From NCBI GenBank assembly GCA_025934995.1, contig JAICWC010000007.1, positions 1 to 50,148 on the forward strand: 50,148 nt of DNA, written 5' to 3'. Of the stretch, positions 1 through 50,148 are shown in pieces. A program made the translations under genes and the position numbers. A model generated the notes under the pieces. It did not search any database. It was not told the DNA's origin and was given only the letters and a program-made list of their open reading frames with translations. Every line of letters starts with the position of its first letter. The first letter of the stretch is position 1. This stretch comes from Thermoleophilia bacterium. Its GTDB lineage: Bacteria; Actinomycetota; Thermoleophilia; Gaiellales; Gaiellaceae.

Positions 1-72
1 CAGCAGTCGATCGCGGCTGCGCTGAAGCAGGCGCAGTCCGAGGCTCAGGCCGCGATCAACGCGAACAAGTAA
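1..72 (+). CDS. C-terminal fragment of probable sugar ABC transporter solute-binding protein
   Basis: Frame 1 reads QQSIAAALKQAQSEAQAAINANK* and ends just before two sugar ABC permeases; typical SBP C-terminal helix. Confidence 0.6.
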   Translation, partial: QQSIAAALKQAQSEAQAAINANK

Positions 73-85
73 GCCGACTGGACGC

Positions 86-1066
86 TTGAGCAGCGTCACC
101 GTCAACGGAGCAGTGCCGGGCCCCACGCGGGCCCGGCGCTGGCTGTCCGGCTTCCGCGAGAAGGAGGCGCGGACCGCCTACCTCTTCATCTTCCCGTGGA
201 TCTTCGGCTTCCTCGTGCTGACGCTGGGGCCGATGATCTTCAGCGCGTACTACTCGTTCACGAACTACGGCGTCCAGCAGATCGCACACATCTCGCCGAC
301 CAAGACGGTCGGGTTCGACAACTACAAGCAGCTCTACCACGACCCGTACATCGGCATCGCGCTCAGGAACACGTTCGAGTACGGGCTGATGATGGTCCCG
401 GCGCGCATCATCGTCGCGCTGCTGCTCGCGATGATGCTGATGCGCATCGGCGACAGGCTCGGAGGCCTCTTCCGCACGATCTTCTACATCCCGCACATCA
501 CGCCGCCGGTCGCGATCGGCGTGCTCGTGCTGACGTTGTTCAACGGCCCGTTCGGGGTCGTGGACAAGGGGCTGAAGCTGATCCACATCAACGGCCCGTA
601 CTGGCTCACGCAGCCGCAGTGGATCAAGCCGACGATCGCGATCATGGACGTCTGGGCGTGCGGCGGGACGATGGTCATCCTGCTCGCCGCGCTGTACGGG
701 GTGCCGCGCCACCTGTATGAGGCCGCTGCGATGGACGGCGCGTCGAAGGTGCGTCAGTTCTTCAACGTCACGCTGCCGATGATCAGTCCGGCGCTGTTCT
801 TCTGCTTCATCATCCTCACGCTCGCGGCGCTGAACCAATTCACCGTCGCCTACACGGCGTTCTTCAATTCCGGCAACGACACGACGACGAACAGCGCGGC
901 CCTGTTCTACGCGATCTACCTGTTCCGGCAGGCGTTCCGCTTCTTCAACATGGGCTTCGCGTCGGCGATGGCATGGCTGCTCTTCGCGATCAGCATGACG
1001 ATCACCGCGATCAACATCTTCGCGACGAAGCGCTTCGTCTTCTATCAGGGCGAGCAGAAGAGATGA
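86..1066 (+). CDS. Carbohydrate ABC transporter permease (MalF/UgpA-like)
   Basis: 6-TM protein with EAAxMDGA permease loop (LYEAAAMDGASKVRQFFNVTLPMISPAL); TTG start. Confidence 0.9.
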   Translation: MSSVTVNGAVPGPTRARRWLSGFREKEARTAYLFIFPWIFGFLVLTLGPMIFSAYYSFTNYGVQQIAHISPTKTVGFDNYKQLYHDPYIGIALRNTFEYGLMMVPARIIVALLLAMMLMRIGDRLGGLFRTIFYIPHITPPVAIGVLVLTLFNGPFGVVDKGLKLIHINGPYWLTQPQWIKPTIAIMDVWACGGTMVILLAALYGVPRHLYEAAAMDGASKVRQFFNVTLPMISPALFFCFIILTLAALNQFTVAYTAFFNSGNDTTTNSAALFYAIYLFRQAFRFFNMGFASAMAWLLFAISMTITAINIFATKRFVFYQGEQKR

Positions 1067-2058
1067 GCGCCGCGGGTCAGGAGAACGCGCCGCCGTTCGT
1101 CACGGCGGGTGCGACGAACCCGACGCCGCAGGCGGTGCGTCGTCGCTGGCGTCCGCAGCCGAACGCGGGCTGGATCACGCGCGTCGTCTTCGTCTTGGTG
1201 CTGCTCTTCCTCTCGTTCCTCTTCCTCTACCCGTTCGAATGGTTGTTCTCGGCGGCGTTCAAGACCCGGCAGGACGTCCTCGACAACTCCTTCCTGCCGC
1301 ACCACTGGTCGTGGAACTTCACCGGTCCGAACCTGCCGCAGCCGGCCAAGCAGTACCTCTTCAACGTCTTCCCGGTCGCGCATTGGATGTGGAACAGCCT
1401 TTGGATCAGCTTCCTCGGCGCCGCGCTCGTGACGATCTCGAGCGCCATGGTCGCGTTTGCCTTCGCGTACTTCCGGTTCCCGTTGCGGGGCGTGCTGTTC
1501 GCGATCCTGCTCGGCACGATGATGCTGCCCGGCGAAGTGACGATGATCCCCGTCTACCTGCTCTGGAACCATGTCGGGAACTGGACGCAGGCGAACCTCC
1601 ACTACCGGATCGGCACCGGCACCCAGTGGCCGCTGTTCCTGCCAAACATGTTCGGGAGCGCGTTCTACATCTTCCTGCAGCGACAGTTCTTCTTAGGGAT
1701 CCCGCGCGACTACTTCGAGGCGGCGCGGATCGACGGCGACGGGTACTGGTCGATGTTCTGGCGCATCGCGCTGCCGCTCGCGAAGCCGGCGCTGATCGTC
1801 ACGTTCATCTTCGAGGTGCAGGCGAAGTGGTTCGACCTGATCACTCCGCTCATCTATCTGCGGGACATCTCGACGTTCACCGTGCCGCTCGGCCTCAAGC
1901 TCCTCGTCGACAAGTTCAACCTCGCCGGCGGGAGCATCCCGCAATATCAGCTGATCGTCGCGGGCACGCTGCTGCTCGTCCTGCCGATGGTGCTGCTGTT
2001 CGCGGTGTTCCAGCGGTACTTCATCCAGGGCATCTCGACGCAGGGCCGCAAGGGCTGA
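1063..2058 (+). CDS. Carbohydrate ABC transporter permease (MalG/UgpE-like)
   Basis: EAARIDGDGYWSMFWRIALPLAKPAL loop; ATG at 1063 overlaps upstream stop (ATGA). Confidence 0.9.
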   Translation: MSAAGQENAPPFVTAGATNPTPQAVRRRWRPQPNAGWITRVVFVLVLLFLSFLFLYPFEWLFSAAFKTRQDVLDNSFLPHHWSWNFTGPNLPQPAKQYLFNVFPVAHWMWNSLWISFLGAALVTISSAMVAFAFAYFRFPLRGVLFAILLGTMMLPGEVTMIPVYLLWNHVGNWTQANLHYRIGTGTQWPLFLPNMFGSAFYIFLQRQFFLGIPRDYFEAARIDGDGYWSMFWRIALPLAKPALIVTFIFEVQAKWFDLITPLIYLRDISTFTVPLGLKLLVDKFNLAGGSIPQYQLIVAGTLLLVLPMVLLFAVFQRYFIQGISTQGRKG

Positions 2059-2060
2059 GG

Positions 2061-3011
2061 TTGGCATCCGTGGAGCAGACGGCGGCCGCCGGCGCCGACG
2101 GCACCGCCGTCGCGCGGGCCGTGCTCGGGCTCGACATCGGCGGGACGAAGATCGCGGCCGGCGTCCTCGATCCCGAGGGCGGCGTGCACGGCTTCGTCAC
2201 CGCGCCGGCCGATGCGAGCTCCGAGACCGGCGTCGTCCGGCTGTTCGAGCTCGGCCGGCAGGCCCTCTCGGCGGCCGGCCTCGAGATCGACGCGGTCGGA
2301 ATCGGCTGCGGCGGGCCGCTCGATTCGGCGAACGGCGTGCTCGTCGCGCCGCTGCATCTGCCCGGTTGGCGGGACGTGCCGATCACGGCGCTCGCGAGCG
2401 AGGCATTCGGCCGGCCCGCCGTGCTCGACAACGACGCGACCGCGGCGGCGGCGGGCGAGTTCCGCTACGGCGCGGGTCGCGGCGCGCGCAACATGGTCTA
2501 TCTCACCGTCTCGACCGGCGTCGGAGGCGGCGTCGTCATGGACGGCAAGCTTCAGCGCGGGCCGAGCGGCAACGGGGGCGAGCTCGGCCACGTGACGGTC
2601 GACTGGCACGGGCGGCGCTGCCGCGGGTGCGGCCGCCGCGGCTGTCTCGAGGCGTACTGCTCCGGCACGTCGATCGCCGAGCGTGCGCAGGAGGCGGGAA
2701 TGGACGGCGCGTCCGCCGCGGACGTCGCGCAGGCGGCGCTCGCCGGGAATCCCGTCGCTGCGAAGCTGTGGGACGAGACGTGCGAGGCGCTCGCGTGCGG
2801 GATCACCTCGATCGCCAACCTCTTCGAGCCCGAGCTGGTCGTGCTCGGCGGCGGCGTCGTCCGGACGGGCGAGCAGCTGCTCGGCCCGGTCCGCGAACGG
2901 GTCGCCGAGGACGTGATGGGGCCGCCGCTGCGCATCGTCGCCGCCGCATCCGGCGATGCCGTCGGCGTCGTGGGCGCGGCTGCTGTTGCATACGAGCGTG
3001 TCCGGGTCTGA
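2061..3011 (+). CDS. ROK family sugar kinase/regulator
   Basis: GLDIGGTKIAAGVL, CxGCGRRGCLEAYCSG ROK zinc motif; TTG 2061 or GTG 2070 start. Confidence 0.88.
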   Translation: MASVEQTAAAGADGTAVARAVLGLDIGGTKIAAGVLDPEGGVHGFVTAPADASSETGVVRLFELGRQALSAAGLEIDAVGIGCGGPLDSANGVLVAPLHLPGWRDVPITALASEAFGRPAVLDNDATAAAAGEFRYGAGRGARNMVYLTVSTGVGGGVVMDGKLQRGPSGNGGELGHVTVDWHGRRCRGCGRRGCLEAYCSGTSIAERAQEAGMDGASAADVAQAALAGNPVAAKLWDETCEALACGITSIANLFEPELVVLGGGVVRTGEQLLGPVRERVAEDVMGPPLRIVAAASGDAVGVVGAAAVAYERVRV

Positions 3012-3552
3012 TGCCCTCTCAGAGCACGCGGCGCTGCTGGCCCGCGTCGAGGAGCTGCTGCCGGACGTCGACGAGGTCGCGCGGCGGCTGATCTCCTGCT
3101 TCGACGGCGGCGGCCGCGTCTACACCTTCGGAAACGGCGGCTCGTCCGCCGACGCCGCGCACTTCGCCGAAGAGCTGCTCGGGCGGTACAAGCGCGAGCG
3201 TCGTCCGCTGCCCGCGCAGTCGCTCTCGGTCGACGCAGCCGCGTTGACGTGCATCGCCAACGACTTCAGCTACGACGAGGTCTTCGAGCGGCAGGTGCGC
3301 GGCTTCGTCCGGCGCAGCGACGTCGTCATCGGCTTCTCGACGAGCGGCCGCTCGTCGAACGTCGTCCGGGGCCTGGCCGCGGCGCGCGAGCTCGGCGCCG
3401 CCACGGTCCTGTTCGGCGGCGGCGCGCCGGCGGCCGAGCACGCCGACGTCGTCCTCCAGATCCCGTCGGAATCGACGGCGCGCATCCAGGAAATGCACGT
3501 CGTGCTCCTCCATCTCGTCCTCGAGCAGGTGGATACGTGGGCCGCGAGCTGA
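2998..3552 (+). CDS. SIS domain phosphosugar isomerase (GmhA-like)
   Basis: FGNGGSSADAAHFAEELLGRY and GFSTSGRSSNVVRGL SIS motifs; GTG start overlapping ROK gene. Confidence 0.85.
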   Translation: MSGSDALSEHAALLARVEELLPDVDEVARRLISCFDGGGRVYTFGNGGSSADAAHFAEELLGRYKRERRPLPAQSLSVDAAALTCIANDFSYDEVFERQVRGFVRRSDVVIGFSTSGRSSNVVRGLAAARELGAATVLFGGGAPAAEHADVVLQIPSESTARIQEMHVVLLHLVLEQVDTWAAS

Positions 3553-5879
3553 AGAAGCTGCACATGATCGGCAACGCGCACATCGACCCGGTGTGGCTGT
3601 GGCAGTGGTCGGAGGGGTACCAGGAAGTTCGCGCGACGTTCCAGTCCGCCGTCGACCGGCTCGACGATTACCCGGAGTACGTGTTCACGTGCGACTCGTC
3701 GCTCTTCTTCCAATGGGTCGAGGAGAGCGATCCAGCCCTGTTCGAGCGGATCCGCGCGCACGTGCAGTCCGGACGCTTCCAGGTGATCGGCGGCTGGTGG
3801 ATCGAGCCGGATTGCAACATCCCCGGCGGCGAGTCGTTCGTGCGGCAGGCGCTCTACGGGCAGCGGTACCTGCACGAGAAGTTCGGCGTCACCGCGACGA
3901 CCGGCGCGAACATCGACTCGTTCGGCCACAACGCGACGATTCCGCAGATCCTCGCGAAGAGCGGCTGCGACTCGTACGTCTTCCTGCGGCCGGGCCCGAC
4001 GGAGAAGGACCTGCCCGCGCCGCTCTTCCGCTGGGAGTCCCCCGACGGCTCGTCGGTCCGCGCGTACCGCATCCCGCACGAGTACCTGGCGCCGAAGGAC
4101 GACATCGGCGAGCACGTGGAGATCGCCGTCGGGACGCTGCCCGACGACGACGAAGAGTGGGCGGTCTTCTACGGCGTGGGCAACCACGGCGGCGGGCCGA
4201 CGATCGCGAACCTCGAACAGATCCGTTCGCTGGGGCTGCGCCCGAGCTCGCTGCGCGCGTTCTTCGACGGCGTCAACGGCCGCGAGCTGCCAACGGTGCG
4301 CGGCGAGTTGCAACACCACGGACGCGGCTGTTACACGTCGCACTCCGGCATCAAGCGGTGGAACCGGCGCGCGGAGCATCTGCTCATGCGGGCGGAGAAG
4401 TGGAGCGCGATCGCGTCGTCGCTCGGTGTGCAGCGCTACCCGCATGACGAGCTGGAGCAGGCGTGGAAGCTCCTGCTGTTCAACCAGTTTCACGACACGC
4501 TGGCGGGGACGTCGATCGCGCCGGCGTACGAGGATGCGCGCGACCAGCTCGGGCACGCGTCGTCGCTCGCGACGAGTGCGTTCAACGCCGCTGTCCAGTC
4601 GATCGCGCGGCAGATCCACGTCGAGCACGAGGAAGACATCCGTCCCGTCGTCGTCTTCAACCCGCATCCGTGGCCGGTCGAGACGGTCGCCGAGATCGAG
4701 TACACGTGGATGCGCGACACGGGCGCGAGCATCTGCGACGAGGACGGCAACCCGGTTGCGATGCAACACACGCGCGCACTGACGACGATGAGCAGCACAC
4801 GCGCGCGCCTCGCGTTTCCGGTCGAGCTGCCGCCGCTCGGCTATCGCACCTACCGCGTGCGGCCGTGGGCGGAGGACCAGCCCGCCGGCCCGCCGCTCGA
4901 GAACGAGCACCTGAAGCTCGAGCTCGACCGCTCCACGGGTCGCATCGCGTCGCTGCTGCTGAAATCGACGGGCGTCGACCTCGCCTCGCCGTCGGCGCCG
5001 CACGCGGTGGTCATCGACGACCAGAGCGACACGTGGGGGCACGACGTCGTCGCCTACGACCGGGCCGTCGGCGAGTTCGCGTGCACGTCCGTCAAGACGA
5101 TCGAGAGCGGCCCCGTGCGTTCGATCGTGCGCGTCGAGAGCACGTACGGCTCCTCTGCGCTCCGCGAAGACTACGTCGTCGCTGCAGGGGCGCCGTACGT
5201 CGACGTCCGCGTGACGATCGACTGGCAGGAGCCGCTGAAGCTGCTGAAGCTGCGGTATCCGACGTCCGTCGATGCGACCGAGGCCACGTACGAGACGCCG
5301 TACGGCCACCTCGTCCGTCCGGCGACGGGCGACGAGGAGCCGGGACAGTCGTGGGTCGACGTCTCCGGCGCCGACCGCGGCCTCGCCGTGATCAACGACG
5401 CGAAGTACGGCTACGACGTACGCGGCGCCGACATCGGCATCAGCGCGGTGCGCAGTCCGGTGTGGGCGTGGCACGAGCCGCGCGAGCTCGAGGAGGGCGG
5501 CGACTTCGAGTACATGGATCTCGGCCGGCAGACGTTCAACGTCCGCCTCGTCCCGCACGCGGGCGACTGGCGCGCCGCCGGGGTCGTGCGTCGCGCGCTC
5601 GAGCTCAACCAGCCCCCGTTCGCGCTCATCGAGACGTATCACGACGGCCCGCTGCCGCAGCGCACCTCGTTCGGGGACGACGGCGGCGGCGACGTCGTCG
5701 TCACCGCCGTCAAGCGCGCGCAGGACTCGGAGGCCTGGGTCGTGCGCGCGGTCGAGACGGCCGGTCGGGAGACGAGTGCGCGCATCGAGATCCTCGGGAC
5801 GACGATCGAGGCGCGCTTCGGGCCGAACGAGATCAAGACGTTCGTTGGGGGCGAGGAGACGGATCTGCTCGAGTGGTGA
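3537..5879 (+). CDS. Alpha-mannosidase, glycoside hydrolase family 38
   Basis: HIDPVWLWQWSEGYQEVRATF, NIDSFGHNATIPQILAKSG, NQFHDTLAGTSI are GH38 signatures; GTG start overlaps upstream gene. Confidence 0.9.
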   Translation: MGRELKKLHMIGNAHIDPVWLWQWSEGYQEVRATFQSAVDRLDDYPEYVFTCDSSLFFQWVEESDPALFERIRAHVQSGRFQVIGGWWIEPDCNIPGGESFVRQALYGQRYLHEKFGVTATTGANIDSFGHNATIPQILAKSGCDSYVFLRPGPTEKDLPAPLFRWESPDGSSVRAYRIPHEYLAPKDDIGEHVEIAVGTLPDDDEEWAVFYGVGNHGGGPTIANLEQIRSLGLRPSSLRAFFDGVNGRELPTVRGELQHHGRGCYTSHSGIKRWNRRAEHLLMRAEKWSAIASSLGVQRYPHDELEQAWKLLLFNQFHDTLAGTSIAPAYEDARDQLGHASSLATSAFNAAVQSIARQIHVEHEEDIRPVVVFNPHPWPVETVAEIEYTWMRDTGASICDEDGNPVAMQHTRALTTMSSTRARLAFPVELPPLGYRTYRVRPWAEDQPAGPPLENEHLKLELDRSTGRIASLLLKSTGVDLASPSAPHAVVIDDQSDTWGHDVVAYDRAVGEFACTSVKTIESGPVRSIVRVESTYGSSALREDYVVAAGAPYVDVRVTIDWQEPLKLLKLRYPTSVDATEATYETPYGHLVRPATGDEEPGQSWVDVSGADRGLAVINDAKYGYDVRGADIGISAVRSPVWAWHEPRELEEGGDFEYMDLGRQTFNVRLVPHAGDWRAAGVVRRALELNQPPFALIETYHDGPLPQRTSFGDDGGGDVVVTAVKRAQDSEAWVVRAVETAGRETSARIEILGTTIEARFGPNEIKTFVGGEETDLLEW

Positions 5880-7912
5880 TGCGCGAGTGGCAGGTGAAGA
5901 GCTGGCTCGGCGACGAGTGGCGCTGGTACGTGAACAAGCCGTGGGATCATCCGGGCTTCATCCCCGCGCGCGTTCCCGGCAGCGTCGTCGACGACCTCAT
6001 GCGCGCCGGCGAGGTGCCGGACATCTACTTCGAGCGCAACTCGCGGCTCGCGGAGTGGGCGGCGGACCGCACCTGGCTCTACCGGGCACGCGTCTCCGGC
6101 GCGCGGACACTCGAGTTCCAAGGCGTCGACTACGCCTGCGAGGTGTTCGTGGACGGCGAGGAGGTCGCGCGGCACACGGGTCTGTTCACGCCGTTCACGG
6201 TCGACGTTCCGGCAGGCGACCATCTGCTCGCGGTCGCGGTGCTGCCCGCGCCGGCGAGCGAGGCGCAGGTCGGCGTGACGTCTCGGGTGCGCGTGCACAA
6301 GCCGCGGATGAACTACGGCTGGGATTTCTGCCCCCGGCTCCTGCATCAGGGCATCTGGCGTGCGGTCGGCGAGCCGCGCAGGTTTCCGCGCGTGACGTTC
6401 GACGGCGCTGTCGGCCGCGTCGAGCTCGACGGTGAGCTGCTGCTCGAGGTCGAGGGCCCGGAGCTCTGGTGGCCGAACGGCAGCGGTGACCAGAAGCTCT
6501 ACCGCGCCGGCGAGTGGGAGGTCGGCTTCCGCACGGTCGAGCTCGCGCCGAACGACGAGGCGCCGGACGGCGCGCTCCCCTACACGCTCGTCGTCAACGG
6601 CGAGCGGACGTTCATGCGCGGCTGGAACTGGGTCCCGATCGACGTCGACTACGGCGTCCCGCGCCCCGAAAAGCTCGAGCGGCTGCTGCGGCTCGCTGCG
6701 CGCGCCAACGTGAACGTCCTGCGCGTCTGGGGCGGCGGCGTGATCGAGAGCGACGACTTCTACTCCTGGTGCGACCGGCTGGGCATCCTCGTCTGGCAGG
6801 AGTTCTCGCTCTCCTCGTCCGGCCTCGAGTCGACGCCGTCAGACGATCCCGAGTTCGTGGACGCGCTCGGCCGGGACGCGAGACACATCGTCCCGTCGCG
6901 CGCCCACCACCCCTCGCTCTTCGCGTGGTGCGGCGGCAACGAGCTCGCGTGGCCGAATGGGGAACCGATCGACGAGAGCAGCCCGGCGATCAAGGCGCTC
7001 GGCGACGTCGTGCGCGAGCTCGATCCCGGCCGCGTCTGGCTCGCGACCTCGCCGACCGGGCCGCAGGGCACATGGGACATGCACGGCCCGTGGGAGCACC
7101 AGGGCTTGCGCGCGCACTACGAGCACTACGACTCGCGCACGAACCTCGTCCACAGCGAGTTCGGGGTCGAGGGGATGGCGAACGACCTGTCGATGATCGC
7201 GCCGGACCATCGCTGGCCGGCGGACACGTCGAATCCCGTATACGAGCATCTGGGCGCGTGGTGGAACAACGCGCCGCTCGTGCGGGAGGCGTTCGGCTGG
7301 CGGATCGAGGACGTGGAGACGATGCAGCGTGCGTCGCAATGGCTGCAGTACGAAGGGCTGCGCTACGCGGTCGAGGCGACGATTCGCCGCGCGTGGCGCG
7401 CGAGCGGCGTCCTGCCGTGGCAGTTCAACGAGTCGTTTCCGAACGCGTGGTGCACGTCGGCCGTCGACTGGTGGGGGAATCCGAAGCCCGCGTACTTCGG
7501 TGTCGCCCGTGCGTACCGCGGCGCGCCGAGCGCGCAGTTCGCGACCTGTGCGTGGGGCGGGCTCGGGGAGGTTCGCGCCCACGTGTCGGCTCAGGCGCGT
7601 CTGCTCGACCTCGACGGTCGTGTCGTCGCCGACGGCAGCGGCGAGATCGCCGCGCCGCTGGACGCGTTCGCGCACGACGTCTTCTTGCTCGACCTCGGCG
7701 CCAATCGCTACGTCATGACACGTACGGAGGACCTGGCGCCGCTGCTCGAGCTGCCGGCGACGACGCTGTCGCTCGAGGGCGAAGCGCTTCGGAACACGGG
7801 CGACGTCGCGGCGATCGGCGTGATCACGGACGGCGACGTCCTCGACCTGCTGCCGGGCGAAGCGGTCGAGATCGAAGGCACGCGGGCGGAAGGCTGGAAT
7901 GCTCGTCTGTAA
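5879..7912 (+). CDS. Glycoside hydrolase family 2 protein, beta-mannosidase-like
   Basis: GWNWVPID, WCGGNELAWPN (acid/base), HSEFGVEG (nucleophile region); ATG at 5879 overlaps GH38 stop. Confidence 0.88.
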   Translation: MREWQVKSWLGDEWRWYVNKPWDHPGFIPARVPGSVVDDLMRAGEVPDIYFERNSRLAEWAADRTWLYRARVSGARTLEFQGVDYACEVFVDGEEVARHTGLFTPFTVDVPAGDHLLAVAVLPAPASEAQVGVTSRVRVHKPRMNYGWDFCPRLLHQGIWRAVGEPRRFPRVTFDGAVGRVELDGELLLEVEGPELWWPNGSGDQKLYRAGEWEVGFRTVELAPNDEAPDGALPYTLVVNGERTFMRGWNWVPIDVDYGVPRPEKLERLLRLAARANVNVLRVWGGGVIESDDFYSWCDRLGILVWQEFSLSSSGLESTPSDDPEFVDALGRDARHIVPSRAHHPSLFAWCGGNELAWPNGEPIDESSPAIKALGDVVRELDPGRVWLATSPTGPQGTWDMHGPWEHQGLRAHYEHYDSRTNLVHSEFGVEGMANDLSMIAPDHRWPADTSNPVYEHLGAWWNNAPLVREAFGWRIEDVETMQRASQWLQYEGLRYAVEATIRRAWRASGVLPWQFNESFPNAWCTSAVDWWGNPKPAYFGVARAYRGAPSAQFATCAWGGLGEVRAHVSAQARLLDLDGRVVADGSGEIAAPLDAFAHDVFLLDLGANRYVMTRTEDLAPLLELPATTLSLEGEALRNTGDVAAIGVITDGDVLDLLPGEAVEIEGTRAEGWNARL

Positions 7913-9548
7913 CGGCCTCGCCCCCGACGGCTCCCTCGTCGAGGGCTTCGAGTTCGACGGCGTGACACTTTCGTATGGGGGACTGTCCCCGGTGGATGCC
8001 TCCGTCCGGATCTCGCGGCAGCTGCCCGCGACGGACGATCCGCAGTGGCTCGTGCCCGGTGTCTTCTACGGCGAGAATCGGCCGGAAACGAGCAGCCGTA
8101 CCTACCCGCGCTTCGCGCGCGAGACGAACGTCGAGCGCATGGAGTCGCCGTCGTGGTCGTTCCGCGCAGACCGCTGCGCGACGCCCGCCGTGTTTGCGCG
8201 CGGCGGAGGTTTGATCACATCCGAGCTGTCCCCGCTGGGCCAGTCCGGCGTCGGCTTCGGCTACCGCGACGGCGCGCCGACGATCTGGCTCGACTTTCCG
8301 TATCGCGAGGAGCCGCTCGCCTACGACGGGTCGGACGATCCCGCGCCGCCCGACGTCCGAACGCATCGCTGGCAGCCGGGCGACAGCGTCAGGCTCGAGG
8401 TGCGCGAGACCGACGGCAACTGGCGGGAGCATCTTCGCCCCGCGGCGACGCTGCGGCCCGCGGCGTGGGTCTCGGTCGAGGAGGCGGCCGAGCTCGCCGC
8501 ATACGGGCTGCACCGCTGGCACTACAAGCCGAACCCGTCCCGCCTGATCGAGACGCGCTCGTTCGACGCGCGCGAGGAGCGCGACCACATGCACGTCTCG
8601 TGGGTGAGCGGGGCGCCGTATGCGTACGCGCTGCTCCGCCACGGGCGGCGCGTCGGCAACGACGAGTACGTCGCCGCTGCGACGTACGTGCTCGAGCACA
8701 TCGCCGGCAACCTCGCGCCGGCCGGGATCTTCTGGCCGCAGTGGACGGTCGACCGCGGCTGGACGTGGGGCTGGCACCCGGACCACGACCGCGCGCATTC
8801 CCGCACGCTCGCCGACGCGGCGCTCTACATGTTCCGCGCCGGGTTCGTGGACGCGGCGCGCTCGAATATCGGTGTCGCGCTCCGCGCGCAGCGGGAGGAC
8901 GGCGCACTCCCGGCCGCCTTGCACCTGCAGACGGGCGAACCGGTGTCGTGGGACGGCACCGCCGGCATGTCGTGGATTCCCGCGCTGGTCGCGGCCGGCG
9001 CGCTCGACGCGGCGCGCCGCGCCGGCGCCTACTACGCACAGTTCGACACCTGGAGCGGCGCCCCGGAGGACACCGACCTCGCACCGACCTCCGAGGACGG
9101 CTACGCCGCCGTGACGGCGTTCGTCGCCCTGGAGGACTGGGAGAACGCCCGCCGCGCCGCCGACTGGACGCTGACCTTCCGCTACTCGTACGACGTCGAC
9201 TTCGCGCCCGGCACGACGCTCGGCGACCACGAGTTCAAGTCCCGCGGCGCCGACCAGGCGTCGCCGGCGAACCAGCACCTGCACGATTTCGGGCTCATCT
9301 GCCTGCCCGAGTTCTTCGCGCTCGGCGAGCCGTATCGCACGTCCGTGCTCCAGCACCTCGAGTGCTTCCGCCAGTTCATCGCGCGCTTCGACGGCGACTT
9401 CGGCGCGCAGCGCGGCATGGCGGCCGAGCGCTATCTGCAGACGGACTGCTTCGGCCCGAAGGGGACGGTGCAGCCGCTTTCGCACGCCTGGTGCCTCGGC
9501 GTGCTGCTGCTCGCATGCGAAGAGGTGATCGCATCCTCTGGGGCGTAG
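7899..9548 (+). CDS. Putative (alpha/alpha)6-barrel glycoside hydrolase-like protein, family unassigned
   Basis: 549 aa, helical-barrel-like repeats (PAGIFWPQWTVDRGWTWGWHPDHDRAHSRTLADAAL...), coupled between GH2 and GH1 genes. Confidence 0.65.
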   Translation: MLVCNGLAPDGSLVEGFEFDGVTLSYGGLSPVDASVRISRQLPATDDPQWLVPGVFYGENRPETSSRTYPRFARETNVERMESPSWSFRADRCATPAVFARGGGLITSELSPLGQSGVGFGYRDGAPTIWLDFPYREEPLAYDGSDDPAPPDVRTHRWQPGDSVRLEVRETDGNWREHLRPAATLRPAAWVSVEEAAELAAYGLHRWHYKPNPSRLIETRSFDAREERDHMHVSWVSGAPYAYALLRHGRRVGNDEYVAAATYVLEHIAGNLAPAGIFWPQWTVDRGWTWGWHPDHDRAHSRTLADAALYMFRAGFVDAARSNIGVALRAQREDGALPAALHLQTGEPVSWDGTAGMSWIPALVAAGALDAARRAGAYYAQFDTWSGAPEDTDLAPTSEDGYAAVTAFVALEDWENARRAADWTLTFRYSYDVDFAPGTTLGDHEFKSRGADQASPANQHLHDFGLICLPEFFALGEPYRTSVLQHLECFRQFIARFDGDFGAQRGMAAERYLQTDCFGPKGTVQPLSHAWCLGVLLLACEEVIASSGA

Positions 9549-10819
9549 CCACCTCGGCCTTCCAGATCGAGGGCTCGCTCGACGCCGACGGCCGCGGCAA
9601 GTCGATCTGGGACGACTTCCCGAGCGATGCCGGCGAGACGGGCGCGATCGCGTGCGACCACTACCGCCGCTGGCGCGGCGACGTCGACCTGATCGCGGAG
9701 CTCGGTGCGAACGCCTACCGCTTCTCGATCGCGTGGCCGCGGCTGCTTCCGGAAGGCGGCGGACGGGTCGAGCGACGTGGGGTCGACCACTACTCCCGCC
9801 TGATCGACGCGCTGCTCGAGCGCGGCATCGCGCCGGTCGTCACGCTCTTCCACTGGGACCTGCCCGCGACGCTCGACTGGCGCGAGCGCGACACCGCGTA
9901 TCGTTTCGCGGAGTACGCGCAGCTCTGCTTCGACGCGTACAGCGATCGTGTCGACTGGTGGCTGACGATCAACGAGCCGTGGATCGTCGGCCTGCTCGGC
10001 TTCCTCCACGGCCTGCACGCACCCGGGATCAAAGGCGACGTGCGCGCGGAGGTCACGGTCTTCCACCACCTGCTCCTGGCGCACGGCCTCGCGACCGAGA
10101 CGTATCGCGGCGACGGCGACATCGGCATCGCGCTCAACCTCTGCCCGCACTATGCGGCGAGCGACGACCCTGCGGACGTCGAGGCGACGCACGCGAGCGA
10201 CGAGTACGTCAACCGCTGGTTCCTCGATCCCTTGTACGGGCGCGGCTATCCGGAGGGCATGCGCGCGCGCTACGAGGAGATCGTGGGGGAGCTCGACTTC
10301 ATCGAGGACGGCGACCTGCGGACGATCGCCGCGCCGACGGGCTACCTCGGGATCAACTACTACGCGCCGCGCGTCATGCAGGCGGTGCCCGGAGACGCGC
10401 CGTGGCCGTGGCGGGTCATCGTCCCGGGGGAATGGCCGACGACAGCCGGGTTCACGGGCGGCATCGTCTCGACGGAGGCCGGCACGCCGATCTTCCCGCG
10501 CGGCCTCACCGACCTCCTGGTGCGCGCGCATCGCGACTACGGCGCGCGCGTGATGGTCACGGAGAACGGCGCCGTCTATCCCGAGCCGCTCCACGACCGG
10601 CGGCGCATCGAGTTCCTGCGTGACCACGTCGACGCGGTGCGTGACGCGGTCGGGCAGGGCGTCGACGTCCTCGGCTACTGCCACTGGTCGCTCATGGACA
10701 ACTTCGAGTGGAAGCTCGGCTACGCGCAGCGCTTCGGTCTCGTGCACGTCGACTACGACACGCAGGAGCGCACGATCAAGGACAGCGGGCGCTACTACAA
10801 GGAGCTCATCGCCGGGTGA
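9515..10819 (+). CDS. Beta-glucosidase-like glycoside hydrolase family 1
   Basis: GVATSAFQIEG, TINEPW acid/base, VTENGA nucleophile, NFEWKLGYAQRFGL. Confidence 0.93.
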   Translation: MRRGDRILWGVATSAFQIEGSLDADGRGKSIWDDFPSDAGETGAIACDHYRRWRGDVDLIAELGANAYRFSIAWPRLLPEGGGRVERRGVDHYSRLIDALLERGIAPVVTLFHWDLPATLDWRERDTAYRFAEYAQLCFDAYSDRVDWWLTINEPWIVGLLGFLHGLHAPGIKGDVRAEVTVFHHLLLAHGLATETYRGDGDIGIALNLCPHYAASDDPADVEATHASDEYVNRWFLDPLYGRGYPEGMRARYEEIVGELDFIEDGDLRTIAAPTGYLGINYYAPRVMQAVPGDAPWPWRVIVPGEWPTTAGFTGGIVSTEAGTPIFPRGLTDLLVRAHRDYGARVMVTENGAVYPEPLHDRRRIEFLRDHVDAVRDAVGQGVDVLGYCHWSLMDNFEWKLGYAQRFGLVHVDYDTQERTIKDSGRYYKELIAG

Positions 10820-12201
10820 ACATCCTCGTCGTCATGGCCGACCAGCTCGTCCCGTTCCTGACGAGTCCGTACGCCGACGCAGTCGCCCGCACGCCGAACA
10901 TGCAGCGCCTCGCCGATGAAGGCGTCCGCTACGACGCCGCGTACACGCCGTATCCACTCTGCTCGCCCGCGCGAGCGTCGTTCATGACGGGCGACTTCGC
11001 GTCGCGGCACGGCTGCTACGACAACGCGTCGATCCTCCCGGCGGACGTTCCGACGATCGCACACTCCCTGACGCTCGCCGGCTACGACACGGTGTTGAGC
11101 GGAAAGATGCACTTCGTCGGCCCGGACCAGCTGCACGGCTTCGCGAAGCGGCTCACGACAGACGTGTATCCGGCGGCGATGGACTGGGTGCCGACGCAGG
11201 ATGCGGAAGGCCGGTTCGTCCGCGGTGGGCACGCGCGCAGCTACGTCCCGCCGCGCGTCGGCGTCGTCGAGTGGTCGAAGTTCCTCGCCTACGACGAGGA
11301 GACGCATTTCCGTGCACTCGAGTATCTGCGCGGCGGTTCGATGGAGCCGTTCTTCCTCGTCGTCTCCTATCACCATCCCCACGATCCGTTCCAGGTGACG
11401 CAGGAGCTCTGGGATCGCTACGACGGCGTCGACATCCCTCTGCCGGAGACGCCCGCGGAGGTGCCGTACTCGGCGATGGACATCTGGGCCAACGAGGCAC
11501 ACGAGACCGAGGCGGTCGACCTGCGCGACCCGGAGAACCTCCGCGCCCTCCGCCGCGCCTACTACGCGCTCGTCTCGTACATCGACGACAAGCTCGGGGA
11601 ACTGCTCGCCGCGGCGCCGGACGACACGCTCGTCGTCTTCACGAGCGACCACGGCGACATGCTCGCGGAGCGCGCAATGGTGCAGAAGCGCTGCTTCTAC
11701 GAGTGGAGCGTCCGCATCCCGCTGCTCCTCAGGCACCCGGGCGGGCGCGACGCCGGCTCGGTCGTCACCGAGCCCGTCTCGCTCCTCGACCTCGCACCGT
11801 CGCTGCTCGAGCTCGCCGGTGCCGGTGACCGGCTGCCGATGGACGGCGGCAGCCTGTTCGAGCCGAGCGGCACGGTCTTCTCCGAGTACCACGTCGAGAA
11901 AGTGCGCGCGCCGTGCTTCATGGTGCGCCGGGGGAGGTGGAAGTACATCTATGTCCACGGGCACGACGAGCAGCTCTTCGATCTGGAGGCGGATCCGGGC
12001 GAGTGGACCAACCTCGCCGGCGAGGTCGACACGAAGGAGCTGCGCGCGGCGATCCTCGAGCGCTTCGACCCCGACGCGATCGCGAGGGCCGGCGCGGCGA
12101 GCGTGGCGCGGCGCGAGCTGATCGCGCGTGCGATGGCGCTGACCCCGACACGCTGGGACTACTCGCCGGTCTTCGACGCGACGAAGCAGTACGTTCGATG
12201 A
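10816..12201 (+). CDS. Sulfatase (Cys-type)
   Basis: N-terminal NILVVMADQ, CSPARASFMTG (CxPxR formylglycine motif), SDHGDMLAE; GTG start overlapping GH1 stop. Confidence 0.88.
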   Translation: MNILVVMADQLVPFLTSPYADAVARTPNMQRLADEGVRYDAAYTPYPLCSPARASFMTGDFASRHGCYDNASILPADVPTIAHSLTLAGYDTVLSGKMHFVGPDQLHGFAKRLTTDVYPAAMDWVPTQDAEGRFVRGGHARSYVPPRVGVVEWSKFLAYDEETHFRALEYLRGGSMEPFFLVVSYHHPHDPFQVTQELWDRYDGVDIPLPETPAEVPYSAMDIWANEAHETEAVDLRDPENLRALRRAYYALVSYIDDKLGELLAAAPDDTLVVFTSDHGDMLAERAMVQKRCFYEWSVRIPLLLRHPGGRDAGSVVTEPVSLLDLAPSLLELAGAGDRLPMDGGSLFEPSGTVFSEYHVEKVRAPCFMVRRGRWKYIYVHGHDEQLFDLEADPGEWTNLAGEVDTKELRAAILERFDPDAIARAGAASVARRELIARAMALTPTRWDYSPVFDATKQYVR

Positions 12202-12968
12202 TCGAGCGGGCGAACGGCACGTACGCGATGGTCGCCATGGACCAGCGCGAGTCGCTGCGCACGATGTTCCGCGAGCAGGGGCACGACGACTCAGAGGAGC
12301 GCGTCCGGCGCTTCAAGACGGCGGTCGCACGCGAGCTCGCGCCGTACGCCTCCGGCTTCCTGATCGAACCGGCCTTCCTCGCCGACGTCCGTCCGCTCGT
12401 CCCGCGCGGGCTGATCATGGCGGTCGATCTCCTGCAGCAGGAGCGTGGCGGCATCGTCGAGGACACGCGACTGGACGAGATCGACGAGCTTCCGGACGGC
12501 GTCGTCGCGCTGAAGTTGCTCGTGATCTGGCGCGACGACGATCGGCGACGTGAGCGGATCGAGATGTGCGAGCGCTTCGTCGCGCTCGCGCAGCGCCACG
12601 ACGTGCTGTCCGTGCTCGAGCCGGTCGTGCGCGAGGACCACCAGATCCTCGCCGCGGCGCGCGAGCTCGGCGCGACCCGGCCGTCGCTCTACAAGGCACA
12701 GGCGCCGCGGAAAGGAGACGTCGTCGAACGCTGCCGCGAGATCACCGACGCACTGCCGGTGCCGTGGGTCGTGCTGTCGCAGGGCGTCCCGCGCGACGAG
12801 TTCCCGCAGGCGGTGGAGGACGCATGCAAGGGCGGCGCACGCGGGTTCCTCGCCGGTCGTGCGCTCTGGACGAACACGCTGGCCGCCGACGATCCCACCG
12901 AGCTGTTGCGCACGCAATCCGTGCCGCGGTTGCAGCAACTGACCGAGATCGTGGACCGCTACGCATGA
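12198..12968 (+). CDS. Class I aldolase (LacD/YihT-like: tagatose-bisphosphate or sulfofructosephosphate aldolase family)
   Basis: MVAMDQRESLRTMF, LYKAQAP, VVLSQGV, GGARGFLAGRALW. Confidence 0.75.
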   Translation: MIERANGTYAMVAMDQRESLRTMFREQGHDDSEERVRRFKTAVARELAPYASGFLIEPAFLADVRPLVPRGLIMAVDLLQQERGGIVEDTRLDEIDELPDGVVALKLLVIWRDDDRRRERIEMCERFVALAQRHDVLSVLEPVVREDHQILAAARELGATRPSLYKAQAPRKGDVVERCREITDALPVPWVVLSQGVPRDEFPQAVEDACKGGARGFLAGRALWTNTLAADDPTELLRTQSVPRLQQLTEIVDRYA

Positions 12969-13987
12969 ACATGCGCGGTGTCATCGAGGGGTTCTACGGC
13001 GCGCCGTGGTCGCACGAGGAGCGGCTCGACCTGATCCGGTTCTGTGCGCAGCACGACCTGAACACCTGGGTGCACGCGCCGAAGGACGACCCGTACCACC
13101 GGGCGAAGTGGCGCGATCCCTACCCGGAGGACGAGCTCGCGCGGATCGGAGAGCTCGTTTCGGAGTGCAACCGCGGCGGCGTCGACTTCGCCTACGCGAT
13201 CGCTCCCGGCCTCGACCTCTGCTACTCGCACGAGTCGGAGTGGGAGAAGCTCGTCGCGAAGATCGAGCAGGTCCGCAGCGTCGGCGTCGTTCATTTCCAG
13301 TTGCTGTGGGACGACGTCGAGCACAAGCTGCACTGCCCTGAGGACGAGGAGCTCTACGGGCAGGAGGAGCGGCCGACCGGTGCGGCGCAGGCGCCGTTCA
13401 GCAACCGGTTCGCGCGCGAGATCGAGCAGCCCGGCCCGCTCGTCGTCTGCCCGATGGCGTACGCGCAGACAGGTGACGGGCCGTACCGGCGCTGCTTCGC
13501 GCCGCGCCTCGACCCGGGCATCGTCCTCTATTGGACCGGGCCGGAGGTCGTCTCGCTCGCGATCCACAAGGACGAGCTCGACATGAGCGTCCATCGGTAC
13601 GCGGACCACGAGCACCTGCTCTGGGACAACTTCCCGGTCAACGACTGGGCGCCGGAGATCCTGCATCTCGGCCCGCTGCGCGGACGCGATCCGAACCTCG
13701 CGAAGGGCAGGCTGCGCGGGATCATCGCCAACGCGATGGTGCAGTGCGTGCCCTCGAAGCTCGCACTCGCGACCGTCGCCGACTGGGCGCGCGATCCGTT
13801 CGCGTACGACCCGCTCGCCTCGTACGAGCGCGCGCTCCGGGAGCACGGCGCGGAAGTGCTCGACGCGCTCGGCGAGCCGGCCCCCGGCGTCGACCCGCCG
13901 GACGATCTCGCGGCGCTGTGCGAGATCCTCAAGCTCGGCGTCACCGCGTCCGTGGGCGCCGCGCTGCTGCGGCCGTTCGTCTCGTGA
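12965..13987 (+). CDS. Glycoside hydrolase family 84 (beta-N-acetylglucosaminidase/O-GlcNAcase-like)
   Basis: GVIEGFYGAPWSHEERLDLIRF, YAPKDDPYH-like APKDDPYHRAKWRDPYP, catalytic Asp pair LLWDDVEHKL. Confidence 0.9.
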   Translation: MNMRGVIEGFYGAPWSHEERLDLIRFCAQHDLNTWVHAPKDDPYHRAKWRDPYPEDELARIGELVSECNRGGVDFAYAIAPGLDLCYSHESEWEKLVAKIEQVRSVGVVHFQLLWDDVEHKLHCPEDEELYGQEERPTGAAQAPFSNRFAREIEQPGPLVVCPMAYAQTGDGPYRRCFAPRLDPGIVLYWTGPEVVSLAIHKDELDMSVHRYADHEHLLWDNFPVNDWAPEILHLGPLRGRDPNLAKGRLRGIIANAMVQCVPSKLALATVADWARDPFAYDPLASYERALREHGAEVLDALGEPAPGVDPPDDLAALCEILKLGVTASVGAALLRPFVS

Positions 13988-15273
13988 CGGACGTCGCGGT
14001 CTTTCGCGCGACCGGCGCAGGTGTCGCCGCCGCGGTCGCCGCACACGAGGCCGGTGCGAGGGTTGCGCTCGTCGAGCCGACCGATCGCATCGGCGGCATG
14101 GTCAGCGGGGGTCTCTCGTGGACGGACGTCGGCGACGAGCGTGTGCTGCGCGGTTTCGCGCGCCGCTTCTACGACGTGGCGACGTACTTCCCGGAGCCGC
14201 ACGTCGCCGAGGAGATCCTGACGAGCATGCTCGACGGCATCGACGCCGTCCACGCGCTACCGGATGCGGCGGTGTACGTCGACGCGTCGTACGAAGGCGA
14301 TCTGCTCGCCGCGCGCGGAGTCCCGTACGCCGTCGGCCGCGAGTCGTGCGACCTGTACGGCGAGCGGTGGGCGGGACGGCAGCCCGCCTACCGGCCGTCG
14401 AAGCACAACTTCGACGTGCTCCTCTCGCCGTTCCGCGAGGACGGCTCGCTGCTGCCGCACGTCGTCGACGATCCCGAGGAGCGGCTCGGTGAGGGCGACG
14501 GCGCGCTGATGGCGTACGGCTTTCGCGTCTGCCTGACCCACCACGACCCGATCCCGTTCGACGAGCCCGACGGCTACGACCCGGCGGAGTTCGAGCTGCT
14601 CGACCGCTATCGCGCTGCGCGGCCCGACGCACCGCTCATGGGGCTCGTCCGCGACCTGGTCCCGAACGGGAAATGCGACGTCAACTCGATCGGCCCGTTC
14701 TCGCTCAACGTTCTCGACGGCTCGAATCGCGACTATCTCGACGGGGATCGCGAGGGTGTTCGCGCGCACCACCTCGAGTACACGAAGCGGTTTCTCTTTC
14801 ACGTGTCGCCGCCCGGATGGGGCCTTGCCCCGGACGAGGGCTGGCCGCACCAGCTCTACGTGCGCGAGGGCCGCCGCATGCAGGGTGCGTACGTCCTGAC
14901 CGAGCACGATCTGCTGGAAGCGCGGCCGCACGAGGACGTCGTCGCGTTCGGCTCGTACAACATCGACATCCGCGAGGTCGTCCGGACGTGGCGGCTTCTG
15001 CCGGAGTTCACGCCGCTGCCGGCGGTCTTCAACGAGGGCTACCTCTCCGTCCCGGTGCCGCCGTACCCGATCCCGTACCGCTGCTTGACGCCGAACCGCG
15101 AGGACGCGACCGACCTGCTCGTTCCGGTCGCGCTCTCGGCGTCGCACGTCGCCTATTCCTCCGTCCGCATGGAGCCGACGTGGATGATGCTCGGTGAGGC
15201 TGCGGGCGCCGCGGCGGCGCAGGCGGCTCGCCGTTGCATTGCCGTGCAAGACGTCGACCTGGAGGCTCTGTGA
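13984..15273 (+). CDS. FAD-dependent oxidoreductase (FAD_oxidored type)
   Basis: GAGVAAAVAAHEAGARVALVEPTDRIGGMVSGGLSWTD, C-terminal GEAAGAAAAQA. Confidence 0.85.
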   Translation: MTDVAVFRATGAGVAAAVAAHEAGARVALVEPTDRIGGMVSGGLSWTDVGDERVLRGFARRFYDVATYFPEPHVAEEILTSMLDGIDAVHALPDAAVYVDASYEGDLLAARGVPYAVGRESCDLYGERWAGRQPAYRPSKHNFDVLLSPFREDGSLLPHVVDDPEERLGEGDGALMAYGFRVCLTHHDPIPFDEPDGYDPAEFELLDRYRAARPDAPLMGLVRDLVPNGKCDVNSIGPFSLNVLDGSNRDYLDGDREGVRAHHLEYTKRFLFHVSPPGWGLAPDEGWPHQLYVREGRRMQGAYVLTEHDLLEARPHEDVVAFGSYNIDIREVVRTWRLLPEFTPLPAVFNEGYLSVPVPPYPIPYRCLTPNREDATDLLVPVALSASHVAYSSVRMEPTWMMLGEAAGAAAAQAARRCIAVQDVDLEAL

Positions 15274-16046
15274 TCAGCTTCACGACCGCGAACTTCGTCG
15301 CCCGCGAGGTCGGCTACGCGATGCACGGCTGGGGCCACGGCGACCGCGCGACGAACGAGGCGTTCGCGCCGCTCGCGACGTACGCCGAGAAGCTCGACGA
15401 GCTGCTCGGCGACGTCGCGGCCCTCGGCTTCGGGGCCGTCGATCTCTGGGGTGCGCACCTCGGCGCCGACTGGGCGACGGACGAGCACGTCGAGATCGCA
15501 GTCGACACGCTGCGACGACACGGGCTCACGGTGACGACGTATGCGACCTGGGTCGGGCCGTCGAACATCGACCGCGCGTGCGAGCTGACGGTCGCGCTCG
15601 GCGCGTCGATCATCGGCGCCGGGTTTTCCGGCGACCCGCAGCAGCTGGCGCCGGCACTCGCACGCCACGGCGTGCGCCTGGGCGTCGAGAACCATCCGGA
15701 GAAGACACCGGCCGAGGTGCTCGCCAAGATCGCCGCCGGCGGTGAGATGTTCGGCGCGACCGTCGACACCGGCTGGTGGGGGACACAGGGTTATGACGCG
15801 GCACGCGCGATCGAGGAGCTCGGAGACCACGTGCTGCACGTTCACCTGAAGGACGTGCTCGCGTTCGACGAGCCGCACGAGACGTGCCGCTGGGGCGAGG
15901 GCATGGTGCCGATCGAGGAGTGCGTCCGGGCGCTGCAGGGCCTGGGCTACACGGGAGCTGTGACGGTGGAGCACGAGCCGGAGACGTTCGACCCGACGGA
16001 GGACGTCCGCGCGATGCGCGAGCAGCTCGAAGGATGGCTCGCATGA
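15270..16046 (+). CDS. Sugar phosphate isomerase/epimerase (xylose isomerase-like TIM barrel)
   Basis: GVRLGVENHPEKTPAEVL, VDTGWWGTQGYD, HVHLKDV; GTG start overlapping upstream stop. Confidence 0.85.
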   Translation: MISFTTANFVAREVGYAMHGWGHGDRATNEAFAPLATYAEKLDELLGDVAALGFGAVDLWGAHLGADWATDEHVEIAVDTLRRHGLTVTTYATWVGPSNIDRACELTVALGASIIGAGFSGDPQQLAPALARHGVRLGVENHPEKTPAEVLAKIAAGGEMFGATVDTGWWGTQGYDAARAIEELGDHVLHVHLKDVLAFDEPHETCRWGEGMVPIEECVRALQGLGYTGAVTVEHEPETFDPTEDVRAMREQLEGWLA

Positions 16047-17098
16047 ACGTCGCGATCGTCGGTGCGGGCGTGATCGCTCAGCGCTACGCCGAACGGATCG
16101 CGGAGGTGGACGGGCTCACGCTCGTGGGCGTCACCGACGTCCTGCCCGAGCGCGCCGAGGCGCTCGCCGAGAAGCACGGAGCATCGGCCTACGAGACGCT
16201 CGACGAGCTCCTTGCCGCGCCCGACGTCGAGACGGTGGTCAACCTGACGATCCCGGCGAAGCACGTCGCGGTGACGCGCGCGGCGCTCGAAGCCGGGAAG
16301 CACGTGCATACCGAGAAACCCGTGGCGCTGCACGCCGCGGAGGCGCGTGCGCTTGCGGCGCTCGCGCGCGAGCGCGGCGTCCGTCTCTCCTGCGCACCGG
16401 CAACGCTCCTCGGCGAAGCGCAGCAGACGGCGTGGAAGCACATTCGCGACGGAGGGCTCGGCGACGTGAAGGTCGTGTACGCGGAGGCGAACTGGGGCCT
16501 GATCGAGAGCTGGCATCCAGAGCCGGAGTCCCTCTACGCCTCGGGCCCGCTCGTCGACGTCGGCATCTATCCGCTGACGATCGTGACGGCGATGTTCGGG
16601 CCGGTGCGGCGCGTGACGGCGTTCGCCACGACCGTCCAGCCGGTCCGGACGCGCAAGGACGGCAAGACCTTCGAGCTCGAGACTCCGGACTTCTGGGTCG
16701 CGGCCTGCGAGCACGAGGGCGGCGTCGTGACGCGACTGACGGCGACGTTCTGGGTGAAGCCGAGCAAGCAGCGCGGGCTCGAGTTCCACGGCAACCGTGC
16801 GTCGCTGTGGATGCCGACCTGGGGTGAGTCGAACTCCCGTCTGCTGCGTACCGAGAACGGCGAGGAGTACGAGCCCGTCTCGGTCCTGCGGCCGGCGTAC
16901 GAAGGCTTCGATTGGTCGCTCGCGCTCGTCGACCTGGCGGAGGCGATCCGCGACGGCCGCCCGCACCGCATGTCTGCCGAGCATGCCGCCCATGTCGTCG
17001 AGGTGCTGAACGGCGCCGACGATTCGCGCCGCAACGGCGGCGCGGTCGAGATCAGCTCGAGCTTCGACGCGCCGCAGCCGCTCGACTGGGCTCGTTGA
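16043..17098 (+). CDS. Gfo/Idh/MocA family oxidoreductase
   Basis: VAIVGAGVIAQRYAERI Rossmann motif, AGKHVHTEKPVAL. Confidence 0.92.
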   Translation: MNVAIVGAGVIAQRYAERIAEVDGLTLVGVTDVLPERAEALAEKHGASAYETLDELLAAPDVETVVNLTIPAKHVAVTRAALEAGKHVHTEKPVALHAAEARALAALARERGVRLSCAPATLLGEAQQTAWKHIRDGGLGDVKVVYAEANWGLIESWHPEPESLYASGPLVDVGIYPLTIVTAMFGPVRRVTAFATTVQPVRTRKDGKTFELETPDFWVAACEHEGGVVTRLTATFWVKPSKQRGLEFHGNRASLWMPTWGESNSRLLRTENGEEYEPVSVLRPAYEGFDWSLALVDLAEAIRDGRPHRMSAEHAAHVVEVLNGADDSRRNGGAVEISSSFDAPQPLDWAR

Positions 17099-17855
17099 GC
17101 AATGCCGTGTAGTCGGCGTCGGCGTCCGCAGAATCGAGCGCGCGCAGCGCCGCCTCGATCACGCGGAAATCGCCCTGTTCGAGGATGAGGCGCGCGTCCT
17201 TCGCAGCGAGCCGGACCGGGAAGCGCGGCGGTGAAGGCTCGCCCTGCAGGACTCGGCGCCGCCGCTCCGCCTGCGCTGCGAGCGGCGTCGTCGCGAGCAG
17301 GTCGAAGAGCGTCTCCTCGTCGACGTCCAGCGTGCGCCCGAGCGCGACTGCGTCGGCGAGTGCCGCGAGCACGCCGAAGAGCGCCGCGTTCGCGACGAGC
17401 TTCGCCGCGGCACCGGACCCGACCGGGCCGACCTCGAGCACGGTGCCGAGGTGGTCGAGCACGGAGCGGACGGGCGCGACGTCGCCGCCGGCGAAGATGG
17501 TCAGCGTTCCGCTCTCGGCTTCGCCGATGCTGCCGAGCACCGGGGCGTCGACGAGGTCCGTCGTCCGCTCGGCGAGTCGCCTGATCGCCGCCGGGCCGAC
17601 CGTTGACATCTCGACGAGCGTCCCGTGCAGCCCTGCCAGCACGTCGTCGGTCACTGCTTCGAGCGCCTCCGAGTCGGCGAGCATCGTGATCACGACCTCC
17701 CCGTGCGCCGCCGCCTCCCGAGGGGTGGCGGCGAGCGCAACGCCGGCCTCGCGCCGCGTCCGGTTCCACCCGACGACGTCGTGCCCCCGGCCGGCGAGGC
17801 GTCGCGCGATGCGGCCGCCCATCGCGCCGAGCCCGACGACGGCGACCCTCGTCAC
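17052..17855 (-). CDS. NAD(P)-dependent oxidoreductase, 3-hydroxyisobutyrate dehydrogenase family
   Basis: VAVVGLGAMGGRIARRLAGRGHDVVGWNRT, LVDAPVLGSIGEAESGTL. Confidence 0.88.
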   Translation of the reverse strand: MTRVAVVGLGAMGGRIARRLAGRGHDVVGWNRTRREAGVALAATPREAAAHGEVVITMLADSEALEAVTDDVLAGLHGTLVEMSTVGPAAIRRLAERTTDLVDAPVLGSIGEAESGTLTIFAGGDVAPVRSVLDHLGTVLEVGPVGSGAAAKLVANAALFGVLAALADAVALGRTLDVDEETLFDLLATTPLAAQAERRRRVLQGEPSPPRFPVRLAAKDARLILEQGDFRVIEAALRALDSADADADYTALLNEPSRAAAARRSSS

Positions 17856-18673
17856 GCGACGACCTCGCCGCGGATGCACGTGACCGTCCCGCCGCCGATC
17901 CAGATGACGCCGTCGTCGTCCGCAGAGACGTGGACGCGGCCCGTCGTCTGCGCCGCGACGTACGGCAGCGCCACGCGGCCCGTGTCGCGCAGCCAGTGCG
18001 CGACGCTCGCGTTGAGGCTGCCGGTCACGGGATCCTCGGCCGTCGCACCGCCCCGCGGAAAGAACGCGCGCAGCTCGACACGGTCGCCGGCGACTCCGAC
18101 GACGCCGAGATCGAGCCTCACCTCGCCGGGAGCCACCGCGCGCACGGCGTCCGGGCTTCGCAGCAACGCCGCCACCCAGCCGGGACCGTTGTCGACCCAT
18201 TGGGCAGCGACGATCTCGTCGCGCGCGATCCGCAGCGAGACCGCGATCTCGTCGATCGTCTCGTCACTCGCCGGCTCGTAACGGAGGATCGGCGGCGCGG
18301 CGAAGGCGAGCACGCCGTCGATGCGACGGATACGCACGAGCCCGGCGCCGCATTCCTGCACGACCGTGTCGCCGCCGTCGTGCGATTCGAGCCATGCATG
18401 GCACGTGCCGAGCGTCGGGTGCCCGGCGAACGGCATCTCGGCGGACGGCCGCGTCGGCGTCGCTTCGGCGCTCGTGAAGATGCGAACGCGGTAATCCGCG
18501 TCCGGCGTCGTCGGCGGGAGGACGAAGGTCGCCTCGGAAAGGTTCGTCCAGCGCGTGAACCGTTCCATCTCCTCCGTCGAGAGGCCGTCGCCGTCCAACA
18601 CGACCGCAACCGGGTTGCCCGCGTACGGGACGCTCGTGAAGACATCGACCTGGCTGAACGCGCGGGCGGTCAC
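17852..18673 (-). CDS. PhzF family isomerase
   Basis: FSQVDVFTSVPYAGNPVAVVLDGDGLSTEEM, FAGHPTLGTCHAWLE, DPVTGSLNASVAHWL. Confidence 0.9.
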   Translation of the reverse strand: MTARAFSQVDVFTSVPYAGNPVAVVLDGDGLSTEEMERFTRWTNLSEATFVLPPTTPDADYRVRIFTSAEATPTRPSAEMPFAGHPTLGTCHAWLESHDGGDTVVQECGAGLVRIRRIDGVLAFAAPPILRYEPASDETIDEIAVSLRIARDEIVAAQWVDNGPGWVAALLRSPDAVRAVAPGEVRLDLGVVGVAGDRVELRAFFPRGGATAEDPVTGSLNASVAHWLRDTGRVALPYVAAQTTGRVHVSADDDGVIWIGGGTVTCIRGEVVA

Positions 18674-20091
18674 GCGAACCGGCTTCGCGCCGGGACGAGC
18701 AGCGACGCGAACACGCAGACGACGAGGAAGCCGAGTGAGGTGACGAACGCGAGCACGTACCCGTGCTCGGCGGGAAAGCCGCTTGCGAGCATGCGCGCGG
18801 CGACCAGGGTGGCGGCGATTTGACTGCCGACCGCGCCGCCGACGCTTCGCATGAGCGTGTTCACCGCCGTCGCGACCCCCGTCTGCTCCGGGGGAACCGC
18901 CTGCACGACGAGGTTGCCCATCGCCGCGAAGGCGAGGCCGATGCCGGCGCCGAGCAGGCCCGACGAGACGTAGATCTCCCACGGATGTGCGTGCGCGAAC
19001 GTCAACATCGCGAACGACGCAGCGCCGACGAGCGCGCCCGCGACGAGCATGCGTTTCGAGCCGAAGCGGCCGGCGAGCGGTCCCGCCATCACGCCGAATG
19101 CGAGCATCGTGAGCGTGGACGGCAGCAGGTAGATGCCGCCGGCGAGGACGGACGCGCCGAAGCCGTAGCCGGTCGATCGCGGAGCTTCGACCAGTTGCGG
19201 CACGAGGACGAAGGATGCGTACATGCCGCCGCCGAGCAGGAAGCCGGCGAGGTTCGTCGTCCAGACGCCCTTCACGCGCATCATCGCCATGTCCACGAGC
19301 GGCTCCGGGGCGCGGAGCTCGGCAACGATCCACGCGCCGCAGACGGCGAGCCCGGCGACGAGGAGCCCGATCGTCTTCGACGATCCCCAGCCCCACGTGG
19401 TTGCCTCGCTGACGGAGAGCAACACCGCCGCGATCCCGACGCCCATGAGGATTGCGCCCACCCAGTTGACGCGGCCCGGAACGCGGATCGGCGACTCGGG
19501 CACGAATCGTGCCGTGAGCGCGGCCGCGGCCACGAGCGCGACGAGTGGAAGCCAGAAGAGCCAGTGCCAGCTGAGGTGCTCGACGATCAGCCCGCCGAGG
19601 ACGATGCCGAGCCCGCCGCCGATGCCGAAGATCGCGGAGAGCAGTCCGATCGCGCCCGCGACGCGCTCGCGCGGAAACTCGTCACGGATGATCCCGAACG
19701 CGAGCGGGAAGATGCCGCCGCCGATGCCCTGCACCGCACGTGCGACGTCGAGCAGTCCGATCGAGTCGACGAGCGCGGCCATCAGCGTTCCCGCCGTCAG
19801 CACGACGTACGTCAGAAGGAGCATCCGCTCTTTGCCGTACATGTCGCCGAGCCTGCCGAGGATGGGCGTCGCGACGGAGGCCGCGAGCAGGTTCGCAGTG
19901 AGGATCCACGTGGCTCCGTTCTCGCTCGTGTGCAGGCTGCGCTGAAAGTCCGACAGCGCCGGGATGACCGCCGATTGCAGCAGCACGTACGAGAGCGCGC
20001 CGAGACCGAGGATCATCAGCGTGAACATCGGGTGCTGGCGGACGTGCTCGATCGCGTCGTCTTCGTGGGCGGACGTCACGGGAGCCTGCAT
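18670..20091 (-). CDS. MFS transporter (DHA2/EmrB-like)
   Basis: Multiple TM segments, GRLGDMYGKERMLL motif A; overlaps PhzF gene by 4 nt. Confidence 0.88.
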   Translation of the reverse strand: MQAPVTSAHEDDAIEHVRQHPMFTLMILGLGALSYVLLQSAVIPALSDFQRSLHTSENGATWILTANLLAASVATPILGRLGDMYGKERMLLLTYVVLTAGTLMAALVDSIGLLDVARAVQGIGGGIFPLAFGIIRDEFPRERVAGAIGLLSAIFGIGGGLGIVLGGLIVEHLSWHWLFWLPLVALVAAAALTARFVPESPIRVPGRVNWVGAILMGVGIAAVLLSVSEATTWGWGSSKTIGLLVAGLAVCGAWIVAELRAPEPLVDMAMMRVKGVWTTNLAGFLLGGGMYASFVLVPQLVEAPRSTGYGFGASVLAGGIYLLPSTLTMLAFGVMAGPLAGRFGSKRMLVAGALVGAASFAMLTFAHAHPWEIYVSSGLLGAGIGLAFAAMGNLVVQAVPPEQTGVATAVNTLMRSVGGAVGSQIAATLVAARMLASGFPAEHGYVLAFVTSLGFLVVCVFASLLVPARSRFA

Positions 20092-20135
20092 GGAAGCAAG
20101 AGCGACCGGCTCGCGTCGGCGGGAACCGGCGCGAG

Positions 20136-21860
20136 TCAGGCCGCTTCGGACTGCTCGATCTCCGTTGCGTGCACGACGGGCGCGACGACGCGCTTGCCGC
20201 GCGACCACGATGCGACGGCGGCGACGAGGCACATCGCGATCGCGAACGCGAACGCCTCGTGCAATCCGTGCCTGAACGGGCCGGCAATCAGGTGCGGGAA
20301 GAAGCCGCGGCCGCCGATCGTCGCTGCGTTGTGTGCCGACAGGTGGGACAGGACGTGCGGACCGAGAAGCTCCTTGGCCGGGTTGTAGCCGAGGAACGCC
20401 GCGAAGAGCACGGATACCGGCGGCAGGTGCGAGATGCGCGCCGCGGTGGCCGGTGACACACCGCTCGCGGTCAGGCCCGAGGCGAGCGTATGCGGCAGCG
20501 TCGCGGCGAGCCCGACGATCATGAGCGTGAAGAAGATGCCGATCGACAGCACCTGCGCGGAGTTCTGGAACGTCTGGTTCATGCCGCCGCCGGCGCCGCG
20601 GTGCTCGGCGGGGAGGCTGTTCATGACGCCGGCGCGGTTCGGTGACGCGAACGCGCCCATCGACAGCCCCATCAGCAGCAGGATCGCCGCGAAGACGGGA
20701 TAGGAGAAGTCGACCGGCAGCAGCAGGAGCAAGCCGAACGAGACCGCGGAACCGACCATCCCACCCGTCGCGAACCCGCGTGAGCCGTAGCGGTCGGAGA
20801 GGATTCCCGACAACGGGCCCGCGAGCAGGAAGCCGACAGTCAGCGGCAGCATGCGGATCCCGGCCCAGAGTGGTGTGTCGGCGAAGTTGGTGCCGTGCTC
20901 GGGAAGCCAGATCCCCTGCAGCCAGATGATGAGCATGAACATCAGGCCGCCGCGAGCGATCGCCGAGAGGAAGCTCGACAACGCGCCGAAGGTGAACGCG
21001 CGAATGCGGAAGAGCTGCAGCCTGAACATCGGCGCCGCGGCACGTGTCTCGACGAGGAGGAAGCACGCGAGCAGCGCGACACCGGCCGCGAGGCAGGCGA
21101 TGACGAACGGCGACTCCCAGCCCATCGGGTGCGTGCCGTAGGGACGGATGCCGTACGTGATGCCGATCATCACGAGCACGAGCCCCGTCGCGAACGTGAG
21201 GTTGCCGGCCCAGTCGATCGGCGCGCGGCTGCGGATCCCGATCTCGCGCAGGCTGCGATACGACCAGATGGTGCCGGCGAGCCCGAAGGGGACGGAGACG
21301 AGGAAGATGAGACGCCACGAGATCGGAGCGAGTACCCCGCCGAGCACGAGACCGATGAACATGCCGCTGATCCCGACGACGTTGTTGATCCCGAGCGCGA
21401 GCCCGCGCTGATTGGCGGGGAACGCGTCGGTGAGGATCGCGACCGAGTTCGCAACGAGGAACGCGGCGCCGACGCCTTGGACGATGCGGAACCCGATCAG
21501 CCAGTCGGCGCCGGCGCGTCCGTGCAGCCAGTCGATCGTCAGCAGCAATGACGCGACGGTGTAGACGATGAAGCCGAGGTTGTACATCCGCACGCGTCCG
21601 TACAGATCGCCGAGCCGGCCGAGGCTGACGACGAGTACGCTCGAGACGACGAGGAAGCCCAGGATCATCCAGAGCAGGTAGAAGCTGTTGCCGCTCTGCA
21701 GCGGGTCGAGGTGGATGCCGCGGAAGAGGTCCGGCATCGCGATCAACACGATCGAGCCGTCGATCGTCGCCAGCAGGACGGCGAGCGTCGTGTTCGACAG
21801 GGCGATCCACTTGTACCGATCAGAATCAACAGGCAACCTGCACAGTTTACCTGCGTACAA
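20136..21860 (-). CDS. MFS transporter (DHA2/EmrB-like)
   Basis: LLATIDGSIVLIAMPDLF, SLGRLGDLYGRVRMY motif A; actual start may be downstream (TTG about 21836). Confidence 0.88.
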   Translation of the reverse strand: MYAGKLCRLPVDSDRYKWIALSNTTLAVLLATIDGSIVLIAMPDLFRGIHLDPLQSGNSFYLLWMILGFLVVSSVLVVSLGRLGDLYGRVRMYNLGFIVYTVASLLLTIDWLHGRAGADWLIGFRIVQGVGAAFLVANSVAILTDAFPANQRGLALGINNVVGISGMFIGLVLGGVLAPISWRLIFLVSVPFGLAGTIWSYRSLREIGIRSRAPIDWAGNLTFATGLVLVMIGITYGIRPYGTHPMGWESPFVIACLAAGVALLACFLLVETRAAAPMFRLQLFRIRAFTFGALSSFLSAIARGGLMFMLIIWLQGIWLPEHGTNFADTPLWAGIRMLPLTVGFLLAGPLSGILSDRYGSRGFATGGMVGSAVSFGLLLLLPVDFSYPVFAAILLLMGLSMGAFASPNRAGVMNSLPAEHRGAGGGMNQTFQNSAQVLSIGIFFTLMIVGLAATLPHTLASGLTASGVSPATAARISHLPPVSVLFAAFLGYNPAKELLGPHVLSHLSAHNAATIGGRGFFPHLIAGPFRHGLHEAFAFAIAMCLVAAVASWSRGKRVVAPVVHATEIEQSEAA

Positions 21861-21868
21861 TCCCGTCG
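21820..21868. promoter_or_regulatory. Divergent MFS/MarR promoter-operator region
   Basis: Direct repeats ACCTGC...TTTACCTGC and TACAAT (21856-21861) immediately before the MarR GTG. Confidence 0.5.
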
Positions 21869-22294
21869 GTGGCCCGTCCCGCTCAGATCGCCGCTGCCGC
21901 GAGTGAGCTCCGGCTCGTTCTCGGACAACTCGTGCGCCGCCTGCGCCGCGAGTACACGTTTCCCGTCGCTCAGGCGACCGTCCTGAGCCGGCTCGACCGC
22001 GAGGGCCCGCAGACGACGAGCGCGCTTGCAGCCGCCGAGCGCGTGCGGCCGCAGTCGATGGCGCAGACGATCGCCGAGCTGGCGGCCGACGAGCTCGTCG
22101 CGCGGCACCCCGATCCGGCCGACGGCCGCCAGATCCTGATCCAGCTGACTGAGCAAGGCCGCGACCGGCTGCACGAGGAGCGGCGTCGCCGCGAAGGCTG
22201 GCTCGCCGAGGCGATCGCCGCCGAGCTCACCGCAGAAGAGCAACGAGTCCTCATCGCCGCGGTGCCGCTGTTGCGCCGCCTGTCCGAGTCCTAG
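21869..22294 (+). CDS. MarR family transcriptional regulator
   Basis: wHTH with TTSALAAAERVRPQSMAQTIAELAADELVARHPDPADGRQILIQLTEQG. Confidence 0.9.
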   Translation: MARPAQIAAAASELRLVLGQLVRRLRREYTFPVAQATVLSRLDREGPQTTSALAAAERVRPQSMAQTIAELAADELVARHPDPADGRQILIQLTEQGRDRLHEERRRREGWLAEAIAAELTAEEQRVLIAAVPLLRRLSES

Positions 22295-22305
22295 GAGGAA
22301 GACGA

Positions 22306-22989
22306 ATGCGCATCCGCTGGTACGGCCAATCCGCGTTCCTGCTCGAAGGCGGGCAGACGGTCGCGATCGACCCGTTCGGCTCGTTCGCCGGACAGCTCGC
22401 GTCGCGCGGGCTCGTGTTCGACTATCCCCCCGTAGCAGTCGACCGCGCAGACGTGCTCTTGATCACGCACGAGCACGGAGACCACAACGCGGCGGAGGTC
22501 GTCGGCGGCAATCCGACCACCATCCGTTCGACGGCCGGAACGATCGACTCGCCGATCGGCGACGTCGTCGCGATCGCGTCGGAGCACGACGACGCAGCGG
22601 GAACGAAGCGCGGGCCCAACACGATCTTCTGTTTCACGCTGGACGGCCTGCGTTTCGCGCATCTCGGCGACTTCGGCCAGCCGGCGCTACGACCGGAACA
22701 GCGGCAGGCGATCGGCGAGGTCGACGTGCTGCTGATGCCCGTCGGCGGCGGCCCGACGATCGGCGGCGCCGACGCAGCCGCGCTCGCGCGCGAGCTGGCG
22801 CCGCGGCTCGTCGTGCCGATGCACTATCGGACGGCGGCCCTCAACTTCCTCGACCCGCCCGACGCGTTCCTCGATGCGCTCGGCGCGACCGTGACCCGGC
22901 TCGAGAGCAATGAGGCGACGGTCGACGAGCTGGTCGGGACGCGGGACGCCCCCGCCGTCGCGCTCTTCGCGCCGCCGGCCTCGGGTTGA
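22306..22989 (+). CDS. MBL-fold metal-dependent hydrolase (UPF0173/UlaG-like)
   Basis: GQSAFLLEGGQTVAIDPFGS, ITHEHGDHN, HLGDFGQ, VVPMHYRT; good RBS (ggagg). Confidence 0.88.
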   Translation: MRIRWYGQSAFLLEGGQTVAIDPFGSFAGQLASRGLVFDYPPVAVDRADVLLITHEHGDHNAAEVVGGNPTTIRSTAGTIDSPIGDVVAIASEHDDAAGTKRGPNTIFCFTLDGLRFAHLGDFGQPALRPEQRQAIGEVDVLLMPVGGGPTIGGADAAALARELAPRLVVPMHYRTAALNFLDPPDAFLDALGATVTRLESNEATVDELVGTRDAPAVALFAPPASG

Positions 22990-23014
22990 CCCGAGACCGG
23001 CGACGAGGTGGTGC

Positions 23015-23464
23015 TCAGCCGGATTGCTGCACTTCCTGGAGGGCCGTCTTCGCCAGGCTCGCGGCGGCTGCGGTCTGGCCGCTCTTCAGCTTCGCCACCG
23101 CGTTCGACGCATCCGTGCACGCTGCCCGGAGCGACGAGACCGACTGCTGCTGCGCGGAGCCCTTCGCCCGCGTTCCGAGCTCCTTCGTAACGGTGTCGCT
23201 GCACGTCGTCAGCACCGTCGCGGCCCCGACGACGTCACCCTTCTCGACCTGCTTGAGCGCGTCCGTCAACCGCTGCTGCGCCTTCTTGAAGTCGACGCTG
23301 AAGCTGACGGAGCCGCCGGCGGTGGTGACGGCTGGGCTCGTGTTGACGCTGCCGCCGGCGGTGGCGGTGGCCCCTCCGTTGTTCGAGCCTGCGCTCGTGT
23401 TGCCGCCGCAACCGCTGGCGGCGAGCACCAGAACGACGAGGAGGGGCGCTCCGATGCGGTTCAT
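23015..23464 (-). CDS. Putative lipoprotein
   Basis: Lipobox-like LVLAASGCGG, Ser/Thr/Gly linker and helical C-terminus. Confidence 0.75.
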   Translation of the reverse strand: MNRIGAPLLVVLVLAASGCGGNTSAGSNNGGATATAGGSVNTSPAVTTAGGSVSFSVDFKKAQQRLTDALKQVEKGDVVGAATVLTTCSDTVTKELGTRAKGSAQQQSVSSLRAACTDASNAVAKLKSGQTAAAASLAKTALQEVQQSG

Positions 23465-25695
23465 GCTGTCTCTCCTTCCGTGATCGACTGTCCAAGTTGC
23501 CGGCGTCTCGGCCACCAGCTCCGTTCGCCGAGTGCCGCGAGGAGGGCCGGAATCAGCAGGGTCCGGACGACGAACGTGTCGATGATCACGCCGATGCCGA
23601 TCGCGACCGCGAACTCGCGGAACGGCGCGATCGGGACGATTGCGAGCATCGCGAACGAGCATGCGAGCGCGACGCCTGCGATCGAGATCGCACGGCTCGC
23701 ACGCGGAACCGCTGCGCGAATGGCGTCGCGCATCGTCCTGCCGTCGGCCTCCTGCCAGATCCGTCCGACGACGAACAGGTTGTAGTCCGTTCCGAAGGAC
23801 AGCAGCAGGACGCCGATCGCGAGCGGCACGAAGTACGTCAGGTCGGACGTGTGGAAGAGATCGCGGAACACGTACGTCGTGAGCCCGAAGGTGGCGGCGA
23901 TCGCGACTGCGCTGCTCGCGATGAGCACGAGCGGTGCGATCAGCGACCGGAGGAACAGCGCGAGCAGCACCAGGTTGACCGCAGCCGCCGCGAGGCCGAC
24001 TCGGATGAGATCGCCGTAGACGCGGTGCGTCGTCGCTTTTGCGAGTGCGGTGTCGCCGGCGTAGAGGACGGTCGCGTTCCGGAGGCCGGCGGCCGCGAGC
24101 AGGGACGGAACCTCGCTCTCGAGCGAGCTCAAGTCGTCGATGCCCGCCGAGCTGTACGGATGGTGGCGCAGCGCGACGAAATAGCGGACGGCGTCGCCGC
24201 TGCGCGCCATGAACGCGACCTGATACTTCTTGGGGAGCGGCGTCAGGCCGGCTCCGAACACGGCGCCCGCCTCCTTCTGGTGTGCAAGGGCGCGCGCGAA
24301 TCGGTGGAGGCTCGCCTTTCTGCGCGCGATACCCGGATTCCGCAAGACGATCTCGGTCGGCGCGAGGATGCCCGCCGTGAAGCCGAGCGCAGCGGCCGTC
24401 GCTGCTCGGCTCGGCGGGGTCGAGTCCTGCAGCCCACGAATCGGAGTCAGTGCGAGCCGCGTATGGGCCAGGCCGGAAGCGGCTGCGAGGAGTGCGGCGC
24501 CGACGATGACGATCACGGGCAGTGCGACGAGGCGGTTGCTCGTGCCTCGCGCCACGCCCCTGCGGACGGCTGCGCCGACGCGTGTGGCGAGCGGATCGCG
24601 CACAGCCTCCTCCGGTGAGATCCCGGGCCAGAACAGATGAACGGACAAGAGGCGCATGACGGCGGGCACGAACGTGATCGAGACGCCAAGGCTGACGAGC
24701 ACTACCACCGCCATCGCCGGCCCGAGCGTCTGGACGAATCCGATGCTCGCGAGTCGGAGCGTCGCGAGGCCGGCGGCGACGATGATGCCGGCCGTGAAGA
24801 TGATGGGCAGCATCTCCGCCGTGGCATTCCGGGCGGCATCGGCGGCGTCCTCGCCGCGTCTGATCCGGCCGCGCATGCCGGAGAGGAAGAACACGGAATA
24901 GTCCGTGATCACGCCGAGCAGGAGCACGACCATGATCGGCTCGACTTGCGCCTGCAGCTCGAGGCCCTGCCTCTGTGCGAGCCACGAGACGACGCCGATC
25001 GAGATGAGGTACGCGATCGCCGCGGCGGCGAGGGTGACGAGGGGCGCAAGCACCGAGCGGAGGTAGCCCCCGAGCACGAGCGCGACGAACAGCACCGTCG
25101 CGAGCTCCACCCAGCCGAGGTTGTGGTCGATCTCGTCCGACTGTGCGAGCGATCCGGGCAGGAAGCCCGTGGCCGCCGCCGGCGCGCCGGGCATCGAAAC
25201 CGCGCGCGCGTACTGGTACGCGTAGTTGCGCTGGTCGATCGGCGACACCGTGCCCGGAAAGCCGAGATAGGTGATCGCAGTCGTCGAGGTCTCCCGTGCT
25301 CCCGGCAGGAGCCGCGCCGTGTTGATGTAGGGGAGGGCCCTCGAGCCACGCGGGAACGCGTGCAGCCGGTCCTGGTCGAGACGGAGCGCGAGCTGGACGA
25401 TTCGCCGTTGCTGCCCGGCCGGCAGCCCGCGCGGGTTGCGCTGCACGACGGCGATGCGGGGCAGGAGTGACGACCCGAAGATGTTCGCGGCTTCCTGCTC
25501 GGCGCGGGCCGCCGGCGTGTTCGCCGGTAGCAGTGCGCGGACGCCGGCGTCCGGGAGCGACGAGACGCCGGGCAACCACCACCACGATGCGAACGCGGCG
25601 AAGACGAGGGCAGGAACGACGAGCCATCGGGCTGCGACGACGGTGGCGACGAACGCGCGGCTCACGCCGCCGCCGTGAACGGGCTCTTCGTTCAT
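23461..25695 (-). CDS. MMPL/RND family transporter
   Basis: 744 aa, two TM bundles, GVITDYSVFFLSGMR and FGTDYNLFVVGRIWQE motifs. Confidence 0.9.
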   Translation of the reverse strand: MNEEPVHGGGVSRAFVATVVAARWLVVPALVFAAFASWWWLPGVSSLPDAGVRALLPANTPAARAEQEAANIFGSSLLPRIAVVQRNPRGLPAGQQRRIVQLALRLDQDRLHAFPRGSRALPYINTARLLPGARETSTTAITYLGFPGTVSPIDQRNYAYQYARAVSMPGAPAAATGFLPGSLAQSDEIDHNLGWVELATVLFVALVLGGYLRSVLAPLVTLAAAAIAYLISIGVVSWLAQRQGLELQAQVEPIMVVLLLGVITDYSVFFLSGMRGRIRRGEDAADAARNATAEMLPIIFTAGIIVAAGLATLRLASIGFVQTLGPAMAVVVLVSLGVSITFVPAVMRLLSVHLFWPGISPEEAVRDPLATRVGAAVRRGVARGTSNRLVALPVIVIVGAALLAAASGLAHTRLALTPIRGLQDSTPPSRAATAAALGFTAGILAPTEIVLRNPGIARRKASLHRFARALAHQKEAGAVFGAGLTPLPKKYQVAFMARSGDAVRYFVALRHHPYSSAGIDDLSSLESEVPSLLAAAGLRNATVLYAGDTALAKATTHRVYGDLIRVGLAAAAVNLVLLALFLRSLIAPLVLIASSAVAIAATFGLTTYVFRDLFHTSDLTYFVPLAIGVLLLSFGTDYNLFVVGRIWQEADGRTMRDAIRAAVPRASRAISIAGVALACSFAMLAIVPIAPFREFAVAIGIGVIIDTFVVRTLLIPALLAALGERSWWPRRRQLGQSITEGETA

Positions 25696-26135
25696 AGAAG
25701 GCTCTCTCGGCGCCGGCGAACGAGTTGCAGCGTGACGATGAGGAGCGCGATCATCGGGACGGTCGGCACGAGTGCGATCGAGACGCCGAGGAGCGTTGCG
25801 AGGTTGTCGACCGCAGTCCTGCTCGACCGCCCGCTGCGCCGCGCATCGACGCCTGCTGCGCTGACCTGGCGGCCGACGCGTCCGACGTCGCTGCCGACGA
25901 AGGGAATGGACGAGAGCCCCTGCAACGCGTCTCCCGTCTGCTTTACGGCCGCGCCCGAGGTGATGACCGTCGTGCTCAGCTGACGCAGCGTTCGTACCTC
26001 GCGTTGCGTCCAGATTCCCATGAGGACCCAGACGACGGTCCAGACGACGACGAAGGCGCCGAGGAGGACGACGAAGGCTCGCGATGGAGGCGCCGAGATC
26101 ACCGGGCGCCGATACCCGGCCGTCGCGACGCGCAA
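25692..26135 (-). CDS. Hypothetical membrane protein upstream of MMPL gene
   Basis: 147 aa, N- and C-terminal TM helices, 4-nt overlap with MMPL start. Confidence 0.65.
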   Translation of the reverse strand: MRVATAGYRRPVISAPPSRAFVVLLGAFVVVWTVVWVLMGIWTQREVRTLRQLSTTVITSGAAVKQTGDALQGLSSIPFVGSDVGRVGRQVSAAGVDARRSGRSSRTAVDNLATLLGVSIALVPTVPMIALLIVTLQLVRRRRESLL

Positions 26136-26183
26136 CCTGCGCGGACGCCGCGGGTGCCGTCGGGCCCCCGCGGCGCCGGTCTT

Positions 26184-26486
26184 TTACTGGTTCTCGGGGT
26201 TCGTCCCGCCGGCGCAGGTGCCGTGGCCTGCGTCGCCCGGACTGCCCTGCGTGTGCGGCGTCTGCACGATGACGGCGATCGGTCCCTGAGCGGGATTCAT
26301 GTCGTTCAGGCCGTTGTACGAGCAGATCGACTGCGAGTGGGCCGGTGCACCGGTCCGGACGCCCGAGCCCGAGAACGGGACACCTGGGGTGCCGGGAGCT
26401 CCGGTCACTTCGCCGGCGAGTGCTGCGCCTGCCGGAAGGCTGACGAGCATGGCCGCGCAGATCGCGGCGACGAGCTTGCTGCGCAT
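26184..26486 (-). CDS. Small secreted Gly/Pro-rich hypothetical protein
   Basis: Clear signal peptide MRSKLVAAICAAMLVSLPAGAALA, RBS upstream. Confidence 0.65.
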   Translation of the reverse strand: MRSKLVAAICAAMLVSLPAGAALAGEVTGAPGTPGVPFSGSGVRTGAPAHSQSICSYNGLNDMNPAQGPIAVIVQTPHTQGSPGDAGHGTCAGGTNPENQ

Positions 26487-26496
26487 CTCTTACCTC

Positions 26497-26769
26497 CTAC
26501 GGATAGAAGTACGGGTCGAGGACGCGCACCTGCGTGATCTGCTCGACGGGGAGGCCGTTCCGTGCCGCCGTCTTGCGAATCGCTTCCGGCGTCTCCGCGT
26601 CGTAGACGCAGAACGTCTTCCGGTGATCAGCGCTGACGTAGGAGTGGATCCAGGTGACGCCGTCGTCGGAGTTCTTCGCGACGATCCCCTCCCAGACCCC
26701 GACGCCTTCCGCTCCGGCCGAGATCTCCAGGCCGTCCGGGAAGATGCGTTCGACGACGTAACGCGGCAT
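26497..26769 (-). CDS. DUF4242-like small protein
   Basis: MPRYVVERIFPDGLEI...WIHSYVSADHRKTFCVYDAETPEAIRKTA. Confidence 0.8.
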   Translation of the reverse strand: MPRYVVERIFPDGLEISAGAEGVGVWEGIVAKNSDDGVTWIHSYVSADHRKTFCVYDAETPEAIRKTAARNGLPVEQITQVRVLDPYFYP

Positions 26770-26924
26770 TTCGTCTCCTTCGTGCGATCGGTACGCGACT
26801 CGGCCGACGCTACGGAGGTCGCGGTCGCACGACATCGGCACCCATGCCCATGTTGACTCCGGGACGTGCCGATCTTGGCCGCGGCGTTTTGCGATCGCTG
26901 CGCCGCGGAGCATGATTGGCTCCC

Positions 26925-29303
26925 ATGACGGTCGCGCTCAAGCCGGACGACCTGCTCGAACGAGATCGCGAGCTCGCAGTGCTCGAACACGCGGTCGTCG
27001 ACGTCGCCGAGCGCTCCGTCGGTCGAGTGGTGCTCGTGAGCGGCGAGGCGGGGGCGGGGAAGACGACGCTGCTTCGCGCCTTCGGTCGTGGGCGCGAACG
27101 GGTCCTCTGGGGTGGCTGCGAACCGCTCTTCACGCCACGACCGCTCGGGCCTCTGCTCGACATCGCGGAGATCCTCGGCGACGGTCTGCCCCGCGATCCG
27201 ACTCCGCACGATGTCTTCCTCTACTTGACGCGCGCGCTGCGCGCGGAGCCTGCGGTCGTCGTTCTCGAAGACGTTCACTGGGCCGACGAGGCGACGCTCG
27301 ACGTGCTCAAGCTGCTCGGTCGACGGATCGACAGCGTGCCGGCGCTGGTTGCGGTCACGTATCGGGACGACGAGCTCGACGCGTGCCATCCGCTTCGATC
27401 GGTGATCGGCGACTTGCCGGTCCCGGCCGCGCAGAGGCTTCGCCTCGGATCGCTCTCGCCTGAGGCCGTCGGGGTGCTGGCAGATGCGCACGGGCTGGAC
27501 GGCGACGACCTTTGGCACAAGACGGGCGGCAATCCGTTCTTCGTCACCGAGGCAATCGCAGCGGGCGGTGACGTCCCGCCGACCGTGCGTGACGCGGTGC
27601 TCGCGCGTGCGTCGCGTCTCGGAGCGGCAGCGCGTGAAGTGCTCGACGCCGTGTCAGTCGTGCCTCAGCGTGCAGCGCCATGGTTGCTCGCGTCGATCGC
27701 CGGTGATTTCAGCGACGCGGTCGACGAGTGCGTGAGCTCGGGAATCCTCGTCGTCTCACCGCTCGGAGTCGCATTCCGGCACGAGCTCGCACGGCTTGTG
27801 ATCGAGGAGGCGATCTCGCCGGCGCACCGCGCGATGCTTCACCGGCGAGCCCTCGCTGCACTTGCCGATCCTCCGTCCGGGGCGCGCGACTTCGCGCGAC
27901 TTGCGCATCACGCCGAAGCTGCGGGAGAGGCCGATGCGGTGCGCAGATATGCGATTGCTGCGGCGCACCGTGCGGAGACTCTCCGTGCGCACCGAGAGGC
28001 CGCCGCGCAGTACGCGCGCGCCCTCCGGTTCGGCGACGACCTGCCTCCGGCCGTGCGCGCCGATCTCCTCGCCGCGCAGGCTCGCGCCTGCTTCCCGGCC
28101 GACATGTACGACGAGGGGATCTCCGCGCTCGAACGCGAAGTCGAGCTGCGCCGCGGGCTCGGCGACGAGCTTGCCGAGGGTGACGCCGAGCGGCGGCTCG
28201 CGCAGTTCCTCTGGTGCCCCGGGCGCGTCGCCGAGTCGCGGAGCGCGGGAGAGCGCGCCGTCGCACTTCTAGAGCAGCTGCCGCCCACTCCCGAGCTCGG
28301 CTGGGCGTACGTCGAGCTCGCGTTCTCGCACGCGTACGGGTCGCGGGTCGCGGAGGCGATCGAGTGCCGGGACCGCGCGATCGCGGTCGCAGAAGAGGTC
28401 GGCATTCCGGCGATTGCGCTCGAAGCGCGGCTGAACGGCGCCGCGGCGACGAAGGATGTGGACGCAATCGTCGCGCAGATCGAGGCCACCGCTGCGTTGT
28501 CTCAGCCCGGGCTGATGGCACACCTGTGGATGACCCTCGCGAACGTCGCGGTCTCGCGCCGCCGCTTCGACGTTGCCGGCGAAGCGATCGACCGGGGCCT
28601 GACGCTCGTGGCGGCCAACGGGTTCGAGCTCACTCGTCTGTACCTGCTCGCGTATCGCGCGATCGTCGAGCTCGGTGAGGGGCGCTTCGACGAGGCCGCG
28701 GAGACGGCCTCGATGGTGCTTCGCGTCAGGCGAACGTCGACCACGCCTCGAATCCGCGCCCTGGTCACGCTCGCGCTCGTGCGCCTGCGACGCGGCGATC
28801 CCGAGGTCGACTCTCTGCTCGACGAAGCGTGGGCGCTCGCCGAGCCGACAGGTGAGCAAGAGCGCATGCAGCCGGTCGTCGAGGCACGCAACGAGCGTGA
28901 TTGGCTGGCGGGGCGGCGCAAGGCGGACGGGCTCTTCCCCGACCCGCGCGGGCCGTACGAGACGGCCGTTGCCGCCGGCGACTTCGCGGCGCTCGACGCG
29001 CTCGGCGCCGTAGCGTCGGCAGATGCGGTTCGGTGTGCGGCGGGCCTGCGAGGCCCACGCCCGGCGACGCGCGCGAACCCGGCAGGCCTCACCGGCCGCG
29101 AGGTCGAGGTGCTGACCCTCGTCGCGCAGAGCCTCTCGAACAAGCAGATCGCCGCCGAGCTCGTCCTTTCGAAGCGAACGGTCGACCATCACGTTGCCGC
29201 GATCCTCCGGAAGCTGCGCGTGCCGACGCGGGGGGAAGCGGCGGCGGAGGCTGTGCGCGTCGGCGCGCTCGACGATCGATCCGCGCAGCACCTCGTCGGT
29301 TAG
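26925..29303 (+). CDS. LuxR-type AAA ATPase transcriptional regulator
   Basis: GEAGAGKTTLLRAF Walker A, VVLEDVHWAD Walker B, C-terminal LTGREVEVLTLVAQSLSNKQIAAELVLSKRTVDHHVAAILRKL. Confidence 0.9.
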   Translation: MTVALKPDDLLERDRELAVLEHAVVDVAERSVGRVVLVSGEAGAGKTTLLRAFGRGRERVLWGGCEPLFTPRPLGPLLDIAEILGDGLPRDPTPHDVFLYLTRALRAEPAVVVLEDVHWADEATLDVLKLLGRRIDSVPALVAVTYRDDELDACHPLRSVIGDLPVPAAQRLRLGSLSPEAVGVLADAHGLDGDDLWHKTGGNPFFVTEAIAAGGDVPPTVRDAVLARASRLGAAAREVLDAVSVVPQRAAPWLLASIAGDFSDAVDECVSSGILVVSPLGVAFRHELARLVIEEAISPAHRAMLHRRALAALADPPSGARDFARLAHHAEAAGEADAVRRYAIAAAHRAETLRAHREAAAQYARALRFGDDLPPAVRADLLAAQARACFPADMYDEGISALEREVELRRGLGDELAEGDAERRLAQFLWCPGRVAESRSAGERAVALLEQLPPTPELGWAYVELAFSHAYGSRVAEAIECRDRAIAVAEEVGIPAIALEARLNGAAATKDVDAIVAQIEATAALSQPGLMAHLWMTLANVAVSRRRFDVAGEAIDRGLTLVAANGFELTRLYLLAYRAIVELGEGRFDEAAETASMVLRVRRTSTTPRIRALVTLALVRLRRGDPEVDSLLDEAWALAEPTGEQERMQPVVEARNERDWLAGRRKADGLFPDPRGPYETAVAAGDFAALDALGAVASADAVRCAAGLRGPRPATRANPAGLTGREVEVLTLVAQSLSNKQIAAELVLSKRTVDHHVAAILRKLRVPTRGEAAAEAVRVGALDDRSAQHLVG

Positions 29304-29377
29304 TTTCCTCGCGTTTGCGGGGGCCGGGGTCGCGGGAATGGTCCGCCGGTCGTAGCCCCAAATCGGAGGGATCCTTC

Positions 29378-30844
29378 ATGAGACGGATTGTTCTGGCCGG
29401 TCTCGGCGCGGCTGTCACCCTGGTGTTCGCACTCGCCGCCGCGGCGGCGGCGCCGACCAAGACGGGTGGCTTCGCCAACTACTCGCTGGCCGAGACGACC
29501 GGCACGACGTGCCCCGGCAACTCTGCGTGCTCCAACATCGCGGCCGAGCCCGCGATCCGTGCCGACGGCGACGGCCGGTTCTTCGGCAGCTCGGAAAACG
29601 GCCTCGGCGGCGGCACCGTCGCCTTCCGCTCCACCGACAACGGGTTGCACTACACCACGCTCGCGTCGCCGGACGGCGTGTCCCAGACCAACGACACCGG
29701 CTTTGCGCCGGGAGGCGGGGACACCGACCTCGCCGTTGCCCCCGATAAGAACGCAGCGGGCTCGTACAACGTCTACGTCGCGAGCCTCTCGCTCGCGAAC
29801 ATCGACGTATCGACCTCGACCGACGCGGGGGCCACGTGGCGGCTGAGCCCGGTCACGACGCCGGAGACGATCGACGACCGCGAGTGGATCGCGGCGGACA
29901 CGAACAACAAGGTCTGCATCAGCTACCACGACGCCCCGCAGGGGATCACGGTCGGCTGTAGTACCGACGCCGGCCTGACGTTCACGCAGTTCGCGAGCGC
30001 GATCGACGCGAGTCATGCGTTCCAGATCTCGGAGAACTCGATCGGCAACCTTGCGATCGACCCGAGCTCGCACGTGATCTACCAGACGTACTCGGCCATC
30101 ACGACGGCGGCCGAGACAACCTGCGCGCCGCAGCTCGGCGTCAGCGCGGGCACCTGCAACTACCACGGCGTCTACATGGCGGTCTCGACCGACGGCGGCG
30201 CGTCGTTCACCGACTACCCCGTCTACATCAATCCCGACGCGACCGTCGGCTACGGGCATCAGTTCGTCAACGTCTCGGTCGACCGGGCGGGGAACGTGTA
30301 CTCGGTCTACACCGACGACCATCACGTCTACTACTCGTTCTCGACCGACCACGGCAGGACATGGAGTGGCCCGTTTCTGATCACCACGACGAGCGGCACC
30401 CAGATCTTCCCGTGGTCGACCGCCGGCGATGCAGGCAAGCTCGACGTCGTCTACTACCAGACGCCCTACTACGACGGCGTCAACACGCCCGACAACTATC
30501 CGGCGTCGGCCGCGTGGACCGTCGGCTTCGCCCAGAACCTGAAAGCCCTGGCGCCGGGCTCGGCATGGTCGCGTCAGACGGCCTCGCCGACCAATCACTT
30601 CGGAGGGGTCTGCGAAAGCGGCGTCACGTGTACCGGCAACCGTGACCTGTTCGACGACTTCGGCGTGGCGGCGAGCCCCACGACCGGTCTCGCCTCGATC
30701 ATCTACAGCGACGACCAGTTCGATCCGAGCGGGCCGAACACGTCTGGCTGCGACGCAAGCACGAACAACACGGGGACGTGCGATCACACCGCGATCGCAA
30801 CGCAGACTGCCGGCACCGGCATCTTCGGCAGCAAGAAGAAGTAG
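29378..30844 (+). CDS. Secreted BNR/sialidase-like repeat protein
   Basis: Signal peptide; repeated S-x-D-x-G-x-T/S-F/W motifs (STDAGATWR, STDAGLTFT, STDGGASFT, STDHGRTWS). Confidence 0.75.
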   Translation: MRRIVLAGLGAAVTLVFALAAAAAAPTKTGGFANYSLAETTGTTCPGNSACSNIAAEPAIRADGDGRFFGSSENGLGGGTVAFRSTDNGLHYTTLASPDGVSQTNDTGFAPGGGDTDLAVAPDKNAAGSYNVYVASLSLANIDVSTSTDAGATWRLSPVTTPETIDDREWIAADTNNKVCISYHDAPQGITVGCSTDAGLTFTQFASAIDASHAFQISENSIGNLAIDPSSHVIYQTYSAITTAAETTCAPQLGVSAGTCNYHGVYMAVSTDGGASFTDYPVYINPDATVGYGHQFVNVSVDRAGNVYSVYTDDHHVYYSFSTDHGRTWSGPFLITTTSGTQIFPWSTAGDAGKLDVVYYQTPYYDGVNTPDNYPASAAWTVGFAQNLKALAPGSAWSRQTASPTNHFGGVCESGVTCTGNRDLFDDFGVAASPTTGLASIIYSDDQFDPSGPNTSGCDASTNNTGTCDHTAIATQTAGTGIFGSKKK

Positions 30845-30855
30845 TCACGGCGATG

Positions 30856-30886
30856 GGTGGGAGCGGCGGAAGCCGCCGCTCCCACC
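30856..30886 (+). terminator. Strong hairpin after the BNR-like gene
   Basis: GGTGGGAGCGGCGG-AAG-CCGCCGCTCCCACC, perfect 14-bp stem; short T-run about 10 nt downstream. Confidence 0.75.
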
Positions 30887-30899
30887 GTCGAGCACGCTT

Positions 30900-30917
30900 T
30901 TGACACGATGCGTGTCC
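30900..30917 (+). promoter_or_regulatory. Candidate -35 and overlapping TetR operator
   Basis: TTGACA overlapping palindrome GACAC-GATGC-GTGTC directly upstream of TetR gene. Confidence 0.5.
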
Positions 30918-30938
30918 ATATGGCACGATCAATGTCAG

Positions 30939-31532
30939 ATGGCGGTGACACTGAGGGACCAGCAGGCCGCGGTTGCCCGCGAGCGGATCTTCCGGGCCGT
31001 CGCGGAGCTGCTCGAGCGGGACGGATCGGAGGCCCTGACGGTGCCGCAGGTCGCGGAGCTGTCAGGGGTGTCGCTGCGAACTGTCTACCGCTATTTCCCG
31101 ACGCGCGAGGCGCTGCTCGACGCGGCGGGCCGCTGGATCGGCGGCGAGCTGTTGAAGCAGGGCTATCCCGCCAGTCTCGACGATGTCGCCGATTCGTTCG
31201 AACGCGCGTGCAGCGAGTTCGACCAACGGCCGGGCCTCGTACGGGCGATGGCGTTGTCGCAGGTCGGCCGTGAAGCGCGCAGCACGCGGCGGCGGGAGCG
31301 CCTCGAGGCGATCCGCCAGGTGCTCGAGCAAGAGCTGGGGTCGCTCCCGGAAGGGGAGCTGCGCCAAGCCGAGGCGGTGCTCGCGTATCTCCACAACATG
31401 CTCGCGTACACGACCTTGCGCGAGGAGCAGCAGCTCTCCGGCGCCGAGATCGGCGAGGCGCTCGGGTGGGCGATCCGGACGCTGGTCGCCGACCTGCGTC
31501 GCAGACAGCGAGCGAAAGAGAGGAAGCGATGA
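30939..31532 (+). CDS. TetR family transcriptional regulator
   Basis: ALTVPQVAELSGVSLRTVYRYFPTREALLDAA HTH. Confidence 0.92.
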   Translation: MAVTLRDQQAAVARERIFRAVAELLERDGSEALTVPQVAELSGVSLRTVYRYFPTREALLDAAGRWIGGELLKQGYPASLDDVADSFERACSEFDQRPGLVRAMALSQVGREARSTRRRERLEAIRQVLEQELGSLPEGELRQAEAVLAYLHNMLAYTTLREEQQLSGAEIGEALGWAIRTLVADLRRRQRAKERKR

Positions 31533-31999
31533 ACGAGGCAGTGATCGTGCGCGGTCCGGGCGAGGGCAGAACGCTGCTCGTCGGCGGTGGCGACCGCGTC
31601 ACCTACAAGATCCGCAGCGCCGAGACCGACGGAAGCTACTTCTGCTTCGAGGTATCGACCACACCGGGCTTCGGGCCGCCGCTGCACGCGCATTCGTATC
31701 GAGAGCTCTTCTACGTGCTCGAGGGGGAGTACGAGTTCACGTTCGACCGCGACGGTGAGCTGGAGACGATCAGCGGCACGCCGGGAACGGCAGTCGCAGT
31801 GCCGCCGAACGTGCCTCACACGTTCAAGAACGCGTCGACCGCGCCCGCGCGGCTGCTGTTCGTCCATCAGCCGGCCGCGCTCGAGGAGTTCTTCGAGGAG
31901 TTCGGGATGTCAGGCGACGCCGCCGAGCCGCCCGACTTCGGAGCGATGGCCGCTGCGCTCGAGCGCAACGGCGTCCACGTCGTCGGCGCGCCGGCCTGA
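31529..31999 (+). CDS. Cupin domain protein
   Basis: GPPLHAHSYRELFYVLEGEYEFTFDRDG, VPPNVPHTFKN. Confidence 0.88.
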   Translation: MNEAVIVRGPGEGRTLLVGGGDRVTYKIRSAETDGSYFCFEVSTTPGFGPPLHAHSYRELFYVLEGEYEFTFDRDGELETISGTPGTAVAVPPNVPHTFKNASTAPARLLFVHQPAALEEFFEEFGMSGDAAEPPDFGAMAAALERNGVHVVGAPA

Positions 32000-32011
32000 G
32001 AGGACGGCGGC

Positions 32012-32407
32012 ATGGACAAGCAGCAGATCAACCCCTGGCGCTGGCAGGACGCAGCGGGTTTCTCGCAGGCGTGGCGGGTCGACGGCGCCCACTCGATCGT
32101 CTTCGTCTCGGGGCAGGCTCCGATCTCGGCCGACGGACAGCTCGTCGGCGAGAACGATTTCGCCGCCCAGGTCCGTCAGGTGTTCGAGAATCTGCGGACG
32201 GTGCTCGACGAGGCGGGAACCGGAGTCGAAGCGGTCGTCAAGCTGACCGTCTACCTCACCGACATGACCCGTCTGCGCGAGTACACGCAGATCAAGGGCG
32301 AGTACTTCCGCGGCGAGCAGCCGGCCTCGACGGCGCTCGGCGTCACCGCGCTCGCGCGTCCGGAGATGATGGTCGAGGTCGAGGCAATCGCGGTCGCCGG
32401 GCGCTGA
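32012..32407 (+). CDS. RidA family protein
   Basis: VSGQAPISADGQLVGENDFAAQVRQVFENLRTVLDEAG...RPEMMVEVEAIA. Confidence 0.9.
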   Translation: MDKQQINPWRWQDAAGFSQAWRVDGAHSIVFVSGQAPISADGQLVGENDFAAQVRQVFENLRTVLDEAGTGVEAVVKLTVYLTDMTRLREYTQIKGEYFRGEQPASTALGVTALARPEMMVEVEAIAVAGR

Positions 32408-32421
32408 CGGCGCGTCGGCCG

Positions 32422-32925
32422 TCAGAGTGAAACGTCGACCGGTACTCCGCCGACGAGCGTCTGGTAGACGACGCAGTAACGCTCGGTCAGGCGCCGAAGC
32501 GTCGCGAGCGACTCCTGGTCGAGGCTGTTCTCGAGGACGAAGCTCAGTCGAATCCGCGTGAAGCCGACCGGCACGCCCTCCTCCTTGCCGAGGCCGAGGG
32601 TTCCGCGAAAGTCGAGGTCCCCCTCGGCGCGGACGCTTCCCCGAACCTCCAGGTCGAGAGCCGTGGCGACCGCGACCATCGTGACGCCCGCGCAGGCGAC
32701 GAGCGCCTGCAAGAGCATGTCGCCCGAGCAGGCGAGGAGGCCTGATCCGCCGGTCGCGGGATGCAGCCCCGCCTCGACGAGCGCCCGCCCGGTCTCGACG
32801 CGGCAGGAGAGATCCTCGGCTCCCAGCTGCCCTTCCGCGCGGAGCGTGACGCGCGCAGCCTCCGGGCTCGCGCGATACCGCTCCTTGAGCGGCGCCTGGA
32901 TTTCCTTCAGCTCCGATTGTCCCAT
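32422..32925 (-). CDS. OsmC family protein
   Basis: LLACSGDMLLQALVACAGVTMVAVATALDL...LTERYCVVYQTL. Confidence 0.88.
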   Translation of the reverse strand: MGQSELKEIQAPLKERYRASPEAARVTLRAEGQLGAEDLSCRVETGRALVEAGLHPATGGSGLLACSGDMLLQALVACAGVTMVAVATALDLEVRGSVRAEGDLDFRGTLGLGKEEGVPVGFTRIRLSFVLENSLDQESLATLRRLTERYCVVYQTLVGGVPVDVSL

Positions 32926-32951
32926 GCCGTCGTTCGTCCTATGATCCGCGA

Positions 32952-33236
32952 ATGCCGCGCTACATGATCGTACGCAGCTTCGACGTCGGTGAGTCGGACA
33001 TGCCCGACGTCGGCCGCCGGTCGAGGCAGATCGTCGAGAACGACCTGACCGAAATCGTCTGGGAGCACAGCCATGTGGTCGTCGACGACGGCGGCCTCGT
33101 CCGCACCTTCTGCGTCTACGACGCGCCGAACGAGGAGGTCGTTCGCGAGCACTCGACCCGGCTGGGCCGGCACCGGATCGAGTCGCTGGACGAGATCGTC
33201 GGCGACGTCAGTCCGGCCGACTTTCCGGACTCCTGA
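32952..33236 (+). CDS. DUF4242-like small protein (second copy)
   Basis: MPRYMIVRSFDVGE...WEHSHVVVDDGGLVRTFCVYDAPNEEVVREH; resembles 26497-26769. Confidence 0.75.
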   Translation: MPRYMIVRSFDVGESDMPDVGRRSRQIVENDLTEIVWEHSHVVVDDGGLVRTFCVYDAPNEEVVREHSTRLGRHRIESLDEIVGDVSPADFPDS

Positions 33237-35259
33237 CGTCGTCGAGGTGAAACGAGGCGGTGCTCGCGATCGCGAGGCTCCGTCGGAGTGATCTGCGGCG
33301 CTCGGTGTCGTCCTCGGGGACGAGAGCGAGCGCTTCGCGGTACAGCAACGCCGCATGATCCTTCGCCCAGCCGCGCTCGGCTTGAGCCGCTGCGCGTGTG
33401 AGCTGCTCGATCGCCCTGGGGTGATCGCCGGCGCTCAGCCAGTGGCGCGCCATCGCTCCGATCGCCTGCGCCGACGTTCCGGTCGACCGCTCGAAGAACG
33501 CGGCCACGATCGCGTGACGGCGCGCGCGGTCGGAGCGCGGCAGCATCTCGTACGCCACGTCGCGAATCATCACGTGCGTGAACGCGTACTGATCTTGGTC
33601 CTCGAGGATCGAATCGGGCTCGCGGCGGATGAGGTCGCGCCGCTCGAGCTCATCGAGAACGGCGTCGAGGTCATGTTCCGCCGTCAGCGCTTCGAGCGCG
33701 TCGGGCCAAAACACCTTGCCGATCACCGCGGCGTCCAGCAGCAGCGCGCGGTCGCGCGGCGGCAGCGCATCGAGCCGTGCCGAGACGAGCGCGCGGATGC
33801 TGGTCGGTAGCGCCCCGCTCGACGTCTCGCCGATCGTCGCCGCGAGCTGCTCGATGAAGAGCGGGTTTCCCTCGGCGATCTGGGTCACCTCGGCCGCCCG
33901 CTCCTCGTCGCCGAGACGAAGGACGGCGAGCCGGCGTGCATCCTCTTCGCCGAGCGGCCCGACCGTCAGGCTCGCGTAGTTCGCGAGCCGGCCGCCCCAC
34001 GCAGGCCGTGCATCGAGGAACTCGGGTCGCGCGAGCGTGACGAGAAGGAGGGGCAGCCCGTGCGACCGCGTCGCGAGCATCTCGATCAGATCGAGAAGGT
34101 TCGGGTCGGCCCAGTGGATGTCCTCGAAGACGAGGATCGTCGGTTGCTCGCGCGCCGCAGCCTCGATGAAGCGGCGGGCGGACGTGAACAGGGTCTCCCG
34201 ATCGGTCGCCGCCGCTCCGCTGTCGATCCCGAGGATGGCGCCGAGGTGTCTCGCGACGGCTGCGGCCTCATCCCGGGTCGGGATCAGCGCGCCGGTCCGC
34301 TCGCGCACTTTCCGGTCGAGGACGTCCGGCGGGTCGCTCTCGTAGCTGTCGCAGAGGCGCATCAGCTGCGTGGCGAGTGCACCGTACGCGCCGCTCTCCC
34401 GGTAGGGAAGCGAACGCCCGCGAAGGACGCGCGCTCCGTCGTGCTCCTGCTCGGCGAGAAAGCTCCCGGCGAGCGTGGTCTTGCCGACGCCGGCAGGGCC
34501 GAAGATCGAGACGAGGTAGGGGATCTGCTCGGCGAGCACTCGGCTCCACAGCGCCCCGAGGAGCGAGAGCTCGGCCTGCCGGCCGACGATCGACCCGTCG
34601 ATCGGTTGACGGACGCCGGCTTCGGTCAACGCTTCGAGTGCGATCCATGCGCGGAGCGGCTCGTGCTTTCCTTTCGCGATGATCGGGTCGCTCGGGCTGT
34701 AGGCGATGACGTTTCGCGTCTCGCGATAGGTCTGCTCGCCGACGACGATGCCGTTGATCGGCGCGCCGCTCTGGAGCCTCGAGGCGGTGTTCACGACGTC
34801 GCCCGCGACCATGGACTCGCCGAGCGCCGGACGTGCGTCCACGGTGACGACCGCCTCGCCGGTGTTGACCGCAAGGCGAATCTGGAGCCCGCTCTCGGTC
34901 ACCCGGCGGGCGTTGTCACGCACGACGAGCGCCGCGCGCACTGCGCGCTCCGCGTCGTCGCCGTGCGCGAGCGGCGCTCCGAAGACGCCCATGACGGCGT
35001 CGCCGATGAACTTCTCGACGACACCGCCGAACGACTCGATCTCGCGCCGAACGAACTCGTGGTACGGCGTGAGAAGCGCCCGAACGTCTTCTGGGTCGAG
35101 CGACTCGGCCCGCTCGGTGAAGCCGACGAGATCGACGAAGATGATCGTGACGACTCGTCGCTCCTCACGCGGGACGGCATCCGTCACGAGCGGCAGGCCG
35201 CATGCCAGGCAGAACCGTGCGATCGCTGGGTTGTCTTGATCGCACGCGGCGCAGCGCAT
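33208..35259 (-). CDS. Adenylate/guanylate cyclase domain - AAA ATPase regulator
   Basis: N-terminal zinc ribbon CAACDQDNPAIARFCLACG, cyclase FVDLVGFTERAESLDPEDVR / FIGDAVMGVFG, GPAGVGKTTLAGSF, FEDIHWAD. Confidence 0.88.
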   Translation of the reverse strand: MRCAACDQDNPAIARFCLACGLPLVTDAVPREERRVVTIIFVDLVGFTERAESLDPEDVRALLTPYHEFVRREIESFGGVVEKFIGDAVMGVFGAPLAHGDDAERAVRAALVVRDNARRVTESGLQIRLAVNTGEAVVTVDARPALGESMVAGDVVNTASRLQSGAPINGIVVGEQTYRETRNVIAYSPSDPIIAKGKHEPLRAWIALEALTEAGVRQPIDGSIVGRQAELSLLGALWSRVLAEQIPYLVSIFGPAGVGKTTLAGSFLAEQEHDGARVLRGRSLPYRESGAYGALATQLMRLCDSYESDPPDVLDRKVRERTGALIPTRDEAAAVARHLGAILGIDSGAAATDRETLFTSARRFIEAAAREQPTILVFEDIHWADPNLLDLIEMLATRSHGLPLLLVTLARPEFLDARPAWGGRLANYASLTVGPLGEEDARRLAVLRLGDEERAAEVTQIAEGNPLFIEQLAATIGETSSGALPTSIRALVSARLDALPPRDRALLLDAAVIGKVFWPDALEALTAEHDLDAVLDELERRDLIRREPDSILEDQDQYAFTHVMIRDVAYEMLPRSDRARRHAIVAAFFERSTGTSAQAIGAMARHWLSAGDHPRAIEQLTRAAAQAERGWAKDHAALLYREALALVPEDDTERRRSLRRSLAIASTASFHLDDVRSPESRPD

Positions 35260-35463
35260 CACCGAAGCGTATGACAGTGGCCGGCGAAACGGCGAGTGCG
35301 AGGGACGGATGGTCGTCCGCCCCTCGCCGCGCGTTCGCATCGAGTCGGGATGGTCGTGTTGCGCCGAGGGGGCGGTGTGCACGAACGCAGTCCCGTAATG
35401 CCTTCATCGTCCGTGACACGGGTGCCGGCGTCGCCGTCTGTATTAGCAGTCGTGACGCGACCT

Positions 35464-35491
35464 TCGATGTGCCTCGTTCGAGGCACATCGA
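35464..35491. repeat. 28-nt near-perfect palindrome in divergent intergenic region
   Basis: TCGATGTGCCTCG-TT-CGAGGCACATCGA, 13-bp perfect arms. Confidence 0.85.
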
Positions 35492-35562
35492 CCGGCCGGG
35501 TGCATCCCCGACCGATAGCGGAAGCGTCGCGGCCCCGCGCGTGCGACGTTGTGTGCGAGCTG

Positions 35563-35760
35563 ATGAACAGACCGGAGAGACAAAGCGACGAGACGCTCAC
35601 GCAGCCGAGGATGGTGGCGTGCATCGAGTGCGGCTGTCTGAGCGGCCTTGCGTGGGCGGGCTGGCGCGCGTACCGCGTCGACGATCCCGAGTACGACGCG
35701 CGGCCGGCGCTCGCGTTTTACTGTCCCGGGTGCGCGGCAGCGGAATTCGGGCACGATTGA
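35563..35760 (+). CDS. Small zinc-ribbon-like hypothetical protein
   Basis: CIECGCLSG...YCPGCAAAE two CxxC motifs. Confidence 0.55.
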   Translation: MNRPERQSDETLTQPRMVACIECGCLSGLAWAGWRAYRVDDPEYDARPALAFYCPGCAAAEFGHD

Positions 35761-35971
35761 ACGAAGGGGCGGCTGCGCAAGATCTCCCCGCCGTGGGCGT
35801 CTTCTAGAGAGCGCACGGCCGCGTCTACCGACTACGGCATCCTCTTCGGCCTTCGTTCCGACGGCTAAGGGCCAGGGCGTCCGTACGAAGTCAGGCGCGC
35901 CGTGCGCGCGACACCGAGCTTCGCGGCGCGTGATGGGTGGAGCCCGACACTGCGACACATAGGATCCCCGG

Positions 35972-36421
35972 ATGTCGGTCGACGTTCTCACAGAGGTCGA
36001 AATCGACCGGCCGCGAGCCGACGTCGCCGCATTCGCCTCCGATCCGGACGTCGCGCCGCGCTGGTACGAGAACATCGAGTCCGTGGAGTGGAGAACGCCG
36101 AGGCCACTCGCTGTCGGCGCACGCATTGCCTTCGTCGCGCGCTTCCTTGGTCGCCGCCTGGCGTATACGTACGAGGTCACGGACCTCCTCCCAGGCGAGC
36201 GGCTCGTGATGAGCACCAAGGAAGGGCCGTTTCCGATGGAGACGAGTTACGAGTGGGCTGACACGCCCACAGGTGGAACGCGGATGACCCTTCGGAACCG
36301 AGGCGAGCCGAGCGGCTTTGGCAAGGTGAGCGCGCCGATCATCGCCAGGGCCATGCGCCGGACGAACCGCAAGGATCTGGCTCAGCTCAAGCACATCCTG
36401 GAGTCGACCGCGGACCGATGA
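35972..36421 (+). CDS. SRPBCC family protein
   Basis: EIDRPRADVAAFASDPDVAPRWYENIESVEW ... GTRMTLRNRGEPSGF. Confidence 0.85.
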   Translation: MSVDVLTEVEIDRPRADVAAFASDPDVAPRWYENIESVEWRTPRPLAVGARIAFVARFLGRRLAYTYEVTDLLPGERLVMSTKEGPFPMETSYEWADTPTGGTRMTLRNRGEPSGFGKVSAPIIARAMRRTNRKDLAQLKHILESTADR

Positions 36422-36467
36422 GTTGACCCGCGCTGCGGGAAACGTGGCCGACGAAAGGCGCCCCTCG

Positions 36468-36518
36468 GCGGTTTGCGCAGTGTCGGTAGTGGGCGGAACC
36501 AGACATTGCGCAAACCGC
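36468..36518. repeat. Island palindrome copy 1
   Basis: GCGGTTTGCGCAGTGTC - ggtagtgggcggaacca - GACATTGCGCAAACCGC (17-bp arms, one G/T mismatch). Confidence 0.9.
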
Positions 36519-36631
36519 GTGGTTGTGGCAGTGGGACCGATCTCGATCGTCTAATGCACCGTGCTGGGCGGTCGAGCTGTCCGCTGTGGTGTCCCGAGGG
36601 GACACTTGCGGCCTATGTCAAACTAGGAGGT

Positions 36632-36772
36632 GTGACTCAGCGCAGAGCCAAGTCGAGCACCAAGTCGACGTCTTCCCGGAAGACGACCACCAGCCGTGGC
36701 ATAAGGTCCGCGACGAGCAAGGTCAAGGCGAAGACCTCGATCGACTTCCCGCGTTCAGTTCGCGGGAAGTAG
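36632..36772 (+). CDS. Possible antitoxin-like small ORF upstream of PIN gene
   Basis: Open frame with AGGAGG just upstream; low complexity basic VTQRRAKSSTKSTSSRKTTTSR...; ends 3 nt before PIN start. Confidence 0.4.
   Translation: MTQRRAKSSTKSTSSRKTTTSRGIRSATSKVKAKTSIDFPRSVRGK
36744..36770 (+). promoter_or_regulatory. Stem-loop over the ribosome-binding region of the PIN gene
   Basis: ACTTCCCGCG-TTCAGTT-CGCGGGAAGT, perfect 10-bp stem whose 3' arm contains GGGAAG 6 nt before GTG 36776. Confidence 0.6.
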
Positions 36773-36775
36773 CGC

Positions 36776-37369
36776 GTGCGGCCACGGGGACGGCCGCCCT
36801 CCACGAGGCAGGTTTTGTCGTTCGAGGCCGCAGAGACACCTCTTCCGGAGGAGGTTCTCCTCGACACGAGCTTCGTTGTCGAGGCGTTGCTCGTCTCGCA
36901 GCCGCTCCACGCGGCAGCAGTCGACTTTCTTGTTCGACTGGCAACCGAGGACGTTCGGATCAGGTTCAGCTCGATGTTGGAGCTCGAGCTGGCCGAAACG
37001 GCCTTCCAGATCGCTCTCAAGGAGAACCATCCGAGAGATTGGAAACGCTTTCGTCACGATGGGCGGGCACGGAGGCGTGCCAGTCGCCTCATGAGCGGAG
37101 TGGAAGAAGCCTGGGCTTCAGTTCTCGCCTATGTCGACTACGTGCGGATCGACGTCGATGACGTCATCGAGGAAGTACCAAGGCTCATGCGTTCCTACGG
37201 TCTGGCTTCGTATGACGCAGTACATGCGGCCACGGCTCTGAGAGGAGACCCGGTAGGGATCGTGACGACCGACGTGGGTTTTTGCGCACTTCCGCCGGCG
37301 AGCACGACAATCTTCACCGACTCGACTCGGGTCGCTCGTTGCCGCGAACTTCGAGCGCGACGTCGCTGA
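36776..37369 (+). CDS. PIN domain protein (VapC-type toxin candidate)
   Basis: VLLDTSFVVEALLVSQPLHAAAVDFL ... ELELAETAF ... LASYDAVHAATAL ... IVTTDVGF acidic PIN signature. Confidence 0.8.
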   Translation: MRPRGRPPSTRQVLSFEAAETPLPEEVLLDTSFVVEALLVSQPLHAAAVDFLVRLATEDVRIRFSSMLELELAETAFQIALKENHPRDWKRFRHDGRARRRASRLMSGVEEAWASVLAYVDYVRIDVDDVIEEVPRLMRSYGLASYDAVHAATALRGDPVGIVTTDVGFCALPPASTTIFTDSTRVARCRELRARRR

Positions 37370-37380
37370 CCTGCACGTCC

Positions 37381-37429
37381 TGGTTTGCGCAATGTCAGTT
37401 ATGGGCGGAACCAGACATTGCGCAAACCA
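37381..37429. repeat. Island palindrome copy 2
   Basis: TGGTTTGCGCAATGTC - agttatgggcggaacca - GACATTGCGCAAACCA, perfect 16-bp arms, same 17-nt spacer length as copy 1. Confidence 0.92.
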
Positions 37430-37515
37430 CGCGCTCGTGGACGCTGAGGCGCTCTCGGTCGTCTGACCCAGATTCGGCGGCTTCGTCCGTCCCATCGCCG
37501 CGATACCGTCGCCGC

Positions 37516-38295
37516 ATGTCGATCCTCGTGGTGCAACTGGTCCCGGAGGGCCTGCTCTTCGGCGCTGACCGGAATATCACGTCGCAGCTCACGATGCGCG
37601 ACGGCAGCGTTGAGATCGTGGTCACGGGCCAGAGCGAGCGGCCGAAGGTGCTGAAGTGGCCGAACCACGAAGTGATACTCGGCTATGTCGGCGCGGCCGA
37701 GATCTCCCAGCTTCCAACCGACCAGTGGCTGTACGCCTTCATAGGTCGCAACCTTGAGTTCCCCGACCTGAAGACGTTGGCACAGATGCTGACCGCTGAG
37801 CTCAACGCGCTCTACACAGCCGGCGACTTCGACGGGCCGTCGATTCTTCACCTCGGCGGTTTCGAGCGTGTAGACGCCGAGTGGACACCGCGCGTCTACT
37901 TCATCCGTAACACGACGGCGCTCAACCCGGATGGGAGTTACGACGTCGGCGACCGCTTCGATTGCTCCGAGGAGCTTGCGCAGCCGACCTATTTCGGGGG
38001 CAAGAGCGGCAGCGAGATACGCGACTACGTGCGCAGCCACTTCTTCAGCTTTCGCCAGGGCTTCGATCTTGGCTCGTTCGGGGCGATCGATGAGTCGCTT
38101 AGGGCTGCGATGCAGGCGATCATCCACACTCACCCGAGCAAGCCACATCCCGTGCCGACGACGCTGAATGAGTGGTCGAAGCATGTCGCGCTCGCCGTCC
38201 ATGGCTACGGTGCCTACTTCGCGGCGTTCTATCCGCCATTCCAGCAGTACGTCGGCGGCGGGGCCGATGTTGTCTGGTCAGCATGGCCGTCCTAA
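37516..38295 (+). CDS. Hypothetical protein, possible Ntn-hydrolase/proteasome-like fold
   Basis: MSILVVQLVPEGLLFGADRNITSQ...VLKWPNHEVILGYVGAAEI resembles proteasome-type N-terminal strand pattern. Confidence 0.55.
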   Translation: MSILVVQLVPEGLLFGADRNITSQLTMRDGSVEIVVTGQSERPKVLKWPNHEVILGYVGAAEISQLPTDQWLYAFIGRNLEFPDLKTLAQMLTAELNALYTAGDFDGPSILHLGGFERVDAEWTPRVYFIRNTTALNPDGSYDVGDRFDCSEELAQPTYFGGKSGSEIRDYVRSHFFSFRQGFDLGSFGAIDESLRAAMQAIIHTHPSKPHPVPTTLNEWSKHVALAVHGYGAYFAAFYPPFQQYVGGGADVVWSAWPS

Positions 38296-38329
38296 CAAGC
38301 GATCCGCGTCTCTAAGCTAGCGTCCGCTT

Positions 38330-38923
38330 ATGGAGCAGCGATGGTGGCTTGATGACGCCGAGGCCCGGAGTGCCGAAGCGCCTCGCAGTTTCTTCATTCC
38401 GGAGCGAGGCCGCCGTGAAGCCCTCAGTCCCGGTGAAGTCGTCAAGCTGATCTTCTTGTTCGAGCCTCCAGCATCGAACGGGATGACCGGCGAGCGGATG
38501 TGGGTCGAGATTAAGTCTGCGACGGACGGCCGCTACGTCGCGGAGTTGCTGAACCAACCGGCGCACATCAGTAGCCTGAAGCCGGGTGACGCGGTGACGT
38601 TCGCGCCTGAGCACGTCGCGGCGATCCAGACGTCCGAGGAAGAGCTCGGCTATGCCGTCGACGACTACGCGGCTGTCGGACAGCAGGTCAGGGAAAACGA
38701 CGAGTTCCCTCAGCTTGTCGCACGCGTCGCTCGGGATGCGCGTCAGGGAGGATCAGACAGCGGGTGGCGCCTGGCTGCGGTCGACGATGACGGCCCGCCC
38801 GACTGGTGGGACCTCGGCTGGATCACCGACAAGTTCCCGGAAGTCGAGGCACTCTTTCGGCTTGATCCCGACGCGGGCTCCTGGCGTTGGGATGCCGAGA
38901 CGCGGTCGTACGTCGCGGAGTGA
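38330..38923 (+). CDS. Hypothetical protein, weakly DUF2314/immunity-protein-like
   Basis: MWVEIKSATDGRYVAELLNQPAHISSLKPGDAVTFAPEHVAAI. Confidence 0.5.
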   Translation: MEQRWWLDDAEARSAEAPRSFFIPERGRREALSPGEVVKLIFLFEPPASNGMTGERMWVEIKSATDGRYVAELLNQPAHISSLKPGDAVTFAPEHVAAIQTSEEELGYAVDDYAAVGQQVRENDEFPQLVARVARDARQGGSDSGWRLAAVDDDGPPDWWDLGWITDKFPEVEALFRLDPDAGSWRWDAETRSYVAE

Positions 38924-38968
38924 GTCGCCAGCGCGCCCTACCGAGCCGCCCTCGCGCAGAGGAACTGC

Positions 38969-39607
38969 TCAGCGCTTTGAGGCGGCGTCTCGTACGCCTT
39001 CGGCAATCTCGGCTGCGCGCTGACCGTCCAGCTCGTTGAGGAGCGCCGCGAGCTCTCGTCGGCGGTTAATCATGAACGCGCAGGCGGCACCGTTGCTGAG
39101 CCGGAGATCCAGGATGCCGGGATCGCCAGGGCCCGGCTGATTTACGACGGCGGCCTCCTCGATCTCGGCCCAATCCAGGTGCAGTCGCGGCGCCCGAAGG
39201 ATGCGCCGCGTCCAAGTGTTGGGCGCCCAAGAGATGCCGTCAGAGCTAACGAACAAGCGCCCTAGGAGCCACCCGCCGACCAGGAACCCGAGCTTTACGC
39301 GCCGTAGCTGCTGCTGGAACTGCGGGACGCGCTTGAGCAATGCGAGCTGTGGCGCGGTCGAACAGGCGAAGGCGTGCAGCGCTGCGCCCTCTCGGCGCGC
39401 CTTCCGGTTGAGTCGCCACGTCCAGGTCACGAGGACGACGGCAGTGACGACAACGGTGATGGTCAGCAACAACCACGAGGCACCGGCGGTGCCCGTGGCG
39501 ATCCGCACGACGAGGACGAGTAACGCTACGGTCGCGAGTAGCCACGGCGAGCGACGCAGCGCACGGCCGGCCGGCGTGAGTTGCTTGTCCGCGGGCGAGG
39601 CATGCAC
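38969..39607 (-). CDS. Hypothetical membrane protein
   Basis: Two predicted TM helices (WLLATVALLVLVVRI, ASWLLLTITVVVTAVVLVTW) and cytosolic PH-like C-terminus. Confidence 0.6.
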   Translation of the reverse strand: MHASPADKQLTPAGRALRRSPWLLATVALLVLVVRIATGTAGASWLLLTITVVVTAVVLVTWTWRLNRKARREGAALHAFACSTAPQLALLKRVPQFQQQLRRVKLGFLVGGWLLGRLFVSSDGISWAPNTWTRRILRAPRLHLDWAEIEEAAVVNQPGPGDPGILDLRLSNGAACAFMINRRRELAALLNELDGQRAAEIAEGVRDAASKR

Positions 39608-39698
39608 GTGAAAGGTACGTCTTGGTCCGCTTACACGACGCCGACCCGCGGGCTGACACGAGGGCTCGGGATTGCTCGGGTTCTGTAAATCCTCAGCT

Positions 39699-39799
39699 GC
39701 GCCTGTGATTTTTCGGGGGTCAAAAGCGCCTGTCTATGTAGAGAGCAGTTTCGGCGTCTGTCACTTTTCGGGTGTCGAAAGGGCTTCTCTCTAGTGGGA
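39699..39799. repeat. Two imperfect direct repeats, about 54 bp apart
   Basis: CTGTGATTTTTCGGGGGTCAAAAGCGCCTGTCT and CTGTCACTTTTCGGGTGTCGAAAGGGCTTCTCT. Confidence 0.75.
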
Positions 39800-39868
39800 G
39801 GTCCGCACAGAGCCGGACCGTGCCCGCAGATCGTTTGACCCTGGCTCCTCTGCCGGTCCCGAAGGTGA

Positions 39869-40096
39869 TTGCCGAAGAAGACGAGTGCGATCAGGTTGCT
39901 GTCGCCGCGGCGGGTGCCGCTGACGGCTGAGCAGCAGCGGCTGGTGGTGGACCTGCTTGCTGACTTGTTGTTGGATGCGGCGGCGAAGCGCCGGGCCGTC
40001 CGTTCTCCCGGCGTCATCGACGGCGGTTGCGATGGCGTTATCGGCGGCGCGATCCCGTCGGTGGAGGAGCGCGGAGATGCGCGTGAGGCCGCGTGA
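39869..40096 (+). CDS. Small hypothetical protein upstream of replication-relaxation gene
   Basis: VPLTAEQQRLVVDLLADLLLDAAAKRRAV; TTG start. Confidence 0.5.
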   Translation: MPKKTSAIRLLSPRRVPLTAEQQRLVVDLLADLLLDAAAKRRAVRSPGVIDGGCDGVIGGAIPSVEERGDAREAA

Positions 40097-40134
40097 TCCG
40101 GCCGATGCGCAGACTCCGACATAGAGGGGAAGGT

Positions 40135-41235
40135 GTGAGTTCTGATTCATCCGCGAAGCCGCGGCCGGTGCGGGTGAGCGTCGAGCGCGTGTTCGAGCTC
40201 GTCCGCCATCTGACTGAGCGTGACCGGGAGATCGTCATGTGCCTGTACGACCAGCAGGTGCTGACGACCGATCAGCTGGCGCTGTTGTTCTTCTCGTCGA
40301 GGCGTCGGGCGCAGGATCGGCTGCTGTTCCTCTATCGCGAGCGCGTCGTCGACCGCTTCTATCCACCGTCCCGGTTCGGTGCCGGCAAGCCGCAGGCGCA
40401 CTGGCTGCTCGACGAGGCGGGCGCGGTGCTCGTCGCGGCGATGGTCGGCGTGGAACGGAAGCGGCTCGGCTGGCAGCGGCGCGAGGACTGGTCCTCGCAT
40501 CCGCAGCTCGCGCACCGGCTGGAGTCGAACCGGTTCGTCACCGACTTGATCGCCGCGACGCTCCCCGACCCGACGCTCGGAGTAGCCGCCTGGTATTCGA
40601 GCCGGGATGCGGCGGCGCGACTGCTCGGCGACCGCGCGAGCGAGTACGTCCGCCCCGACGCCGGGTTCATCCTCGACACCGCGCGTGGCCCGATCGAGTG
40701 CTACCTGGAGTGGGACCGCGGCACCGAAACGGGCGAGCGGCTCACCTGGAAGTTGGACGGATACCGCCTCGCCGAAGGCCGCCTGCACTACGACGCGACC
40801 GAGGCGTGCAACGTCCTGTTCGTTGTCCCCGGCCCCGGCCGGATCACGACGCTGCGCCGCGGCTACGAAGAGCTCGAGCCGCGCCGCGAGCAACACCGCG
40901 AGAGCTCGCGCCTGGTCAACCTCGATGGCAGCTGGCCCCTCCTTGCCGCCACCGCCGCCGACCTCGGCCGCGAAGGCCCGCTCGGGCGGATCTGGCAGTC
41001 GATCACCGAACCGGACGATCCGCCGCGGGCGCTGACCGAGCTTCCGGCCCGGACAGACCTCGGGCGGAACGATCCCGGCGTCGCGCTCGGCCGCCGCTGG
41101 CGGCACGACCGCCCCGGCTTCTGGGAGCGGCTTTCGCCGCTCGGGCGCGTCCCCGCGGCGGCGGACTTGCGTCCGTCCGAGATCGCTGGCTTCATGGACG
41201 ACCCAGAGCCCGACGAGGAGGGGTCATGGCGATAA
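40135..41235 (+). CDS. Replication-relaxation family protein
   Basis: VSVERVFELVRHLTERDREIVMCLYDQQVLTTDQLALLFFSSRRRAQDRLLFLYRERVVDRFYP...; RBS gaggggaagg before GTG. Confidence 0.82.
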   Translation: MSSDSSAKPRPVRVSVERVFELVRHLTERDREIVMCLYDQQVLTTDQLALLFFSSRRRAQDRLLFLYRERVVDRFYPPSRFGAGKPQAHWLLDEAGAVLVAAMVGVERKRLGWQRREDWSSHPQLAHRLESNRFVTDLIAATLPDPTLGVAAWYSSRDAAARLLGDRASEYVRPDAGFILDTARGPIECYLEWDRGTETGERLTWKLDGYRLAEGRLHYDATEACNVLFVVPGPGRITTLRRGYEELEPRREQHRESSRLVNLDGSWPLLAATAADLGREGPLGRIWQSITEPDDPPRALTELPARTDLGRNDPGVALGRRWRHDRPGFWERLSPLGRVPAAADLRPSEIAGFMDDPEPDEEGSWR

Positions 41236-42743
41236 CCAGGGTCTGCATCTACACCCGCATTTCAACCGACGAAGAGAACCAGCCGACCTCGCTGCACTCG
41301 CAGCGCGAACGGCTGCAGGCGTTCTGCAAGGCGCAGGAGGGCTGGCGGATCGTCGCCCACAAGCAGGACCAGGCGACCGGCACCAAGCTCGACCGGCCGG
41401 GGTTGCAAGCAGCGCTCGACCTCGCCCGCTCAGGTGCGATCGACACGCTGCTCGTCTACCGCGTCGATCGCCTCTCGCGGAAGGTGCGGCAGCTTGCGCA
41501 ACTAACCGAGGAACTTGACGCGCTCGACGTCGTACTCAAGTCGGCGACCGAGCCGTTCGACACCGGCGCCGCAGCGGGGAGGATGATGCTGCAGATGCTC
41601 GCGGTGTTCGCCGAGTTCGAACACGCCACGATCGTCGACCGCATCAGCGCAGGCATCGAACGACGAGCGAAAGAAGGACGCTGGTTCGGCGGCCGACCGC
41701 CCTTCGGCTACGTGTTCTCGAACGAGGAGCGGGTGCTCGTCCCCGATCCGGTGAAGGCTCCCGTCGTGCGCCGCGTGTTCGACCTGTACGCGCGCAAGCG
41801 GCTCGGAACGAGAACGATCGCGCAGCAGCTCCGCGAAGAAGGCGCCCCGGCACCATCGGCGGGCTGGGGGCACCCGGCGGTGCACTGGATCGTCAACAAC
41901 CCCACCTACGTCGGGAAGATCCGCTGGCGCGACAAAATCTTCGACGGCGTCCATGAACCGCTCGTGGACGAGTTCACCTTCGCGAAGGCGCAGGCGATCA
42001 TGCGCGAGCGCGGCGAGCACGCGAAACGGCGCGGCAACGCATCCGACTTCGTCCTATCCGGGCTACTTCGCTGCGGGAAGTGCGGCAAGGCGTACATCGG
42101 TATGAGCGCGAACGGCAACGGCGGCCGCTACCACTACTACGCCTGCAGCGGACGACAGAAGTACGGGCCGAAGGCATGCGACGGGGAACGGCTCCCACGC
42201 GAACGAGTCGAGCAAGCCGTGATCCACCAACTCGCGGCGATCTACCGCGACGAGCAGACCGTCACCCAAGCGTTCGCAAAGGCCAACGCCGACGCCGAGA
42301 AACGGCGGCCCGAGTTCGAGCAACGGCTCGCCTCGATCGACGCCGAGATCGCCCGCGCCGAGCAGTCACTGGAGCGCTACTACGACGCCTTCGAACAGGG
42401 CAAGCTCTCGCCCGAACGCTGCGAAGACCGGCTCACCCGCCTCCAGGCCCGCCTCGACGACCTGCACGCGCAGGAAGCCGAGCTCTCCCTTCAGGCGCCG
42501 GACGAGGCAACACAGGCGCCCACGGCGGCCGATCTTGCCGCCGTCGCGGACATGCTCGAAGAAGTCATCGCCGACGCGGACCCGCAAAAGGCGAAAGCGC
42601 TCCTCCGGCTACTCATCGACGACTTGCGCGTCAACGGCCGCGCCGAGATCCTTCCGACCTACCGGCTCGTCACACCGGCGGTTTGCGCAATGTCCGAAAA
42701 AGTGGGCGCGGCTGGGATCGAACCAGCGACCCCTCGCGTGTGA
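41226..42743 (+). CDS. Large serine recombinase
   Basis: VCIYTRISTDEENQ (catalytic Ser), YRVDRLSRK, recombinase domain, zinc ribbon LLRCGKCGKAYIGMSANGNGGRYHYYACSGRQKYGPKAC, coiled coil; ORF end runs into tRNA gene. Confidence 0.93.
   Translation: MAITRVCIYTRISTDEENQPTSLHSQRERLQAFCKAQEGWRIVAHKQDQATGTKLDRPGLQAALDLARSGAIDTLLVYRVDRLSRKVRQLAQLTEELDALDVVLKSATEPFDTGAAAGRMMLQMLAVFAEFEHATIVDRISAGIERRAKEGRWFGGRPPFGYVFSNEERVLVPDPVKAPVVRRVFDLYARKRLGTRTIAQQLREEGAPAPSAGWGHPAVHWIVNNPTYVGKIRWRDKIFDGVHEPLVDEFTFAKAQAIMRERGEHAKRRGNASDFVLSGLLRCGKCGKAYIGMSANGNGGRYHYYACSGRQKYGPKACDGERLPRERVEQAVIHQLAAIYRDEQTVTQAFAKANADAEKRRPEFEQRLASIDAEIARAEQSLERYYDAFEQGKLSPERCEDRLTRLQARLDDLHAQEAELSLQAPDEATQAPTAADLAAVADMLEEVIADADPQKAKALLRLLIDDLRVNGRAEILPTYRLVTPAVCAMSEKVGAAGIEPATPRV
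42678..42694. repeat. Half copy of the island palindrome (left arm only)
   Basis: GCGGTTTGCGCAATGTC matches left arm of copies 1 and 2; followed by cgaaaaaGTGGGCG into tRNA. Confidence 0.9.
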
Positions 42744-42774
42744 AGCGAGTGCTCTCCCGCTGAGCTACGCGCCC
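42704..42774 (-). tRNA. tRNA-Val (CAC)
   Basis: Minus strand GGGCGCGTAGCTCAGCGGGAGAGCACTCGCTTCACACGCGAGGGGTCGCTGGTTCGATCCCAGCCGCGCCC folds as cloverleaf; anticodon CAC. Confidence 0.92.
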
Positions 42775-42821
42775 TGAGGCGGCAAGTGTAGCCGCCAAAA
42801 ACCGAGGGTATTTCCTCGCCG

Positions 42822-44494
42822 ATGGCGACGACGACGCGCGACACCAACGCGATCCGGCCGGACCCCACGGCACCGCGCATGAGCGCCGGGCTCCGCCGCG
42901 AAATCGGCTTCATCGGGCTCCTCTGGGCGTCCGGGGGCTCGATCCATCGGCTCCGGCTGGCTGTTCGGCGCCCAGGAGGCGCTGATCACCGCCGGCCCCG
43001 CGGCGATCATCTCGTGGGTCATCGGCGCCTGCGCGATCTTCCTGCTCGCGCTCGTGCACGCGGAGCTCGGCGGCATGGTATCCGGTTGCCGGCGGCACCG
43101 CACGGTTCCCGCACTACGCGTTCGGCGGCGCCGCAGGCGCGTCGTTCGGCTGGTTCTCCTGGCTGCAGGCCGCAACCGTCGCGCCGATCGAAGTCATGGC
43201 GATGATCCAGTACGGCCAGCACTACTCGTTCGCGAAGCACTGGATGAAGATCAGCCACAACCAGAACGTGCTGACCGGCTCGGGGATCGTCGCGGCCGTC
43301 GTCTTGATGGCGATCTTCACGTCGATCAACTTCCTCGGCGTGCGCAAGCTCGCGCACACGAACAGCACCGCGACGTGGTGGAAGATCGGCGTGCCGCTGC
43401 TGACGATCTTCGTCCTCGCGATCGTCAACTTCCACGGCAGCAACTTCCACGCCGCGAACGGGTTCAACCCATACGGCGCGAAGGGGATCCTCGCGGCAGT
43501 CTCGACGAGCGGAATCGTCTTTGCACTGCTCGGGTTCGAGCAGGCCGACCAGCTCGCCGGCGAGAGCGCCAACCCGAAGCGCGACATTCCGCGTGCCGTG
43601 ATCATGGCGACGCTGATTGGCGCCGTCATCTACATCACGCTGCAGATCGTCTTCCTCGCAGCACTCCCGCACAACCAGATCACCGGCACGTGGGCGCATG
43701 CTGCGTACACCCAGATGTCGGGCCCGTTCGCGCAGCTCGCGACGCTCGTCAGCGTCGGCTGGCTCGCGACGATCCTCTACATCGACGCCGTCATCTCTCC
43801 GGGCGGCACCGGCCTCATCTACACGACGTCGACCTCGCGCGTGTCGTACGGCCTGAGCCGCAACGGCTACGTGCCGTCGGCGTTCGAAAAGACGAACGAC
43901 CGCGGCGTGCCGTGGTTCGGGCTGATCGTCGCGTTCGTCGTCGGCTGCATCTGCTTCCTGCCCTTCCCCAGCTGGAAGTCGCTCGTCGGATTGATCACGA
44001 GCGCGAGCGTGCTCATGTACGCGGGCGCTCCGCTCTCCTTCGGCGTCTTCCGCGACCGGCTCGCCGACGCCGACCGCCCGTATCGCGCACCGGCGGGCGG
44101 TGTGCTCGCTCCGCTCGCGTTCGTCGTCGCGAACCTGCTCATTCTCTGGTCGGGGTGGACGACGGACTGGAAGCTCGGCGTCGCGATCCTGATCGGCTAC
44201 GTCATCCTCGCGTCGAATCGCATCTTCAACCTCAACCCGACGACACCCGTCCTCGACCTGAGGGCGGCGAGCTGGCTGCCGTTCTATCTCGTCGGCATGG
44301 GCGCGATCGTCTACCTGAGCGACTTCGGGCCGCTGAAGAGTCCTGTCTTCCCGCTCTGGTGGGACATGGGTGTCGTGGCGGTCTTCAGCCTCGTGATCTA
44401 CTTCTGGGCAATGCGCGTCGCACTCACTCGCGATCGGATCGAAGCGATGATCGGCGACGTGGTTCTCCCAGAGGCAGACCCTGGCGTCGCCTAG
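42822..44494 (+). pseudogene. APC family amino acid permease with two +1 frameshifts near the N-terminus
   Basis: Removing one C at 42944-42945 and one G at 43077-43078 restores MATTTRDTNA...LLWASGGSIIGSGWLFGAQEALITAGPAAIISWVIG...GGMYPVAGGTARFPHYAFGG...; 1673-2 = 557 codons. Confidence 0.85.
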
Positions 44495-45239
44495 GCACGT
44501 CGTCGTCACCGGTGCAGGCCGAGGGATCGGCAAGGCGATCGCGCAGCGGCTTGCGCACGAGGGCGCGCGGCTCAGCATCCTCGCGCGCGGCGTCGACGCG
44601 CTCCGCCGGACAGCCGACGAGGTCGGCGGCGCGTTCGTGCAGCAACTCGACATCCGCGACCGCGATGCCGTCGACGCGGCATTCGCCGCCGCGGCGGACG
44701 CGAACGGCCCGATCCATGCGCTCGTCGCGAACAGCGGCATCGGAGGCCCGAACGAGCCCGGTGACGGCGATCGCTTCTACGAGCTCGTGCAGACGAACCT
44801 GATCGGCACGTACGACTGCGTGCGTGCGGCGCAGCGACACTTCGCTCCCGCGCCGGAGCGGCGCGACGTCGTGATCGTCTCGTCGATCCTGGCGCGCATC
44901 CCCGTCCCCGGCTACACGGGCTATTCGGCGTCGAAGGCGGGCCTGCTCGGCCTCGTCCGCTCCCTCGCCGCCGAGCTCGCGCCCGAGGAGGTGCAGGTGA
45001 ACGCAGTCTGTCCCGGCTGGGTCGCGACGGACATGGCCCGTGAGGGCATCGGCCTGATGGCTGAGGCGATGGAGATCTCCTACGACCAGGCGTACGAGCG
45101 CGCAATGAGCGAGGTGCCGCTGCGGCGGATGAGCGAGCCGGAGGAGATCGCCGGCACCGTCGCGTGGCTACTGTCGCCGGACGCCCGCGGCGTCACCGGT
45201 CAGGCGATCGACCACAACGGCGGCGCCTTCATGCTGTGA
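44481..45239 (+). CDS. SDR family NAD(P)-dependent oxidoreductase
   Basis: HVVVTGAGRGIGKAIAQRL, NSGIGG, GYTGYSASKAGLLGL; no ATG/GTG/TTG before the Rossmann motif, CTG 44481 proposed. Confidence 0.82.
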   Translation: MASPRHVVVTGAGRGIGKAIAQRLAHEGARLSILARGVDALRRTADEVGGAFVQQLDIRDRDAVDAAFAAAADANGPIHALVANSGIGGPNEPGDGDRFYELVQTNLIGTYDCVRAAQRHFAPAPERRDVVIVSSILARIPVPGYTGYSASKAGLLGLVRSLAAELAPEEVQVNAVCPGWVATDMAREGIGLMAEAMEISYDQAYERAMSEVPLRRMSEPEEIAGTVAWLLSPDARGVTGQAIDHNGGAFML

Positions 45240-46364
45240 CCGTGACCGCGCGAACGCGAGCGCGACTGCGCACGCTCCAGCCGTGAGCACGTAGGGGATC
45301 CAGTCGCCGGTCGCGCCGGCGATCGCGCCGGCGGCTGCAGGGCCGACGACCGCGCCGAGCGCCCACGCTGCGTTCATGACGCCGAACGCCATCCCCTGTG
45401 CGAGGCGCGCCCGCTCGGCGCCGTCGGAGATGAGCACGAATGCCGGTGTGAAGAGCGAGCCGAATGCCATGCCGGCGAGCACGACGAGCGGCGCGTAGAC
45501 GAGCGGGCGAAGGCCGAGCGCGAGGCCGGCTGCCACGAGCGCGCTTGCGCTCAGCCCGACGCGCACGGGCAGCAGTCGTCCGTGGCGATCGCTGATCCGT
45601 CCGAGCAGCGGCGACTCGATCGTCTCGAGTGCGGCGCCGCCGAGCCAGAGCCCGCCGATCGCCGCACTTCCCCAGCCTGCATGCGAAAGATGCAGCGGAC
45701 CGAGCGTCGAGAGCACGCCGAAGAGAAGCGAGGCGAGCGCCATCAGCGCGAGGCCGGCGGTGAAGTGCCGGTTGCGCAGCGCTCGGGCGACGGCGGCAAG
45801 CGACGGATGTTCCTCCTCCGGCACCTCGGCGATCCGCAGGGTCCACACGCCGAGCACGACGGCGAGCGACGCGAGCGCGGCGAAGACGACGTCTCGTCCC
45901 GCGAGTGCAGCCGCGGCTCCGATCACGGGCCCGAACAACGCACCGAAGACGGCAGCTCCCATCGCGCTGCCGATGAGCTCGCCGCGGCGGTTGGCGGGCG
46001 CAGCGGCGAGGAGCCATGCGAACGCGCCCGCCCACGTGAACCCGCTCCCGAGCCCCTGCAGGAGGCGCGCCGCGAAGAGGGACCAGAAGCCGCCGGCGAA
46101 CGCGAAGCCGAGGCTCGCGAGGCCCATCCCGGTCAGGCCGAGCAGCACCGCGCGCCGGGCACCGAGCCGCACTGCGGCGACACCGCCGGGGAGCCCGCCG
46201 ATCAGCGCTCCGGCTGCGTACGCGGCGACGAGGATCCCCGCGCGGCTCTTGTCGTGCACGAGGCGCGGCAGGAGCGGCGTCAGCGCCGCGTACAACATCG
46301 TGTCGACGAAAACGAGCACGGCGACGAGGAGGAGGAGGCGGCGCACGATCTTCAGCCTAGGCAT
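45168..46364 (-). CDS. MFS transporter
   Basis: MPRLKIVRRLLLLVAVLVFVDTMLYAALTPLLPRLV, multiple TM; 3' end overlaps SDR gene convergently. Confidence 0.88.
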   Translation of the reverse strand: MPRLKIVRRLLLLVAVLVFVDTMLYAALTPLLPRLVHDKSRAGILVAAYAAGALIGGLPGGVAAVRLGARRAVLLGLTGMGLASLGFAFAGGFWSLFAARLLQGLGSGFTWAGAFAWLLAAAPANRRGELIGSAMGAAVFGALFGPVIGAAAALAGRDVVFAALASLAVVLGVWTLRIAEVPEEEHPSLAAVARALRNRHFTAGLALMALASLLFGVLSTLGPLHLSHAGWGSAAIGGLWLGGAALETIESPLLGRISDRHGRLLPVRVGLSASALVAAGLALGLRPLVYAPLVVLAGMAFGSLFTPAFVLISDGAERARLAQGMAFGVMNAAWALGAVVGPAAAGAIAGATGDWIPYVLTAGACAVALAFARSRSQHEGAAVVVDRLTGDAAGVRRQ

Positions 46365-46385
46365 CGGCCTGCCGATACGAGCATC

Positions 46386-46724
46386 GTGACGCGCAGCCTC
46401 GGACTCGTCGTCCTCGTCTTGACGCTCGGCATCGGCGGCTACCTCTTCTCGCAGCAGGCGAAGACGGAGGGGCCGACGTCGACGACCTTCCAGCAGGACG
46501 AGTCGCAGGCCGTCGTCGCGGGTGCGGCCACGAGCTTCCAGGCCGCTGCGCCCACCCTCGAGGCGTATTACGCCGCGAACGGCACGTATGTCGGCGCAGC
46601 GCTGCCCCCGTCCTACGGCGTGTCCGTCGTCCGGGCCGACGCGAGCTCGTTCTGCCTCCAGTCCGCAGACGGCCAGGCGCACGAGGTCGGCCCGAACGGC
46701 ACGCCGTCCGCCGGCCCGTGCTGA
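46386..46724 (+). CDS. Type IV pilin/pseudopilin-like hypothetical protein
   Basis: N-terminal TM then AAAPTLEAYYAANGTYVGAALPPSYGVSVVRADASSFCLQS. Confidence 0.6.
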   Translation: MTRSLGLVVLVLTLGIGGYLFSQQAKTEGPTSTTFQQDESQAVVAGAATSFQAAAPTLEAYYAANGTYVGAALPPSYGVSVVRADASSFCLQSADGQAHEVGPNGTPSAGPC

Positions 46725-46768
46725 AGTAGGCCTGTGACACTTTCGCCCGCGGTGCCGTATTGAGGGGC

Positions 46769-47293
46769 ATGAACGCGGCCACGCAGACGCTCCGGCTGCC
46801 GCGTGCGGGTGAACGGCCGTCGTTCGATGCCGTCGTCGCCGAGCAGCTGGACGCCGTTTACAGGTATCTCGTGTATCTCACCGGCGACCGCGCGGCCGCG
46901 GAGGATCTCGCCGCGGAGACGTTCGAGAAGGCGTTCCGCAGCTGGCGGCGCTTCGACCCCCGGCGCGGCGCGCCGCGCACGTGGCTCTGCAGCATTGCGC
47001 GCGGCGTCGCGGTCGACTGGTTCCGTGCTGAGACGCGACGGCGCCGCCGCGAGGAGCAGTTCGCGCGCGACGAGCCGGCGGCGGACTTCGGTGACGGGTT
47101 GCCCGGCCCGCTCGAGGCCGCGCTGCGGGAGCTCGCGCCGGGCGAGCGCGAGGTGATCGCGTTGCGCATCCTGCTCGATCTCGACGGCCCGAGCGTCGCA
47201 CGCGTTCTCGGCATCAGCAACACCGCGTGCTCGACTCGCTTGAGCCGCGCCCTGAAGCGACTGGAGGAGCTGACAGACGATGTCGACCGTTGA
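46769..47293 (+). CDS. ECF sigma-70 family RNA polymerase sigma factor
   Basis: YRYLVYLTGDRAAAEDLAAETFEKAFRSWRRFDP, LAPGEREVIALRILLDLDGPSVARVLGIS. Confidence 0.92.
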   Translation: MNAATQTLRLPRAGERPSFDAVVAEQLDAVYRYLVYLTGDRAAAEDLAAETFEKAFRSWRRFDPRRGAPRTWLCSIARGVAVDWFRAETRRRRREEQFARDEPAADFGDGLPGPLEAALRELAPGEREVIALRILLDLDGPSVARVLGISNTACSTRLSRALKRLEELTDDVDR

Positions 47294-48281
47294 CCTGCTG
47301 CGCGCGCACGCACCGAGCGCGCCCGATCATCTGCACCGCCGCGTGCTCATGCTGCGACCGGTCGAGCGCCGGCGTCGCCTGCGTCCCGTGCTCGTGCTTG
47401 CGTTCGCAGCGGCGATCGCGGTGCTCGCCGCTGTGGTGCACGGTTTCTCGACATCGTCGCCGTCGGCTCGTCGCACGCTGACACTGGGCCGGGCCCCACA
47501 GGTCCCAGGAGCACCGACGTGGACGACCGCGGACAGCGCCGGCGGCAGCGGCGCGCTTTCCGGCGCCGCCGCGCAGAAGAACGCGTTCGCTCCTGCAGTT
47601 CCCGCGCCCGCGCCCGGCCGCCTGCAGCACACCGACGCCTCGATCACCGTGCGCGTCGAGGATCTCGGCGCGACGACGACGCGCGCGACGCGGATCGCGA
47701 CCTCGCTGGGCGGCTATGCACAGTCCGTCGTCTACCGCACTCCGCAGGGCAGCGGCGGCCGGTCCTTCCTCGAGCTGCGCATCCCGGCGCAGCACGTCAA
47801 GCAGGCGCTGTCCCAGCTCGCCGGGCTCGGCGTGCTCGTCTCGCAGCAGATCTCGATCCAGGACCTGACGACCACGCTGGAGCGCCAGTCGGCGCAGATC
47901 GCACAGCTGCACCGCCGCGTCGCGGCGCTGCAGGCAGCGTTGCGGAACACGGCTCTGCCCGACGCGCAGCGGGTGCTCCTGCAGATCCAGCTCTCCGAGG
48001 CGAAGCGCACGCTCGGGCAGCGGGTGCACGGCCGCAAGGCCACGATCGCAGCCGGCGTCACGTCGCGCGTCTCGCTCGTCCTGACGACGAAGAAGCATGC
48101 CGCCGCCGCGCCGCGGCACCGCGGTCGGGCAGGCCGCATGTTGCACTCGGCGGTGGGCTTCCTCGCGATCGAGGGGATGGTCGCGCTCTTTGCGCTGATC
48201 GTCATCAGCCCGGTCGCGGTCGCGCTCGCCCTCCTGTGGTTCTGGCGTCGACGCGCGACCGACCGGCTTTTGATGGAATAG
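47280..48281 (+). CDS. DUF4349 domain protein (putative membrane-anchored partner of the ECF sigma factor)
   Basis: DASITVRVEDLGATTTRATRIATSLGGYAQSVVY...FLELRIPAQHVKQALSQLAGLG, N- and C-terminal TM; overlaps sigma gene by 14 nt. Confidence 0.8.
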   Translation: MSTVDLLRAHAPSAPDHLHRRVLMLRPVERRRRLRPVLVLAFAAAIAVLAAVVHGFSTSSPSARRTLTLGRAPQVPGAPTWTTADSAGGSGALSGAAAQKNAFAPAVPAPAPGRLQHTDASITVRVEDLGATTTRATRIATSLGGYAQSVVYRTPQGSGGRSFLELRIPAQHVKQALSQLAGLGVLVSQQISIQDLTTTLERQSAQIAQLHRRVAALQAALRNTALPDAQRVLLQIQLSEAKRTLGQRVHGRKATIAAGVTSRVSLVLTTKKHAAAAPRHRGRAGRMLHSAVGFLAIEGMVALFALIVISPVAVALALLWFWRRRATDRLLME

Positions 48282-48286
48282 CGCCC

Positions 48287-48835
48287 GTGCTCCACGTCGT
48301 CGCAGGTCTTTCCACCGGCCACAAGATCGGGCTCGCCGTCGTCGGCGCCGTCTTCATCGTGTTCGCGCTCTCGATGTCGTTCCTCGCTCCGCGGCGCTGG
48401 CCGGATTTCCCCGGCAAGAACGGGATGGGGCCGTTCGTGATCGCCTGCTTCGTCCTCTTCGCCGGCATGCTCTCGGCCGTCTACTTCTTCGGCAAGGAGA
48501 GCGAGGCGAAGGCAGGCGAGCCCCCGACCGCGCACGCCTCGCCGGAAGCCGGGACGACGATCAACGTCACCGAGAGCGAGTGGAAGGTGCAGCTACCGAC
48601 GTTGGGCACGCTGAAGGAGGGCAACTACACGTTCCAGGTGCACAACGCCGGCAAGGTGCCGCACAACTTCGCGATCCAGGGGCCGAAGATCGCGGCCAAC
48701 GACGTGACGCCGACGATCGCACCGGGCGGGAACGCGACGCTGAAGGTCGCGCTCGTCGCCGGGAAGTACACGGTGTACTGCGCCATCCCTGGGCACAAGC
48801 AGCTCGGGATGGTCGCCCAGCTCTCCGTCGGATAA
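48287..48835 (+). CDS. Membrane-anchored cupredoxin
   Basis: TM region then GNYTFQVHNAGKVPHNFAIQGP...GKYTVYCAIPGHKQLGM (His, Cys, His, Met copper ligands). Confidence 0.88.
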   Translation: MLHVVAGLSTGHKIGLAVVGAVFIVFALSMSFLAPRRWPDFPGKNGMGPFVIACFVLFAGMLSAVYFFGKESEAKAGEPPTAHASPEAGTTINVTESEWKVQLPTLGTLKEGNYTFQVHNAGKVPHNFAIQGPKIAANDVTPTIAPGGNATLKVALVAGKYTVYCAIPGHKQLGMVAQLSVG

Positions 48836-48852
48836 GCCCCGAGAAAGGGGAA

Positions 48853-48880
48853 AGCCCGCCGTGGATGGCCGCAGCGGGCT
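48853..48880 (+). terminator. Hairpin downstream of cupredoxin gene
   Basis: AGCCCGC...GCGGGCT stem, preceded by CCCCgagaaaGGGG mini-hairpin. Confidence 0.5.
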
Positions 48881-49012
48881 CGAGGGGGAGGTGCCGGGTT
48901 CTAGGGGGAGGGGGAAGAAGTCCGGCATGCGGATCATCGGTCGGGCAGGCACTCGGCAGCGTCCCGAGAAAGGGTGATTTCGCTTCGATACTCTGTTTTG
49001 CGCGCAGCACCC

Positions 49013-49103
49013 GGAGAAGTGGCCGAGTGGCTGAAGGCGGCGCCCTGCTAAGGCGTTATGGGGATGAATGTCTCCATCGAGGGTTCGAATCCCTCCTTCT
49101 CCG
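49013..49103 (+). tRNA. tRNA-Ser (GCT)
   Basis: GGAGAAGTGGCCGAGTGGCTGAAGGCGGCGCCCTGCTAAGGCG...GGGTTCGAATCCCTCCTTCTCCG, long variable arm, anticodon GCT. Confidence 0.95.
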
Positions 49104-49148
49104 CTGACAGAACGACCCGGCAGGCGCCGGGTCGTTCGCGTCAAGGAC

Positions 49149-49236
49149 GGAGAGGGCGGGATTTGAACCCGCGACGCACCTTTCGGCACGTACGCGATTT
49201 CCAGTCGCGCTCCTTAGACCACTCGGACACCTCTCC
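49149..49236 (-). tRNA. tRNA-Ser (GGA)
   Basis: Minus strand GGAGAGGTGTCCGAGTGGTCTAAGGAGCGCGACTGGAAATCGCG...GGGTTCAAATCCCGCCCTCTCC; anticodon GGA. Confidence 0.95.
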
Positions 49237-49328
49237 CCGATGGGCGGCCATCCTAGCCCCGTGCATCTGCGCGAATGCCAACGAGGCGAGAGAATGCATC
49301 GTCAAGTCACTACGAGGGAGGTTCGACC

Positions 49329-49637
49329 ATGGCTGTCGGAATGTTGCTCGCAGGCGAAGCGGTCACCGAGGAGACGTATCGGCAGGTGACGGAGAAGATG
49401 TTCGGGAGCTATCCGATGCCCGAAGACCAGTCGCCGGACGGCCTGATCCTGCACACCGCGGGCCAGGGCGACCAGGGCTGGTACGTCTACGACATCTGGG
49501 AGTCGAAGGAGCACTTCCAGCGGTTCGTCGAGAGCAAGCTCGGCCCGGCGCTGCAGGAGATCGGGGCGGGCGGCGCAAGCCGGCCCGAGCCGCAGTTCTT
49601 CCCGATCGAGACGCTCGTGAAGGGTCGGTCGCTCTAG
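49329..49637 (+). CDS. Small dimeric alpha/beta-barrel-like hypothetical protein
   Basis: GLILHTAGQGDQGWYVYDIWESKEHFQRFVESKLGPAL; RBS gggagg. Confidence 0.75.
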   Translation: MAVGMLLAGEAVTEETYRQVTEKMFGSYPMPEDQSPDGLILHTAGQGDQGWYVYDIWESKEHFQRFVESKLGPALQEIGAGGASRPEPQFFPIETLVKGRSL

Positions 49638-49987
49638 CGACGCTGCGCCTGATCGACGATGTCGACCGAGATCTCGACTGCCGTCTCCGTGCCTCTGTTC
49701 TCGAGCCAGTGGGTGGTGTGGCGATCCTCGGGCCAGCCCAATCCCGGCCCGTACTCGGTCGCCACGCCGTCGCGGTGGTCGGTGATCGTGCCTTCGAGGA
49801 TGTAGACCAACCCCGGCCGGCCCACGTGGTCGTGCAACGGGCCGAAGACGGCTCCGGGCTCGAACGCGAACATGCGCATGCGGAGCTGCCTTCCTTCCAT
49901 GCCTTCGATCTCCGCGCCGAGGTCGAGCGTCGCGAGGAGCTCCGACGTGACCCCCCGCGTCTCGGGCACTTCCTGCTCGTCGTCCAT
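49634..49987 (-). CDS. Cupin domain protein
   Basis: FEPGAVFGPLHDHVGRPGLVYILEGTITDHRDG. Confidence 0.85.
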   Translation of the reverse strand: MDDEQEVPETRGVTSELLATLDLGAEIEGMEGRQLRMRMFAFEPGAVFGPLHDHVGRPGLVYILEGTITDHRDGVATEYGPGLGWPEDRHTTHWLENRGTETAVEISVDIVDQAQRR

Positions 49988-50010
49988 GCGGCGGACAGTA
50001 GAGGGTGAGC

Positions 50011-50098
50011 GGAGGGGGAGGGATTTGAACCCTCGATCCGCCTAACGACGGATAACGGTTTTCGAGACCGCCGCATTCGACCGCTCTGCCACCCCTCC
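50011..50098 (-). tRNA. tRNA-Ser (CGA)
   Basis: Minus strand GGAGGGGTGGCAGAGCGGTCGAATGCGGCGGTCTCGAAAACCGTT...GGGTTCAAATCCCTCCCCCTCC; anticodon CGA. Confidence 0.95.
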
Positions 50099-50148
50099 GC
50101 GAGCCGGGCCATGGTATCTCTGCCTCCATGCCGTCGCCATTCGTGGAG

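What the first reader, a model, noticed from the sequence alone, without database searches (positions are those of the whole stretch)
36468..37429. PIN-toxin cassette bracketed by two near-identical long palindromes
Copies at 36468-36518 and 37381-37429 share 15-17 bp arms (GGTTTGCGCAATGTC/GACATTGCGCAAACC), identical 17-nt spacer length and a conserved spacer core (TGGGCGGAACCA) in the same orientation. Between them lies about 860 bp holding one PIN gene and its small upstream ORF. This is cassette-like: one gene unit per palindrome, comparable in architecture to integron attC arrays or palindrome-associated elements, but next to a serine recombinase rather than a tyrosine integrase. The repeats are seen directly; mobility is inference.
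Basis: partly seen in the sequence, partly recalled or inferred. Interest (0 to 1): 0.78.

Follow-up and report, generated by a model that had tools for sequence, protein, structure and literature searches.

The report
Serine-recombinase gene cassettes at tRNA genes
Each of the two palindromes is the seam between two small gene units inserted one after another at the end of a tRNA gene, most likely by the serine recombinase encoded next door, so some uncultured soil bacteria seem to carry integron-like rows of single-gene cassettes built with a different kind of enzyme.

Summary
Both palindromes are composite recombination sites: the right end of one inserted unit plus the left end of the next. 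The row ends at a tRNA-Val gene, where the serine recombinase gene (41226-42743) carries the same arm. A second recombinase element, at tRNA-Ala on contig C64, gives a symmetric 50-bp attP: 15-bp arm, 9 nt, GG, 9 nt, 15-bp arm. The arm motif AACC lies exactly 5 bp further out than AACC of the tRNA T-loop; 5 bp is the published attP/attB offset of serine integrases. About 40 distinct left ends were found, mostly in soil MAGs of one Thermoleophilia family, at tRNA-Val, -Ala, -Lys, -Phe and tmRNA. Of 25 recombinase-less units bounded at both ends, the median is 1.3 kb and 16 hold one called gene (P450, GNAT, cyclase, toxins and others). One orthologous tRNA-Lys site is filled in one species and empty in another. 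Left ends also encode a conserved ~20-residue peptide in frame with the recombinase of an upstream unit. Closest known: Dehalococcoides ssrA islands and SCC; miniature single-gene units and many tRNA targets make this a new variant. Movement was not seen: no circles, and array-rich MAGs often lack the recombinase.

The parts
35936..36490 (+). Unit E0 (about 0.56 kb): SRPBCC (polyketide cyclase-like) gene 35972-36421. Left end decayed (TGGGTGGAGCCCGACACTGCGACACAT), so this boundary is less certain
   Evidence: Left-end profile score 6.8, rank 8 of 100244 positions, and frame GGARHCDT resembling the conserved GGTRHCAN; Pfam PF10604
36470..36516 (+). Palindrome 1 = junction E0/E1: right end of E0 (GGTTTGCGCAGTGTC-GGTAGT), core GG 36491-36492, left end of E1
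36491..37402 (+). Unit E1, the 912-bp PIN cassette, without recombinase
   Evidence: Bounded by two recognised junctions
36492..36554 (+). Conserved left-end tail frame GGTRHCANRVVVAVGPISIV*
36632..36772 (+). Small basic ORF (46 aa), possible antitoxin, unproven
   Evidence: Sequence reading
36776..37369 (+). PIN-domain gene (start may be 36812)
   Evidence: Pfam PF01850 2.7e-8; no homologue in 15 congeners
37382..37428 (+). Palindrome 2 = junction E1/E2: right end of E1 (GGTTTGCGCAATGTC-AGTTAT), core GG 37403-37404, left end of E2
37403..42703 (+). Unit E2, 5.3-kb element with recombinase: ORFs 37516-38295, 38330-38923, 38969-39607(-), Replic_Relax gene 40093-41235, recombinase
   Evidence: collinear with the C64 element at 78% over 3.1 kb
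37404..37466 (+). Conserved left-end tail frame GGTRHCANHALVDAEALSVV*
41226..42743 (+). Large serine recombinase, 505 aa; its last codons lie in the tRNA gene (GIEPATPRV)
42680..42705 (+). Right end of E2 (attR): arm, CGAAAAAGT, core GG 42704-42705
42702..42774 (-). tRNA-Val(CAC), insertion target; its 3' end supplies the attB half-site

Best explanation
The palindromes are junctions in a tandem array of site-specifically inserted units at the 3' end of tRNA-Val. Each unit, as a circle, would carry one attP: P arm, 9 (or 6) nt, GG, 9 nt, P' arm. A large serine recombinase, encoded by the element next to the tRNA, joins attP to the tRNA 3' end, reading the GG opposite C71-C72 and the T-loop motif CGAACC. 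Because the tRNA half stays intact after each insertion, more units can be added beside it, leaving P-GG-P' palindromes between units. The 912-bp PIN unit has no recombinase and would be moved in trans. Shown: unit anatomy, common ends, tRNA target, 5-bp motif offset, one filled/empty site. Inferred: catalysis, circle formation, movement in trans, order of insertion.
For: Half-sites at recombinase element ends next to tRNA-Val and tRNA-Ala, giving a symmetric 50-bp attP. Same ends at five RNA gene types with the core at one position. Only the 5-bp shift aligns the left-end zinc-domain positions with the T-loop, among 17 shifts (offset rule PMC3783163). Arrays of unrelated, mostly single-gene units with shared ends. 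Orthologous tRNA-Lys site filled in G108 and empty in G110. Related Phd-PIN unit at different tRNAs in two genera. PIN gene absent from 15 congeners.
Against: No circular form or strain-level gain/loss seen; MAGs are fragmented. Serine integrases normally join only attP with attB (PMC3783163), so growth of an array at attR needs relaxed rules. Right ends with 6-nt spacing, including the PIN unit's, are asymmetric. G108 and other array-rich genomes have no close recombinase. Many right ends are decayed.
Confidence: 0.82

Rival explanations
1. Fossil accretion: whole recombinase elements inserted in tandem, then lost most of their DNA by deletion. The small units are immobile remnants that keep two ends and a surviving gene; there is no active cassette exchange.
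For: Several recombinase-less units keep the last codons of a recombinase gene at their right end. Array-rich genomes often lack a close recombinase. Left ends outlast right ends.
Against: Unrelated cargos filling most of each unit, identical ends around unrelated interiors, and one unit type at different tRNAs in two genera fit repeated insertion of small units better than repeated deletion.
Confidence: 0.25
2. Transposon-like units (MITEs) with terminal inverted repeats moved by a transposase.
For: Each unit has inverted ends of about 15-26 bp.
Against: Strict site at tRNA 3' ends in fixed orientation, shared core instead of target duplications, arms at the ends of a serine recombinase element.
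Confidence: 0.04
3. Integron: attC cassettes moved by a tyrosine integrase through a folded single strand.
For: Single-gene units and foldable palindromes.
Against: Each junction is made of two different unit ends, arrays end at tRNA 3' ends, and a serine recombinase carries the site in its own gene. Cargo lies in both orientations. A search for tyrosine integrases in the genome was not made.
Confidence: 0.02
4. Ordinary intergenic palindromes, such as bidirectional terminators or REP-like repeats.
For: Stable hairpins between genes.
Against: The arms also occur as isolated halves at recombinase-element ends and tRNAs; the genome has only one other locus with the exact arm; Rfam finds only the tRNA.
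Confidence: 0.01

Closest known systems
Dehalococcoides ssrA genomic islands (DsiB serine recombinase; McMurdie 2011, PMC3146451)
   Same: Serine recombinase, tandem units at an RNA gene 3' end, about half of the islands without recombinase, recombinase gene overlapping the att site at its 3' end.
   Different: There: one target (ssrA), cut in the T-loop, 20-bp direct repeats of ssrA, roughly 12-kb islands for the described vcr type, a second small recombinase and a six-gene module. Here: several tRNAs plus tmRNA, core at C71-C72, palindromic junctions, units about 1 kb with mostly one gene, one recombinase.
Staphylococcal cassette chromosome (SCC; CcrA/CcrB/CcrC)
   Same: Tandem cassettes inserted by a large serine recombinase; CcrB is the best NCBIfam match of the recombinase.
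   Different: Match far below the CcrB cut-off (171 against 900 bits); SCC targets one protein gene and its units are much larger (own knowledge).
Integrons and attC-only arrays (CALIN)
   Same: Rows of small, mostly single-gene units with palindromic junctions; some arrays without a recombinase nearby.
   Different: Serine instead of tyrosine recombinase, tRNA target instead of attI, site made of two unit ends, cargo in both orientations.
A118/LI-type phage serine integrases
   Same: Domain order and a 50-bp attP with the zinc-domain motif 5 bp further out than in attB.
   Different: Phage integrases with one main site; no cassette arrays.

Membership tests
Large serine recombinase | Resolvase, Recombinase and zinc-ribbon domains in one ~500-aa protein | tested here: met
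   All three above Pfam cut-offs
Large serine recombinase | attP and attB half-sites share the zinc-domain motif, 5 bp closer to the core in attB | tested here: met
   Only shift 5 scores positive of 17; sequence evidence only
Large serine recombinase | Catalyses attP x attB recombination | not testable with these tools
   Needs an assay
Dehalococcoides ssrA islands | Tandem units at an RNA gene 3' end with a serine recombinase | tested here: met
Dehalococcoides ssrA islands | Target ssrA, cut in the T-loop, 20-bp ssrA direct repeats | tested here: not met
   tRNAs mainly, tmRNA once; core at C71-C72; palindromic junctions
Dehalococcoides ssrA islands | Integration module with second recombinase DsiA | tested here: not met
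   E2 and the C64 element carry Replic_Relax or its homologue and one recombinase
SCC | CcrA/CcrB/CcrC recombinase at the NCBIfam cut-off | tested here: not met
   CcrB 171 bits against a cut-off of 900
Integron | Tyrosine integrase IntI next to attI | tested here: inconclusive
   The recombinase at the array is a serine recombinase; no genome-wide search for IntI was made
Integron | Single-gene units separated by recombination sites | tested here: met
   16 of 25 bounded recombinase-less units with one called ORF
Integron | One attC site per cassette, recombined as a folded single strand | tested here: inconclusive
   Junctions are composites of two unit ends, unlike attC; strandedness of the reaction cannot be tested here

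The most novel reading that the evidence does not exclude
An independent, integron-like gene-cassette system built on a serine recombinase that reads the universal tRNA T-loop and CCA end, so that many tRNA genes can host arrays; and every cassette's left end carries the missing last ~20 codons of the recombinase, so that whichever cassette (or tRNA) lies downstream sets the enzyme's C-terminus and perhaps its activity or direction.
Probability: 0.35. Interest if true: 0.9.

Novelty: new variant of a known kind. Interest (0 to 1): 0.74.

Why it matters
It would show that rows of exchangeable single-gene cassettes evolved outside the tyrosine-recombinase integrons, in uncultured soil bacteria. 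It also makes an open question from the Dehalococcoides work testable: whether a serine recombinase whose gene crosses its own att site needs a tail supplied by the neighbouring island or by the circle (PMC3146451). A recombinase that recognises the conserved tRNA T-loop could also serve as a multi-site integration tool.

Tried and rejected
(a) Left flank of the window as an empty site in G011: the adenylate-cyclase-like gene there is only about 50% identical at the protein level and the tRNA piece is a 43-bp fragment, so it was not used. (b) Congeners' tRNA-Val loci share no left flank with the window, so no empty site could be shown for the window itself. (c) Viral contigs: no match to the left-end pattern; phage and plasmid recombinases are distant, about 32% identity or less among the best hits. 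(d) Other recombinases in array-rich genomes lack these ends. (e) The PIN homologue in G018 is not in a cassette. (f) Single matches of the left-end pattern in Methylobacterium, Pseudomonas, Halogranum and similar were taken as chance (about 19 of 25 bases specified, 257 Gb searched). (g) Rfam, PADLOC and NCBIfam gave no other identity for the PIN unit. (h) A first profile comparison failed on zero counts and was repeated with pseudocounts.

Full report
OBSERVATION. The two palindromes are present as described: 36470-36516 and 37382-37428, 15-bp arms, 17-nt spacers, the same core TGGGCGGAACCA. The first has one arm mismatch. The arm occurs five times in the window at up to 3 mismatches against 1.1 expected. 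In the whole 2.85-Mb assembly, exact copies lie only here and on contig C64.

THE MISSING COPY. A further exact arm lies at 42680-42694, where the serine recombinase gene (41226-42743; Resolvase, Recombinase and zinc-ribbon domains) runs into tRNA-Val(CAC) at 42702-42774. On C64 an 89%-identical recombinase ends the same way at tRNA-Ala, and the other end of that element is GTGGGCGGAACCAGACATTGCGCAAACC. Joining the two C64 ends gives a 50-bp site: 15-bp arm, 9 nt, GG, 9 nt, 15-bp arm, the layout of a serine-integrase attP. So each palindrome in the window is a right end, a GG core, and the left end of the next unit. The PIN unit is 36491-37402. To its left is a 0.56-kb unit with an SRPBCC gene and a decayed left end; to its right is the 5.3-kb recombinase element that abuts the tRNA.

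RELATIVES. The same ends occur mostly in soil MAGs of the same family and in a few genomes elsewhere in the class (16 of 399 class genomes by one exact pattern). Record titles of relatives read Thermoleophilia or unnamed Actinobacteria. The units abut tRNA-Val, -Ala, -Lys, -Phe and tmRNA with the core at the same position, opposite C71-C72. Arrays were seen, for example four complete consecutive units of 0.9-1.3 kb on one 5.9-kb contig (L151). Among 25 recombinase-less intervals with both ends recognised, the median is 1.28 kb; 16 have one called ORF and 21 at most two (an interval may hide a decayed junction, and the simple codon score is imperfect: in the PIN unit it ranks an antisense ORF above the PIN gene). 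Cargo includes P450, GNAT, guanylate cyclase, methyltransferases, FAD mono-oxygenase, MFS, Phd-PIN, PemK, HEPN, SRPBCC and unknowns, in both orientations. Unit ends share up to about 28 identical nt while interiors are unrelated. One Phd-PIN unit recurs at 74% identity in another genus at a different tRNA.

FILLED AND EMPTY SITES. At the orthologous tRNA-Lys of one genus, G108 carries a 1.13-kb unit, while in G110 the same flanking gene is followed by a short spacer ending CGGCGATGG and then the tRNA. Other congeners have longer inserts whose ends are not recognised. For the PIN unit itself, none of 15 congeners has the PIN gene, but no orthologous empty site could be aligned.

MECHANISM. In the A118/LI system the zinc-domain motif occupies positions 16-24 of attP half-sites and lies 5 bp closer in attB (PMC3783163). 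Here CAAACC lies at 19-24 in the left end and CGAACC, from the T-loop, at 14-19 in the tRNA. Sliding the profile of positions 16-24, only the 5-bp shift scores positive among 17. This supports the tRNA end as the attB half-site and explains why many tRNAs serve. Because that half survives each insertion, arrays can grow at the tRNA. This last step is inferred, and it strains the rule that such enzymes join only attP with attB. The 6-nt spacing of some right ends, including that of the PIN unit, is unexplained; it differs from the 9-nt form by exactly one codon.

THE TAIL. The recombinase reading frame crosses the core. In the left ends it continues as GGTxxCANx followed by a short variable stretch and a hydrophobic end, and stops at nt 56-68 in 28 of 39 cases (shuffles: mean 3.8, maximum 9). 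Within the tail, second codon positions are the most conserved (0.55, against 0.40 for first and 0.34 for third positions, and about 0.30 beyond the stop), which suggests selection on protein, now or in the ancestor of each end. A 57%-identical recombinase in G047 reads through such a junction and ends with the tail. At the tRNA the enzyme instead ends GIEPATPRV. McMurdie et al. noted the same overlap in dsiB and proposed that the enzyme may be complete only on the circle or next to a neighbour island, but found that region divergent. Conservation of the tail in recombinase-less cassettes is new here as far as the searched literature goes (subscription journals are mostly not held).

KNOWN OR NEW. 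It works like tandem serine-recombinase islands (Dehalococcoides ssrA islands, SCC) scaled down to integron-cassette size. It does not meet tested defining features of the ssrA islands and SCC, and its junctions are unlike attC. I file it as a new variant. Limits: fragmented MAGs, no circles, a cognate recombinase missing from several array-rich assemblies, and one filled/empty pair only.

Noticed in passing
L009 11950-12400 and 13370-13800 (contig C64): A non-coding stretch upstream of the Replic_Relax-recombinase genes is present twice within the C64 element, with a methyltransferase gene between; possibly cargo gained by recombination between elements.
   Followed up: no
window 42680-42743, 37382-37466; L054 around 7547: The recombinase gene crosses its own recombination site, so its C-terminus differs between tRNA-integrated and array or circle forms.
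   Followed up: partly
L041, L042, L043, L045, L048, L050, window 36470 and 37382: Right ends with 6-nt spacing (AGTTAT) were seen only on recombinase-less units; one keeps a recombinase remnant TYRLVVPEVCAMSVM, hinting at a further recombinase lineage not found.
   Followed up: partly
L148 7030-7072: A 43-bp fragment of the 3' half of tRNA-Val without a full tRNA on the contig; looks like the displaced copy left by a tyrosine-integrase island.
   Followed up: no
L053, L054 (contig C38 of the genome; G047): A sister recombinase (57-58% identity) with its own arms (GGTTCGCG...CGCGAACC) and the same symmetric 50-bp layout around GG.
   Followed up: partly
L055 5183 (G020 C97): A recombinase element end at the 3' end of the tmRNA gene, the same kind of target as in Dehalococcoides.
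   Followed up: no
window 37516-38295: A 259-aa protein in the recombinase element without any Pfam, NCBIfam or PADLOC match.
   Followed up: no
L063 / G007 contig C77: The public record is titled Acidobacteriota although this genome is placed in the window's genus; probably mislabelled.
   Followed up: no
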